From contig CANQBI010000010.1 of assembly GCA_947589435.1 (NCBI GenBank), positions 1-46,577 on the forward strand: 46,577 nt of DNA. Direction: 5' to 3'. A program made the translations under genes and the position numbers. Positions 1 through 46,577 of this stretch are shown here, piece by piece. Origin of the DNA: an uncultured Bacilli bacterium (GTDB lineage: Bacteria > Bacillota_I > Bacilli_A > RF39 > UBA660). The notes beneath the pieces were generated by a model. That model saw only the letters and a list, made by a program, of their open reading frames with translations. It was not told the origin of the DNA and did not search any database. The first letter of the stretch is position 1, and every line of letters begins with the position of its first letter.

Positions 1-3
1 TTT

Positions 4-34
4 ATATTAAAATTTTCATTTTAATATCTTTTTT
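4..34. terminator. Terminator-like hairpin at the window edge
   Basis: A 10-bp inverted repeat (ATATTAAAAT / ATTTTAATAT, loop of about 4) is followed on the plus strand by a run of T. On the minus strand it lies downstream of the gene ending at 81, so it may end transcription both ways. The window edge cuts its context. Confidence 0.4.
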
Positions 35-80
35 CTTCTAGTGTGTCTTGTTTTCCATAAAACTTTTCACACTATCTATC

Positions 81-836
81 TTATTTAGTTCTTGTTAATA
101 TTAAACCTTCATTATGATTACAAATATTAAAACTAACTTTTTTATTTTCTTTTATTTCTTCCGGAATTATTATTTTTTGATTTTCTGTACCACTTTTAGC
201 AATAACATCTAATTCATAAGGATTTAAGGAAGATGTAGGTACTTCCATACTTAAAAGTCTTTCGATATAAGCATTATCTAAAATACCATGATTGTTCTTA
301 AAACTAATTCTATTATAATAAGGTAAATAATGCATTAATAAAGTATACATTTGATAAAGGGCCATACGAGATGGAAAAATATCTAATTTATAATGATTGT
401 CTTTATCTTTATCTCCATCTTTAAGTTTTATTTCTTCTGAATTAATATATTTAGTAAAATCAGAATCCAGAATTAATTTGGCATATTCTGAAAAATCTAA
501 TATATTTTCTTCGTTAGTTTGAATTGGAAAACTTGGAAAACAATTCTTATATTCCCCATCAACAAGTCCAATAGTTATAGAATCGAATCTTGGACAAAAA
601 TTTAGCATTTTTTTAATTTTATCTAATAATAAAGTTAATTTACTATAATCCTTATCAAAATAAAGAATAAGACACTTATAATTAGTTTTTTTAACATAAA
701 TAGGGTTAAAATAATAGTCAATGATTTTTTTATCCTTAACTACACAATATTCTTTTAATTTATTTATCTTTTGATAATTTTCTAAATATTCTTTTTGTAA
801 CCCCAATAACACTCTTTCAACAGTATAATTTTCCAT
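81..836 (-). CDS. Hypothetical soluble protein, 251 aa
   Basis: I do not recognise this protein. It is 251 residues, without signal peptide or membrane segment, rich in Lys, Asn, Tyr and Ile as expected for the base composition. The start ATG at 836 has a GGAGG ribosome site just upstream. It lies directly after a terminator that ends the upstream coiled-coil gene, so it may be a separate unit. No catalytic motif is visible. It is last in the minus-strand series of lineage-specific genes at 0.08-3.3 kb. Confidence 0.7.
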   Translation of the reverse strand: MENYTVERVLLGLQKEYLENYQKINKLKEYCVVKDKKIIDYYFNPIYVKKTNYKCLILYFDKDYSKLTLLLDKIKKMLNFCPRFDSITIGLVDGEYKNCFPSFPIQTNEENILDFSEYAKLILDSDFTKYINSEEIKLKDGDKDKDNHYKLDIFPSRMALYQMYTLLMHYLPYYNRISFKNNHGILDNAYIERLLSMEVPTSSLNPYELDVIAKSGTENQKIIIPEEIKENKKVSFNICNHNEGLILTRTK

Positions 837-863
837 ATAACCTCCATATAATTAATTTTACCA

Positions 864-901
864 CAAAATAAAATTAGAAAAAACTTATTTTCTTTCTAAT
901 T
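864..901 (-). terminator. Intrinsic terminator overlapping a gene end
   Basis: On the minus strand the last codons and stop of the 885-1574 gene form a stem of about 9 bp (AATTAGAAA / TTTCTAATT) followed by TTATTTT. Confidence 0.6.
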
Positions 902-1574
902 TCAATTTTTTTCCTTCTTCTTTTGTTTCGATATTTAATTTCATTGCTTGTTCATTTGTTAAATCATAGTTATCTGTTTGACTTTGAGTATTTATAATTT
1001 CTTCAATGCTTTTAATAGCGCCTTCTAATTCATTTAGCTTTTGTTCTTTAATTTCATGTAATGATTTTTTTAATTCTAATTCTTCAACAACAACTTCTTT
1101 TCTCTTTTTAGCATTTTCTAATTCTAAAGAAATTTCTTCTAAATTATATTTCTTATTAACCTTATTTATATGAATAATATCCGTAACTGGCATAGATACC
1201 CCTAAAGCTACTTCAATGACCGCTAAAACATACATAATTGCTCTAACGATAGATGGACAAGTATAAGTAGTACCAAAAATCATATAAACAGAAAAAGCCA
1301 CTAAACCAAAATAAAATAAATTTACGATAATGTTGGAAACTATATATAAAGGTTCTCCATCTGGATTAGAAAAGTAACTTTTAAGTATTCCTTTAAATGA
1401 TTTACCATTTTTTAATATAAACTCATTTTTTTCTAACTTTTTAATTTTATCAGAAGAATATAATTCGTCTCTTTCTTTAGATAATTTTTCTATTTCTTTA
1501 GTTATATCAACATCTTCACCTAGTATTGTTTCATATGTACTTTTTAATTTTTCTAATAATTCTTTATTGTTCAT
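885..1574 (-). CDS. Coiled-coil protein with two membrane helices, paralogue 1
   Basis: 229 residues. A charged, predicted coiled-coil N-terminus (about 1-50) is followed by two hydrophobic helices (about 75-100 and 108-132) and a long Lys/Glu-rich coiled coil (about 140-205). It is a paralogue of the next gene upstream: both share NGKSFKG near residue 57, near-identical coiled coils and the same end LKLERK. Both cytoplasmic ends are probably charged, with a membrane hairpin between them. I do not recognise the family; its function is unknown. The ribosome site is AGAGGG before the ATG at 1574. Confidence 0.75.
   Translation of the reverse strand: MNNKELLEKLKSTYETILGEDVDITKEIEKLSKERDELYSSDKIKKLEKNEFILKNGKSFKGILKSYFSNPDGEPLYIVSNIIVNLFYFGLVAFSVYMIFGTTYTCPSIVRAIMYVLAVIEVALGVSMPVTDIIHINKVNKKYNLEEISLELENAKKRKEVVVEELELKKSLHEIKEQKLNELEGAIKSIEEIINTQSQTDNYDLTNEQAMKLNIETKEEGKKLKLERK
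1039..1133. repeat. 95-nt direct repeat, copy 1
   Basis: This stretch appears identical base for base to 1752-1846. It encodes the same segment of the coiled coil in the two adjacent paralogues, about 713 nt apart, and suggests recent duplication or gene conversion. Confidence 0.85.
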
Positions 1575-1600
1575 TTTCCAAAACCCTCTAATAAATTATT

Positions 1601-2299
1601 TTACTTTCTTTCTAATTTTAACTTCTTTTCTTCTTTTTCATATGTATTTAATTCCACTACTTGCTCATCAGTTAAATCAAAATTATCTACTGAATTTTGA
1701 GTATTAATAATTTCTTCAATGCTTTTAATTGCCCCTTCTAGTTCATCTAATTTTTGTTCTTTAATTTCATGTAATGATTTTTTTAATTCTAATTCTTCAA
1801 CAACAACTTCTTTTCTCTTTTTAGCATTTTCTAATTCTAAAGAAATATCTTCTAATTTGTATTTTTTATTAACCTTATTTATATTTATTATTGAAGATAT
1901 AGGTATAGCTAATAATGACCCCGCTAAAATGGCATCTAAAAAATATAATATTTTCATTCCAATTTCAGGAAAAGCTTTATGTTCAGAAATAATATATTCA
2001 TAATGTCCAATGTAAGCCGCTCCTGCTAAAACAAGTAAAATAACAGCATCAAAAATGTTATTAAATACACAATTTGCCCCACCAGTTGGAGATGCAAAAA
2101 AGCTCTTCATTTTTCCTTTGAATGATTTACCATTCTTTAAAATAAATTCTTTTTCTTCTAATTTTTTAATTTTATCACTATGGTATAACTCATTATATTC
2201 TTGAACAAGTTTCTCAAATTCTATAGATAATTCTTTATCCTCAGTTAATATTGTTTCGTATTTATCATTTAATATTTTTAATAATTCTTCGTTATTCAT
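1601..2299 (-). CDS. Coiled-coil protein with two membrane helices, paralogue 2
   Basis: Same architecture as the gene at 885-1574: N-terminal coiled coil, NGKSFKG motif, two hydrophobic helices (FDAVILLVLAGAAYIG and the LDAILAGSLLAIPI segment) and a C-terminal coiled coil. I place the start at ATG 2299 because GGAGGTTTTGAAA precedes it; an earlier in-frame start at 2314 would include that ribosome site. It follows the 2325-2894 gene by about 25 nt, so the three genes are probably co-transcribed. Divergence is concentrated in the membrane helices, while the coiled coil is almost unchanged. Function unknown. Confidence 0.75.
   Translation of the reverse strand: MNNEELLKILNDKYETILTEDKELSIEFEKLVQEYNELYHSDKIKKLEEKEFILKNGKSFKGKMKSFFASPTGGANCVFNNIFDAVILLVLAGAAYIGHYEYIISEHKAFPEIGMKILYFLDAILAGSLLAIPISSIININKVNKKYKLEDISLELENAKKRKEVVVEELELKKSLHEIKEQKLDELEGAIKSIEEIINTQNSVDNFDLTDEQVVELNTYEKEEKKLKLERK
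1752..1846. repeat. 95-nt direct repeat, copy 2
   Basis: Second copy of the exact repeat at 1039-1133, in the same reading frame of the paralogous gene. Confidence 0.85.
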
Positions 2300-2324
2300 T
2301 TTCAAAACCTCCAACTACTTTAAT

Positions 2325-2894
2325 TTATTTTCTAATTCTAGCTCTAACTAAACTTTTCTCTTTTTCTTTTTCATAACTTAAATTTTCAAAATAATTTACT
2401 TCTTTTTCTTCTTCTCTAAAATTATGTTTTTCTTTTAACTTTGCAATTTCTTTTTCTAATTCTGGTTTTCTTTCTTTTATTTCTTGTAATCTTTCTTCAT
2501 AAATTGTGAGTTCTTCTTTTTCATACTTATGTTTACAAAATATACAACTTTCAGTGAAACCCAAACCCAAAGCCCAAACTAATAGAGATAAAATCATTTC
2601 TGCATTATCCCAACTAAAAGGTTTAAAAATGGGAGTAAATACTCCTAGAGTCATTATGAAAACTAACAAAACAGATATACTAAGTCTTTTATTTTGTCTC
2701 ATAAATTTATTAATTTTATCTATACTTTCTAATAATTCTTCTTTTGTTTCTTCTAATATTTCTAATTCATCTTCTTTATTTAGAATATCCACCATTTCTG
2801 TATTTCCGGCATTTGCTTTAATAAAACGCATTCTTCCTTCTTCATTAGTTGTTATCCATTCATCATCTTTTATATTTTTAAATTCGACATTCAT
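2325..2894 (-). CDS. Coiled-coil membrane protein, distant third family member
   Basis: 189 residues from ATG 2894, preceded by GGAGGTTTTGAAA, the same leader as the 1601-2299 gene. An N-terminal soluble part and short coiled coil lead to two hydrophobic helices (SISVLLVFIMTLGVFT and the LSLLVWALGLGF segment), then a Glu/Lys-rich coiled coil. A TATAAT at 2917-2922 supports a promoter right in front, which rules out the longer in-frame start at 2933 because that would lie upstream of the -10. Same overall topology as its two downstream neighbours but without clear sequence identity. Function unknown. Confidence 0.7.
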   Translation of the reverse strand: MNVEFKNIKDDEWITTNEEGRMRFIKANAGNTEMVDILNKEDELEILEETKEELLESIDKINKFMRQNKRLSISVLLVFIMTLGVFTPIFKPFSWDNAEMILSLLVWALGLGFTESCIFCKHKYEKEELTIYEERLQEIKERKPELEKEIAKLKEKHNFREEEKEVNYFENLSYEKEKEKSLVRARIRK

Positions 2895-2916
2895 TTTCAA
2901 AACCTCCAGTGAAAAT

Positions 2917-2922
2917 ATTATA
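2917..2922 (-). promoter_or_regulatory. -10 element for the coiled-coil gene group
   Basis: TATAAT on the minus strand about 23 nt upstream of the ATG at 2894. No convincing -35 was seen. Confidence 0.45.
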
Positions 2923-2929
2923 ACACAGC

Positions 2930-2962
2930 ACAAAAAAAGAAAAAAGAGATTTCTCTCTTTAA
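2930..2962 (-). terminator. Terminator after the histidine-repeat gene
   Basis: Minus strand AAAGAGA-GAAA-TCTCTTT followed by a T-rich tract. Confidence 0.8.
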
Positions 2963-2980
2963 TTAAACTATAAATATGTT

Positions 2981-3331
2981 TTATCTACCTCTATGATGTT
3001 CTTCGGTTTTATCCATAGTCATAAAATATTCATCCTCAGTCATATGATGATCTTTTATATATCCAAGCAAAGTCATATGATGACTCGTTAAATAATCATC
3101 CATAGTCATATTATGATTTTTTAAATATTCTTGCAAAAACATATGATGTTCCTTTAAATAATCATCTACAGTCATTTTAGGAAATTCTTCAGGTAAATCA
3201 CCATCAAAATCCGGAAAGTGAAGTTTACTTAAATCCAGACTTTCTGAAAGAATAGTATCACCTGTTTTTTTTAATGGTGGAATATCTAAACCTTTCAAAT
3301 TTTCTAATTCTTCCTTTGATATTTCGTTCAT
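2981..3331 (-). CDS. Histidine-rich 11-residue tandem-repeat protein
   Basis: 116 residues with a strong ribosome site (AAGGAGG) before ATG 3331 and TATAAT upstream. The C-terminal half holds five back-to-back 11-residue units: MTVDDYLKEHH, MFLQEYLKNHN, MTMDDYLTSHH, MTLLGYIKDHH and MTEDEYFMTMD, consensus M-T-x-D-D-Y-L-x-x-H-H, ending with another His pair. The DNA shows the 33-nt period as recurring CATATGATG-like words. Regular His-His pairs and acidic residues could bind a metal, but no known family is recognised. The N-terminal half (about 1-50) is acidic and Pro/Leu-rich. Flanked by terminators on both sides, so it is its own transcription unit. Confidence 0.75.
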   Translation of the reverse strand: MNEISKEELENLKGLDIPPLKKTGDTILSESLDLSKLHFPDFDGDLPEEFPKMTVDDYLKEHHMFLQEYLKNHNMTMDDYLTSHHMTLLGYIKDHHMTEDEYFMTMDKTEEHHRGR

Positions 3332-3425
3332 AAAATATCCTCCTTTTTGTTATTATACCATCTATATACATACTTTATTGAATTTAACATCAAAAAGCCA
3401 TGTAAAGTATTGTAAATTTATTTGC

Positions 3426-3457
3426 GAAGAAAAAAGAGATTGCTCTCTTAATTCTTC
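3426..3457 (-). terminator. Terminator after cdaR
   Basis: Minus strand GAAGAATTAAGAGA-GCAA-TCTCTTTTTTCTTC; the stop codon of cdaR lies in the stem. Confidence 0.8.
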
Positions 3458-4890
3458 GTAATTTTAACTTGAATTGTATTGGTTACTTCATAAGAAACTA
3501 ATGGGTTATTGTTATCAACTTTTACTTTGATATCATGAACACCTTCACCAAGACCAGCAAGGTCAACATAAGCTCTTATATTACTTGCATTAATGGCATC
3601 AATATTCGATTTAACACCCTTAACTTGAACTTGAGGATGTCCTCCCGCAATGATAACGGCACTATAACCATCAGCTAAGTTTCTATTAGTAATATCACTA
3701 ACTTCAACGGTCTTTTGCTCTTCATCACCAAATGTTACTTTAATCGTCGCATTTTTTAGACTTATATCTCTTACGCCCTTAGGTTTTCTAATAACAACTG
3801 TATAATTTTCGACAGCATTTGAGCCTGCTCCATCAACATTTATAACTACCGGTACAGATGTAATATCTTTAATGTCCGCTTCTTCGCCATAGATATCTAC
3901 AGATAGAGAAGCACTATTGTTGATTGTGATGGCCGCAATGGCTTTACCATTAACAAGATTACCTGTTGTAGTTACTTGAAGTGGCACGGTATTTTTATAA
4001 CTTGATAAGACAATCGTACCTGTTAAAGACCCTGGAACAATTTCCACATTTTTAATTATTTCCCCATTAGAGTCATAAGCCACTAATGGAATATTGGTAA
4101 TTTCATAAGTACCTTCTTCCGTATACTTTTCTTTACCATCATATTCTTTATGTTCTCTTATTTCATCTTTCGTATAAGTTAAAGATACTAAAGCTTTAAT
4201 AGTAGATATACTATTAATAGCTTCTTCACTACCTTTAACAACTACTTCGCTACTATCAAGTGAGACACTAGAGACACTTAATTTACTATTTAATTTATCA
4301 ATATTTATAAGTTCATATTCTACGGATTTAACTTCACTAACCTTATCATCTATTTCCACATTTAAATATGAAGGATCCAAGATGTAATCAACAGAATCAA
4401 TAGACTTAGAATAAGTAAAATAAACTTTATAAGTACCAGCTTCCGTATATTTAGATAGGTTTAATTCAACCTCAAATTCGCCAAGTTGTTTGGCAAGATA
4501 GATATCACTTTTTCTGCCCGCAATGGTAATATCCACTGTATCCGGGATATTTTCCACTACAAAAGCTTCTTCATTATAAACGACATTTACCGGAACATTC
4601 TTAATAATTTCGGCTTCCGTATCTACTAAACTAATAACTTTGTTATCAATTAGTAAGAAACAAATAACGGCAAAAATTAATGATAAAACAATTAAGAAAT
4701 GCGGTCTATTTAATAGTTTATTGAAACTAACATTACTACCACTAGTAGCTTTCGAAATATTATAAACTAGTCTTGTTATAGGCATAATGATAAATTTATC
4801 AATAAATTTAAAGATAGCCTCAAAGAAACGATAGATAACTCGACCTATTTTAATCAAAAACTTACGCATCTTCTTCACCACTTTCATCAT
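3448..4890 (-). CDS. cdaR: CdaR (YbbR-domain) regulator of diadenylate cyclase
   Basis: 480 residues. An amphipathic, basic N-terminus and one membrane helix (PHFLIVLSLIFAVICFLLI, about 63-82) precede an extracytoplasmic part made of successive YbbR-type beta domains, seen as repeated segments with the pattern of GTYxVxxTYS and EIVPGSLTG. In Bacilli, CdaR binds the membrane cyclase CdaA and tunes c-di-AMP synthesis. The gene overlaps the end of cdaA by 29 nt, the conserved cdaA-cdaR order, implying translational coupling. The ATG at 4890 has GAGG about 6-9 nt upstream; ATG at 4866, overlapping the cdaA stop, is an alternative. Often followed by glmM, which is absent here. Confidence 0.93.
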   Translation of the reverse strand: MMKVVKKMRKFLIKIGRVIYRFFEAIFKFIDKFIIMPITRLVYNISKATSGSNVSFNKLLNRPHFLIVLSLIFAVICFLLIDNKVISLVDTEAEIIKNVPVNVVYNEEAFVVENIPDTVDITIAGRKSDIYLAKQLGEFEVELNLSKYTEAGTYKVYFTYSKSIDSVDYILDPSYLNVEIDDKVSEVKSVEYELINIDKLNSKLSVSSVSLDSSEVVVKGSEEAINSISTIKALVSLTYTKDEIREHKEYDGKEKYTEEGTYEITNIPLVAYDSNGEIIKNVEIVPGSLTGTIVLSSYKNTVPLQVTTTGNLVNGKAIAAITINNSASLSVDIYGEEADIKDITSVPVVINVDGAGSNAVENYTVVIRKPKGVRDISLKNATIKVTFGDEEQKTVEVSDITNRNLADGYSAVIIAGGHPQVQVKGVKSNIDAINASNIRAYVDLAGLGEGVHDIKVKVDNNNPLVSYEVTNTIQVKITKN

Positions 4891-5680
4891 CTTCAGCCTC
4901 GAAGAATACTTCAGTCTTTGGACTTAATTCTTCAATTAATTTCATTCTAAATTCATCTAAAGTTAAGTTATATAATAATTCATTATTGCAAGCAATGGAA
5001 ATTCTTCCATTTTCTTCGGAAACAATTAACGCAATGGCATCACTTTCTTCGGCAATACCTAAAGCCGCTCTATGACGGGTTCCAAGTCTTTTGGAAATAC
5101 TTGGATTCATACTCGTTTTAAATACGGCTCCGGCACAAGTAATTCTATCTCCTTGAATAATTACCCCACCATCATGCATTGGGGAATTAGGAAAGAAAAT
5201 AGTTTCCAATAAATCATCCGTTAAATCAGCATAAACTTTGGTCGCATTCTTAATGTATTCTTCCAAAGATATTTCTCTTTCAATAACCATTAAAGCTCCA
5301 ATGCGATTTTTCTTAAAGTATTCGACACTCTTCATGATTTCATAAACAACTTTTTCTCTTTCATCAACTGTTAAAATCTTATGTCTTCCTAAAAGTTGGG
5401 TTCTTCCTAAAGACTCTAAAACACTTCTAATCTCCGGTTGAAAGATAACAATAATGGCTAAAGGTCCCCAAGCCACAATATACTCAAGCAATACTCCAAC
5501 TGTATATAAATTTAATAAATCACTTAATATTTTAATAATAAGGATTATAACTACCCCTTTAACAATCAATACCATTTTAATATTGTTTTTAACATTTTTT
5601 AAAATATAATAAAATGCTAACCAAACAATACCAATATCAATTATTTTCGTAAATATACTCCATATACCTGATAGGTCCAT
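4862..5680 (-). CDS. cdaA: Membrane diadenylate cyclase CdaA
   Basis: 272 residues. Three N-terminal membrane helices (about 10-30, 36-56, 62-82) are followed by a DAC domain (about 95-255) with the catalytic motifs MHDGGVII and GTRHRAALG. The enzyme condenses two ATP into c-di-AMP, an essential messenger for potassium, osmotic and wall balance in Bacillota. Residues of both active-site motifs are present, so it should be active. GGAGTG precedes ATG 5680. TATAAT lies upstream around 5715. It is the first gene of the cdaA-cdaR pair. Confidence 0.96.
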   Translation of the reverse strand: MDLSGIWSIFTKIIDIGIVWLAFYYILKNVKNNIKMVLIVKGVVIILIIKILSDLLNLYTVGVLLEYIVAWGPLAIIVIFQPEIRSVLESLGRTQLLGRHKILTVDEREKVVYEIMKSVEYFKKNRIGALMVIEREISLEEYIKNATKVYADLTDDLLETIFFPNSPMHDGGVIIQGDRITCAGAVFKTSMNPSISKRLGTRHRAALGIAEESDAIALIVSEENGRISIACNNELLYNLTLDEFRMKLIEELSPKTEVFFEAEDDESGEEDA

Positions 5681-5730
5681 AAATTCACTCCTTTATTTAA
5701 TACTTAAATTATTATAGCAAATATTTTGCA

Positions 5731-5753
5731 AAATAAAAAGTCCCTTAGGACTC
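5731..5753 (-). terminator. Terminator between the acidic membrane gene and cdaA
   Basis: Minus strand AGTCC-TAAG-GGACT followed by TTTTTATTTT. Confidence 0.85.
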
Positions 5754-6053
5754 TATTTCGGTTTTTGTTTCTTCTTTTTCTTCAGTTTCTTTTTCTTCTT
5801 CTAATATATTAACTTCTTTTGTTTCTGGATTAATGTCTTTAGAATTTACTACCATATCCGATAGTTTTTTATCTTCAGAAATCATAATATTTTCTAAAGA
5901 TTCTTCATCTAATTCTTCTTCTTGTTTTTTAAGTAAATCTTTTTTACTTCTCTTCGTGTCATAAATATAACCAATTAAGGCAAATAAGAGCAAAATGGTT
6001 ATTGTTAAAAACCACGCATAATTATTACCAATAAATTCTCCAATTTTTTCCAT
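5745..6053 (-). CDS. Small membrane-anchored acidic protein
   Basis: 102 residues: one N-terminal membrane helix (about 12-29, AWFLTITILLLFALIGYIYD) followed by a basic patch and then a Glu/Lys-rich cytoplasmic or external tail that becomes almost all Glu, Lys and Thr at the end. It follows the DUF3048 gene by about 38 nt and precedes a terminator, so it is probably the last gene of the pilin-rnr-smpB unit. No family recognised. Confidence 0.7.
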   Translation of the reverse strand: MEKIGEFIGNNYAWFLTITILLLFALIGYIYDTKRSKKDLLKKQEEELDEESLENIMISEDKKLSDMVVNSKDINPETKEVNILEEEKETEEKEETKTEIES

Positions 6054-6091
6054 TTAATCCTCCTAGTTAATTATATTATCTTATTTATATT

Positions 6092-7174
6092 TTATGAAAT
6101 TTTTAATTCTTGTCCTTCTGGTTCTATTTGAATAAAGGTATTACCATCATTTAAAGTAATCTCTTCCCCATTTAAATAGGTATACTTAGTTTGACATTCC
6201 CGGCATTCTTTATACCAATTAATTTTAACAGCATAACCATCAGTTATAAAGTATCCTTCCCCACTACCGATATTATGTAAGTCTTGACGGTCATCATCAT
6301 CTCCCGGAATAGTGGTATTTTTAACTTTATAAGTAATAATGTTAGTAACTTTTAATTGTTCACCCGTGGCACTATCTTTATGAGAGACACCATTAACACT
6401 TCTAAGGTAAGTATGACTATCTTCATCATATTCATAAGTTACATAATTATTTTTGGCATAGTAAATATCTACTCTACTCGCCTTAGTAGTATTTTCCATA
6501 TCCTTTATATTAATTAAAGATGCACTATAATTAAATAAGTTTTCTTGTTCCGTTTCGGTTCTGTAATTTAGTCTTTCTATTCCTTTATCAATAAGTTCTG
6601 TACTCGTAAATCGACGATGGGAAATATTAACCCCTGGAATTGTCGCCGTCCAAAAGAAAGCTTTATCTCCTATCTTATCTTTAGTATTATCAGAGCCATA
6701 AGTTATACCATTAATATTATTAATACCTAAAGTTTTTAAATCACTTTGAGCTTTAGGACTATAACCCCAATGAACAAAAATAGCATCATTTTCTAGTACA
6801 TAATCAAGGTGATAATGTCTCGTACTTCTAATTGGTCCCACTTCTTCTAAATCTTGATCTTTAAATAAAGCCATAAATCTCGTAGATCCATCCACATAAT
6901 TAATTATTTCATAAACAATATAGGCTTTTTGTAATCCTTTTTGGTTAGGTCTTGCATCTTTTGCATTATTAATCATGATAGCAATAGGTCTTGATTTACT
7001 ATTCTCATCAATTATCTTAATTTCTTCTTTTGGAGTATCAATATTATTTTCTTCTTTGGGCTTTTCTTCTTTTTTATTAGTAAATATTATAACTAAAGCA
7101 ACTCCAACTAAAACAACTAATAATATAATTCCGATTAATAAAATTTTTTTATTTTTTTTACTACTTTTTTTCAT
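6092..7174 (-). CDS. DUF3048 (YerB-like) membrane-anchored protein
   Basis: 360 residues. A Lys-rich start and a membrane helix (about 11-31) anchor an extracytoplasmic domain. The region RPIAIMINNAKDARPNQKG and the later GPIRSTRHYHLDYVL match the DUF3048 family typified by B. subtilis YerB. The helix is a signal anchor and there is no lipobox Cys. Function is not established. The ATG at 7174 sits against the smpB stop, with AGGGTAGG inside the end of smpB as ribosome site, so the two are coupled. A CxxC pair (CRECQ, residues about 322-325) lies near the C-terminus. Confidence 0.85.
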   Translation of the reverse strand: MKKSSKKNKKILLIGIILLVVLVGVALVIIFTNKKEEKPKEENNIDTPKEEIKIIDENSKSRPIAIMINNAKDARPNQKGLQKAYIVYEIINYVDGSTRFMALFKDQDLEEVGPIRSTRHYHLDYVLENDAIFVHWGYSPKAQSDLKTLGINNINGITYGSDNTKDKIGDKAFFWTATIPGVNISHRRFTSTELIDKGIERLNYRTETEQENLFNYSASLINIKDMENTTKASRVDIYYAKNNYVTYEYDEDSHTYLRSVNGVSHKDSATGEQLKVTNIITYKVKNTTIPGDDDDRQDLHNIGSGEGYFITDGYAVKINWYKECRECQTKYTYLNGEEITLNDGNTFIQIEPEGQELKIS

Positions 7175-7175
7175 T

Positions 7176-7598
7176 TTACCTACCCTCTATCTTTTTAATA
7201 TCTCTATTCTTTATAGCTTCTCTTTTATCATAATTTTTCTTACCCCGACAAATACCCACACTTATTTTAAATAAATTTTTCTTTAAATAACCTCTTATTG
7301 GGATTAGAGAATAACCATCTTTTTTAGAGGCCTCTTCTAATTTTTTAATTTCTTTTTTATGAAGTAATAACTTTCTTTCTCTTCTTTCATCATGATTAAA
7401 AATATTTCCTTCTTCATATTTAGCTATATACATATTAATTATATAAGCTTCATTATTTTTTATTCTTATATAAGTATCTTTTAAATCAGCTGAACCTTTT
7501 CTTAAAGATTTAATTTCGGTGCCCACTAAAACAATACCCGCTTCAATTTCGGATTCAATAAAATAATCAAATTTGGCTTTGCGATTAATTATTTCCAT
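7176..7598 (-). CDS. smpB: SsrA-binding protein SmpB
   Basis: 140 residues. SmpB binds tmRNA and delivers it to stalled ribosomes for trans-translation. The family signature is clear: NRKAKFDYFIE at the start, GIVLVGTEIKSLRKG, then the C-terminal tail GKKNYDKREAIKNRD, whose basic helix enters the mRNA channel. I choose ATG 7598 because GAGGTG precedes it; a TTG start at 7610 would include that site. It overlaps the last 14 nt of rnr, the classic rnr-smpB pair. The tmRNA gene itself is not visible in this window. Confidence 0.95.
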   Translation of the reverse strand: MEIINRKAKFDYFIESEIEAGIVLVGTEIKSLRKGSADLKDTYIRIKNNEAYIINMYIAKYEEGNIFNHDERRERKLLLHKKEIKKLEEASKKDGYSLIPIRGYLKKNLFKISVGICRGKKNYDKREAIKNRDIKKIEGR

Positions 7599-9675
7599 CT
7601 TGCACCTCAAAGTCTATTATACCATCACTTTTAGAGGCATTCAAAACTTTTATGGTAACTTTATCGCCAATCTTATACATTTTACTCTTATCTTGATTAA
7701 TTAAGGAAAGCATTTCCGGTACATAATTAAAGTATCCATCAAGCGTACTGACATGAACTAAACCTTCCACTAAATTAGGAAGTTCCACAAAGAAGCCAAA
7801 GTTGGTAACGGTTGTTATCATGCCTTCATAAACTTCGCCAATATGGCTTTCCATGTATTCGGCCATCTTCATATCATCAACTTCTCTTTCGGCATCAACC
7901 GCTGCTTGTTCTCTTTCGGATGAATGCTCCGCAACTTCCACTAAATACTTGTTATAATAATTAATTGTTTCTTTATCTAACTTTTTATCAAATAAATATG
8001 TTCTTAATAACTGATGCACTGTGGTATCAGGAAATCTTCTAATGGGTGATGTAAAATGCGTATAATTTTTTAAGCCTAAACCAAAGTGTCCAATATTGGT
8101 GGCACTATAAATAGCTTTTTGCATACTTCTTAAAAGCATCTTCGATAATATTTCTTTTTCTTCTAAACCATCTAAACTATCTAATAGCCTATTAACATCT
8201 CTGCCACTCGTACTAATACCTCTTGTATTCACATTAACTTTTAACACTTTTAAAAGATTCATAAAGTCTTCAATTTTCTCTGGTTTTGGTTCTCCATGAA
8301 CCCGATAAATAAAAGGTAAGTCCATGTTAAAAATATGGGTGGCTACAGTTTCATTCGCCGCAATCATAAAGTCTTCGATTAACTTTTCCCCTTCTCTTTG
8401 TTCTCTTTTAACAATATCAATACATTTCCCGTTTTCATCTTGAATTATTTTTGGTTCGGGTATATCAAATTCAATATAACCCATTTTAACTTTTCTTTTT
8501 CTTAAGATATGAGCAAGTTCATTCATAAGTAATAAATCATCTTTATATTTTTCATAACCTTCGGGTATAGTATTTTCTTCTAATATTTTATTAACACACT
8601 TATAAGTCATTTGTTTCCGGCTTTTAATTACAGATGGAAAAATATCATAACTAACAACTTTTCCCTCATTATCAATGTCCATAACACAACTAATAGCTAG
8701 TCTTTCGACTTCCGGATTTAAAGAACAAATACCATTAGAAAGTTCATGAGGAAGCATCGGTAAAACTCTATCAGCTAAGTAAGAAGAAGTACCTCTAGAG
8801 TATGCTTCATCATATAAATGCGTACCTGGTTTCACATAATAACTTACATCCGCAATATGCACTCCTAACTCATATAGATTATCTTTTTTCTTAATACTAA
8901 TCGCATCATCAATATCTTTAGTATCATCCCCATCAATTGTGAATATTACTTCCCCAGTTAAATCAGTTCTTCCTACTTTATCACTTTCTCTTACTTCATC
9001 AGGAATACTTTCTAATTCTTTTTTAACTTCATCACTAAACTCTAATTCGATATTATGTTTATAAGCAATAGTTAAAATATCAATATCTGGGTCATTTTTA
9101 TGCCCAATTATTTTTAAAATTACCCCTCTAAATTTATGATGGGATACTTGTTCTTTTAACTCTACTAAAACTTTATGCCCATCAACTAAATTAGCAAAAT
9201 GGTTTATAAGTTCCACTTCAATATCTAATTTTTTATCATCCACTATTAAGGTTGGCTCATCATTTACATAGAGAATTTCCCCAATTACAGTATTAAGTTT
9301 TCGATCTAATATCTTTAATACTTTACCCTCTAATTTATTATTTCTTTCAAAAACATCGACTAAAACCGTATCCCCATTAATTGCCCCATTTAAATTATCA
9401 CTACTAATAAATAAGTCTCCTTCTTCTTTTAATAAAAAAGCATAACCATTTTTGGTAACTTCAATTTTACCTGCTAAAAGAGAAGCACAATTACTCATAA
9501 GCATATATTTACTTTTCTTAGTCTCGTGAACAATCCCACTTTTTATTAATTCACTTAAAACATTTTGAAGTTCTTCTAATTCTTCAGCATTTTTTAATCC
9601 TAAATAATCATTAATTTCCATTAATGTCTTTGCTTTATCATCTAATTTTAAATATTCTAATACTTTATCCCTCAT
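7585..9675 (-). CDS. rnr: Ribonuclease R
   Basis: 696 residues, near the family norm. Domains in order: N-terminal helix-turn-helix-like RNase_R region (about 1-70), two cold-shock/OB domains (to about 220), the RNB catalytic domain with GDDTKDIDDAIS (metal-binding aspartates) and HIADVSYYV, then a C-terminal S1 domain (GEVYEGMITTVTNFGFFVEL). It is a 3' to 5' exoribonuclease that degrades structured RNA and works with SmpB/tmRNA on faulty mRNAs. AGAGGGGAAG precedes ATG 9675. The gene overlaps the end of the pilin-like gene, so the group is one operon. Confidence 0.96.
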   Translation of the reverse strand: MRDKVLEYLKLDDKAKTLMEINDYLGLKNAEELEELQNVLSELIKSGIVHETKKSKYMLMSNCASLLAGKIEVTKNGYAFLLKEEGDLFISSDNLNGAINGDTVLVDVFERNNKLEGKVLKILDRKLNTVIGEILYVNDEPTLIVDDKKLDIEVELINHFANLVDGHKVLVELKEQVSHHKFRGVILKIIGHKNDPDIDILTIAYKHNIELEFSDEVKKELESIPDEVRESDKVGRTDLTGEVIFTIDGDDTKDIDDAISIKKKDNLYELGVHIADVSYYVKPGTHLYDEAYSRGTSSYLADRVLPMLPHELSNGICSLNPEVERLAISCVMDIDNEGKVVSYDIFPSVIKSRKQMTYKCVNKILEENTIPEGYEKYKDDLLLMNELAHILRKRKVKMGYIEFDIPEPKIIQDENGKCIDIVKREQREGEKLIEDFMIAANETVATHIFNMDLPFIYRVHGEPKPEKIEDFMNLLKVLKVNVNTRGISTSGRDVNRLLDSLDGLEEKEILSKMLLRSMQKAIYSATNIGHFGLGLKNYTHFTSPIRRFPDTTVHQLLRTYLFDKKLDKETINYYNKYLVEVAEHSSEREQAAVDAEREVDDMKMAEYMESHIGEVYEGMITTVTNFGFFVELPNLVEGLVHVSTLDGYFNYVPEMLSLINQDKSKMYKIGDKVTIKVLNASKSDGIIDFEVQDGNN

Positions 9676-10027
9676 TTTCTTCCCCTCTTACATAACTACA
9701 TTTCTTTTCGCCATCGCTAGATATAGTAACCTCTACTTCTTCACTTTTATCTATTTCTTCATTTGTACAAGCATTTATATCTGTTCCAATAAAACCATCA
9801 CTTATTAAATCTCCTAAGGTAATATTACAACCATCTTTACAAATGTCTTTATTAAGTCCTGCGTAAACACAAGCCGCTTCTTCTACTTCTTTTGCAAAAT
9901 TACTGCATTTATCATTATCTTCACTATTAAGCATACTTGATATATTAATAGTTACTATTACTCCTAAAGAAGCCACAAGAGCTATAACTACTAAAATTTC
10001 TATTAATGTAAAACCTTTATTATTCAT
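9665..10027 (-). CDS. Type IV pilin-like prepilin
   Basis: About 120 residues. The short leader MNNKG is followed by FTLIEILVVIALVASLGVIV, the N-methylation/prepilin cleavage motif and hydrophobic helix of type IV pilins and ComG pseudopilins, with the invariant Glu at +5. The mature domain has six Cys (including CKDGC), likely disulfide-bonded outside. No pilus assembly genes lie nearby, and the position in front of rnr is unusual. ATG 10027 is chosen over an upstream GTG at 10036 because it gives the normal short leader. Confidence 0.85.
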   Translation of the reverse strand: MNNKGFTLIEILVVIALVASLGVIVTINISSMLNSEDNDKCSNFAKEVEEAACVYAGLNKDICKDGCNITLGDLISDGFIGTDINACTNEEIDKSEEVEVTISSDGEKKCSYVRGEENEG

Positions 10028-10061
10028 ATCTATCACATCTTAATTATAACACTTAACCATT

Positions 10062-10090
10062 AAAAAAGATATTCTATTCCAAGAATATCT
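10062..10090 (-). terminator. Terminator after the XRE gene
   Basis: Minus strand AGATATTC-TTGGAATA-GAATATCT followed by TTTTTTAA. Confidence 0.88.
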
Positions 10091-10093
10091 AAA

Positions 10094-10336
10094 CTATTTA
10101 ATATCGAAATCTAAATCATCAAATACTTTATCATCAAAAAATTCACTTAAAGGAATATCAAACCCCTCACATATCTTACAAATTGTTACCATGGTCGGAT
10201 TTTTACTTCTCCCATTTAAAATACTATCAACAGTACTTTGCATAAGTCCGGCGTTTGTTGATAACTTGTTAACAGACATATTCCTCTCATATAACAACTT
10301 ATTTATTTTAGTTTTAATTGCTTCATTCACTTCCAT
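10094..10336 (-). CDS. Small XRE-family transcription regulator
   Basis: About 80 residues, essentially one Cro/CI helix-turn-helix (NKLSTNAGLMQSTVDSILNG as helices 2-3), with an acidic tail DDKVFDDLDFD. ATG 10336 is preferred over TTG 10345. It lies downstream of the surface operon and has a 236-nt upstream region holding an inverted motif (GTTGGAAATACCGA and its interrupted mirror). The same motif occurs in front of both surface operons, so this protein is a candidate regulator of them (inference). Confidence 0.8.
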   Translation of the reverse strand: MEVNEAIKTKINKLLYERNMSVNKLSTNAGLMQSTVDSILNGRSKNPTMVTICKICEGFDIPLSEFFDDKVFDDLDFDIK

Positions 10337-10392
10337 AACTATCAACCCATATTAATAATATAACCAAGTTTCTTTAACCATCTAACGATAAA

Positions 10393-10419
10393 TCGGTATT
10401 TTTTTACTATTTCCAACAT
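10393..10419. promoter_or_regulatory. Interrupted copy of the TCGGTATTTCCAACAT motif
   Basis: On the plus strand TCGGTATT and TTCCAACAT are separated by about 10 nt. It is the mirror of the intact motif at 10471-10490, so the two could form a large inverted element upstream of the XRE gene. Confidence 0.4.
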
Positions 10420-10470
10420 TACCTACACATCGTTAACTTTTCTGTCAATATTTTTACATGTTCTAAAAGT

Positions 10471-10490
10471 ATGTTGGAAATACCGAATAT
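10471..10490. promoter_or_regulatory. Shared motif GTTGGAAATACCGAATAT, site 1
   Basis: Related words occur at 12470-12486 (GTTTGAAATGCCGATAT) and 37908-37924 (GTTGTAAATACCGAATA), in the same orientation in the leaders of both surface operons. The 10337-10572 gap otherwise holds no gene that I can see. Confidence 0.5.
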
Positions 10491-10572
10491 CATATAAAAA
10501 TCTTATCTAAATTAATTCCTTAAGTCAATTATTTATTAATAAATGTTGAGTATAATAGATTTTTTAATATTA

Positions 10573-11763
10573 TTATGCATTTGCTTTGCTTGTAATAATA
10601 AATGGATTTGTTTCGGTTCCTTCTCCTACTAGTCCTATCTCGTTTGTTAGATAGAAGACCGGACGTACCGCAGACGTACCGGTTGCAGAGTCGCTGCTCA
10701 AGGAGCCGGACCTATCCACATACCACGGCCAAAAATAGCCGAGGTAGCGGCCATACCTAGTCATTGTCCATTCGTATGTACTTCCATATGTTGTTGATAC
10801 ATCACTTCTTCCGTTTGTTATGTGTAACCAACTATTGGTGTTAGAACTATATGTCCATGAATTATAATAGTCACTTTGATACATCAATCCTATTTGATAA
10901 TTTTTTGATTTTTTTGATGTTGTTTCTGTTCCTCCAGTACTTGTTTTATCTCCTATCCACCATAATGGATTATCTATTAATGTCTTCCACTCTGCATCTA
11001 TTGTATTTAAGAATGTTCCATTTAAATATGTCTTTACTTCTGCTGAATCCCATTGAACATCAGATTCATAATCGCTGGTCCATGCTTGACCTGTCTTTGA
11101 TGGTATGGCTCTTATTATTTTTAATTGTCCTGCTTCTAATTCTAGTCCTGTATTTACATTATTATCCGTTATTCCTATTATTCTATATAAGTACTTATCC
11201 CTATTATCTACTCCTGTTTTTGTGCATGTATCTATATTGGTTGTTCCAAAACATATGTAATTATTTGTTACTTGTGCTGCTGTTCCTTTATATCTGTACA
11301 TTCCATCGACATTGGTTTCGGTAAAGGTTGTTGCGCTGCTTCCGCCTGTTGCATGTCCTTTTAATACTTCTAAAGCAGGTCTTCCTTTAGCAAAGTATAA
11401 AGTGCAATATATAGTTTGTTTTGTTTTAATGTGGGCTGTGTATGTTGTTTCATTAAAGGTTAAGACACTTGTTGTTGGTATCTTTACCCCTTCACTATCT
11501 GTACATTCTGTTCCTACATATGTATATTTTGTTTTATCTGGCCATTGTGTTCTATCTTCTGCCTCATGCCATCCAAAATCATTCTCTCCTTCATTTTGAA
11601 CCATTATAGCTAGTGATTTGTCTTTTTCTTTAAATACATCTATTGTTTTGATATCTTCAAGGATTTTACTTTTATTATTTGGTTTATATAATAAATATAA
11701 TGATATTGCCTCTACTAATAATAGTATAACTACTATGCTTATTAATATTTTTTTCTTTTTCAT
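10573..11763 (-). CDS. Variable surface protein (signal anchor, DUF6273-like end)
   Basis: 396 residues. A signal-anchor helix (about 4-24) is followed by a domain with WHEAEDR and KTKQTIYCTLYFAKGRPAL, a middle part with NNYICFG and YRIIGI, and a C-terminal lectin/FGE-like part with WDSAEVKTYLNGTF, GLMYQSDYYNSW, WTMTR, AVRPVFYL and GEGTETNPFII. It is a paralogue of the 35795-37006 gene. The stretch between WTMTR and AVRPVFYL is GC-rich and quite different from the paralogue. A role in adhesion or ligand display at the cell surface is inferred. It follows the 11778-12458 gene by 14 nt. Confidence 0.82.
   Translation of the reverse strand: MKKKKILISIVVILLLVEAISLYLLYKPNNKSKILEDIKTIDVFKEKDKSLAIMVQNEGENDFGWHEAEDRTQWPDKTKYTYVGTECTDSEGVKIPTTSVLTFNETTYTAHIKTKQTIYCTLYFAKGRPALEVLKGHATGGSSATTFTETNVDGMYRYKGTAAQVTNNYICFGTTNIDTCTKTGVDNRDKYLYRIIGITDNNVNTGLELEAGQLKIIRAIPSKTGQAWTSDYESDVQWDSAEVKTYLNGTFLNTIDAEWKTLIDNPLWWIGDKTSTGGTETTSKKSKNYQIGLMYQSDYYNSWTYSSNTNSWLHITNGRSDVSTTYGSTYEWTMTRYGRYLGYFWPWYVDRSGSLSSDSATGTSAVRPVFYLTNEIGLVGEGTETNPFIITSKANA
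10672..10755 (-). other. GC-rich variable block in the surface-protein gene
   Basis: By hand count 48 of 84 bases are G or C (57%) in a gene and genome that are otherwise mostly A+T. It is bounded by sequences conserved in the paralogue (GAATGGACAATGACTAGG and GCGGTACGTCCGGTCTTCTA). It encodes about 28 residues that do not align with the paralogue. Confidence 0.75.
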
Positions 11764-11777
11764 ATATCTTTAACTCC

Positions 11778-12458
11778 TTATTTAAAATATGCATAACAAG
11801 TATTTGGGCCATCTGTATCTATTGTAAATCCATCTGTATCATTGTAATTTATATTGGTGGCAACACTCGCATTTGAACATTTATATCCTACATATGTCTT
11901 TCCTGTTGGTATAGTACTAGACATTTTATATTTATTTCCTTCATATTCTCTATCTCCACTTGAATCTTGTATATAGGCATAGACTATTACATCAGATATC
12001 TTATCTCTATCATAATAAAGTCTGCAGACTATTTGGTTAGGTTTAGTTTCTGATACTGTTACATCTACTGTACCGTCACTACTTATTGTATAATCTGGAT
12101 TATATGTTGTTCCTTCTTCATTATCTTTTGGATAACAATTTGATATATCTTGATTTAAAGTAAATCCTGTTACTGGTACTTCTTTATTTTCTTTATATTT
12201 TTTTGGATTATCGGGCATTTGGGTATACCATATAACATTAACATCAGTACTTTTATTACTTAAAGGACCATCTTTTACTGTTTCACCTTCTCCAGCAAAG
12301 TTTCCTACTTTAGATGTAAATATAGGTACTGGTGCCATATCATAATTATAATAAGCATGAGTTTCTTTCATAACTAATCTAAACAATGTTATAAATACCA
12401 CTATTGAAAGAATAGTTATTAAAATATATATCTTTTTATTCTCTATATTTTTTATCAT
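11778..12458 (-). CDS. Surface protein with signal anchor, first gene of operon 1
   Basis: 226 residues. A basic start and one membrane helix (about 10-29) precede ETHAYYNYDMAPVPIFTSKV and NFAGEGE, then an extracytoplasmic domain with IVCRLYYDRDKISDVIVYAY and the end CYAYFK. It is a paralogue of the gene at 37021-37855, sharing HAYYNY, VPIFTSKVGNFAGEGE, TDVN and CYAYF. GGAGG precedes ATG 12458. It is transcribed from a consensus promoter about 135 nt upstream. Function unknown; probably partners the following surface protein. Confidence 0.82.
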   Translation of the reverse strand: MIKNIENKKIYILITILSIVVFITLFRLVMKETHAYYNYDMAPVPIFTSKVGNFAGEGETVKDGPLSNKSTDVNVIWYTQMPDNPKKYKENKEVPVTGFTLNQDISNCYPKDNEEGTTYNPDYTISSDGTVDVTVSETKPNQIVCRLYYDRDKISDVIVYAYIQDSSGDREYEGNKYKMSSTIPTGKTYVGYKCSNASVATNINYNDTDGFTIDTDGPNTCYAYFK

Positions 12459-12469
12459 TTTACCTCCGT

Positions 12470-12486
12470 GTTTGAAATGCCGATAT
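12470..12486. promoter_or_regulatory. Shared motif, site 2
   Basis: GTTTGAAATGCCGATAT on the plus strand, just upstream of the ribosome site of the operon 1 lead gene. Compare 10471-10490 and 37908-37924. Confidence 0.5.
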
Positions 12487-12565
12487 TATCACAAACATTA
12501 AAAACATTTGTAATATTTTTATTACATCTATTTTTAAAAATATTTTAAATTTTTCAGTTATTTTG

Positions 12566-12585
12566 TATACTCATATTATGCGTAT
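12566..12585. promoter_or_regulatory. Operator-like repeat, distal
   Basis: Minus strand ATACGCATAATATGAGTATA, about 15 of 20 positions identical to 12597-12616. Each unit is flanked by ATAC and GTAT, typical of a dimeric helix-turn-helix site. Confidence 0.5.
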
Positions 12586-12594
12586 CATGATTTT

Positions 12595-12623
12595 ATTATA
12601 CCCATTTATTACGTATATGTCAA
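12595..12623 (-). promoter_or_regulatory. Promoter of surface operon 1
   Basis: Minus strand TTGACA (12618-12623), 17-nt spacer, TATAAT (12595-12600). The leader is about 130 nt and contains a TGTAATA/TATTACA hairpin. An operator-like repeat covers the spacer and -10. Confidence 0.85.
12597..12616. promoter_or_regulatory. Operator-like repeat over the operon 1 promoter
   Basis: Minus strand ATACGTAATAAATGGGTATA overlaps the -10 and spacer. A repressor bound here would block operon 1; the divergent XRE gene at 12666 is the obvious candidate (inference). Confidence 0.5.
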
Positions 12624-12665
12624 TACAACTTTTTTGTGTATGAGAAAATGTTCGAAGGTGAAAAT

Positions 12666-12896
12666 ATGAATAGATTTAGAGAAATTAGAGAAGATAAAGA
12701 CTTACTTCAAAAGGATATTGCCAAGGTAATAAGTGTTTCCCAACAACAATATTCAAGATATGAAATGGAAACTTGTGAAATGAGTTACGGACAATTAATT
12801 ATTTTATCGGATTATTATAAAGTATCAATTGATTACTTACTATATAATACTGATGAGAGAAAGCCTTATCCTAAATCAATAATTAGAAAAAACTAA
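12666..12896 (+). CDS. XRE regulator 1 of a four-gene plus-strand array
   Basis: 76 residues, one Cro/CI helix-turn-helix (QKDIAKVISVSQQQYSRYEM, then SIDYLLYNTDER). ATG 12666 is chosen because GAAGGTGA precedes it; the open frame begins further upstream at 12636. It is divergent from surface operon 1, with two operator-like repeats in the shared region, and is followed by a strong terminator. It likely regulates itself and operon 1 (inference). Confidence 0.82.
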   Translation: MNRFREIREDKDLLQKDIAKVISVSQQQYSRYEMETCEMSYGQLIILSDYYKVSIDYLLYNTDERKPYPKSIIRKN

Positions 12897-12923
12897 GTTA
12901 AGCATTTGATCTTAACTTTTTTT
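12895..12923 (+). terminator. Terminator after XRE 1
   Basis: AAGTTAAG-CATTTGAT-CTTAACTT followed by seven T. Confidence 0.92.
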
Positions 12924-12978
12924 ATATAGTAAATTTACTCAATAAAAGTTATAATATAAAATAAAAGTTGGTGATTAA

Positions 12979-13200
12979 ATGCAATTAAATGAAATCTTTG
13001 GTAATAATTTAAAATTATTTAGATTTAAAAATAAAATGACACAAGAAAAACTTGCTGAATTAGTTGATGTTAGTGTTACTTACATTAGCCAATTAGAACT
13101 CGGTAAACACACTCCATCTTTTAATACATTAGAGGCCCTATCAAAGGCTTTAAAGGTTGAACCATATGAATTTTATATAAAAGAGATTTTAAAAAATTAA
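12979..13200 (+). CDS. XRE regulator 2
   Basis: 73 residues, a complete Cro/CI domain: LKLFRFKNKMTQEKLAELVD, VSVTYISQLELGKHTPSF, then LEALSKALKVEPYEFY. TATAAT at about 12950 and GGTG near the ATG support the start. Closest in look to short phage- or ICE-type repressors. It starts about 55 nt after the terminator of the first regulator, so it is an independent or second unit. Confidence 0.88.
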   Translation: MQLNEIFGNNLKLFRFKNKMTQEKLAELVDVSVTYISQLELGKHTPSFNTLEALSKALKVEPYEFYIKEILKN

Positions 13201-13227
13201 AACCAAGAGTTGATATGGAGTGATATA

Positions 13228-13665
13228 ATGCATCAAAATAATTTAAGATTTTTAAGAGAAAAGTTTGATTATACCCAAAAGGTAGTTGCAGAAAAATTAG
13301 GTTGTCCAAGACCAACTTATAACAACTATGAAATAAGTATTGTTATGATACCTTTAGATATATTAGATAAATTATCTTTAATTTATAATGTGCCAATGAG
13401 TTATATACTAGGTATTAAAGATAATTATGATAAAAATATAAAAATAAAACCAATGGATTATGATAAACTAATTGATAACTTACTTAAATTAAAAGATGAA
13501 AATAATCAAACATATGAGGTAATAGTTAAAAATATTAATTGTCATAAAACAACATGTATTAGATATTATAATAAAAAAGTAATCATTCCTATTGATAGAT
13601 TAATTCTTTTATCTAAATTATATAATACTGATATTGATGTTTTATGTGGTAAAATATCTATATAA
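13228..13665 (+). CDS. XRE regulator 3, possibly two helix-turn-helix units
   Basis: 145 residues. N-terminal Cro/CI domain (LRFLREKFDYTQKVVAEKLG, CPRPTYNNYE, VPMSYILGI) plus a second half with a similar layout (TYEVIVKNINCHKTTCIRYY, then IDRLILLSKLYNTDIDVL), so it may be an internal duplication with two DNA-binding units. ATG 13228 is preceded by GGAGTGAT; the frame opens earlier at 13210. Start lies 27 nt after regulator 2, probably one operon. Confidence 0.8.
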   Translation: MHQNNLRFLREKFDYTQKVVAEKLGCPRPTYNNYEISIVMIPLDILDKLSLIYNVPMSYILGIKDNYDKNIKIKPMDYDKLIDNLLKLKDENNQTYEVIVKNINCHKTTCIRYYNKKVIIPIDRLILLSKLYNTDIDVLCGKISI

Positions 13666-13681
13666 TAGAAAGGCAATAATA

Positions 13682-13918
13682 ATGTTTAACAAAAATGATG
13701 AGAATTATATATATGATTTAGTTTCAAAAAATATAAAGAAACAAAGAAAATTAAAAAAACTAACTCAAAAAGAATTAGCTGAAAAAATGAATTATTCAAC
13801 TCAATTTATATCAAACATTGAAAGTAAAAATCATCAAACTTTTAGTTTAGGTACTCTATATAGAATAGCATTAGTTTTAGATATTGATATTGCCAAATTA
13901 TTTGAAGAAGAAAAATAG
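13682..13918 (+). CDS. XRE regulator 4
   Basis: 78 residues, Cro/CI domain: IKKQRKLKKLTQKELAEKMN, YSTQFISNIESKNHQTFSL, then LYRIALVLDIDIAKLFEE. ATG 13682 has GAAAGG about 10 nt upstream and follows regulator 3 by 16 nt. Last gene of the array; the following 60 nt contain a weak TTACT/AGTAA hairpin with a T run. Confidence 0.85.
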   Translation: MFNKNDENYIYDLVSKNIKKQRKLKKLTQKELAEKMNYSTQFISNIESKNHQTFSLGTLYRIALVLDIDIAKLFEEEK

Positions 13919-13919
13919 A

Positions 13920-13955
13920 TTATTACTACTGCAACATTAAAGTAATATTTTTTAA
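13920..13955 (+). terminator. Weak terminator after the XRE array
   Basis: TTACT ... AGTAA stem followed by ATTTTTTAA. Confidence 0.4.
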
Positions 13956-13983
13956 TTTAAATAAAGCGATACTATTAAGACAA

Positions 13984-14118
13984 AATAAAAAGTTTCCTAA
14001 GAAACCAATTATTTGTGCTCGGATTGTATGCAGTTGACAACCGGCAACGCTCGCTAGAGATTATTGTCCGTAGCAGGGAATGCACCGAGCAGCCTAGTGC
14101 AGCAGCATTACCTGTCAA
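13984..14118 (-). ncRNA. Structured small RNA, tandem copy 1 (about 135 nt)
   Basis: A stand-alone transcript bounded by its own -35/-10 and an intrinsic terminator (GTTTC-TTAG-GAAAC, TTTTTATTTT). Read 5' to 3' it starts near UUGACAGGUAAUGCUGCUGC. P1 pairs UUGACA with UGUCAA and GGUAAUGC with GCGUUGCC. A CUAG/CUAG helix and a UCC/GGA hairpin lie inside. UGCUCGG in the loop pairs with CCGAGCA beyond P1, making a pseudoknot. The block CUACGGACAAUAAU is identical in copy 2. It does not match tmRNA, 6S, SRP RNA or a riboswitch class I know. Confidence 0.75.
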
Positions 14119-14122
14119 TTTA

Positions 14123-14151
14123 ATTGTATCATAATTGCTTTGAATTGTAAA
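14123..14151 (-). promoter_or_regulatory. Promoter of small RNA copy 1
   Basis: Minus strand TTTACA (14146-14151), 17-nt spacer, TACAAT (14123-14128). Confidence 0.8.
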
Positions 14152-14158
14152 TACCAAA

Positions 14159-14293
14159 TAAAAAGTTCCATCAAGGAACTAATTATTTTGTGTTCGGGTT
14201 GTAGTCTGATGACAACCGGCACCAGCCCCTAGATATTATTGTCCGTAGGTCGGATTACACCGAACATCCTAGTGCAGCAGCATTACCTGTCGA
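14159..14293 (-). ncRNA. Structured small RNA, tandem copy 2 (about 135 nt)
   Basis: Paralogue of the RNA at 13984-14118 with the same promoter spacing and its own terminator (AGTTCC-TTGAT-GGAACT, TTTTTATTT). The first 20 transcribed positions after UCGACA are nearly unchanged, and CUACGGACAAUAAU is identical. In the pseudoknot, UGUUCGG pairs with CCGAACA where copy 1 has UGCUCGG with CCGAGCA, a compensatory change. UCCG/CGGA forms the inner hairpin. The P1b helix is weaker here. Two self-contained copies in tandem suggest dosage or slightly different targets. Confidence 0.75.
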
Positions 14294-14297
14294 TTTA

Positions 14298-14326
14298 ATT
14301 GTATCATTATTAGACGTGATTGTAAA
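14298..14326 (-). promoter_or_regulatory. Promoter of small RNA copy 2
   Basis: Minus strand TTTACA (14321-14326), 17-nt spacer, TACAAT (14298-14303), the same layout as copy 1. Confidence 0.8.
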
Positions 14327-14378
14327 TGCTTTTTTAACTTTTTGCCAAAATTCGTTAATTAAAAAATAATTGTATTAG

Positions 14379-14407
14379 TTGTAATTTCACTTAATTATGT
14401 GTATAAT
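14379..14407 (+). promoter_or_regulatory. Promoter of the antisense antitoxin RNA
   Basis: TTGTAA, 17-nt spacer, TATAAT on the plus strand, giving a start near 14414. Confidence 0.75.
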
Positions 14408-14413
14408 AATATT

Positions 14414-14481
14414 AAGAAACGCAGGAATGTGCGTTGTTAAGGTGCGACTATCTAGGTATTACCCAGGTAGTCATTTTTATT
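14414..14481 (+). ncRNA. Antisense RNA of a type I toxin-antitoxin pair (about 66 nt)
   Basis: It runs toward the toxin gene and ends in a strong hairpin (GACTATCTAGG-TATTA-CCCAGGTAGTC, 10 of 11 pairs) followed by ATTTTTATTT. The same hairpin lies in the last codons of the toxin gene, so it overlaps the toxin mRNA 3' end. A 5' hairpin AACGC/GCGTT precedes it. Its CCAGGT segment is repeated directly at 14577-14597 in the toxin leader, providing a second pairing site. Size and layout match RNA II of the Fst/par family. Confidence 0.7.
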
Positions 14482-14555
14482 TCTTTTAGTATAAGAATAT
14501 ACAAAAGAATAAAAATAATCCGAATTAATACTTTAATCAAAGTTTTATTCTTCAT
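14448..14555 (-). CDS. Fst-like type I toxin peptide, 35 aa
   Basis: A 35-residue peptide: basic start MKNKTLIKVLIR, one hydrophobic helix IIFILLYILIL, then a polar tail KEIKMTTWVIPR. AAAGGGGTGG is a strong ribosome site before ATG 14555, partly complementary to GTCACC in its leader, so translation may be masked. The last codons are covered by the convergent antisense RNA. Such peptides insert in the membrane in Fst, Ldr and TxpA families. The sequence itself is not close to the Fst consensus; the call rests on architecture. Confidence 0.68.
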   Translation of the reverse strand: MKNKTLIKVLIRIIFILLYILILKEIKMTTWVIPR

Positions 14556-14576
14556 AACACCACCCCTTTCGTTTTC

Positions 14577-14597
14577 AATAATAGCCAGGTGACTAGA
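14577..14597. repeat. Direct repeat in the toxin leader
   Basis: AATAATAGCCAGGTGACTAGA resembles TATTACCCAGGTAGTCA at 14457-14473. Because the two RNAs run convergently, this direct repeat makes the toxin leader complementary to the antisense RNA, as in par loci. Confidence 0.6.
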
Positions 14598-14685
14598 TGA
14601 AAATAAAAGGATTTTTTTGCAACGCCTTCTTCCTGCGTCAGTTATTTATTTTAAACTAATAGATAGTAAAAAGTCCAGAGAAGAT

Positions 14686-14714
14686 TTTGACAAGTTTTGT
14701 CGTATTTTGTCGAA
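14686..14714. promoter_or_regulatory. Spo0A-box cluster upstream of the toxin
   Basis: Plus strand TTTGACAAG, TTTGTCGTA and an exact TTTGTCGAA (14706-14714). The region upstream of spo0A has the same TTGACAAGTTTTGTC followed by TTTTGTCGAATAT. Toxin promoter elements are weak (TTGTCA with 19-nt spacing to TACTAT, or TAAAAT at 14648-14653), in keeping with activator dependence. Confidence 0.5.
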
Positions 14715-14733
14715 TATTGTTATAAATTGTCAC

Positions 14734-14760
14734 AAAAAAAGGAAGCAACACTCTACTTCC
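14734..14760 (-). terminator. Terminator after secG
   Basis: Minus strand GGAAGTAG-AGTGTTG-CTTCC followed by TTTTTTT. Confidence 0.85.
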
Positions 14761-14770
14761 TATATTTTTT

Positions 14771-14989
14771 TTATTGTAAGAATAAGATTAAAGAAATAAC
14801 AAAGAATAAAAGTCCTAGAAATAAAGTGGCTCTAGTTATAAATAACTCTGCTCCTCTTTCTTTCATATTTTGGAATAATTCTTGATTACTTCCGGTAATA
14901 ATTCCTGCTCCATCAGTTGCTTTATTACTTTGTAAAAGTACTATAGCTATTAATAGTACAGAAACTACTAAAAGTATTGTTTCTAACAT
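14771..14989 (-). CDS. secG: Preprotein translocase subunit SecG
   Basis: 72 residues with two membrane helices (about 2-20 and 52-71) around the conserved loop QSNKATDGAGIITGSNQELF. SecG joins SecY and SecE in the membrane channel and assists SecA, whose gene is also in the window. It begins right at the ftsH stop codon, so it is translated from the same message. Length is typical for the family. Confidence 0.93.
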   Translation of the reverse strand: MLETILLVVSVLLIAIVLLQSNKATDGAGIITGSNQELFQNMKERGAELFITRATLFLGLLFFVISLILFLQ

Positions 14990-14990
14990 A

Positions 14991-16970
14991 TTATTCTTCC
15001 TTTCCTTTAATAGCGTCTTCTAATTCTTTTTTACTCATTTTAGAAGCACCTTTTATTTTTAATTCTTTAGCTTTTTCTCTTAATTTTTCTAAAGAATTAT
15101 CTTCTTCTTTTTCTTCTTTAACGTCAAAATCAATATTACCATTTAACACAATATATTCAATTTGTTCTTTAGTTAAAGTTTCATATTTCATTAGCGCATC
15201 AGATAATAACATTATTAATGCTTTATTATCTTCAATGATAGTTTTAGCTTTTTCATAACATTCTTCAATAATCTTTCTGGTTTCTCTATCAATTTCTAAA
15301 GCCACTTGATCACTGAAGTTTTTACTCTTGCCATAATCCCTTCCTAAGAAAACACTACCATTTTGTTCTTCATATTGCATTGGTCCTAAATCACTCATAC
15401 CATATTCCGTAACCATACTTCTCGCAATATTAGTCGCTTTCTTAAAGTCATCGGATGCTCCCGTTGATATTTCATTTAAGAACATCTCTTCACTAACACG
15501 TCCTCCAAGTAAACCAGTGATTTCCGCAAGTAATTCTCTTTTGGTTCTTACTATCATCTTTTCTTCTTTTGGAAGCATCATTGTATAACCACCAGCCATA
15601 CCTCTTGGAATAATAGTTATCTTATGAACTTCATTAGCATCTTCTAACTTAATACCAATAACAGCATGTCCTGCTTCGTGAATCGAAACAAGTTTCTTTT
15701 CTTTTTCGGTAATTTGTTTTGAAGTTTTAGCAGGTCCCATTAAAACTCTATCGGTGGCCTCATCGATTTCATTCATCCCGATGGCCTCTTTATTTCTTCT
15801 TACAGCCAGTAATGCGGCTTCATTAAGAAGATTTTCAAGATCTGCTCCACTAAATCCTGGAGTTCTTAAACTTAAATTATTTAAGTTAACTGATTTATCT
15901 AAAATTTTATTTTTAGCATGAACTTTTAATATTTGTTCCCTACTTCTAGCATCTGGTAAATTGATGGTTACTTGACGGTCAAATCTACCTGGACGAAGTA
16001 ACGCTGGATCTAGAACATCAGGTCTATTTGTGGCAGCTATAATAATGATTCCTTCGTTTTCGCCAAAACCATCCATTTCGGTTAATAATTGGTTAAGAGT
16101 TTGTTCTCTTTCATCGTGCCCTCCACCAAGACCGGTTCCTCTTTGTCTTCCTACGGCATCTATTTCATCAATAAAGATTAGACAAGGAGCACTTCTTTTA
16201 GCTTCCTTAAACATATCACGAACTCTTGATGCTCCAACTCCGACAAACAATTCTACAAAGTCAGAACCACTTATATAGAAGAATGGTACATTGGCTTCAC
16301 CCGCAACTGCTTTCGCAAGTAAAGTTTTACCAGTTCCAGGAGGCCCTACTAATAAGACACCTTTAGGAATTCTTGCTCCTAATTTTTGGAACTTCTTTGG
16401 ATTTTTTAAGAAGTCAATAAGTTCGGCAACTTCTTCTTTTTCTTCCGTAAGTCCGGCTACATCTTTAAAACTCTTCTTATCACTATCATTACTTAGTCTT
16501 GCTCTACTTCTTCCAAAGTCCACAGAACTTTTATTAGTCATTGCTAGTTTTTTAATTAAAATATAACCAAAAACAATAACAAATATAAAAGGTAAAACAT
16601 TAACAATTATATAAAGAATTGCACTACTTCCTGGATCACTTTTGGTATCATATTCTTTAATATCATTCTTAGTTACATAATCGGTTATATTAGCCACTTC
16701 TTCTTCTACTATTTTAGTTTTAAAACTTTCCGTTTCTTTATAACCTTTTAATTTACCTTCCACATAGTATACTGATTCATTACTATTGGGAGTAAGCATT
16801 ATTTCCGTAACATTATTATCTTTTAAGTTTTTTAATAATTCACCAGTAGTTAGTTCATTTACTTTACTACCTTGCATGGTTACAATTACTAAAATAACCG
16901 CTATTACTCCACATAAGATAATATATGGAAATGTATTCTTCATTCGATTATTACTTTTTTGTGTATTCAT
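14991..16970 (-). CDS. ftsH: ATP-dependent membrane zinc protease FtsH
   Basis: 659 residues. Two membrane helices (about 12-30 and 117-138) flank an external loop. The AAA domain has Walker A GPPGTGKT, Walker [17 protein letters not shown] and the second region of homology [20 protein letters not shown]; the protease domain has HEAGH. It extracts and degrades membrane and short-lived proteins. The C-terminus carries an extra SAP/Rho-N-like motif ([20 protein letters not shown]) after an acidic linker. GGAGGG precedes ATG 16970, which overlaps the end of tilS by 20 nt. The usual hpt gene between tilS and ftsH is missing. Confidence 0.97.
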
Positions 16971-18294
16971 TTATTCCCTCCGTGTACTTAAGTATTATAT
17001 CATACTTTTCATAAATTTCCTTATCAAATATTGATTTTTTTATTCCTGGTAGCCAAATTATTTCATTTTTACTGTCAACTACCACCGGAATTTCTTTTCT
17101 TTTTTTAATATCTATCTTTTCATTAATTAAAATATCTTTAATTTTTTTCCTTCCCTTTAAGTTTTTAACTTGCATTACATCTCCAGGTAAGATAGTTCTT
17201 ACTCTTAAAGGAAGATTTAATTCTTTACTATTAATTCTTGTTGTATTATTGGAAGTATCACTACTTTTATCAACTACTTTAATTAAATATTTATCCCAAA
17301 TATTTACTTCTTTATCTAAAACATATTCATAACTATTTGCTTTAGTATTTTTCTCAATAATAAGATAATTATAACTAACTCGCGCAATATAATTATTATT
17401 TAAATTAATCTCTTTATTATCTTTATTCTTGATTAATTTAATAATACTTTCTATCTTCTTATTATCAATGGGTAAAATATCATACTCTTGAATATTCTCA
17501 ATAACTCTTTCAATTATTTTTTTAATAATAAAATCTTCTTCTTTAATTAAAGCATCAATATATATTTTACCATCTTTATATATTTTAGCAATCTTTTTAT
17601 CAATTATTTTTCTTAAATAATTATTAGTGTTCTCTAACTCTTCACTATATTGTAAAAACTTCTTATACACATTTTTTTCCTCTTTATATAAATATGGTAA
17701 CACGTGTTTTCTTATTCTATTTCTTTTATGGATATCTTTATTATTCGTTTTATCAAGGACATATTTTAGGTTATTTTCTTTATTATATTTTAATATCTCA
17801 TCCTTATTTATATATATAAGAGGTCTTATAATTTTATAGTTATGATAACTACTTACTTTAGGTATCCCTACATATCCTTTTAAATTACTTCCTCTTAATA
17901 TTCTTAAAAGAACTGTTTCCATTAAATCATCACCGTGATGAGCCGTGAATAAATATTTAGCTTTGTACTTATTTATTAAACTTTCAAAGAAAGCATATCT
18001 TTTACTTCTTCCTTCACTTTCTGTAAATTTATTATTTTTATAATTATCTATTTTTAAATATTCAAAAATAAGATTATTTTCATCACAATATTTTTTCACA
18101 AATTCTTTTTCTTTTTCATTTTCTTTTCGTGTATTATGATTAACGTGGGCACAAATAATTTTTAAATTTAATCTATCTTGATAACTTTTTAAAATATGCA
18201 AAAGACACATTGAATCTGGACCTCCAGAGGTGGCCACTACTAATGTGTCGTTAACTCTAAGTAAATTATCTAAAAAATTACATACGTCTTTCAT
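16951..18294 (-). CDS. tilS: tRNA(Ile)-lysidine synthase TilS
   Basis: About 447 residues. The P-loop motif SGGPDSMCLLHIL opens the PP-ATPase domain; FTAHHGDDLMETVLLRILRG is the conserved adenylation region; the C-terminal domain ends with LPGIKKS-like tRNA-binding features. TilS converts C34 of tRNA-Ile(CAU) to lysidine so that it reads AUA. I set the start at ATG 18294: a good promoter (TTGCTA, 17 nt, TACAAT) occupies 18311-18339, so an in-frame TTG at 18339 would lie in the -35. First gene of tilS-ftsH-secG. Confidence 0.93.
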   Translation of the reverse strand: MKDVCNFLDNLLRVNDTLVVATSGGPDSMCLLHILKSYQDRLNLKIICAHVNHNTRKENEKEKEFVKKYCDENNLIFEYLKIDNYKNNKFTESEGRSKRYAFFESLINKYKAKYLFTAHHGDDLMETVLLRILRGSNLKGYVGIPKVSSYHNYKIIRPLIYINKDEILKYNKENNLKYVLDKTNNKDIHKRNRIRKHVLPYLYKEEKNVYKKFLQYSEELENTNNYLRKIIDKKIAKIYKDGKIYIDALIKEEDFIIKKIIERVIENIQEYDILPIDNKKIESIIKLIKNKDNKEINLNNNYIARVSYNYLIIEKNTKANSYEYVLDKEVNIWDKYLIKVVDKSSDTSNNTTRINSKELNLPLRVRTILPGDVMQVKNLKGRKKIKDILINEKIDIKKRKEIPVVVDSKNEIIWLPGIKKSIFDKEIYEKYDIILKYTEGINEYTKK

Positions 18295-18310
18295 AATAAT
18301 CACAAGCCAT

Positions 18311-18339
18311 ATTGTACCGAAAATATCCTTATTTAGCAA
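18311..18339 (-). promoter_or_regulatory. Promoter of tilS-ftsH-secG
   Basis: Minus strand TTGCTA (18334-18339), 17-nt spacer, TACAAT (18311-18316). The 5' leader is very short, about 10-12 nt. Confidence 0.7.
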
Positions 18340-18356
18340 GGAATTTCACTAAATTA

Positions 18357-18806
18357 TCATCTATTTCTTATTGTTTTATCTTCTTCGTAATATTCCATGA
18401 ATTGAATTTCCCCATATATGGCTTCAAAGAATTCTTCAAAATTACATTTAATTACAATTATATAATCATATTTACTTTTATCTATTGGATTTCTAACTGC
18501 CGAAAATAATCTTCCAATTTTATTAGATGTTAAGAATTTATCAACACAAGTTATAACTCCTAAATGATTAGTACTAAGAGTTCTACTAATGTTGATTACT
18601 TCCCCAGTATCTCCTCCTCTATAAGGCATTTTTAAAGATGAATTTATATCTTTTAATAAATTAATTAAAAAAGCATGATATTCTTCTCTTATAATTTTAT
18701 ATTCTTTTTCTTCCTCTAATATTTTCTTATAATAATTATAAATTTCAATATCCTCTTGCCGATTTTCATAAGCTGTTCTTAAATTTGGTAATTTTTCTTT
18801 TTCCAT
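18357..18806 (-). CDS. Hypothetical protein, paralogue of the next gene
   Basis: 149 residues, soluble. Clear paralogue of the 146-residue gene at 18887-19327: both have LPNL near residue 5, a YNYYK motif, KPYRG or MPYRGG near residue 60, ST(N/H) at mid-length, FLTS, and the shared end EIQFMEYYEEDK. No family or catalytic motif recognised. GGAGGG precedes ATG 18806, and it has its own consensus promoter, unlike the overlapping genes upstream. Confidence 0.75.
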   Translation of the reverse strand: MEKEKLPNLRTAYENRQEDIEIYNYYKKILEEEKEYKIIREEYHAFLINLLKDINSSLKMPYRGGDTGEVINISRTLSTNHLGVITCVDKFLTSNKIGRLFSAVRNPIDKSKYDYIIVIKCNFEEFFEAIYGEIQFMEYYEEDKTIRNR

Positions 18807-18827
18807 AAACCCTCCAATGTAAAACTT

Positions 18828-18856
18828 ATTATATTAATTATAAGGATATAAGTCAA
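18828..18856 (-). promoter_or_regulatory. Promoter of the 149-aa gene
   Basis: Minus strand TTGACT (18851-18856), 17-nt spacer, TATAAT (18828-18833). Confidence 0.82.
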
Positions 18857-18886
18857 GTTAAAGTCTTAAATATTTTTTTGTAATAA

Positions 18887-19327
18887 TTATATTTTTCTTC
18901 TTTTATCTTCTTCATAGTATTCCATAAATTGAATCTCACTATATAAAGCCTTAAATAAATCTTCAAAATCACATATAATATCTATTTTATAATAATGTTC
19001 AAACGGGTCTTTGCCTGTCATTTCTATTTTTCCTAATTTGTAAGAAGTTAAAAAACTTTCAATATAATCAAAAATTCCCGGATTATGAGTACTATACTTT
19101 TTACTAATACTCATGAGACCTCTAATATTTTCTCCACGATATGGTTTATTAAACTTTGCATCTACTTCTTTTAATAAACTTAGTAAAAACAAATAATAGT
19201 ATTCTTTTTTTAATTTTTTATATTCGCCTTCCACATCATTTATTTCTTTATAATAATTATATTTTTCCACATCTTCTTGAAATTTTTCATAACTCATTTT
19301 TAAATTTGGTAACACTTCTTTCTTCAT
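18887..19327 (-). CDS. Hypothetical protein, last gene of the HTH-CYTH operon
   Basis: 146 residues, soluble, paralogue of 18357-18806 (shared LPNLK, YNYYKE, KPYRGE, STHNPG, FLTSYKLG and EIQFMEYYEEDK). Its ATG overlaps the stop of the 183-residue gene by 4 nt, so it is translated with the operon that starts with the HTH-CYTH gene. Function unknown; the conserved aromatic/acidic end suggests a common surface in both copies. Confidence 0.75.
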   Translation of the reverse strand: MKKEVLPNLKMSYEKFQEDVEKYNYYKEINDVEGEYKKLKKEYYYLFLLSLLKEVDAKFNKPYRGENIRGLMSISKKYSTHNPGIFDYIESFLTSYKLGKIEMTGKDPFEHYYKIDIICDFEDLFKALYSEIQFMEYYEEDKRRKI

Positions 19328-19875
19328 TTTCCACCCAATCTAGGATACTTCTCTAGTAATAACTTTTTACTTTTATCTTGTCCATACTGTAAAGCATTCC
19401 GAATAAATTCCATTCTTACTTCTTCATAACCATTGTTGTTTTTCCTTGTATTATAAGGATTTAAAACAATATTATCTCTATTAAAATCTTCATCAAATAC
19501 CCGATCAGCAAAAGAACGACAATCATCTCTATCTGTACACCCTAAAATAGTTTTACCACTTTCAATATCTTTATATAACCTTTTATCATAAATACTTGAA
19601 TTTAAATTTTTAAACAAGAGATTATTATCATCTTCAAGCCCGTAATAAAAGGCATCAGTACAAACATAAATATTATTAGTATTTGTAAGTGAATAATTTT
19701 CTAAGATTTTTATAAGAATATCTTTATCATCAGGCACAAACAATTTAAGATTAATCTTAGCTAAACCAATTAATTCTTTAATACTTTTATCTTGTAATAA
19801 TTTCTTTATTCTCTCTCTTTTTATTTGTTCTTTTTGAAGTTCTAATCTTAAATATAATAATTCTTCTTTCTTCAT
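19324..19875 (-). CDS. Hypothetical protein, paralogue pair B copy 1
   Basis: 183 residues. N-terminal Lys/Glu-rich helix, then TNTNNIYVCTDAFYYGL, IVLNPYNTRKNNNGYEEVR and the conserved end KKLLLEKYPRLGGK. Paralogue of the following 184-residue gene. It contains a Cys pair in GCTDRDDC not found in its sister. No family recognised. Overlaps both neighbours by 4 nt (ATGA), so it is strictly co-translated. Confidence 0.75.
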   Translation of the reverse strand: MKKEELLYLRLELQKEQIKRERIKKLLQDKSIKELIGLAKINLKLFVPDDKDILIKILENYSLTNTNNIYVCTDAFYYGLEDDNNLLFKNLNSSIYDKRLYKDIESGKTILGCTDRDDCRSFADRVFDEDFNRDNIVLNPYNTRKNNNGYEEVRMEFIRNALQYGQDKSKKLLLEKYPRLGGK

Positions 19876-20426
19876 TCCCCACCTAATCTTGGATACTTCT
19901 CTAATAATAATTTTTTACTTTCTTCTTCACCATACTTTAAAGCATTTTCCAAAAATTCTCTTCTTACTTCTTCATAACCATTGTTATTATCACTTGAATT
20001 ATAAGGATTTAAGACAATGTTGTTTCTTTCAAATTTGGATGTTTCGATTCTTCTATCATAGGCTTGTTCACTAATCCACGCTTGAATTTTACTCCCATCT
20101 TCAATATTTAAATATGATTTGGCTATTGCTTCTTCGGAGTCAATTGGGACATAATGATAGATATTTTTAAGGCCATCATTAAGAATAAGTTCCGTGTAAT
20201 ATGCTGCGGTGGCTACATAAATATTATTGGTGTTGGTAACTTTATAGTCTTTTAATATTTTTAAAAGTAATTCATAATCATCTTTTATAAATTTACTGTA
20301 ATTAGTACTTGTTAGAGTAATTAACTCTTGAACATGATTTTCTTGTAATAATTCTTTAATTCTTTCTCTTTTTTCTTTTTCTTTTTTTAACTCTTCTTTT
20401 AAATGTAATAATTCTTCTCTTTTCAT
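19872..20426 (-). CDS. Hypothetical protein, paralogue pair B copy 2
   Basis: 184 residues with the same layout as 19324-19875: N-terminal coiled coil (KEELKKEKEKRERIKELLQE), TNTNNIYVATAAYYTEL, IVLNPYNSSDNNNGYEEVRR and LLLEKYPRLGGE. The near-identical ends with variable centres suggest a scaffold with a diverging middle. Directly follows and overlaps the HTH-CYTH gene by 4 nt. Function unknown. Confidence 0.75.
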   Translation of the reverse strand: MKREELLHLKEELKKEKEKRERIKELLQENHVQELITLTSTNYSKFIKDDYELLLKILKDYKVTNTNNIYVATAAYYTELILNDGLKNIYHYVPIDSEEAIAKSYLNIEDGSKIQAWISEQAYDRRIETSKFERNNIVLNPYNSSDNNNGYEEVRREFLENALKYGEEESKKLLLEKYPRLGGE

Positions 20427-21154
20427 ATAACCTCCAAATACTCATTATATTTTTTTGTTGTAATTTTATTTATATCAATATTTAATTCTTCTAATAATAG
20501 AAATAACTTTTTAATTTCTTCTTCTTTTTTATATTCTATTCTTTTTACTTCAACTTCTAAAAACAAACCAATACCCTCTACTTTATCTAAAGAAAACTCA
20601 TACTTTTCTTCATACATTATCTTTATTCTATTTTTTTCGATTACGCCTTTTTTAGTACATCCTAAATGATAAAGAATTTCTTCTAAATTAGAAAAGTTAT
20701 CTATTAAGGTTTCATATTCGCATCTTGCATTTTCACTATCAAAACACTTATAACTTAATAAATATTTATTATCTTCTAATCTTATTCTTAAACATTCTTG
20801 ATTATATTTAGTTAAAGGCGTTAAATAGTATGTATCTATCTCTTTCAATTTTTTTATATTATCACTTTTACTTTCCAGTAACTTCTTTATTTTGTTATAA
20901 TCACTTTCATCTATTTTTAATTTAACCTCAATTTCTATAGGTTCATTATTATAAAGATTATTATCTAAAAGTGTATACAAATTGCATTTAAAAAGAGAGG
21001 ATAATTTAAACAACATATTCACATCGGGCATTGTTCTATTAACTTCCCAACTAGATATGGTCTTATTGGAAACATATAACATATCAGCCAATGCTTCTTG
21101 GGTTAAATTAGCATCTTCTCTTAACTTTTTAATTTTTTCTCCTAAAGTAACCAT
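20423..21154 (-). CDS. HTH-CYTH fusion protein
   Basis: About 243 residues. Residues 1-66 are a Cro/CI helix-turn-helix (LREDANLTQEALADMLYVSN, TISSWEVNR). Residues about 70-243 look like a CYTH domain: EIEVKLKI carries the ExExK signature, followed by TYYL, CLRIRLED, YLLSYK, EYET, KNRIKIMY, FSLDKVEGIGLFLEVEV and TKKYNEYLE. CYTH proteins bind triphosphate compounds (class IV adenylate cyclases, thiamine triphosphatases). A DNA-binding CYTH protein suggests a triphosphate-sensing regulator or an enzyme with autoregulation (inference). ATG 21154 has GGAGGG upstream; first gene of a four-gene overlapping operon. Confidence 0.82.
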   Translation of the reverse strand: MVTLGEKIKKLREDANLTQEALADMLYVSNKTISSWEVNRTMPDVNMLFKLSSLFKCNLYTLLDNNLYNNEPIEIEVKLKIDESDYNKIKKLLESKSDNIKKLKEIDTYYLTPLTKYNQECLRIRLEDNKYLLSYKCFDSENARCEYETLIDNFSNLEEILYHLGCTKKGVIEKNRIKIMYEEKYEFSLDKVEGIGLFLEVEVKRIEYKKEEEIKKLFLLLEELNIDINKITTKKYNEYLEVI

Positions 21155-21173
21155 AATTCCCTCCTGCATACAT

Positions 21174-21179
21174 ATTATA
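21174..21179 (-). promoter_or_regulatory. -10 of the HTH-CYTH operon
   Basis: TATAAT on the minus strand about 20 nt before the ATG at 21154. The -35 is poor. The short leader leaves room for autoregulation by the first gene product. Confidence 0.5.
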
Positions 21180-21219
21180 GCATAGAAAGAAAATTATTTT
21201 ATCTACATTTTGCAGAATA

Positions 21220-21945
21220 TTACTCGCCATCAAGAATAATCGCAATTTTATTTATAATTTTATCCCGTAAATCATAATTAACGGTAATTTTCTTATCTTT
21301 ACTTTTTTTAATTTCTTTCGTAGCCTTATTAGAATTCATTGTACTTAAAACAGTTAAAACTTTAAATTCGGAATCTGGCACACTCACAATTAAATGTTTA
21401 GCCTCTCTTATATCTTCAACATTTTGGTTATTTTCATCTCTAAGAAGTTTTATTTCAATACCTCTATATAAAGGTATCCTTTTATCATTATCAAACTCAT
21501 TAATATAAACATAATAATCAAGAAAGTCACCCACTTTTAAATCATCACTAAAACTAAACTCATCTAAATCAAAATCGACAACAGTATAACCATCAGGAAT
21601 ATTACTGATAACACTATTAGCCTTTAATTCTTTAGTTTTTTTATACCCATAAATACCTATTGGAATAGCCACAATTAGAAGGACAACTAAGGTAATAATC
21701 AAATATTTATTAAGTCTTACTTTCTTATCAATTTTCTTAACCATTTTGACATCTCCTTTTAACAATTTATCTAAAGATATATTAAATTTATCACTTATCT
21801 TAATAATAGTTTCAATATCCGGATAACTTTTACCACACTCCCAACTAGATATAGTTTGCCTTGTTACAAAAAACATATTTGCTAAATCTTCTTGACTTAA
21901 ATTATGTTCTTTTCTAATTTCCATTATTTTTTTACCTATATTCAT
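21220..21945 (-). CDS. Membrane-anchored HTH protein, twin 2
   Basis: 241 residues: N-terminal Cro/CI helix-turn-helix (MEIRKEHNLSQEDLANMFFV, TRQTISSWECGKSYPDIETI), a membrane helix (KYLIITLVVLLIVAIPIGIYG, about 79-99) and an external domain of about 140 residues. Paralogue of the gene just upstream; the DNA-binding domains are almost identical, the external domains diverge. It could carry an outside signal to DNA in one chain. GGGAGGTAG at the end of its twin serves as ribosome site. Confidence 0.85.
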   Translation of the reverse strand: MNIGKKIMEIRKEHNLSQEDLANMFFVTRQTISSWECGKSYPDIETIIKISDKFNISLDKLLKGDVKMVKKIDKKVRLNKYLIITLVVLLIVAIPIGIYGYKKTKELKANSVISNIPDGYTVVDFDLDEFSFSDDLKVGDFLDYYVYINEFDNDKRIPLYRGIEIKLLRDENNQNVEDIREAKHLIVSVPDSEFKVLTVLSTMNSNKATKEIKKSKDKKITVNYDLRDKIINKIAIILDGE

Positions 21946-21947
21946 AA

Positions 21948-22679
21948 CTACCTCCCAATAACATTAGTCTTACTCATAATTAATTTTTTTAAATCTTCAT
22001 TTACCAAAAATCTTTTATAAACATCTTTATTTTTCTTAAAACTTATCACAACATCTTCATTGGTTTTATTAAAAATATCAACAGCATAAAAGACATCTTC
22101 ATATCCCATCGGATAAGCTAAATCAATTCTATAATAATTTTGACCATTCTTTAATAAATTACCATCTTTATCTAGAAAATCTAATATTAATATTCCTTTA
22201 AATAAAGCTTCATTATAAAGAGGATTATCATCACCGAAAGAAACGTACATATCCACATAATCACCATATTTTAAATTAGCATTATCAATATAATCAATAT
22301 TCCGACCATTAAAAGTAAACGATGAATGATTATCAGGAATTACCATTAAAGGTAAAGGATTTAATTTTCGATATATAAAGACTCCTAGAGGTATTGTAAT
22401 AATTAAAAACAAAACAATCCCAATACTAATAATTAAATATTTATTATTTTCTAATTTCTTAGTTATTCTTTTAATCATCTTTTCATCTCCTTTTAATAAA
22501 TAATCTAAAGGTATTTTAAATTTATCACTTATTTTAATAATAGTTTCAATATCCGGATAACTTTTCCCACATTCCCAACTAGATACAGTTTGTCTAGTTA
22601 CATAAAATAATTTGGAAAACTCTTCTTGACTTAAATTATGTTCTTTTCTAATTTCCGTAATTTTACTCCCAATATTCAT
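21948..22679 (-). CDS. Membrane-anchored HTH protein, twin 1
   Basis: 243 residues with the same layout: helix-turn-helix (ITEIRKEHNLSQEEFSKLFY, TRQTVSSWECGKSYPDIETI), LDYLLKGDEKM linker, membrane helix (KYLIISIGIVLFLIITIPLG) and an external domain with VDMYVSFGDDNPLYNEALFKG. The external domain resembles that of twin 2 (VGDFLDYYVYINEFD, PLYRGIEIKLL), so both may sense related cues. The two genes are 2 nt apart. Confidence 0.85.
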   Translation of the reverse strand: MNIGSKITEIRKEHNLSQEEFSKLFYVTRQTVSSWECGKSYPDIETIIKISDKFKIPLDYLLKGDEKMIKRITKKLENNKYLIISIGIVLFLIITIPLGVFIYRKLNPLPLMVIPDNHSSFTFNGRNIDYIDNANLKYGDYVDMYVSFGDDNPLYNEALFKGILILDFLDKDGNLLKNGQNYYRIDLAYPMGYEDVFYAVDIFNKTNEDVVISFKKNKDVYKRFLVNEDLKKLIMSKTNVIGR

Positions 22680-22749
22680 AATTATTCCTTTCCCTCTTAT
22701 TTTAAATCATTTACCTTTCTTATACCTAGCAAAGATTTTTTGCATGATT

Positions 22750-22778
22750 AAAAAGACTAATTGTTAAAACAACTAGTC
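22750..22778 (-). terminator. Terminator after prfB
   Basis: Minus strand GACTAGTTGT-TTTA-ACAATTAGTC followed by TTTTT; the prfB stop codon is part of the stem. Confidence 0.9.
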
Positions 22779-23832
22779 AATATTTTTTAAATTAAATTCT
22801 AACATCTCTTTTATTTCCCCATTTAAAATTTTATCAGGGTCATTACTTTCAAAATTACTCCGATTATCTTTCACAAGTTTATAAGGCTCTAGGATGTAAC
22901 TGCGGATTTGACTGCCAAATTCAATATTTTTAGAAGTATCTTTTAAACTATTTTTTTCATGCTCTATTTCTTTAATTTTTTGTTCATATAATTTATTCTT
23001 TAATAATTTCATCGCCATTTCTTTATTTTTTAACTGGCTTCGTTCATTTTGACAAGTAACCACAATCTTACTTGGTAAATGGGTAATTCGAACAGCAGAA
23101 TTAGAAGTATTTACAGATTGTCCACCAGCTCCACTGGAATGATAAACATCAATTTTTAAATCATTTTCATTTATTTCAATGTTGGGAACTTCTAAAAATT
23201 CGGGCGTAACGGTAACGGAAGCAAAAGAGGTATGTCTTCTTTTTCCAGCATCAAAAGGCGAAATTCGCACTAACCTGTGCACTCCACTTTCTCTTTTTAA
23301 ATACCCATAGGCATACTCTCCTGAAATTCTAATAATGGCAGACTTAATCCCCGCTTCTTCTCCCGGATTTGAATAAATAACTTCAAATTTATAATTATAT
23401 TTTTCACAAAATCTTTCATACATTCTTAAAAGCATTAAAGACCAATCACAAGATTCGGTACCTCCTGCTCCGGGATGAATTTCCAAAAAACAAGGTAGAC
23501 TATCATATTCCCCACTTAAATGCACTTCTTTTTCAAGAGTATTTATTTCTTCATTTATTTTAAAGTATTCATCTTCATATTCTGTCTCTGTCATATCACT
23601 CTTTAAAAATTCTAAAGTATTTATACTTTCTAATAAATTATTATAGTTATAAACATTTTTCTTAATCCTATTATATTCAATATTAATAGTATTAGCTTTA
23701 TCAAAGTCTTCCCAAAAACCATCACTATTAATAATAGTTTCTAATTCTTTTAATCTTTCTTCCTCTTTAGGAATGTCAAAGAGACCTCCCAATAGTCTTC
23801 AATAATTCTTTTAAAGTGTCTGTATTTCTCAT
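22773..23832 (-). CDS. prfB: Peptide chain release factor 2, with programmed +1 frameshift
   Basis: RF2 ends translation at UGA and UAA. The first 18 codons run from ATG 23832 (AAGGAG upstream) to an in-frame TGA at 23776-23778; a +1 shift at CTT-TGA-C joins the main frame, for about 352 residues in all. GGGAGG just upstream is the stimulating anti-ribosome pairing. The main frame holds HPGAGGTESCDWSLML, SSGAGGQSVNTSNSAVRITH (the GGQ loop) and ERSQLKNKEMAM. The ATG overlaps the stop of the 1132-residue gene. Frameshifting lets low RF2 raise its own synthesis. Confidence 0.96.
23767..23785 (-). promoter_or_regulatory. prfB: prfB frameshift site
   Basis: Minus strand GGGAGG-TCT-CTT-TGA-C: internal ribosome-pairing sequence, slippery CTT and the UGA stop, matching the classic RF2 recoding signal. 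Confidence 0.95.
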
Positions 23833-26800
23833 AATCTGGCTCCTTTACTGTATTCTACCAAAATTTCTTCATTTGATAAAGTACTATTTTGACTCAAAGT
23901 AGCTAAATAACTTCTTAATACCTCAACCATCTTTTGATAACTTTCGGGATTTAAATGTTCAATAAAGTTATCATAATTAAAACCTACTTTAACCCCTTCA
24001 GAATGGTCCTCTCCAAAATCCCAAATTTGATATAATTCTTTAAATTCCTTAAAATCTTGAGCCTCTGTTGCCTTTTCTAAAAAAGTTCTACAAGCTTCCT
24101 CAAAAGAACCTCCATTTTGAATAATCCAGTTCTCAATGCCAACTCCCCCAAGTCCATTATCTAACTTTTTATAAATACCATTTTCTTTTAATAACATTTT
24201 CGCTTTTAAAATATTTTCAATAATTAAATTATAATAATCGGGATTATCTTTTTTTATACCTTCAAAATAACTTTTTAAAGCTTCATCGGTAGATAACTCT
24301 ATTTTATCGGTTCTTACTCCAAAAGTTATATCAATATCCACTTTACTATCTAATCCCGGTATCACTACATTTTCTAGTCTTAAATTACCATCCGTTGAAT
24401 CGGGTTTACCACTATCATTTTGATGAGGAAGACTATCATATAGTTTATTTCTTATCGCTGCTAATCTTTCACTGTTAGAATAGACTGTATCATCCAATTT
24501 TAGATAAAAATCAAAATCACCAGCTCCAGGAATATTAGTCCCTCTGCCAGTAGATCCCGTATTAATAAGTTCCATTTTACCAGGTACTAAATCTCTAATA
24601 TAACCATAATGAAGTTCCCCAAATTCTTCTAAAACTTTCGCTAAATAATTAGTAATACTTTTTCTTCTAAGTTCTACTTCTTTTTTATTTAATAAAATTC
24701 TCTTTGTTAAATCTTCTTTTTCTTCTTTAGTTTTACTTTGAGCTTCACTTATAATTTGTGAAGAATAATGATATTCTTCATCACTATAGTATTTTAAACC
24801 ACCCATTTTTCGTCTTAAATCTAAATAATCTTCATAAGTAAAGATTAATGTCCCACTTTTATCTACTACGGGAATATAAAAACCATTTTTAGCTATTTCT
24901 AAATTTATTCTTTTATCTTTATCTTGACTAATAATATAATCTATTTCACTTGAAGCAAATCCCGTTCTAATTCCATAATGAGTCGAATCTTTTTCATAAC
25001 CAGTTCTAAATAATTCTAGTTTATGAAAATCATTTTGAACATTTTCAACATCTTCTTTACCTCTAGTTATTAAAAATCTTCCATCTTTATTTTTTAAAAC
25101 AACCCAAATAGGTCCATAACCACCAGCCTCAATATTAAAATTACCACCACTAACTAAAGAAGGATCAGTAATTAAAGATACATCAGTATCAAGTGGTGTA
25201 CAATCACTATCAGCAGCATATCCTAAAAATTCTTTAGCAACAGACCCATTTTGTAAAATAGAATTTAAAAACTGAATGTTATTAATTCCTTTAAGTAAAT
25301 CTCCTCTTTCAAAAACAAAAGGTTTTTTGGCATTAAGAATTCCTTTTTGCGTAGCAAGCATTGCCTCATTTTCAATAACACTTTTTAACTCATCAAAAGA
25401 TTTTATTCCTAAAGGAGCCGCAAACATTCTCGCTATTCTATCTAATAAATCATATCTTTTAGTTACTCCAAATAATGTTTTTAATTCTTCTAAATCATCT
25501 AATAATTTATCATTATTTTTTCGTGGATTTATAAATTCATTTTGACTTAAATTATATAAACTATTTAAACTACTAGCAAAATCTTTTAAAATTTTAATAT
25601 CTTCTTCGGATAAGGCATTAAATAAATTAACATCTAAAGCTACTTTACTAAATAAACTACTACCTTTTTCCAGTAAGCTAATAAATTCTTTTAATGATCT
25701 ATTGTTAGAACCTAAAGCACATTTTAATAAATCTAAATAAATTGTTTTATTTCTATCTAATCCTTCACTATTCTTAAGAACAGGAGATAGTTTATCATAA
25801 CCTCCAAAACCTAAAGCATTAGGATGTAAATATTCAAACACATAATAAACTTTTACCAACATTGGTAAATTATTTTCTAAAAATATACTCTCAATATCTT
25901 TAAATTTTTGTTCTGGTTTAGATTCTTTAAGTAACATATCTATTAAAACATCTCTAATTCTTTTCACTTCCAAAGAATTAGATTTAACAATATTTTCTAA
26001 AATAGCCACTATTTTATCTAAATCTTCTTTAAAAATATTATCATTATTCATTACATATTCTTTAAAATTATCTTTAATTATTTCATGGTCTATCTTTTGA
26101 TATCTTTTTAAAACTTCCAATTTGTTTTTAACTTCATCATAGTAATCTACGCCTTTAATAGAATCTAACCATTTAGGAAATTCATATTTATCATCTAAAT
26201 AGATAAATATATTACCATATTTTTCCATAATTTTTTGTAAATTACCATATCCTAAACTAGCCGCAAAATCTTTTAAAGGACCACTTGCTAAAAAATTATC
26301 AATAACAATATTATCAAAGGTCTCTAAATTGTTTATAATATCTTCTTTATATAAAATGTGTCTAAAATATCTATTTTTAACTTCTTCTGGTATATTAACA
26401 TCTATTAAAAATAAATCTTTATTACTTAAAATAAAATCTTCAGGAAAACCATCAGTATTTAAAACACTTGAATCATATTTTATAAGATATTCTCTTAAAA
26501 AACTATAAGCATTTTCTTTTAATTCACTAATATCCTCAATATCTTTTAATTTGTTATCTAATTTAGATAGAGACATATTGTTATAAATATACATTATGAT
26601 TTTGATAATATCATCATAATCTTTACTACTTATACTATATAATTTAACAAGTTTACTAAAACATTTTAATTCTTTAATGAAATCAAAAGTGTAATCATTA
26701 ATTTTAATATTTTTATCTTTTAATTCCTCTATTTCTTCAAGACTTAACTTACTCATATCTTCGATAGTTAAAGTTTTATGATAAAATTTCTCTTTAATTT

Positions 26801-27227
26801 CGGGACTAAACTTATCACTTAAAAACATTTCCGGATGTTTCTCTTTATAATCGTTAGAATACGTATTTTCATTATAACTAATTTTATCCCCATTTTTAAT
26901 ATCACAATTATGTAATATTACTTCGCCATCTACCGTAACATATGCAAAATCTAATTTAGCCTTTGTAGAGGAAAAATCTAAAGTTTTGCCTTCCGGAACA
27001 ATTAAATCTATTCCTTCCCATTCTTTATAGGGAATACCACTTAAATCTTTCTTAGTTAGTTCTAGTTCTAATTCATAATATTTTTGGATGGTAAAATTTT
27101 CAAATTCTTGCATATCAAAAGAAAGATCACCTTCGTTTAAATCCATTGTTCTTTCGGCATCTTCAAATAATTGCTTTAGTTTTGTTTTTATTTTGATAAA
27201 TTCTTCTTTTGTCATTTTATCGAACAT
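23829..27227 (-). CDS. Giant protein with C-terminal OAS/CCA-type nucleotidyltransferase
   Basis: About 1132 residues from ATG 27227 (GGTGATT upstream). Residues near 885-1000 carry a class I nucleotidyltransferase core: GSTGRGTNIPGAGDFDFYL (G-S and D-x-D) and KVDIDITFG (third acidic residue). The following GGVGIENWIIQNGGSFEEAC resembles the second domain of archaeal CCA-adding enzymes and oligoadenylate synthases. A module near 700-800 has GGYGPIWVVLKNKDGRFLI and RTGFASSEIDYII. The first 650 residues are helical and unrecognised. Substrate unknown: RNA tailing or second-messenger synthesis are both possible. Its TGA stop overlaps the prfB start. Confidence 0.75.
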   Translation of the reverse strand: MFDKMTKEEFIKIKTKLKQLFEDAERTMDLNEGDLSFDMQEFENFTIQKYYELELELTKKDLSGIPYKEWEGIDLIVPEGKTLDFSSTKAKLDFAYVTVDGEVILHNCDIKNGDKISYNENTYSNDYKEKHPEMFLSDKFSPEIKEKFYHKTLTIEDMSKLSLEEIEELKDKNIKINDYTFDFIKELKCFSKLVKLYSISSKDYDDIIKIIMYIYNNMSLSKLDNKLKDIEDISELKENAYSFLREYLIKYDSSVLNTDGFPEDFILSNKDLFLIDVNIPEEVKNRYFRHILYKEDIINNLETFDNIVIDNFLASGPLKDFAASLGYGNLQKIMEKYGNIFIYLDDKYEFPKWLDSIKGVDYYDEVKNKLEVLKRYQKIDHEIIKDNFKEYVMNNDNIFKEDLDKIVAILENIVKSNSLEVKRIRDVLIDMLLKESKPEQKFKDIESIFLENNLPMLVKVYYVFEYLHPNALGFGGYDKLSPVLKNSEGLDRNKTIYLDLLKCALGSNNRSLKEFISLLEKGSSLFSKVALDVNLFNALSEEDIKILKDFASSLNSLYNLSQNEFINPRKNNDKLLDDLEELKTLFGVTKRYDLLDRIARMFAAPLGIKSFDELKSVIENEAMLATQKGILNAKKPFVFERGDLLKGINNIQFLNSILQNGSVAKEFLGYAADSDCTPLDTDVSLITDPSLVSGGNFNIEAGGYGPIWVVLKNKDGRFLITRGKEDVENVQNDFHKLELFRTGYEKDSTHYGIRTGFASSEIDYIISQDKDKRINLEIAKNGFYIPVVDKSGTLIFTYEDYLDLRRKMGGLKYYSDEEYHYSSQIISEAQSKTKEEKEDLTKRILLNKKEVELRRKSITNYLAKVLEEFGELHYGYIRDLVPGKMELINTGSTGRGTNIPGAGDFDFYLKLDDTVYSNSERLAAIRNKLYDSLPHQNDSGKPDSTDGNLRLENVVIPGLDSKVDIDITFGVRTDKIELSTDEALKSYFEGIKKDNPDYYNLIIENILKAKMLLKENGIYKKLDNGLGGVGIENWIIQNGGSFEEACRTFLEKATEAQDFKEFKELYQIWDFGEDHSEGVKVGFNYDNFIEHLNPESYQKMVEVLRSYLATLSQNSTLSNEEILVEYSKGARL

Positions 27228-27300
27228 AAAAATCACCAACTATTATAATAATTTTACAATAATTGGCGATATATTTCTATATTTATAAGTTAATTTGACA

Positions 27301-28887
27301 TTAATAGATCTTAGTTATATCTTTATGTGATTCACTATCACTATAATCAATCTTGATTTTATCATCACTTCCTAAGTAAGGTAGACGGTATCTATCCACT
27401 GTTACATTCGCTACATATAAATCATCATTACTATCAATTATATAGTAGTAGGTATTGCCCTCGATGACCACAGACTTAATAGATTTAATCGTAATTTCTT
27501 TTTCCGTTTCGACACTTCCAGTATGTAGAGATTCTCCTAAGTATTTTTCAGCGGCCGCTTCAATACCTAAAGAAGCATCACTAACCACTACTTTTTGGTA
27601 ATCTTCCACATCAATAAAAGCATACATTTTAACAAGACCTGCATTATCTTTTAAACTTAATAAATAAGTTGGTTTATTATTTAAGTTAATTAAAAGTGGG
27701 AAGGAAGCATCATAACCTTTTTCTTGAACTAAACCTTCAGCGGAGGCCATCGCACTAAATTCTTCGGCTCCTGGTGCTAGATAATAATTCGTTTCTTTGG
27801 TTCTTAAATTAGCTAAAACAAATCCCAAATTAGATTCATCAGATGATACGGAAGTAATTCCGGTATATAAATAAACATCATCATCCATAACTAAATAATT
27901 ATAACCTTCCGTAGTATTAATAACATCTCTTTGCCCAAAGATAGAGTTAAAGAAACCATTCCGATATTCACCCCAGTTATCCACTTGTTCAATGATAAGA
28001 TCCGCACTATAAACATGGTCTACCCAAGTTGGCACATCTTCTACCTTATATTTTTTACTCTTACCAGTTATCGGATCTAAGATAACAACACCTGTTATCT
28101 CTTTCTTTAAACCAACACCCACATATTTAACGGTTGGCACAATCCAATATGGATTACCTTCATTATCTATTTCAAATGATGCCTCATCAAATATCGTGGT
28201 TGGATATTGTAATCTTAAATGTCTATCTAAATTTTCAAAGAAGTAAGCACTTGGCATATAACGCATTCCCTTAGATAGTTCTTCTAAAGATGCACTACCA
28301 GTTACGGAATTAACCATAATGTATCCCTTAATACCATCTTTCCGATTAGTAAAATATTTAATAATATCGGCATATTCTAAAGGAGTAACTCTCACTATAT
28401 CATTATTATAATTTATTTGGGTATAAACATCACTAACATAAAATTGGCTTACCCAACTTGTAAATTCTCCCATCTTCCGGTCTCCTAATTTTTGGCTACT
28501 TTCTTTATCAATTAAAGGAGTTTTTGTAAAATCAACAGGTTTAACATCACTTACAAATTCACTATTGGTAGCTACTGTTATTCTTTCACTATAACTACGA
28601 GCATTAAACAAAGGACTTAAAATAAAGTTAACAACTAATATAAGACCAAATACGCCAATTACTCCAAAGAATAGATAATTTAAAATTTTATTATCTAAAT
28701 AAATTCTTCCCCTTCTTACAAATCCTTCCAATGTCGCAAAAAATCTCACAATGATAAAAAAGACTAAAACCATTACAGCATAAGTATAAAATAAAGGACT
28801 ACTTAAGTTAATGGGTGGAAGTACAAAATAATAAGTAATTAAAGCAAAAACTAAAGTAGCTACAGCAGTAATAATATTTCTTTTCAT
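27301..28887 (-). CDS. Large membrane protein with external domain
   Basis: About 528 residues. Three N-terminal membrane helices (TAVATLVFALITYYFVLPP, FYTYAVMVLVFFIIVRFF, FFGVIGVFGLILVVNFI) are followed by about 410 residues probably outside, with PYWIVPTVKYVGVGLKKEIT and VVILDPITGKSKKYKVEDVP, a pattern like PepSY/YcdB-type folds. AAGAAGGAA precedes ATG 28887; the frame opens upstream at 28950. About 70 nt separate it from the giant gene downstream. I do not recognise the family. Confidence 0.75.
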   Translation of the reverse strand: MKRNIITAVATLVFALITYYFVLPPINLSSPLFYTYAVMVLVFFIIVRFFATLEGFVRRGRIYLDNKILNYLFFGVIGVFGLILVVNFILSPLFNARSYSERITVATNSEFVSDVKPVDFTKTPLIDKESSQKLGDRKMGEFTSWVSQFYVSDVYTQINYNNDIVRVTPLEYADIIKYFTNRKDGIKGYIMVNSVTGSASLEELSKGMRYMPSAYFFENLDRHLRLQYPTTIFDEASFEIDNEGNPYWIVPTVKYVGVGLKKEITGVVILDPITGKSKKYKVEDVPTWVDHVYSADLIIEQVDNWGEYRNGFFNSIFGQRDVINTTEGYNYLVMDDDVYLYTGITSVSSDESNLGFVLANLRTKETNYYLAPGAEEFSAMASAEGLVQEKGYDASFPLLINLNNKPTYLLSLKDNAGLVKMYAFIDVEDYQKVVVSDASLGIEAAAEKYLGESLHTGSVETEKEITIKSIKSVVIEGNTYYYIIDSNDDLYVANVTVDRYRLPYLGSDDKIKIDYSDSESHKDITKIY

Positions 28888-28972
28888 TATATTCCTTCTT
28901 TCTTTTAAATATATGTAATCTATATTTAGTATATCAAAATATAATCTCATAGTAAATTTATTTCAATAATTA

Positions 28973-29920
28973 TTATAAACTATTTATTTTATTCTTTGTT
29001 ATTAATTCGAATGTTGTTATAAAAACTTTATTATTAATAATTTGTCTTATAACATACTTATCCTTTTCTTTAACAATTAAAATTCCTTCTGTACTTTTAT
29101 GATTTTCTTTTTTTATATTGTTATCAATATAATCCATATAAAACTTAATTTGTCCTAAATATTCTGGTTTAAATTCTTCGTTTTTAATTTCCACAACAAC
29201 ATAAGCATTAAGTTCAATATTAAAAAACAATAAATCTATTTTAAAAGTTTTATTATTTATTCTTAAAGGATACTCATGTCCTACTAAAGCAAATGAACTT
29301 CCAAGTTCCATAAATCTGCTTTCTACAAGTTCTATTAATAATTTATGGATTGCTTTTTCATTTAAATTATTCATATTATTATTAACTTCTAATATTATAG
29401 GATCTTTTATCATATCTTTTAATGTTAAAGGATTATTGTTATTATTATCTATTAATTTTATATTATTTTTATCAGCATAAGATAATCTATCAAAAGATTT
29501 ATTTTTAATTTCTTTTCTAAGTTCTCTTACGGATAGATTATTAAGAACAACTTGATTAATATAATAGTTTCTTTCATTTTCATTTTTTATAGGTAATAAA
29601 CTAACATATTGAGACCAAGATAATTGTTGCGACAGTGTCGCAACAATTGGAAATGCTAAATAAAATTGCCTATATCTAAATAGATTGGTTTTATTATAAT
29701 TTTTACCAAATTCTTTTTCTAAAATAATACCCCATTTTTTAATAAGTTCACTTCCGTATTTTGCTCTTTTCTCTTCTCCTTGGGCTTCCACAAGTAATTT
29801 ACCAATATTCCATTTAGTCAATAAATCTTCATAATTGTTTTTAATTTCTCTAACTATTTTACTCGCTTCATTATTTTCAATTAAACTTCTTATTTCTTGT
29901 AAATATTTTTCTTCTTGCAT
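28973..29920 (-). CDS. DUF1016 (YhcG-type) PDDEXK nuclease
   Basis: 315 residues. N-terminal DUF1016 region (about 10-170) with GSELIKKWGIILEKEFGKNY, FYLAFPIVATLSQQLSWSQY and the C-terminal PD-(D/E)xK core FKIDLLFFNIELNAYVVVEI-K (catalytic D, E and K around residues 226-243). Members occur near restriction systems and mobile elements; the exact activity is not settled. AGGAGAG precedes ATG 29920. The TATAAT promoter has a poor -35 covered by an exact Spo0A box. The codons for ATLSQQLS hold a 27-nt perfect palindrome. Confidence 0.9.
   Translation of the reverse strand: MQEEKYLQEIRSLIENNEASKIVREIKNNYEDLLTKWNIGKLLVEAQGEEKRAKYGSELIKKWGIILEKEFGKNYNKTNLFRYRQFYLAFPIVATLSQQLSWSQYVSLLPIKNENERNYYINQVVLNNLSVRELRKEIKNKSFDRLSYADKNNIKLIDNNNNNPLTLKDMIKDPIILEVNNNMNNLNEKAIHKLLIELVESRFMELGSSFALVGHEYPLRINNKTFKIDLLFFNIELNAYVVVEIKNEEFKPEYLGQIKFYMDYIDNNIKKENHKSTEGILIVKEKDKYVIRQIINNKVFITTFELITKNKINSL
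29622..29648. repeat. 27-nt perfect palindrome inside the DUF1016 gene
   Basis: AATTGTTGCGACA, central G, TGTCGCAACAATT: 13-bp arms with a single central base, within coding sequence. It would form a strong hairpin in DNA or RNA. Confidence 0.9.
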
Positions 29921-29946
29921 CTATAATCTCTCCTTTTTGAGGACGT

Positions 29947-29980
29947 ATTATAACAGAAAGAACTTAAATAATTTGTCGAA
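29947..29980 (-). promoter_or_regulatory. DUF1016 promoter with overlapping Spo0A box
   Basis: TATAAT at 29947-29952 (minus). The expected -35 position, 29970-29975, lacks TTGACA but is covered by an exact 0A box TTTGTCGAA (plus strand, 29972-29980), followed by a partial GGTGTCGAG. That is the geometry of Spo0A-activated SigA promoters. Confidence 0.6.
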
Positions 29981-30003
29981 TGGTGTCGAGTGAAGAAAAA
30001 AAT

Positions 30004-30052
30004 AAAAAAGAGTTAAATCTTATGAATTTAAATTCATTTATTTAACTCTTTA
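30004..30052. terminator. Terminator after the 65-aa gene, probably bidirectional
   Basis: AAAGAGTTAAAT and ATTTAACTCTTT form a long stem with an A/T-only inner hairpin (GAATTTAAATTC); T runs flank both sides. Confidence 0.85.
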
Positions 30053-30066
30053 TTATTTTTTAATTT

Positions 30067-30264
30067 TTAATACACTCTTTTCTTTAAATCTTTTTTACTA
30101 AGACCTAATTTAGTTAAAATATTAGTAACTTTCTTTTCTTTATAAGGCGATTTTTCAAAATTAGAACGTTTTATTGACTTTAAATTTTTGTTATATTCAG
30201 ATAAAGATATTCCTAAAATTTTAGCACAATCTTTTTGAGATTGATTAAATTTTTCTTTGTTCAT
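30067..30264 (-). CDS. Small HTH-like protein, 65 aa
   Basis: 65 residues, very basic. SQKDCAKILGISLSEYNKNL resembles a short helix-turn-helix, and the C-terminus (LTKLGLSKKDLKKRVY) a second small helical unit. AAAGGTG precedes ATG 30264. It follows the thioredoxin-like gene by 18 nt and precedes a terminator, so it is the last gene of that unit. Function unknown. Confidence 0.65.
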   Translation of the reverse strand: MNKEKFNQSQKDCAKILGISLSEYNKNLKSIKRSNFEKSPYKEKKVTNILTKLGLSKKDLKKRVY

Positions 30265-30282
30265 AAATCACCTTTAAATTAA

Positions 30283-30960
30283 TTATTTCTTTTTACTTTT
30301 TTTATTCTTTTTAGATACAATAGTGTATCCTCCAACAAAGACTATAACAACACCAGCAAAAGTTCCTAGGATGATTAAAGCTTTAGTGCCATCAAGTGAT
30401 GAGTCAACTTTTCTTAATTCTTGAGTTTCTCCATCACCTGAACCTTGACTTTGTTGTTCTAACATTTCAATCCAAGCCTCTTTGGCATCTTCGGCTTTCG
30501 TGGTTTCTTCAGAATCAACATATCCTTCAACACAACCATCTTTACCTTTAGAAATACAAGCCACTATATCTTTGTCACCTTTTTCGTAAGCTTCATCAAT
30601 AACACTTTCAAGTTCTGTTGAATAAGCATTCGCGGCATATAAATCCGAAATAACTACTAAAGGGGTTCCATTATAAGATGCACTAGTAAAACCAATTTTG
30701 TTATACGCACTTGCAACTTTAACACCTAAAATAAAGTCACTTCCCGGAATCCAAGTTGAATGATCCTCAAATAATTCTTTTTTAATTAATTCAAATTTTT
30801 TATTATAAGATGAAAGTCCTGTTAAATATTCTTCTTCATATTCACAATAAGGACATCCTCCTGCCACAAACATATAAACTTTTACTTTATCTTTAGCACT
30901 AACTTCTAAAGGAATTAACACTAACATAAAAGTTAAAATTGCTACGATTAATTTTTTCAT
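30283..30960 (-). CDS. Membrane-tethered thioredoxin-like protein
   Basis: About 225 residues. Signal peptide (MKKLIVAILTFMLVLIPLEV), a thioredoxin-like domain starting VKVYMFVAGGCPYCEYEEEY with a CPYC redox pair, later a Cys pair (CISKGKDGC), a linker and a C-terminal membrane helix (ALIILGTFAGVVIVFVGGYT) with a Lys-rich tail. Probably a disulfide oxidoreductase held on the outer face, perhaps serving the Cys-containing surface proteins in the window (inference). GGAGGTAATTGGA before ATG 30960 decides the start. Confidence 0.82.
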   Translation of the reverse strand: MKKLIVAILTFMLVLIPLEVSAKDKVKVYMFVAGGCPYCEYEEEYLTGLSSYNKKFELIKKELFEDHSTWIPGSDFILGVKVASAYNKIGFTSASYNGTPLVVISDLYAANAYSTELESVIDEAYEKGDKDIVACISKGKDGCVEGYVDSEETTKAEDAKEAWIEMLEQQSQGSGDGETQELRKVDSSLDGTKALIILGTFAGVVIVFVGGYTIVSKKNKKSKKK

Positions 30961-30979
30961 TCCAATTACCTCCACATAA

Positions 30980-31008
30980 AATATATCATTTTTCCACATA
31001 TTTCGCAA
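30980..31008 (-). promoter_or_regulatory. Duplicated promoter, copy 1
   Basis: Minus strand TTGCGA (31003-31008), 17-nt spacer, TATATT (30980-30985). The surrounding 45 nt (30979-31026) closely match 31470-31516. Confidence 0.65.
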
Positions 31009-31023
31009 TAAATTTGCTTATTT

Positions 31024-31428
31024 TTATTTAATCAATTTTCTTTCCAAACAATAAGGAATTACTTCATTCTTTAAAGTATTAGAAAGAATTTCTTCTCCTA
31101 TACTACTTTCATACCATAAAAACTTTTCTATTTCATCTGATATTAATAATTCTCCTTCTAACTTACCTTTATATATAAATACATAAAAATGAATTGGTGT
31201 TTTTCCATCAGAAGTAGCAATTTCATCAAATTCTAAAACTTTTTCAAATTTCGTTTCATCGAAAATTGCTTCATTACCTAATTCTTCATGACATTCCCTA
31301 ATCGCGGCTTGCAAAGGGGTTTCTCCCTCTTCAACTCTTCCGCCAATCATTTGATAGGTTGGTCTTTTTCTTGGTTTATCAATTAATAATTTTTCATCTT
31401 TAAAAAACATAGTTCCTACAACATTCAT
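31024..31428 (-). CDS. Nudix hydrolase
   Basis: 134 residues. The Nudix box is complete: G-x5-E-x7-RE-x2-EE-x-G as GRVEEGETPLQAAIRECHEE followed by LG. Such enzymes cleave nucleoside diphosphate derivatives with a divalent metal; the substrate cannot be told from sequence. RPTYQMIGGRVEEGE resembles MutT/8-oxo-dGTPase-like members. Own promoter upstream, duplicated from that of the next gene. Confidence 0.92.
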   Translation of the reverse strand: MNVVGTMFFKDEKLLIDKPRKRPTYQMIGGRVEEGETPLQAAIRECHEELGNEAIFDETKFEKVLEFDEIATSDGKTPIHFYVFIYKGKLEGELLISDEIEKFLWYESSIGEEILSNTLKNEVIPYCLERKLIK

Positions 31429-31470
31429 TATATATACCTCTTTCTAATAATTTAATTAATTTTATTATAA

Positions 31471-31499
31471 AATATATCATTTTTTCGCATAGTTCGCAA
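31471..31499 (-). promoter_or_regulatory. Duplicated promoter, copy 2 (Nudix gene)
   Basis: Minus strand TTGCGA (31494-31499), 17-nt spacer, TATATT (31471-31476); an additional TATAAT lies at 31464-31469. Confidence 0.6.
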
Positions 31500-31508
31500 T
31501 AAATTTGC

Positions 31509-32933
31509 TTATTTTTTATCTAAAATTCGGGCCATTTCCACTCCGGATGCCGATGCCATCATAAGACCTCTTGTCATTCCACCACCATCACCAATAGAGT
31601 ATAACCCTTTAATACTCGTTTCAAAATTCCGGTCAATTACCACTTGATTACTATAGAATTTAATCTCTGGTGCATATAGTAAGTTTTCCGGATTAGCAAA
31701 ACCTTCTACTATCTTATCCATATCTCTTATAAAGGCTAAGATATCGGTCATAGTCCGGTAACCTAAAGCAAATGTTATATCCCCAGCGACCGCACTTTTT
31801 AAAGTCGGTTTAATTGGGTTAGTTTTTAACTCTTCTTCCCAAGTCCTTTTACCTCTATAAATATCTCCCAGTCTTTGAACAACAATGTTGCCATTACCTA
31901 GTTCATTTAAATTTTGGGCAATATTTCTTCCATATTCAATAGGTTTTGAGAAAGGATAATTAAAGTGATGAGATACTAAAATAGCTAAATTAGTATTGGT
32001 ACTTTTTCGGTCTTTATAAGAGTGACCATTAACTAAACTTAAATTGTTATCATATACTTCACTCGAAACAAAACCACTAGGATTTTGACAAAAAGTTCGA
32101 ACCTTATCTTTAAAAGGACTAGGGCGCCCTATAAACTTTCCTTCATACATATATTTATTAATTTTTTCCATTACTTTATCACTTAACTCATAACGAACAC
32201 CAATATCAACAATACCAGCTTCCGTTTTAATATTGTGTTTTTCACACATATTAACAAGCCAATTTGCCCCTTTTCTACCTACCGCTACTATAACATTATC
32301 AGCATAAATTATTTCTTCTTCATCATTAGTTCCCGACTTTCTTACCTTAACACCTTTAGCAATACCATCTTCAATTACTAAATCCGTAACGGTAGTATTA
32401 AACATTAAATCAACCCCGGCATCTTCTAAATAATCTTCTAATTTTTTATATAGTTCATGAGCTTTTTCCGTTCCTAAATGTCTTATCGGAATATCGATTA
32501 AAGTAAGTCCTTCTTTTTTAGCTTTATTTTTAATTTTACTAACTTCTTCTTTATATTCAATACCTTCAAGTTTCGTATCGGCCCCAAACTTTAAATAAAT
32601 ACTATCGGTATAATCAATTAATTTTTTAGTTTCTTCAACACCAATATATTTATGTAAGTTACCTCCGACATAAAAATCTTCATCTTCTTTATTATATAAA
32701 GATAATTTACCATCAGAAAATGCTCCAGCCCCACTAAAACCACTAGTTATATTACAAAAAGGCTTACATTTCACACACTTACCAATCTTTTCAATCGGAC
32801 AAGTTCTCTCTTCTACTCTTTTTCCTTGTTCAATTAATAACACCTTTTTATCACTTTTTAAATTTAATAACTCATAGGCCATAAAAATGGCTCCTGGTCC
32901 CATGCCTATGGCTATTACATCATATTTTTGCAT
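31509..32933 (-). CDS. FAD-dependent oxidoreductase (COG2509 type)
   Basis: About 474 residues. N-terminal dinucleotide fold VIAIGMGPGAIFMAYELL, a Cys cluster CPIEKIGKCVKCKPFC, then GFSGAGAFSDGKLSLY and the C-terminal FAD motif GLYSIGDGGGMTRGLMMASA. These match the uncharacterised FAD-dependent dehydrogenase family common in Bacillota. The Cys-rich insert might hold a metal or take part in redox transfer. AAGGAAG precedes ATG 32933; the frame opens earlier at 32987. It follows spo0A after a terminator. Confidence 0.88.
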   Translation of the reverse strand: MQKYDVIAIGMGPGAIFMAYELLNLKSDKKVLLIEQGKRVEERTCPIEKIGKCVKCKPFCNITSGFSGAGAFSDGKLSLYNKEDEDFYVGGNLHKYIGVEETKKLIDYTDSIYLKFGADTKLEGIEYKEEVSKIKNKAKKEGLTLIDIPIRHLGTEKAHELYKKLEDYLEDAGVDLMFNTTVTDLVIEDGIAKGVKVRKSGTNDEEEIIYADNVIVAVGRKGANWLVNMCEKHNIKTEAGIVDIGVRYELSDKVMEKINKYMYEGKFIGRPSPFKDKVRTFCQNPSGFVSSEVYDNNLSLVNGHSYKDRKSTNTNLAILVSHHFNYPFSKPIEYGRNIAQNLNELGNGNIVVQRLGDIYRGKRTWEEELKTNPIKPTLKSAVAGDITFALGYRTMTDILAFIRDMDKIVEGFANPENLLYAPEIKFYSNQVVIDRNFETSIKGLYSIGDGGGMTRGLMMASASGVEMARILDKK

Positions 32934-32991
32934 TACCGCTACTTCCTTTACCAATATAATTATATAATGAAATAGATGATTATTCAAACAA

Positions 32992-33020
32992 TTTAAAAAG
33001 GAAGAGGCATCTTCCTAATC
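32992..33020 (-). terminator. Terminator after spo0A
   Basis: Minus strand AGGAAGA-TGCC-TCTTCCT followed by TTTTTAAA, overlapping the spo0A stop. Confidence 0.9.
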
Positions 33021-33773
33021 ATATACTAAATTATTTTCAATTCTAATTCTATCGGCAATTGTAGTTAAATATTCGGCATTCGTTGGTTTATCTCTATTCA
33101 CATTTAAACTATGACCAAAGATACTTTCCATTAAATTCATATCTCCTCTCGTCCAACTAACTTCAATCGCATGTCTAATGGCTCTTTCCACTCTTGTGGT
33201 CGTAGTGTTATATTTATGAGCAATCGTTGGATATATATCTTTAGTTATATAAGCAAGTCCATGACTATCATTATAAACCATCATAATTCCATCTTTTATA
33301 TATTGATAACCTCTTATATGCGATGGAATCCCTAATTTATGTAATAAATCCGTTATAATTCTTTCTTGATTAAATAATTTACTTTTGTTATTAATCCTAT
33401 AATCAATACTTAATATTCTTTTTTCTAAAGCTAAATAATTAATTGGCTTTAGCATATAATATGTAATTCCATAATTATTGGCTTCTTCTAAAATATTTTC
33501 ATCTTTATAAGAAGTCATAATAATTACATTTTTATTTATCCTTCTTCTTTCCATTTCACTTAAGATAAATAAACCATCTAGGCCCGGAATAATTAAATCC
33601 ATTAAGATAATATCTACTTCTTTATTATGATTAATGATATACTCTAATCCTTCCTCACCATTATTTTTACAAGCTACTACTTTAATTACTTCATGACTAC
33701 TGAAATACTTCTCGATGTCACTAGTTACTGATTTATTACTATCAATAACTAAGACATTAATGTTAGTTTTCAC
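33015..33773 (-). CDS. spo0A: Master regulator Spo0A
   Basis: 252 residues with a GTG start at 33773. Receiver domain (about 1-125) with the phospho-acceptor in DIILMDLIIPG, the switch Thr in IIMTSY and KPIN. The C-terminal effector domain has GIPSHIRGYQYI, ITKDIYPTIAHKYNTTTTRV and ERAIRHAIEVSWTRGD, the recognition helix nearly as in Bacillus, so it should read the same 0A box. Spo0A controls sporulation, biofilm and transition-state genes. Several 0A-like boxes lie upstream, suggesting autoregulation. No other sporulation gene is in the window. Confidence 0.97.
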   Translation of the reverse strand: MKTNINVLVIDSNKSVTSDIEKYFSSHEVIKVVACKNNGEEGLEYIINHNKEVDIILMDLIIPGLDGLFILSEMERRRINKNVIIMTSYKDENILEEANNYGITYYMLKPINYLALEKRILSIDYRINNKSKLFNQERIITDLLHKLGIPSHIRGYQYIKDGIMMVYNDSHGLAYITKDIYPTIAHKYNTTTTRVERAIRHAIEVSWTRGDMNLMESIFGHSLNVNRDKPTNAEYLTTIADRIRIENNLVYD

Positions 33774-33823
33774 TATTTCACTCTCTTTCTTTCTCCTAAT
33801 ATTTTTGTACTGCTTGTAAATTC

Positions 33824-33829
33824 ATTATA
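33824..33829 (-). promoter_or_regulatory. -10 of spo0A
   Basis: TATAAT on the minus strand, followed by GAATTT. No good -35 is visible at 17-nt spacing, which would suit activator- or SigH-dependent transcription. Confidence 0.5.
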
Positions 33830-33854
33830 TACTATTTTACAACAAAAATCTACA

Positions 33855-33879
33855 GAAAAAATTGACAAGTTTTGTCAAT
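33855..33879 (-). terminator. Terminator of the 181-aa gene
   Basis: Minus strand ATTGACAA-AAC-TTGTCAAT followed by TTTTTTCTG. The same bases include 0A-like words. Confidence 0.75.
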
Positions 33880-33909
33880 CTATGTCAATGTTTGTCACAT
33901 TTTGTCGAA
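33862..33909. promoter_or_regulatory. Spo0A-box cluster upstream of spo0A
   Basis: Plus strand TTTGTCAAT, TATGTCAAT, TTTGTCACA and an exact TTTGTCGAA (33901-33909) in tandem at 9-11-nt steps, about 45-90 nt upstream of the spo0A start of transcription. Confidence 0.6.
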
Positions 33910-33913
33910 TATA

Positions 33914-34459
33914 TTAATAATATTCTCTTATTAAGCTTCTTTTCTTACCAAAATCCTCTATTTTTGGTCTATTTAGATTCATAATTTCTTGATAACAAAT
34001 CTCCACAATTTCTTTTAAAGGAACTTCAAATTTAATATCTACTCCTAATTTTCCCATATATAAAGAACCTAAGTTATGACTTAAGATAAAGAATTTTAAA
34101 TAAGTAATAAATCTTTCGTATTCTTCACTTGTTACCATATTTTCTAAATAAAACTTCGGAAAAGGAATTTTTTGCAAAGTAAAGACCGCCGCCCCATTCC
34201 GGTTCGTTACCGTATATTCACTATTATATTTAACACTTTCATCAAAATCTTCTAAATTCCATCTTTCACAAAAAAGAATAAGCATTCGGGGGAGTATTTC
34301 AGTCGTGAAGTATTCTTCATTAGAAAGAGAACTTTCCACTTTCCTTTCTAATAATTTTTGTTTAATTTCTTGATAAGTGACACTGGTATCAATATCTTCC
34401 TTATCATTAACCACATTTTTAATATGATTAAATATTACTCCTACTTCAGACACTTCCAT
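33914..34459 (-). CDS. Hypothetical soluble protein, 181 aa
   Basis: 181 residues, no membrane segment. TEILPRMLILFCERWNLEDF and PFPKFYLENMVTSEEYERFI are the most distinctive stretches; C-terminus basic (KKRSLIREYY). GGGAGGTATA precedes ATG 34459. It lies between pgk and spo0A with a terminator after it. I do not recognise the family. Confidence 0.72.
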   Translation of the reverse strand: MEVSEVGVIFNHIKNVVNDKEDIDTSVTYQEIKQKLLERKVESSLSNEEYFTTEILPRMLILFCERWNLEDFDESVKYNSEYTVTNRNGAAVFTLQKIPFPKFYLENMVTSEEYERFITYLKFFILSHNLGSLYMGKLGVDIKFEVPLKEIVEICYQEIMNLNRPKIEDFGKKRSLIREYY

Positions 34460-34529
34460 ATACCTCCCATACTACCTACCATAAGTATATCGTATTAAAG
34501 GATTTGACACAAGCAAAATAGACTATTTC

Positions 34530-35690
34530 TTACTCTTTATTAACACTATTTAAAGATATATACTCTAAAGCTTTTAATTTACTAGAGGAAACATACTCTA
34601 AAGTTGCGCCTCCTCCACTAGAAAGGTAAGCAAAACTTTCATCATAACCAAATTTATGTACCGCACTTAAAGTATCTCCCCCTCCAATATAGACAGAAGC
34701 ATCACTCTTACTTAAACTTTCTAGTAATCCTCTAGTACCATTACTATAATTATCATCTTCATATTTGCCACAAGTACCATTAAAGAAAACCATATTTAAA
34801 TGATTAAGTAATTCACTATCAATAATATTATCTAATATTACATCTTCATCTTCTACTTCTTCAATTTTAATATTTAAATTTTTATCATTTCTTTTAACCA
34901 TAAAATTATTACTAAAGAATATCTTATCTTTGTTATTTATTAATAGATTTTTAACACACTCTAGTACTTCTTCATCATCACTTACTAAACTAATCCCTGT
35001 ATTATAACCTTTAACTTTTAAGAAAGTATTTAAAATACCCCCTGTAATAATTAATTTATCACATCTATTTAAAATATTTTCAATAATTTTAATTTTATCA
35101 TCAACTTTAGCCCCACCCATTATAACTCCAAAAGGGTGATTAGTTATCGTTATTAATGGTTCTAAATTATTTAGTTCACTTTCCACTAAAAAGCCTAAAT
35201 AAGTAGGCAAATATTTAGATATACCAGCAGTTGAGGCATGCGCTCTATGAAGGGAGGCAAAAGCATCAATAACAAATATATCCGCAAAACTACTCCAATA
35301 TTTAGCAAGTTCTAAATCATTAGCACTTTCTCTTTTCTCTGGTACATCAGTATATCTCGTATTTTCTACTAAAAATATCTTTTTAGAACTTCTATTTATT
35401 TCATCTAGTTCCAAAGGATTACCAATAAACTCAATATCATAATATTTTTTTAAATATTCATAAACTATTCTTAAACTATTTTTCTCTTTATCATCTTCTA
35501 CTTTAACTCTTCCAAAATGACTCATTAAAATAACTATATTACCATTTTCTAATAAATAATTAATTGTCTTAAAACTCTTAGTTATTTTACTATCATCACT
35601 AATGTTACCATCACTTACTGGTACATTAAAATCACATCTTAATATAACTCTTTTATTATTTATTTCTTTATTACTTAAATATTCCATCAT
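34530..35690 (-). CDS. pgk: Phosphoglycerate kinase, divergent
   Basis: About 386 residues, near the family norm of 390-400. Landmarks: RCDFNVP, HFGR (usually HLGRP), ENTRY (usually ENVRF), DAFASLHRAHAST (usually DAFGTAHRAHAS), GGAKVDDKI, FFNGTCGKYED (usually WNGPMGVFE), GGGDT and SSGGGATLEY. The enzyme transfers phosphate from 1,3-bisphosphoglycerate to ADP. Basic substrate residues are kept but the nucleotide-site loop is altered, and gapA/tpi neighbours are absent, so it may be a second or specialised copy. ATG 35690 follows AGGTGAAT. Confidence 0.88.
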   Translation of the reverse strand: MMEYLSNKEINNKRVILRCDFNVPVSDGNISDDSKITKSFKTINYLLENGNIVILMSHFGRVKVEDDKEKNSLRIVYEYLKKYYDIEFIGNPLELDEINRSSKKIFLVENTRYTDVPEKRESANDLELAKYWSSFADIFVIDAFASLHRAHASTAGISKYLPTYLGFLVESELNNLEPLITITNHPFGVIMGGAKVDDKIKIIENILNRCDKLIITGGILNTFLKVKGYNTGISLVSDDEEVLECVKNLLINNKDKIFFSNNFMVKRNDKNLNIKIEEVEDEDVILDNIIDSELLNHLNMVFFNGTCGKYEDDNYSNGTRGLLESLSKSDASVYIGGGDTLSAVHKFGYDESFAYLSSGGGATLEYVSSSKLKALEYISLNSVNKE

Positions 35691-35712
35691 ATTCACCTAT
35701 TTATATCATATC

Positions 35713-35743
35713 AAAAAAATCCTAAGTTTTAATTACTTAAGAT
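35713..35743 (-). terminator. Terminator of surface operon 2
   Basis: Minus strand ATCTTAAGT-AATTAAA-ACTTAGGAT followed by TTTTTTT. Confidence 0.85.
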
Positions 35744-35794
35744 TACTTTTTGACACTTATTTTATTATTATATAACAATTTAATTTATAATTAA

Positions 35795-37006
35795 TTAATT
35801 ATTAGGTAAACTTGTTATTATATAAGGATGTTCTTTTGTACCTTCTCCTGTTAAGTTTACTCTAGGTATAAGATAGAACACTGGGCGAACCGCATACTCA
35901 AATTCCACACGGCCATTTACATACTCAAAGGCACCGCTTGAAAGCACATACCATGCATAGGTCCAAAAGATGTCGCTGTTATACTCAAACCTAGACATGG
36001 TCCATTCGTCTGTAGTTGAATTATTTACCCACCCATTTGCTATAAACAACCAACTATTAACATTATTTGCATATGCCCACGAGTTATAATAATCACTTGC
36101 ATACATTAACCCTATTTTACTTTCGTTAGTTTGACTTGTTTTGGGTTCTGTTGTTTCTGGGGTGTTTGTTTGATCAGCATTATACCATTTATGGCTACTT
36201 ATAATACTTTCCCAATATGATGCATCTGGTATTCTTGTTTGTTCTGTTACAAAGATTGCGTCATAGAAGGTTTCGTTTAAATAACGTTTTACTTCTGACG
36301 AATCCCATTTTATATCTGAAGTATAAATTGAATTCCATGGTTGACTTTCACTTGATGGTACTGCCCTTATTATTTTTAATTGATTGGCCTCTAATCCTAT
36401 TTCGCTATCTACTTCTGATGTTATTCCTATTATTCTATACATATAATTTCCAGAATCATTTGCTGTACATGTACTCTCTACAATTGTTCCAAAGCATATA
36501 TAATTATTTAAATTATGATTTGTTACATCAATTTGTGTTCCTTTAAAACGATATAGTCCATCTACTTCTGTAGTATGTTCTCCTCCTCCTGCAAATGCAC
36601 TTCCACCTTTGGCCTTTAAATGATCTATAGCTGGTTCCCCTGTTGCAAAGTATAAAGTACAATATGTTGTTTGTTTTGTCTTTATGGTGGCTGTTTTATC
36701 AGCAAGACTAAATGTTAATACTTTTTCCCAATCTATATCGTGTCCTTCACTATCTGTACACTCTGCTCCAACAAAACCATGAGTGCTTGGATCAGGCCAT
36801 TTACTTCTATCTTCTGCCTCATGCCACTCACCATTTGTTTCTTGTATCCATATTGCTAATGATTTATCATTACTTTTTAAAATTTTTTGAGTTTCGATTT
36901 CGTCTATTTTGTTAGGATTAGTCAATTCTTTTATCATTTCATATCCTCCATATATAACCCCTATTGTTGCTAGTATAATTATAATTTTTAATATTATTTT
37001 CTTCAT
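35795..37006 (-). CDS. Variable surface protein, second gene of operon 2
   Basis: 403 residues, paralogue of 10573-11763. Signal anchor (about 4-24), GEWHEAEDRSKWPD, TIKTKQTTYCTLYFATGEPA, YRIIGI, WDSSEVKRYLNETF, GLMYASDYYNSWAY, EWTMSR, AVRPVFYL and GEGTKEHPYII. The part between EWTMSR and AVRPVFYL differs completely from the paralogue and includes FEY three times, each encoded by TTTGAGTAT. Extra insert TPETTEPKTSQTNES before the GLMY motif. Probably a displayed ligand-binding protein (inference). Confidence 0.82.
   Translation of the reverse strand: MKKIILKIIIILATIGVIYGGYEMIKELTNPNKIDEIETQKILKSNDKSLAIWIQETNGEWHEAEDRSKWPDPSTHGFVGAECTDSEGHDIDWEKVLTFSLADKTATIKTKQTTYCTLYFATGEPAIDHLKAKGGSAFAGGGEHTTEVDGLYRFKGTQIDVTNHNLNNYICFGTIVESTCTANDSGNYMYRIIGITSEVDSEIGLEANQLKIIRAVPSSESQPWNSIYTSDIKWDSSEVKRYLNETFYDAIFVTEQTRIPDASYWESIISSHKWYNADQTNTPETTEPKTSQTNESKIGLMYASDYYNSWAYANNVNSWLFIANGWVNNSTTDEWTMSRFEYNSDIFWTYAWYVLSSGAFEYVNGRVEFEYAVRPVFYLIPRVNLTGEGTKEHPYIITSLPNN
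35894..35989 (-). other. Variable block of surface operon 2
   Basis: 96 nt, about 42% G+C by hand count, bounded by GAATGGACCATGTCTAGG and GCGGTTCGCCCAGTGTTCTA, which match the boundaries of the block in operon 1. It contains the 9-mer TTTGAGTAT three times, partly reaching the boundary. Confidence 0.7.
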
Positions 37007-37020
37007 TATATATTTCCTTT

Positions 37021-37855
37021 CTATTTATTAAAATAGGCATAACAGGTATCTGGTCCAGTTGATGTTATCGTAAAGCCATTAGTAACATCATAAGCAAATG
37101 TTGTATTTGATTTTTCTTGATGCTTACATTCATAATCACTCATTTCAGTATAACTACTATCTAGGGTATTGACTAACTTATATGTTTTATCTCCATGTTT
37201 TTTATCTCCAGTTTCATCTTCAACATAAGCGTAAATTATTACATCGGATAATTTATCTCTATCATAATATATTCGACATACTACTTGAGTTGGTTTTGAT
37301 TCTTCAGTATAATTTATAATTAAATTTCCTTCATCATCTATTGTATATGAATTATATAAAACATCTCCTCCTGTTGCTGGATAACAATTACTTGATTCTT
37401 TATTTACTTTATAACCATTCACTGGTAAGTATTTACTTATCATATACTTTTTAGCATCATCAGGCATTTGCGTGTAAAAGATTATATTAACATCCGTATT
37501 CCTATCAGTAAGTGGTCCGGTTTTGACTGGTTCTCCTTCTCCGGCAAAGTTTCCTACTTTACTGGTGAATATTGGTACCCATCCACTTTCGTAATTATAG
37601 TAAGCATGAGTTGCACTTATTATTCTAAATAAAGTCATAACAAAAAGAGCGAGAATGATATAACTTATTTCTCGTTTATATTTTAAATTCTTATATTTTT
37701 CTTTTATATTATAAAGTTTATCTTTTAAATTATTAAATGGTATGAATACTAAAGATATTAGGGTGTTACAATAACCCCCCCCCGATGCTACTTATTAGAA
37801 CTACTAACATAATTACTGTTACATATAGTACTAAGTTTTTATTCTCTTTCTTCAT
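37021..37855 (-). CDS. Phase-variable surface protein, currently out of frame (G9)
   Basis: From ATG 37855 (AGAGG upstream) the frame encodes a membrane helix (NLVLYVTVIMLVVLISS), enters nine G and stops after 29 residues. With eight or eleven G it runs on through ISYIILALFVMTLFRIISAT and HAYYNYESGWVPIFTSKVGN to the stop at 37021, 277 residues with eight G. The paralogue at 11778-12458 has one intact helix before HAYYNY. The only internal ATG in the lower part, 37638, would give 205 residues with a truncated helix. This is the hallmark of slipped-strand ON/OFF switching, or a genuine frameshift, or a sequencing error. Confidence 0.75.
37775..37783. repeat. Nine-base C (G on coding strand) homopolymer
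   Basis: A run of nine C on the plus strand in an otherwise very AT-rich region, inside the 5' part of the surface gene. Changing the count by -1 or +2 restores the reading frame. Confidence 0.95.
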
Positions 37856-37907
37856 ACTCTTTTACCTCTTTTATATTATTAATATATTTATTTAATTTTA
37901 TACTTAT

Positions 37908-37924
37908 GTTGTAAATACCGAATA
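37908..37924. promoter_or_regulatory. Shared motif, site 3
   Basis: GTTGTAAATACCGAATA in the leader of surface operon 2, matching sites at 10471-10490 and 12470-12486. Confidence 0.5.
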
Positions 37925-37970
37925 CTTAATACAAATAAAAATGTTGTATTTGTGTACCTTATATTTAAAT

Positions 37971-37997
37971 ATTATACCAAATAACAACATTAGTCAA
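37971..37997 (-). promoter_or_regulatory. Likely promoter of surface operon 2
   Basis: Minus strand TTGACT (37992-37997), 15-nt spacer, TATAAT (37971-37976). The short spacer may need an activator. The leader is about 110 nt with an ACAAATA/TATTTGT hairpin. Confidence 0.5.
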
Positions 37998-38012
37998 TAA
38001 GTAATTTTAAAA

Positions 38013-38303
38013 TTATCTTTTTAAACTATCTTCTTCTAAAGAAAAAGATCTAATACTTTCTTTTACTTCTTCTAGTTTTCTTTTTTGAATATCTAAAAAC
38101 ATTAATTTCATAAAACCACTACTATTGTTAATTAAATATTCTATTTCTGAATTACTCATTTCCTTAAATAAATTTTCTTCATTAGCATTTACTAATATTT
38201 CTTTTATAGTTAAATGTTTATCCCCAAATTCTCCTTTATAATATCTATTCATTATACTATAATATTTCTTTAAATTAGGACTTAATTCTATATCTTTTGT
38301 CAT
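38013..38303 (-). CDS. Hypothetical small protein, 96 aa
   Basis: 96 residues, soluble, charged, mostly helical, with KYYSIMNRYYKGEFGDKHL and EVKESIRSFSLEEDSLKR. GGGAGG precedes ATG 38303. It follows the Doc gene by about 45 nt, so may belong to the same unit, but nothing ties it to toxin-antitoxin function. Not recognised. Confidence 0.65.
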   Translation of the reverse strand: MTKDIELSPNLKKYYSIMNRYYKGEFGDKHLTIKEILVNANEENLFKEMSNSEIEYLINNSSGFMKLMFLDIQKRKLEEVKESIRSFSLEEDSLKR

Positions 38304-38347
38304 ATATCAAATACCTCCCTAACAATTCATAAATTATATTCTATATC

Positions 38348-38794
38348 TTACACTTCTACTAAATTATTTTCTGATATTGCCTCATAAATTTTTAATTTCA
38401 TTTCTTCTGATTCAAATGTACCATTGAAATATGATTCAAAAATTTCATGTAAAAATTGTTTACTTATTTTTCCAGCTGCAACATGATAACTAATATTTTC
38501 CATATCATAAATAAATTTTGATGCTATGTTTAAATATCCATTCAAAAGAAGAAACTGAGCACTTAACGATAATGCTAATCTTTTATTTCCATCAGCAAAA
38601 CAATGAAATTGACAAGTACAATAGAACAAATGAGTTAATTTATCTACAAATGTTGGATAATATTCGTCATTTTGTATATTTTGGAGTACAGATTCTAGTT
38701 GTCCAAAGTGAATAATATCGGTAGTTCCTCCTCCACTCACTTCAATAGTAGTCTTATGTATGCTTTTAGCTTGTTCACTAGTAATATAATACAT
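38348..38794 (-). CDS. Doc-type Fic-domain toxin
   Basis: 148 residues. The Fic/Doc motif is HCFADGNKRLAL (H-x-F-x-D-G-N-K-R) near residue 60-70, with the N-terminal YYITSEQAKSIHKT and GLES-like loop typical of Doc. Doc proteins phosphorylate EF-Tu; Fic relatives add AMP. The catalytic His is present, so it is probably active. Its ATG overlaps the stop codon of the upstream RhuM-like gene by one base, indicating coupled translation with that partner. Confidence 0.9.
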   Translation of the reverse strand: MYYITSEQAKSIHKTTIEVSGGGTTDIIHFGQLESVLQNIQNDEYYPTFVDKLTHLFYCTCQFHCFADGNKRLALSLSAQFLLLNGYLNIASKFIYDMENISYHVAAGKISKQFLHEIFESYFNGTFESEEMKLKIYEAISENNLVEV

Positions 38795-39819
38795 TACTCT
38801 CTCTCCTTTAAGCGCTCAAAAACATCTTTTGCTTCTTCTAATCTTTCTTTTAAATCTTCACTTTTTTCTCCTAAAAATCTTTCATATTCTGTTGCTTCTA
38901 ATGGAGTAATATAATCTTTTAATTTTATATGTAAAGCATCTCTAAAAGCAAAATCTCTACTTGCCATTTTAACACGAACTTTGTTAATTAATGGTTTATA
39001 CAATGATTGTTTTTCAAATTCTCCAAATAACTCATCTGTCTCATATGGAGTTAATTTTCTTTCTAACTCATTATATTTATTTGTAATAACTTCGGCTAAT
39101 CCAGTTTCATAAGATGCTATTAAGTCAAGAACCTCTGAATAAAATGTATCTCTAGTTTTATCTTTTTTTTCTAATTTTAATATACTTCTATATTCTGCAG
39201 CTTTTTCTCTAAAAATACTTTCATATATTTTATCAGTATATATAGCATATTTTATATTTCCCATTGCCACGTAATTATTCAAAGCATCTGTAAATTCTCT
39301 TCTATAATTCTCTTCATCAAACCACGAATTTAAAAAATCTTCATCTCTTTGATTTATATATTTTGTTGCTCCTCCAGTTTTTACATTTATTGTATCTATT
39401 ACAATATCTAATATGTTTTGTCTTATAATTTTAGCTTTTTCGCTTTCTACTAAAAGCATTCCTACATTTAAAAATGCTTTAAAATCAAATATTCCTAAAG
39501 AAGGTATTGATGATGCAAGGTCTCCGACATTTATGTCGGTGACCTTATCATTATATTTTTTTATAAAAGCTTTAAGCCTACTACCCTTTAATATATCATA
39601 ACCGTTTGCAATAAATTCATCTTTATTGTCTTCTAAATATCTTTCTATAGTTCTAACATCAACCTCATAAAAATTTGCTACTTGTTCCTTAGTAAAAGTT
39701 ATTTTATCTTCAAAGATAATACCATCTATATTACAAGCTTTCTCTATTTCACTCATAGCAAAATTATTATTTAATATATTTTGTCTATCTATTTTAGAAT
39801 TTGTTAAATCTTTTGCCAT
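38794..39819 (-). CDS. RhuM-family DNA-binding protein, partner of Doc
   Basis: 341 residues. N-terminal TFTKEQVANFYEVDVRTIER is a helix-turn-helix used by the RhuM family; the C-terminal half has FNSWF-like DEDFLNSWFDEENYRREF and YETDELFGEFEKQSLYKPLI plus DYITPLEATEYERFLGE. RhuM proteins are often found next to Fic/Doc proteins in toxin-antitoxin-like pairs. Expected to bind its own promoter and oppose the toxin (inference). GGGGAGGAG precedes ATG 39819. Confidence 0.82.
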   Translation of the reverse strand: MAKDLTNSKIDRQNILNNNFAMSEIEKACNIDGIIFEDKITFTKEQVANFYEVDVRTIERYLEDNKDEFIANGYDILKGSRLKAFIKKYNDKVTDINVGDLASSIPSLGIFDFKAFLNVGMLLVESEKAKIIRQNILDIVIDTINVKTGGATKYINQRDEDFLNSWFDEENYRREFTDALNNYVAMGNIKYAIYTDKIYESIFREKAAEYRSILKLEKKDKTRDTFYSEVLDLIASYETGLAEVITNKYNELERKLTPYETDELFGEFEKQSLYKPLINKVRVKMASRDFAFRDALHIKLKDYITPLEATEYERFLGEKSEDLKERLEEAKDVFERLKERE

Positions 39820-39845
39820 TTTCTCCTCCCCTATTTGACTACTTA

Positions 39846-39874
39846 ATTATATCACAAATGGTTCACTTTAACAA
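39846..39874 (-). promoter_or_regulatory. Promoter of the RhuM-Doc pair
   Basis: Minus strand TTGTTA (39869-39874), 17-nt spacer, TATAAT (39846-39851). GTTCACTT occurs in the spacer (39861-39868) and again at 39890-39897, possible operators. Confidence 0.72.
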
Positions 39875-39908
39875 TTATATTTTGGTTTTGTTCACTTGGT
39901 ATTGGCAT

Positions 39909-39932
39909 CATTTTGCCGATGTTGGCAAAATG
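39909..39932. promoter_or_regulatory. Inverted repeat CATTTTGCC / GGCAAAATG
   Basis: Perfect 9-bp arms around GATGTT, in the 206-nt gap between the RhuM gene and the zinc protein gene. No T run follows on either side, so an operator is more likely than a terminator. Confidence 0.55.
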
Positions 39933-40025
39933 TTCTCTTATTTTATTATTGCCAATATTACAAACTATCATGGATTATCAATTAAAGTTATTAAATCTAT
40001 TTTAATTCCGTGATTTTCCACATAA

Positions 40026-40286
40026 TTAAAACCATTCTTTTTTCATTGCTTCTAAAAATTCTTTATTTAAGGGATAACTATTATTTTCATAAATTATTGA
40101 GTCAATCCCACAAAAAGGACATATAGCGGTAGTATTATCATCACACCACTCAGATATTAATTTAGGATTAAATATTTTCAAACAATAAAAACAACCACAT
40201 TTATTTACTTTTTCTAAATTTTCTCTATTATGTGAACAACACACATGAGCATTTCTTACTTGTTTTAAATATTCTTCTTTATCCAT
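40026..40286 (-). CDS. Small zinc-binding protein downstream of PanA
   Basis: 86 residues with paired Cys: HVCCSHNRENL, KCGCFYCLKIF and AICPFCGIDSII, likely one or two zinc sites. The FYCLKIFNPKLISEW and CPFCGIDSII pattern belongs to a widespread small uncharacterised cytoplasmic protein family. AAGGAG precedes ATG 40286, 33 nt after the PanA-like gene. Whether it is the toxin partner is open: PanT toxins are varied, but this does not look like a known one. Confidence 0.75.
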   Translation of the reverse strand: MDKEEYLKQVRNAHVCCSHNRENLEKVNKCGCFYCLKIFNPKLISEWCDDNTTAICPFCGIDSIIYENNSYPLNKEFLEAMKKEWF

Positions 40287-40319
40287 AATTTTAAAACTCC
40301 TTAAATAATCAAATATTAA

Positions 40320-41237
40320 TTACCAATTTTTTGAAAGATCAAAATCTTTAGCATATGAATAATTTATTAATTCTCCATCGTTTGTTTCAATCCATCCTAT
40401 AAATTTATGTGACCAATCTGTTAATTTTTTAGCATTTTTACCCTTTAGCTTAAGTAAAACTTTATCCATAATTTCAATTTCTTGTTTACTAAACAAAAAC
40501 AAATCTGGTTCTACTGTAGGTTTAAATAATATTTTATCTTCTTCATCATTTACCATTTCCAAATAATTTTGTTTTACTAATAAATTTAAGATAGCATCTT
40601 TATTATCAAAAATTGGTCCATAAGTACCATGTGCATATTTAAAAGAAGTAATAGGTTTAGAATATTCTTTAAATGATTGAAAATCTATCGAAAATAAATT
40701 TTTCATTATTTGAGTTTTAGTTAAAAAATTATCTTTTAAAACATATAAAAATACATTTATTGTTTTGATATCTAATTCAGTATTTACTATATTAAAAATT
40801 TTAAAATATAACTCTTCTCCCAATGATTTACGATTTTCTTTTAAAATATTAATAAATTCACTTTTACTATTCTTAATTTTGTTATAAATTTGTAAATATT
40901 GATTTTGAGGTAAAGAATCAGCATTTTCATATCTTATAATCGTTCTTTTACTCCATCCAAGAGATTTAGCAAATAATTCTTGAGATAAATTATATGATTC
41001 TCTTATCTCTTTTAGTTTTGAAAATGATAAATCATATATTTTTAAATATTCATTATAAATATCATATAAAGAAGTATTTAAATTTTCATCAAATAATTCA
41101 TTATGACATAAAGGACATGTAAAAACCTTTTCTTTAACTTGTACTTCTTTTTTATGAACTATATATTTATTTTTTTGTACATTACATACAGGCTCTACAT
41201 CCTTATTACAATTAAAACAATATAAAATTTTTTTCAT
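40320..41237 (-). CDS. PanA-type antitoxin: zinc finger, HTH and Panacea domain
   Basis: 305 residues. Residues 1-45 carry CFNCNKD and CPLCHNEL, an MqsA-like zinc ribbon; residues about 75-125 a Cro/CI helix-turn-helix (LKEIRESYNLSQELFAKSLG, WSKRTIIRYENAD); residues about 165-300 a Panacea (DUF4065/SocA-like) domain with YAHGTYGPIF and TDWSHKFIGW. Panacea proteins act as hyperpromiscuous antitoxins in PanAT pairs. Consensus promoter with an operator-like palindrome over the -35, so autorepression is likely. Confidence 0.88.
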   Translation of the reverse strand: MKKILYCFNCNKDVEPVCNVQKNKYIVHKKEVQVKEKVFTCPLCHNELFDENLNTSLYDIYNEYLKIYDLSFSKLKEIRESYNLSQELFAKSLGWSKRTIIRYENADSLPQNQYLQIYNKIKNSKSEFINILKENRKSLGEELYFKIFNIVNTELDIKTINVFLYVLKDNFLTKTQIMKNLFSIDFQSFKEYSKPITSFKYAHGTYGPIFDNKDAILNLLVKQNYLEMVNDEEDKILFKPTVEPDLFLFSKQEIEIMDKVLLKLKGKNAKKLTDWSHKFIGWIETNDGELINYSYAKDFDLSKNW

Positions 41238-41260
41238 AATTTCTTCTTCTATCTAATTAT

Positions 41261-41297
41261 ATTATACGCCATAGCCTTTTTGGTGTCAACTGTCACC
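41261..41297 (-). promoter_or_regulatory. PanA promoter with palindromic operator
   Basis: Minus strand TTGACA (41284-41289), 17-nt spacer, TATAAT (41261-41266). GGTGACAGTTGACACC (41282-41297) is a near-perfect inverted repeat that contains the -35. Confidence 0.85.
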
Positions 41298-41392
41298 TCG
41301 ACTTTTAACTGCTAGTTATTTAATTCCAATTTAAAATATAATTTTTTTGAACCTGTCGAAAATTCCGACATATTCAAATTTTAAATTTTTAT

Positions 41393-41461
41393 AAAAAAAA
41401 TGCCTAAGGGGCAACGTACTTAACATACGCTTAGCTTTTAGCTACCTACCTTAGGTCTTGT
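41393..41461 (-). ncRNA. Small structured RNA, about 69 nt, three-way junction
   Basis: It has its own promoter and a terminal T8. Read 5' to 3': CCUAAGG near the start pairs with CCUUAGG before the U run; inside are UAGCU/AGCUA and CGUA/UACG hairpins, giving a three-way junction. The closing helix doubles as terminator. It lies between the DUF84 gene and panA. No known family recognised; it could be a regulatory RNA or an antitoxin-like RNA of the panA module (inference). Confidence 0.62.
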
Positions 41462-41467
41462 GAGAAT

Positions 41468-41496
41468 ATATTAACGCAATATTAAATTAAATTCAA
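41468..41496 (-). promoter_or_regulatory. Promoter of the 69-nt RNA
   Basis: Minus strand TTGAAT (41491-41496), 17-nt spacer, TAATAT (41468-41473). Confidence 0.7.
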
Positions 41497-41511
41497 ATAA
41501 ATTTTATTTTC

Positions 41512-41535
41512 AAAAAAGTCCTAATAAAAGGACTT
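41512..41535 (-). terminator. Terminator of the DUF84 gene
   Basis: Minus strand AAGTCC-TTTTATTA-GGACTT followed by TTTT. Confidence 0.88.
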
Positions 41536-41546
41536 CATCTATTTAA

Positions 41547-42107
41547 TTATAATTGCTTTTCTAATTTTTCATAAGTTATATTATAATTTTTCATAACTTG
41601 AAAAGCACTAATAACAGCACTAGAATCAAAATAACTTCTATAATAAAAACTATTAGTTAAATATCCACTTATACCATTTTCTTTTTTATTTTCTTTATTA
41701 TTTAATATATTTTCAATAACCATATTTAAAGATTTACCCCCTTTAACCCATTCATACATTTTTTTAGTAATTTGTAATCCTTGTGATTTACCTATAAATT
41801 CACAGCCATCTTTATCAATAATTGAGGCATAAGTTACAATAAAGTAATAGTCTACTATTTGTTCATAACCACCTTCAATACTTATTAATAAATCATATGA
41901 AATATTATTATCTAAACAATATTTTCTTAATTCTTGATTTCGATTATGAGCCCCTAGTAAGATATCATTATTTAAAGGTTTTGAACTAACATGAGAATTA
42001 ACTTCTATAAGTTCAATTTCTAAATCATTTATATTTAAATTATTAAATGCTAACTCAATAGCTTTCCTTTTCGATATATTTTTAGAACCTAAAACTATTT
42101 TCATCAT
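41547..42107 (-). CDS. DUF84 inosine/xanthosine triphosphatase (YjjX-like)
   Basis: 186 residues. VLGSKNISKRKAIELAF carries the N-terminal phosphate-binding S-K pattern; ISIEGGYE and KENGISGYLT are further family landmarks. DUF84 enzymes remove non-canonical purine nucleotides such as ITP and XTP. GGGGGC precedes the tandem ATGATG at 42107, so the start is 42107 or 42104. A single gene between terminators. Confidence 0.85.
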   Translation of the reverse strand: MMKIVLGSKNISKRKAIELAFNNLNINDLEIELIEVNSHVSSKPLNNDILLGAHNRNQELRKYCLDNNISYDLLISIEGGYEQIVDYYFIVTYASIIDKDGCEFIGKSQGLQITKKMYEWVKGGKSLNMVIENILNNKENKKENGISGYLTNSFYYRSYFDSSAVISAFQVMKNYNITYEKLEKQL

Positions 42108-42186
42108 TATTGCCCCCATCCAATACTAATTAATTATACACTGTTATATTTATTTAAAAAAATTTTAATAATATTTATAAATATTT

Positions 42187-42867
42187 TTATCTGCTTTTTT
42201 TAAGATTTTTTCCATTAATTCTTCCTAATTCTTCTTCTCTAGCTTTTATAAAATCTTCATAATTTATTTTTTCACACAAAGATATACTATTTGAAATATT
42301 CTTATCTTTACCAATTTCATAAATAAAATTACTCAAAAAGCATTTTATTTTGTCTATTAAACTATATTCAAATTCAATGTTCATTTCATAATCTATATAA
42401 TCATAAAGTTCACAACAATATATTATATCACCAGTTTCATCATATTTCTTCAAATCTTTCGATTCTCTTTCTTTTTTTTGAAAATATTCTTCATCATTAT
42501 CATCATAAGCATCATAATCATAACTATCATATTCATTATAATTATCATTATCATAATTATCAAAAAACTCATATTTTTCTTGATTTTCTTGCTTTTGAGG
42601 ATAAGGATACCAAATAACCTCCATAACTAAAAATTTCTTTTCTTCAACATCATCAAAATTCCAACCGGGAAATTGTAATTTATTTATAGATATAGTTATT
42701 GCAAATTGACCATTTTCAAAAAGTTCTTTATCAAAAGAATTTAAAAATTCGCTCAATCCATCTTCTAAAAATCTTTTATATGCAGAATCAACTGATTCTT
42801 CAGGCTCTCCTTCATAATTATTAATAAAATCTTCTTCTCTTTGATCTCTATCATTATAAGTAAACAT
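42187..42867 (-). CDS. Hypothetical acidic protein with Asp/Tyr/Asn tract
   Basis: 226 residues. The middle (about 100-135) is a low-complexity run of Asp, Tyr, Asn and Glu (DNYDNDNYNEYDSYDYDAYD), flanked by ordered segments (ITISINKLQFPGWNFDDVEE and DIIYCCELYDYIDYEMNIEF). AGGAGGTGAT is a strong ribosome site before ATG 42867. Promoter TTGATT, 17 nt, TATTAT upstream. No family recognised. Confidence 0.7.
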   Translation of the reverse strand: MFTYNDRDQREEDFINNYEGEPEESVDSAYKRFLEDGLSEFLNSFDKELFENGQFAITISINKLQFPGWNFDDVEEKKFLVMEVIWYPYPQKQENQEKYEFFDNYDNDNYNEYDSYDYDAYDDNDEEYFQKKERESKDLKKYDETGDIIYCCELYDYIDYEMNIEFEYSLIDKIKCFLSNFIYEIGKDKNISNSISLCEKINYEDFIKAREEELGRINGKNLKKSR

Positions 42868-42941
42868 TTAAATCACCTCCTAAATATAATATAATAGCAA
42901 AATAGATTAATCAAGTTTTTTATCTTTTTATAATCTTTAGA

Positions 42942-42989
42942 TAAAAACTGAAAGTTTATCAATCTTTTTTAGTAAACTTTCAGTTTTAT
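42942..42989. terminator. Long terminator between the WG-repeat and acidic-protein genes
   Basis: AAAACTGAAAGTTTA and TAAACTTTCAGTTTT form a stem of about 15 bp with T runs on both strands, so it can act both ways. Confidence 0.9.
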
Positions 42990-42998
42990 ATTATTATA

Positions 42999-43940
42999 TT
43001 ACTTCTCTTTAATTAATATTTTTTTATAACTATCCAAATCTTTTGTTTTTACAATTGTTCCATCACTAAATCCTAATTGTTCATCTTGATTTTCGCCAAA
43101 ATGAAAACCCATATCTGTTGCCCCACGATAATATAAATAACCAAAATCCCGTTCATCTACATATGACGAACGAAAATAAGATTTTATATATCTTTCACTT
43201 TGAGCTCTAGCTATATTCATTTTCAAAATAAAATAGCGAGAATAAGTAGGAGGTGACGGTAATTTTTCCCACTTTCCAAAGCCAACTGGAGCCTCCATTT
43301 GAGGTAGCCCATAAATACGGGTGGAAATATGGTCACCAACTTCATTTATATAATATTCATCCCAAATTCCCGCATAAACGGTATCTTGTTTTCTAGATAT
43401 ACATAAGTAATTCCAAATAAAGGGAATAACACCCTCTAGGGTTTTCGTTTTAAGATTTAATTTATATGCTCCCCATCTAAGATTATTATCCAATAATGCT
43501 ACCATACCATTTTTATAATTACATATTTGATTAATTTCTATTTCTTTATCTATACAATATATTTTTTCTTTTTTTATATCAATAAAATAACATTTATTAT
43601 TTTCTTTAACTAAGGAGATTCCTTGAGAAAACGGTGTAGCATAACTGAATGTTAAACCATTAAACAAAAGTTGTCCTTCTAAATCCGTATAAAAATAAAA
43701 TATATTATCTCTAGTATTATCTTTAGAATGGGTAAATCCTACACTCCATAAAGCCACATTTTCTTCAACACTTTCCAGATATATTCCATATTCTCTAATA
43801 TAATAGCATTTCATAAAATATTTATCTCTTTCATCCACCGTTTTTGCTTGTCGTTCTAACAAATATAAGCTTTGTAAAATCCTTTCTTTAACTAATTTTT
43901 GTTTATCTTCAAGTTTTACTTCCCATTCTAATATATTCAT
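42999..43940 (-). CDS. WG-repeat-like protein
   Basis: 313 residues. After an N-terminal helical part (about 1-60), repeated segments such as FSQGISLVKENNKCYFIDI, YKNGMVALLDNNLRWGAYKL and GVIPFIWNYL resemble WG (KWG) repeats, which build beta-propeller-like folds. No signal peptide, so cytoplasmic. Function of the family is unknown. GGAGG precedes ATG 43940. It follows secA by about 50 nt. Confidence 0.72.
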   Translation of the reverse strand: MNILEWEVKLEDKQKLVKERILQSLYLLERQAKTVDERDKYFMKCYYIREYGIYLESVEENVALWSVGFTHSKDNTRDNIFYFYTDLEGQLLFNGLTFSYATPFSQGISLVKENNKCYFIDIKKEKIYCIDKEIEINQICNYKNGMVALLDNNLRWGAYKLNLKTKTLEGVIPFIWNYLCISRKQDTVYAGIWDEYYINEVGDHISTRIYGLPQMEAPVGFGKWEKLPSPPTYSRYFILKMNIARAQSERYIKSYFRSSYVDERDFGYLYYRGATDMGFHFGENQDEQLGFSDGTIVKTKDLDSYKKILIKEK

Positions 43941-43991
43941 ACCAAAACCTCCATAATATATTTTAATTATTTGTAACCCCTTATTTTTTAA

Positions 43992-46478
43992 TTATTTACC
44001 ACAACAATTTTTGTATTTCTTACCAGACCCACAAGGACACGAATCATTTCTTCCTACTTTTGTAACTCTCTTTGGAGCACTTTTAACAGTTTCTTTACCA
44101 TCATTAGCCACTCCTTTTAAAGTTTGTTTTCTTTCACTATTTTGACGAACTTCCGCTTTAAGTAAGAATTGAGCCGTTAAATCTTCAATTTTAACAAGAA
44201 GACTATCAAACATTTCAAATCCTTCCATCGTATAAGCTTGAATTGGATTAGTTTGACCATAACCTCTTAAAGAAATACCTTCCTTTAAATGTTCCATGGC
44301 ACTCATATGATCTACCCAGTTAGAATCAATTATTCGAAGAGATATTGCTTTTTCGAATTCATTCATAACTGGCGTATCAATCATTTTCTTTTCATAATCA
44401 GAAATAATTAATTTATAAATTTTTTCTCTTAATTCTTCATCATTTAAATCTTTAACATCTTTTAATTTTAAAGCATCATTTTTAAGATAGTTGGCATTAA
44501 CATATTCAACTAATTCTTTTTTATCATCTTCACTAATGCTTCCATCTTTAGAATAATGACTTTCAATTAAATTAGTAATGGTATTTTTAAATACCCCTAA
44601 AATGTTTTCGTGAATACTATCACTATCTAAGATTTCATTTCTTCTATTATAGATAATTTCTCTTTGTTCATTTAAGACATTATCATAGTCAAGTAAAGTC
44701 TTACGGATATCGTAGTTGTTACCTTCAACTTTCTTTTGAGCCGTTTCAATACTCTTAGTTAAAGTTTTAGAACGAATAGCTTGCGTTTCTTCAATACCAA
44801 GTCTTGCTAGCATATTTCTAATACTTTCCGTACCAAAACGACGCATTAAATCATCTTCAAAAGAAACAAAGAATTGACTTTTACCTGGATCTCCTTGCCG
44901 ACCAGCCCGACCTCTTAATTGGTTATCAATACGACGGGACTCATGTCTTTCCGTACCAATTACACAAAGGCCTCCAAGTTCTTTAACACCTTCGCCTAAC
45001 TTAATATCGGTACCACGACCAGCCATGTTAGTTGCCAAAGTAATGGCGCCTTTTTCTCCCGCTTTGGCAATGATTTCCGCTTCTCTTTCGTGGTTCTTCG
45101 CATTTAAAACTTCATGTTTTAATCCCGCTTTTTTAAGTAAACTACTTAAATATTCGTTGGCCTCAACAGAAATAGTACCAATCAAAATTGGTTCACCAGT
45201 TGCATGTATTTCTTTAACATAATTAATAATCGCATTATATTTACCTTTACTAGTAGCATATACTAAATCAGCATAATCTTCTCTAATAACTTCTTTATTT
45301 GTTGGTATTTCAATAACATACATGTTATAGATATTTCTAAATTCTTCTTCTTCAGTTTTGGCAGTACCTGTCATACCAGCTAGTTTTTTATACATTCTAA
45401 ATAAGTTTTGGAATGTAATCGTCGCCATTGTTTTCGTTTCTTCATTAATGGTTACATTTTCTTTTGCTTCAATTGCTTGATGTAAGCCATCACTAAATTG
45501 CCGACCAAACATTAAACGACCAGTAAATTGGTCAACGATAATAACCGCATCATCTTGCACTACATAATCAACATCTTTTTTAAAACCATAATTGGCTTTT
45601 AATGCTTGATTTAAATGGTGTACTAAAGCCGTATTATCTAAATCATATAGATTTTTTAAATTGAAATAACTTTCAATTTTCTTACTACCTTCGGCTGTTA
45701 AACTAACATTTTTAGTTTTAACATCAATATCATAATCTTCTTCCTCTTTTAATCTTTTAACGGCTCTATCAGCTTCCACATAAAGATTTTTAGAGTTCAT
45801 TCTACCCCCACTTATAATAAGTGGTGTTCTCGCTTCATCAATTAAAATCGAATCAACTTCATCGATAATACAAAAGTTAAGTGGTCTTTGAACTCTATCT
45901 TCACTTCTTACGACCATATTATCTCTTAAGTAGTCAAAACCAATTTCATTATTAGTGGAATATAAAATATCACAATTATAAGCATCTTGTTTTTCTTTTG
46001 GGCTCATTTCTCTTAAGTTGATACCTACAGTTACCCCTAGTAAATCATAAACCGGTCTCATCCATTCCGCATTACGCGTTGATAAGTATTCATTGGTTGT
46101 TACAACATGAACACCATTACCTGTTAAAGCATTAACATAAGCAGGCAAGATAGTGGTTAATGTTTTACCTTCACCAGTTTTCATCTCGGCAATATTTCCA
46201 TAATGGATAGCAAGTCCTCCTAGAAGTTGAACATAAAAGGCTTTTTCGCCAATCGTTCTATAAGCGGCTTCTCTTGCTAAAGCAAAGGCCTCTACTAAAA
46301 TATCATCTAAAGTTTCCCCATTATCTAGTCTTTTTTTAAATTCTTCTGTTTTCTTTTTAAAATCGGCATCCTTTAATTTTTGCATGTCTTCATCTAAAGC
46401 GACAATTTTATCGGCAATGCCTTCAAACCTTTTTAATTCTTTATACTCACTATTTAATAGTCTTTTTAATAGTCCCAT
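43992..46478 (-). CDS. secA: Preprotein translocase ATPase SecA
   Basis: About 828 residues. NBD1 with MKTGEGKTLT (Walker A) and IIDEVDSILIDEARTPL (DEAD-like), preprotein cross-linking domain, NBD2 with TNMAGRGTDI and HESRRIDNQLRGRAGRQGD, helical scaffold and wing, and a C-terminal SEC-C zinc motif CPCGSGKKYKNCC. SecA drives export through SecYEG; secG is also in this window. ATG 46478 is chosen because GAGGTGG precedes it; an ATG at 46490 includes the ribosome site. Confidence 0.97.
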   Translation of the reverse strand: MGLLKRLLNSEYKELKRFEGIADKIVALDEDMQKLKDADFKKKTEEFKKRLDNGETLDDILVEAFALAREAAYRTIGEKAFYVQLLGGLAIHYGNIAEMKTGEGKTLTTILPAYVNALTGNGVHVVTTNEYLSTRNAEWMRPVYDLLGVTVGINLREMSPKEKQDAYNCDILYSTNNEIGFDYLRDNMVVRSEDRVQRPLNFCIIDEVDSILIDEARTPLIISGGRMNSKNLYVEADRAVKRLKEEEDYDIDVKTKNVSLTAEGSKKIESYFNLKNLYDLDNTALVHHLNQALKANYGFKKDVDYVVQDDAVIIVDQFTGRLMFGRQFSDGLHQAIEAKENVTINEETKTMATITFQNLFRMYKKLAGMTGTAKTEEEEFRNIYNMYVIEIPTNKEVIREDYADLVYATSKGKYNAIINYVKEIHATGEPILIGTISVEANEYLSSLLKKAGLKHEVLNAKNHEREAEIIAKAGEKGAITLATNMAGRGTDIKLGEGVKELGGLCVIGTERHESRRIDNQLRGRAGRQGDPGKSQFFVSFEDDLMRRFGTESIRNMLARLGIEETQAIRSKTLTKSIETAQKKVEGNNYDIRKTLLDYDNVLNEQREIIYNRRNEILDSDSIHENILGVFKNTITNLIESHYSKDGSISEDDKKELVEYVNANYLKNDALKLKDVKDLNDEELREKIYKLIISDYEKKMIDTPVMNEFEKAISLRIIDSNWVDHMSAMEHLKEGISLRGYGQTNPIQAYTMEGFEMFDSLLVKIEDLTAQFLLKAEVRQNSERKQTLKGVANDGKETVKSAPKRVTKVGRNDSCPCGSGKKYKNCCGK

Positions 46479-46500
46479 AATCCACCTCATTTTTTATTAT

Positions 46501-46541
46501 AGGTAGTGTGCATAGTTTATATGCCAAACTACCTGTTTTTT
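46501..46541. promoter_or_regulatory. Hairpin in front of secA
   Basis: AGGTAGT ... ACTACCT with an inner TGCATA/TATGC-like stem, followed by TTTTTT on the plus strand. It lies just upstream of the secA ribosome site on the minus strand, so it is either a plus-strand terminator from outside genes or a structured secA leader. Confidence 0.5.
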
Positions 46542-46577
46542 CTTTTATTTATATACAATTTCTATATATTTTTCTTC

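Follow-up and report, generated by a model that had tools for sequence, protein, structure and literature searches.

We find that a tract of nine G residues near the 5' end of a predicted surface-protein gene is very probably a contingency switch, at which slipped-strand changes in tract length produce phase variation, and which is mostly OFF in the assembled consensus. The gene is located in the window, a contig (C10) of 46,577 nucleotides that belongs to an uncultured Bacilli genome assembled into 62 contigs (1,440,375 bp). Since the genome contains about 20 similarly placed G-runs and many relatives are alike in this respect, the run in the window looks like one switch of a large on/off system. 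While the mechanism is known, the scale, the two switch modes with a single tract length and the uncultured gut Bacilli hosts stand out.

The G9 tract occupies positions 37775..37783 of the minus strand (CCCCCCCCC on the plus strand) and is the sole run of at least seven G within the window. The region 5' of the tract is a hydrophobic start segment of 24 codons (MKKENKNLVLYVTVIMLVVLISSI; 72 nt, 37784..37855, minus strand), which begins at ATG 37855. A Shine-Dalgarno-like AGAGG, judged by eye, is present upstream of this ATG at 37865..37869 (minus strand). Past the tract, the start-segment frame reads TTA TTG TAA and is closed by the TAA at 37766..37768 (minus strand). The downstream frame (250 codons, 37021..37773, minus strand) begins one base past the tract and contains, in order, the linker YCNTLISLVFIP, a second hydrophobic helix, the motif THAYYNY and a predicted all-beta ectodomain. 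G9 leaves the gene (37021-37855, minus strand) out of frame in the assembly. The original prediction had described the nine consecutive G, a stop three codons past them and another register that enters the homologous region at HAYYNY; each of these is present in the sequence, and its 277-codon arithmetic is correct (835 bases from 37855 to 37021).

The extra N-terminal helix was also proposed as a possible switchable element in its own right. This is less likely. The internal ATG 37638 of the downstream frame has no Shine-Dalgarno-like sequence before it, and an internal start was rejected, as no start codon with such a sequence precedes the frame. The whole protein, not the helix alone, should therefore go OFF. 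The promoter scan of the window region returned 23 sites against 20 in shuffles and thus names no promoter for the gene; its tract is of the coding type and not of the promoter-spacer type described below.

Within the window alone the G9 tract is only mildly unusual, with 7 of 100 dinucleotide shuffles equalling the window's G7-match count. It is the genome that places the tract beyond chance. We found 21 runs of at least eight G (18 G9, one G8 and two G10), against 0.45 runs of this length, and 0.055 of at least nine, expected from an order-4 Markov model built on 219 kb of the genome. In 219 kb made up of the window and stretches around the tracts, which were thus chosen to hold them, G/C runs of length 5, 6, 7, 8, 9 and 10 occur 38, 2, 0, 1, 18 and 2 times, and a single exact G7 is found away from contig ends in the whole genome. 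Every one of the 21 tracts is associated with a gene predicted to encode an exported or membrane protein, and lies either at its 5' end or in its promoter region: 12 in a shared N-terminal coding module, 2 at other coding starts and 7 in promoters. Such an excess over composition, and a placement where length change alters frame or promoter spacing, are features of contingency loci. The switch originally predicted for the window locus is supported, amended in that it is one of 21 tracts and represents one of two designs.

For four of the 21 tracts, the nearest contig end is no more than 20 bp away (P = 5e-8), and a further contig, C44, terminates inside a tract. Contigs C1, C5, C28, C42 and C44 of this genome (G000) end inside or within 20 bp of a G-run. 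These ends could reflect length mixtures or repeat collapse; the association is suggestive and is confounded by the repeated module common to the paralogues.

The 12 module tracts fit the pattern ATC-Gn-TTAYTGTA and occupy the same place in the module of one surface-protein family. A thirteenth coding tract (C8:21450, G9) follows a different start segment and requires the other register, and the fourteenth, in C42, is interrupted by the contig end. Among 38 congeneric genomes, three contain 26 coding-type loci: 12 here, 6 in G047 and 8 in G050. The contig numbers and tract lengths of CANRGQ and CANRAA agree with those of G050 and G047; these are apparently identical assemblies and were not counted as independent. 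The tract lengths, derived from metagenome assemblies, are G9 in 22 loci, G10 in two, and G8 and G11 in one each. The start segment is exactly 72 nt long in 25 of 25 loci with an MKK start, and the downstream frame starts one base past the tract in all 23 loci with at least 90 downstream codons. Only the G8 and G11 copies (L099 and L106) are in frame, open as they stand from the start through the ectodomain; none of the 12 loci of this genome is. This share of 2/26 is lower than one third (P = 0.0025), and OFF is thus the usual consensus state.

The downstream frames of the 23 loci are under purifying selection. In 28 pairs with at least 70% identity, dN/dS is 0.20, with 713/533/1654 differences at the three codon positions. 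The two pairs that involve the window gene give 0.24, and the first 12 codons past the tract 0.36 (9 distinct sequences). The coding-type genes are therefore not decaying, and are kept functional though OFF, as expected at contingency loci. The start segment, with a dN/dS of 0.82 and no codon-position bias, is under little constraint except that of length.

Otherwise identical copies differ in tract length. We compared 68 tracts at selected loci, taken from this genome, from two close relatives and from eight further congeners, and found G9 in 52, G8 in 8, G10 in 6 and G11 in 2. In this genome, C4:53580 (G9) and C15:38551 (G8) have identical flanks over 160 bp, and C15:35983 (G9) matches the same G8 copy over 109 bp. 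The flanks of G050:C3 (G9) and G050:C68 (G11) are identical over 108 bp, those of G001:C6 22865 (G9) and 25028 (G8) over 106 bp, and tandem arrays in G001, G004 and G051 likewise differ in tract length. Slippage predicts such differences at identical flanks, here seen between paralogues and species, and not between strains or cells. Together with the 26 module loci in three species, which span G8 to G11, and the two naturally in-frame copies, they make phase variation by tract-length change, as originally proposed, the best-supported reading.

The second design places the tract in a promoter. Seven tracts of this genome either separate a -35 box from a -10 box or immediately precede a -10 box. 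Six of them lie between TTGACA and TATAAT, with a spacer of 19 nt at G9 and 18 nt at G8; the seventh, in C5, is cut by the contig end and has the same downstream sequence as the others. The presence of both boxes in 6/7 tracts, with spacers of 18-19 nt and thus near 17 nt, is a feature of promoter-spacer switches. A -35/-10 spacing of 17 nt is best, so a G9 promoter at 19 nt should be weaker than a G8 one. In the 38 congeneric genomes, the promoter pattern, which allowed G5 upward, matches 59 times in 15 genomes (14 G8, 41 G9, 3 G10 and one interrupted), while the reversed pattern, used as a control, has 0 matches.

Six of the seven promoter tracts precede MKNLKMFA... proteins. Those read to their end contain NPETND, which we take to be sortase-like, followed by a hydrophobic stretch and a basic tail. 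One promoter tract precedes two MEKKNT...ATFAYFS proteins, whose start is presumably a TasA/camelysin-like signal. These terminal hydrophobic and signal features suggest a surface location for the promoter-type products. All Pfam matches of the promoter-type and the natural in-frame proteins were weak and below the cut-off, and neither Pfam nor NCBIfam gave a family that backs surface location.

A single process, slipped-strand length change, accounts for both designs. During replication, mispairing would add or remove a G more often than mutation occurs elsewhere, probably at a high rate and reversibly. At coding-type loci, tract length would determine if translation continues from the start segment into the ectodomain to give a single protein; with G9 or G10 it would not, and would end 3-5 codons past the tract. 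At promoter-type loci, tract length would set the -35/-10 distance of further genes for putative surface proteins. A single population would then contain cells that differ in the combination of putative surface proteins they express, while at any given time the majority of loci would be OFF or weak; this variation may serve as bet-hedging with respect to antibody, phage or niche. Loss of mismatch repair was rejected as a driver: MutS and MutL are each present in 33 of the 38 genomes, this one included. With both proteins present, no repair loss raises slippage, and rates may be modest.

By the features examined here, from sequence alone, the tracts belong to the simple-sequence-repeat phase-variable loci. 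Several observations speak against a switch: free slippage should yield a wider spread of lengths than the one found, in which 22/26 coding tracts are G9; fewer than one third of the copies are in frame; MutS and MutL are present; and the start segment shows little protein-level constraint (see the dN/dS above). Homopolymer slippage in transcription or translation is established, and G9 could instead be a programmed slippery site, at which ribosome frameshifting or RNA polymerase slippage gives some expression and the length is selected as nine. The predominance of G9 and the protein-level conservation of downstream frames that are out of frame at G9 would fit such a site. We nevertheless regard it as improbable, since promoter spacers, which have no reading frame, contain tracts of the same length, and a fixed frameshift signal would be lost in the natural G8, G10 and G11 copies. 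The frame relation is not constant, with lengths of 8-11; the downstream frame of C8:21450 (also G9) is in the other register, so that one fixed shift cannot serve both.

It is also conceivable, though very unlikely, that the true length differs from the assembled one, for example is always in frame, and that G9 is a systematic miscall. The tracts near contig ends, including that of C44, indicate that assembly is difficult there. In its available passages, a study of Bifidobacterium breve reports problems with Illumina reads of G-tracts and cautions that assembled lengths can be off (PMC9187656). However, the same tool chain yielded 8, 9, 10 and 11 at identically flanked sites, many genomes agree, and the contig ends may merely reflect the repeated module common to paralogues. 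That an ordinary frameshift has turned the window gene into a pseudogene is scarcely credible. The assembly does show the gene out of frame, and intact, module-less paralogues exist (there are 43 family matches in the genome), but purifying selection maintains an intact downstream frame in every module-family member that has sufficient sequence, and independent decay is not expected to give 12 of 12 loci the same lesion. A decaying pseudogene was therefore rejected.

If the tracts are contingency switches, as we favor, it is possible, although rather unlikely, that nine is a maintained set-point of two unrelated switch designs, forming a genome-wide default-OFF surface dial instead of about 20 independent coins. 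In this genome, the assembled G9 would then be the weak or silent state (out of frame, or a 19-nt spacer), loss of one G would give the stronger state (in frame, or 18 nt), and a changed slippage bias would shift the whole surface-protein set in one direction.

G-runs are widespread in the genus. The 38 congeneric genomes contain 205 exact G9 runs, in 31 genomes (7 are without any), and 66 exact G7 runs, in 25. C precedes 138 of the 150 exact G9 runs among those listed, against 28 of 66 exact G7 runs, perhaps through shared ancestry of modules. The named relatives are uncultured Bacilli metagenome-assembled genomes labelled 'Lapin', a name that suggests a rabbit origin. Across the class, 395 genomes from 192 genera were sampled; the promoter pattern is found in 24 of these genomes and 16 of these genera, and the reversed pattern in none. 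Outside the genus there are 51 matches, in which the tract is 8-11 long and the spacer 14-25 nt, most commonly 18 (13 matches), 19 (12) and 17 (9). We inspected the downstream genes of 12 extra-genus loci, with one locus per genome in 12 of the 22 genomes, and 9 precede a gene with a signal- or lipoprotein-like start, by eye. The remaining three, L143 (regulator-like), L152 (small heat-shock-like) and L145 (of unclear type), are without a signal-like start and may be chance matches. Within the genus, some tracts in G016, G022 and G023 have other boxes or spacing and also fit a spacer role by eye; on G016:C66 (L131), tandem pseudopilin-like genes lie behind TTGACA-N5-G9/G11-TATGAT, a differently spaced promoter. 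G034, from another family of the class (2.4 Mb), carries seven G-runs of 9 to 12 on one contig and has no match to the promoter pattern.

In Neisseria, a poly-G between the -35 and -10 boxes of porA and opc tunes their spacing as in the promoter type here, although genes and bacteria are unrelated and only one or few such loci occur. The pilus switch of B. breve is the nearest measured case. In the available passages of that study, G-tracts in bbr_0113 and bbr_1889 show length mixtures, measured in-frame phenotypes and in-frame enrichment in mice (PMC9187656). As here, an intragenic G-tract close to the 5' end splits a surface gene (a sortase-pilus gene) of a Gram-positive gut commensal into two frames, tract length decides on the full-length product, and the downstream start is without a Shine-Dalgarno sequence. 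B. breve differs in its few loci (two in UCC2003), its G10-G12 lengths, its phylum and its protein family, and the passages seen do not describe a promoter type (PMC9187656). The Vlp system of Mycoplasma hyorhinis, as far as the source was available, resembles the promoter type in that homopolymer length in the promoter region switches transcription of several surface-protein genes, but it uses poly-A, has no coding-frame type and concerns lipoproteins of a wall-less parasite (PMC10502178). According to the accessible parts of two papers, the phasomes of Campylobacter and Neisseria are likewise multi-locus, mostly homopolymeric surface-gene switches, but of Proteobacteria, whereas here they occur in uncultured Bacilli with one recurring length (PMC6321876, PMC5953494). 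Candidatus Mycoplasma girerdii, in the text available, is also metagenome-resolved with an OFF consensus, and its surface proteins have low-frequency ON variants; it differs in using mostly dinucleotide repeats, with only two length-variable homopolymers (PMC5476646). The emphasis of Orsi et al. is, in the part seen, on poly-A/T and not poly-G (PMC2831843). The literature searched, which covers few subscription journals, yielded no description of poly-G switching for these Bacilli.

A 2025 review, in its available text, treats it as an open question that genomes with many phase-variable loci appear to be confined to pathogens, and proposes database bias (PMC11868660). A 1.4-Mb uncultured gut bacterium with about 20 such loci, in a genus of which most members have some, bears on this question, which is now directly testable in public metagenome reads. 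Automated annotation will call such genes pseudogenes or truncated.

The tract module is thus an addition to a larger family that otherwise has no such switch, since most members are without it. Among the best 30 of the 43 matches in an ectodomain profile search of the genome, 8 carry the tract, 21 have a single helix and no module, and one is the C44 copy, with the module present and the contig ending inside the G-run. On relatives' contigs, the tract is present in 9 of 36 relatives, the module lies at a contig edge in one and is found in none of the other 26. In the window, the paralogue at 11778..12458 (minus strand) is intact, as originally stated: a 226-aa protein with a single N-terminal helix and no tract module. 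Its partner gene (10573..11763, minus strand) and the second gene of the switch operon (35795..37006, minus strand; 403 aa, 14 bp behind the switch gene, with its own ribosome-binding-like site) both show a weak match to DUF6273, below the Pfam cut-off. The ectodomain model is all-beta and of moderate quality (mean pLDDT 68). Assignment to a known family was rejected: Pfam and NCBIfam gave no match for the ectodomain, and the fold search none at E 0.001 (best 0.029, cadherin-type beta domains).

A pseudopilin-like gene (N_methyl, PF07963) and an HTH regulator (9665-10345) adjoin the operon of the untracted paralogue. Directly upstream of the switch gene, at 38348-39819, a Fic/Doc-family protein (PF02661) and a 341-aa gene look like a toxin-antitoxin-type pair.
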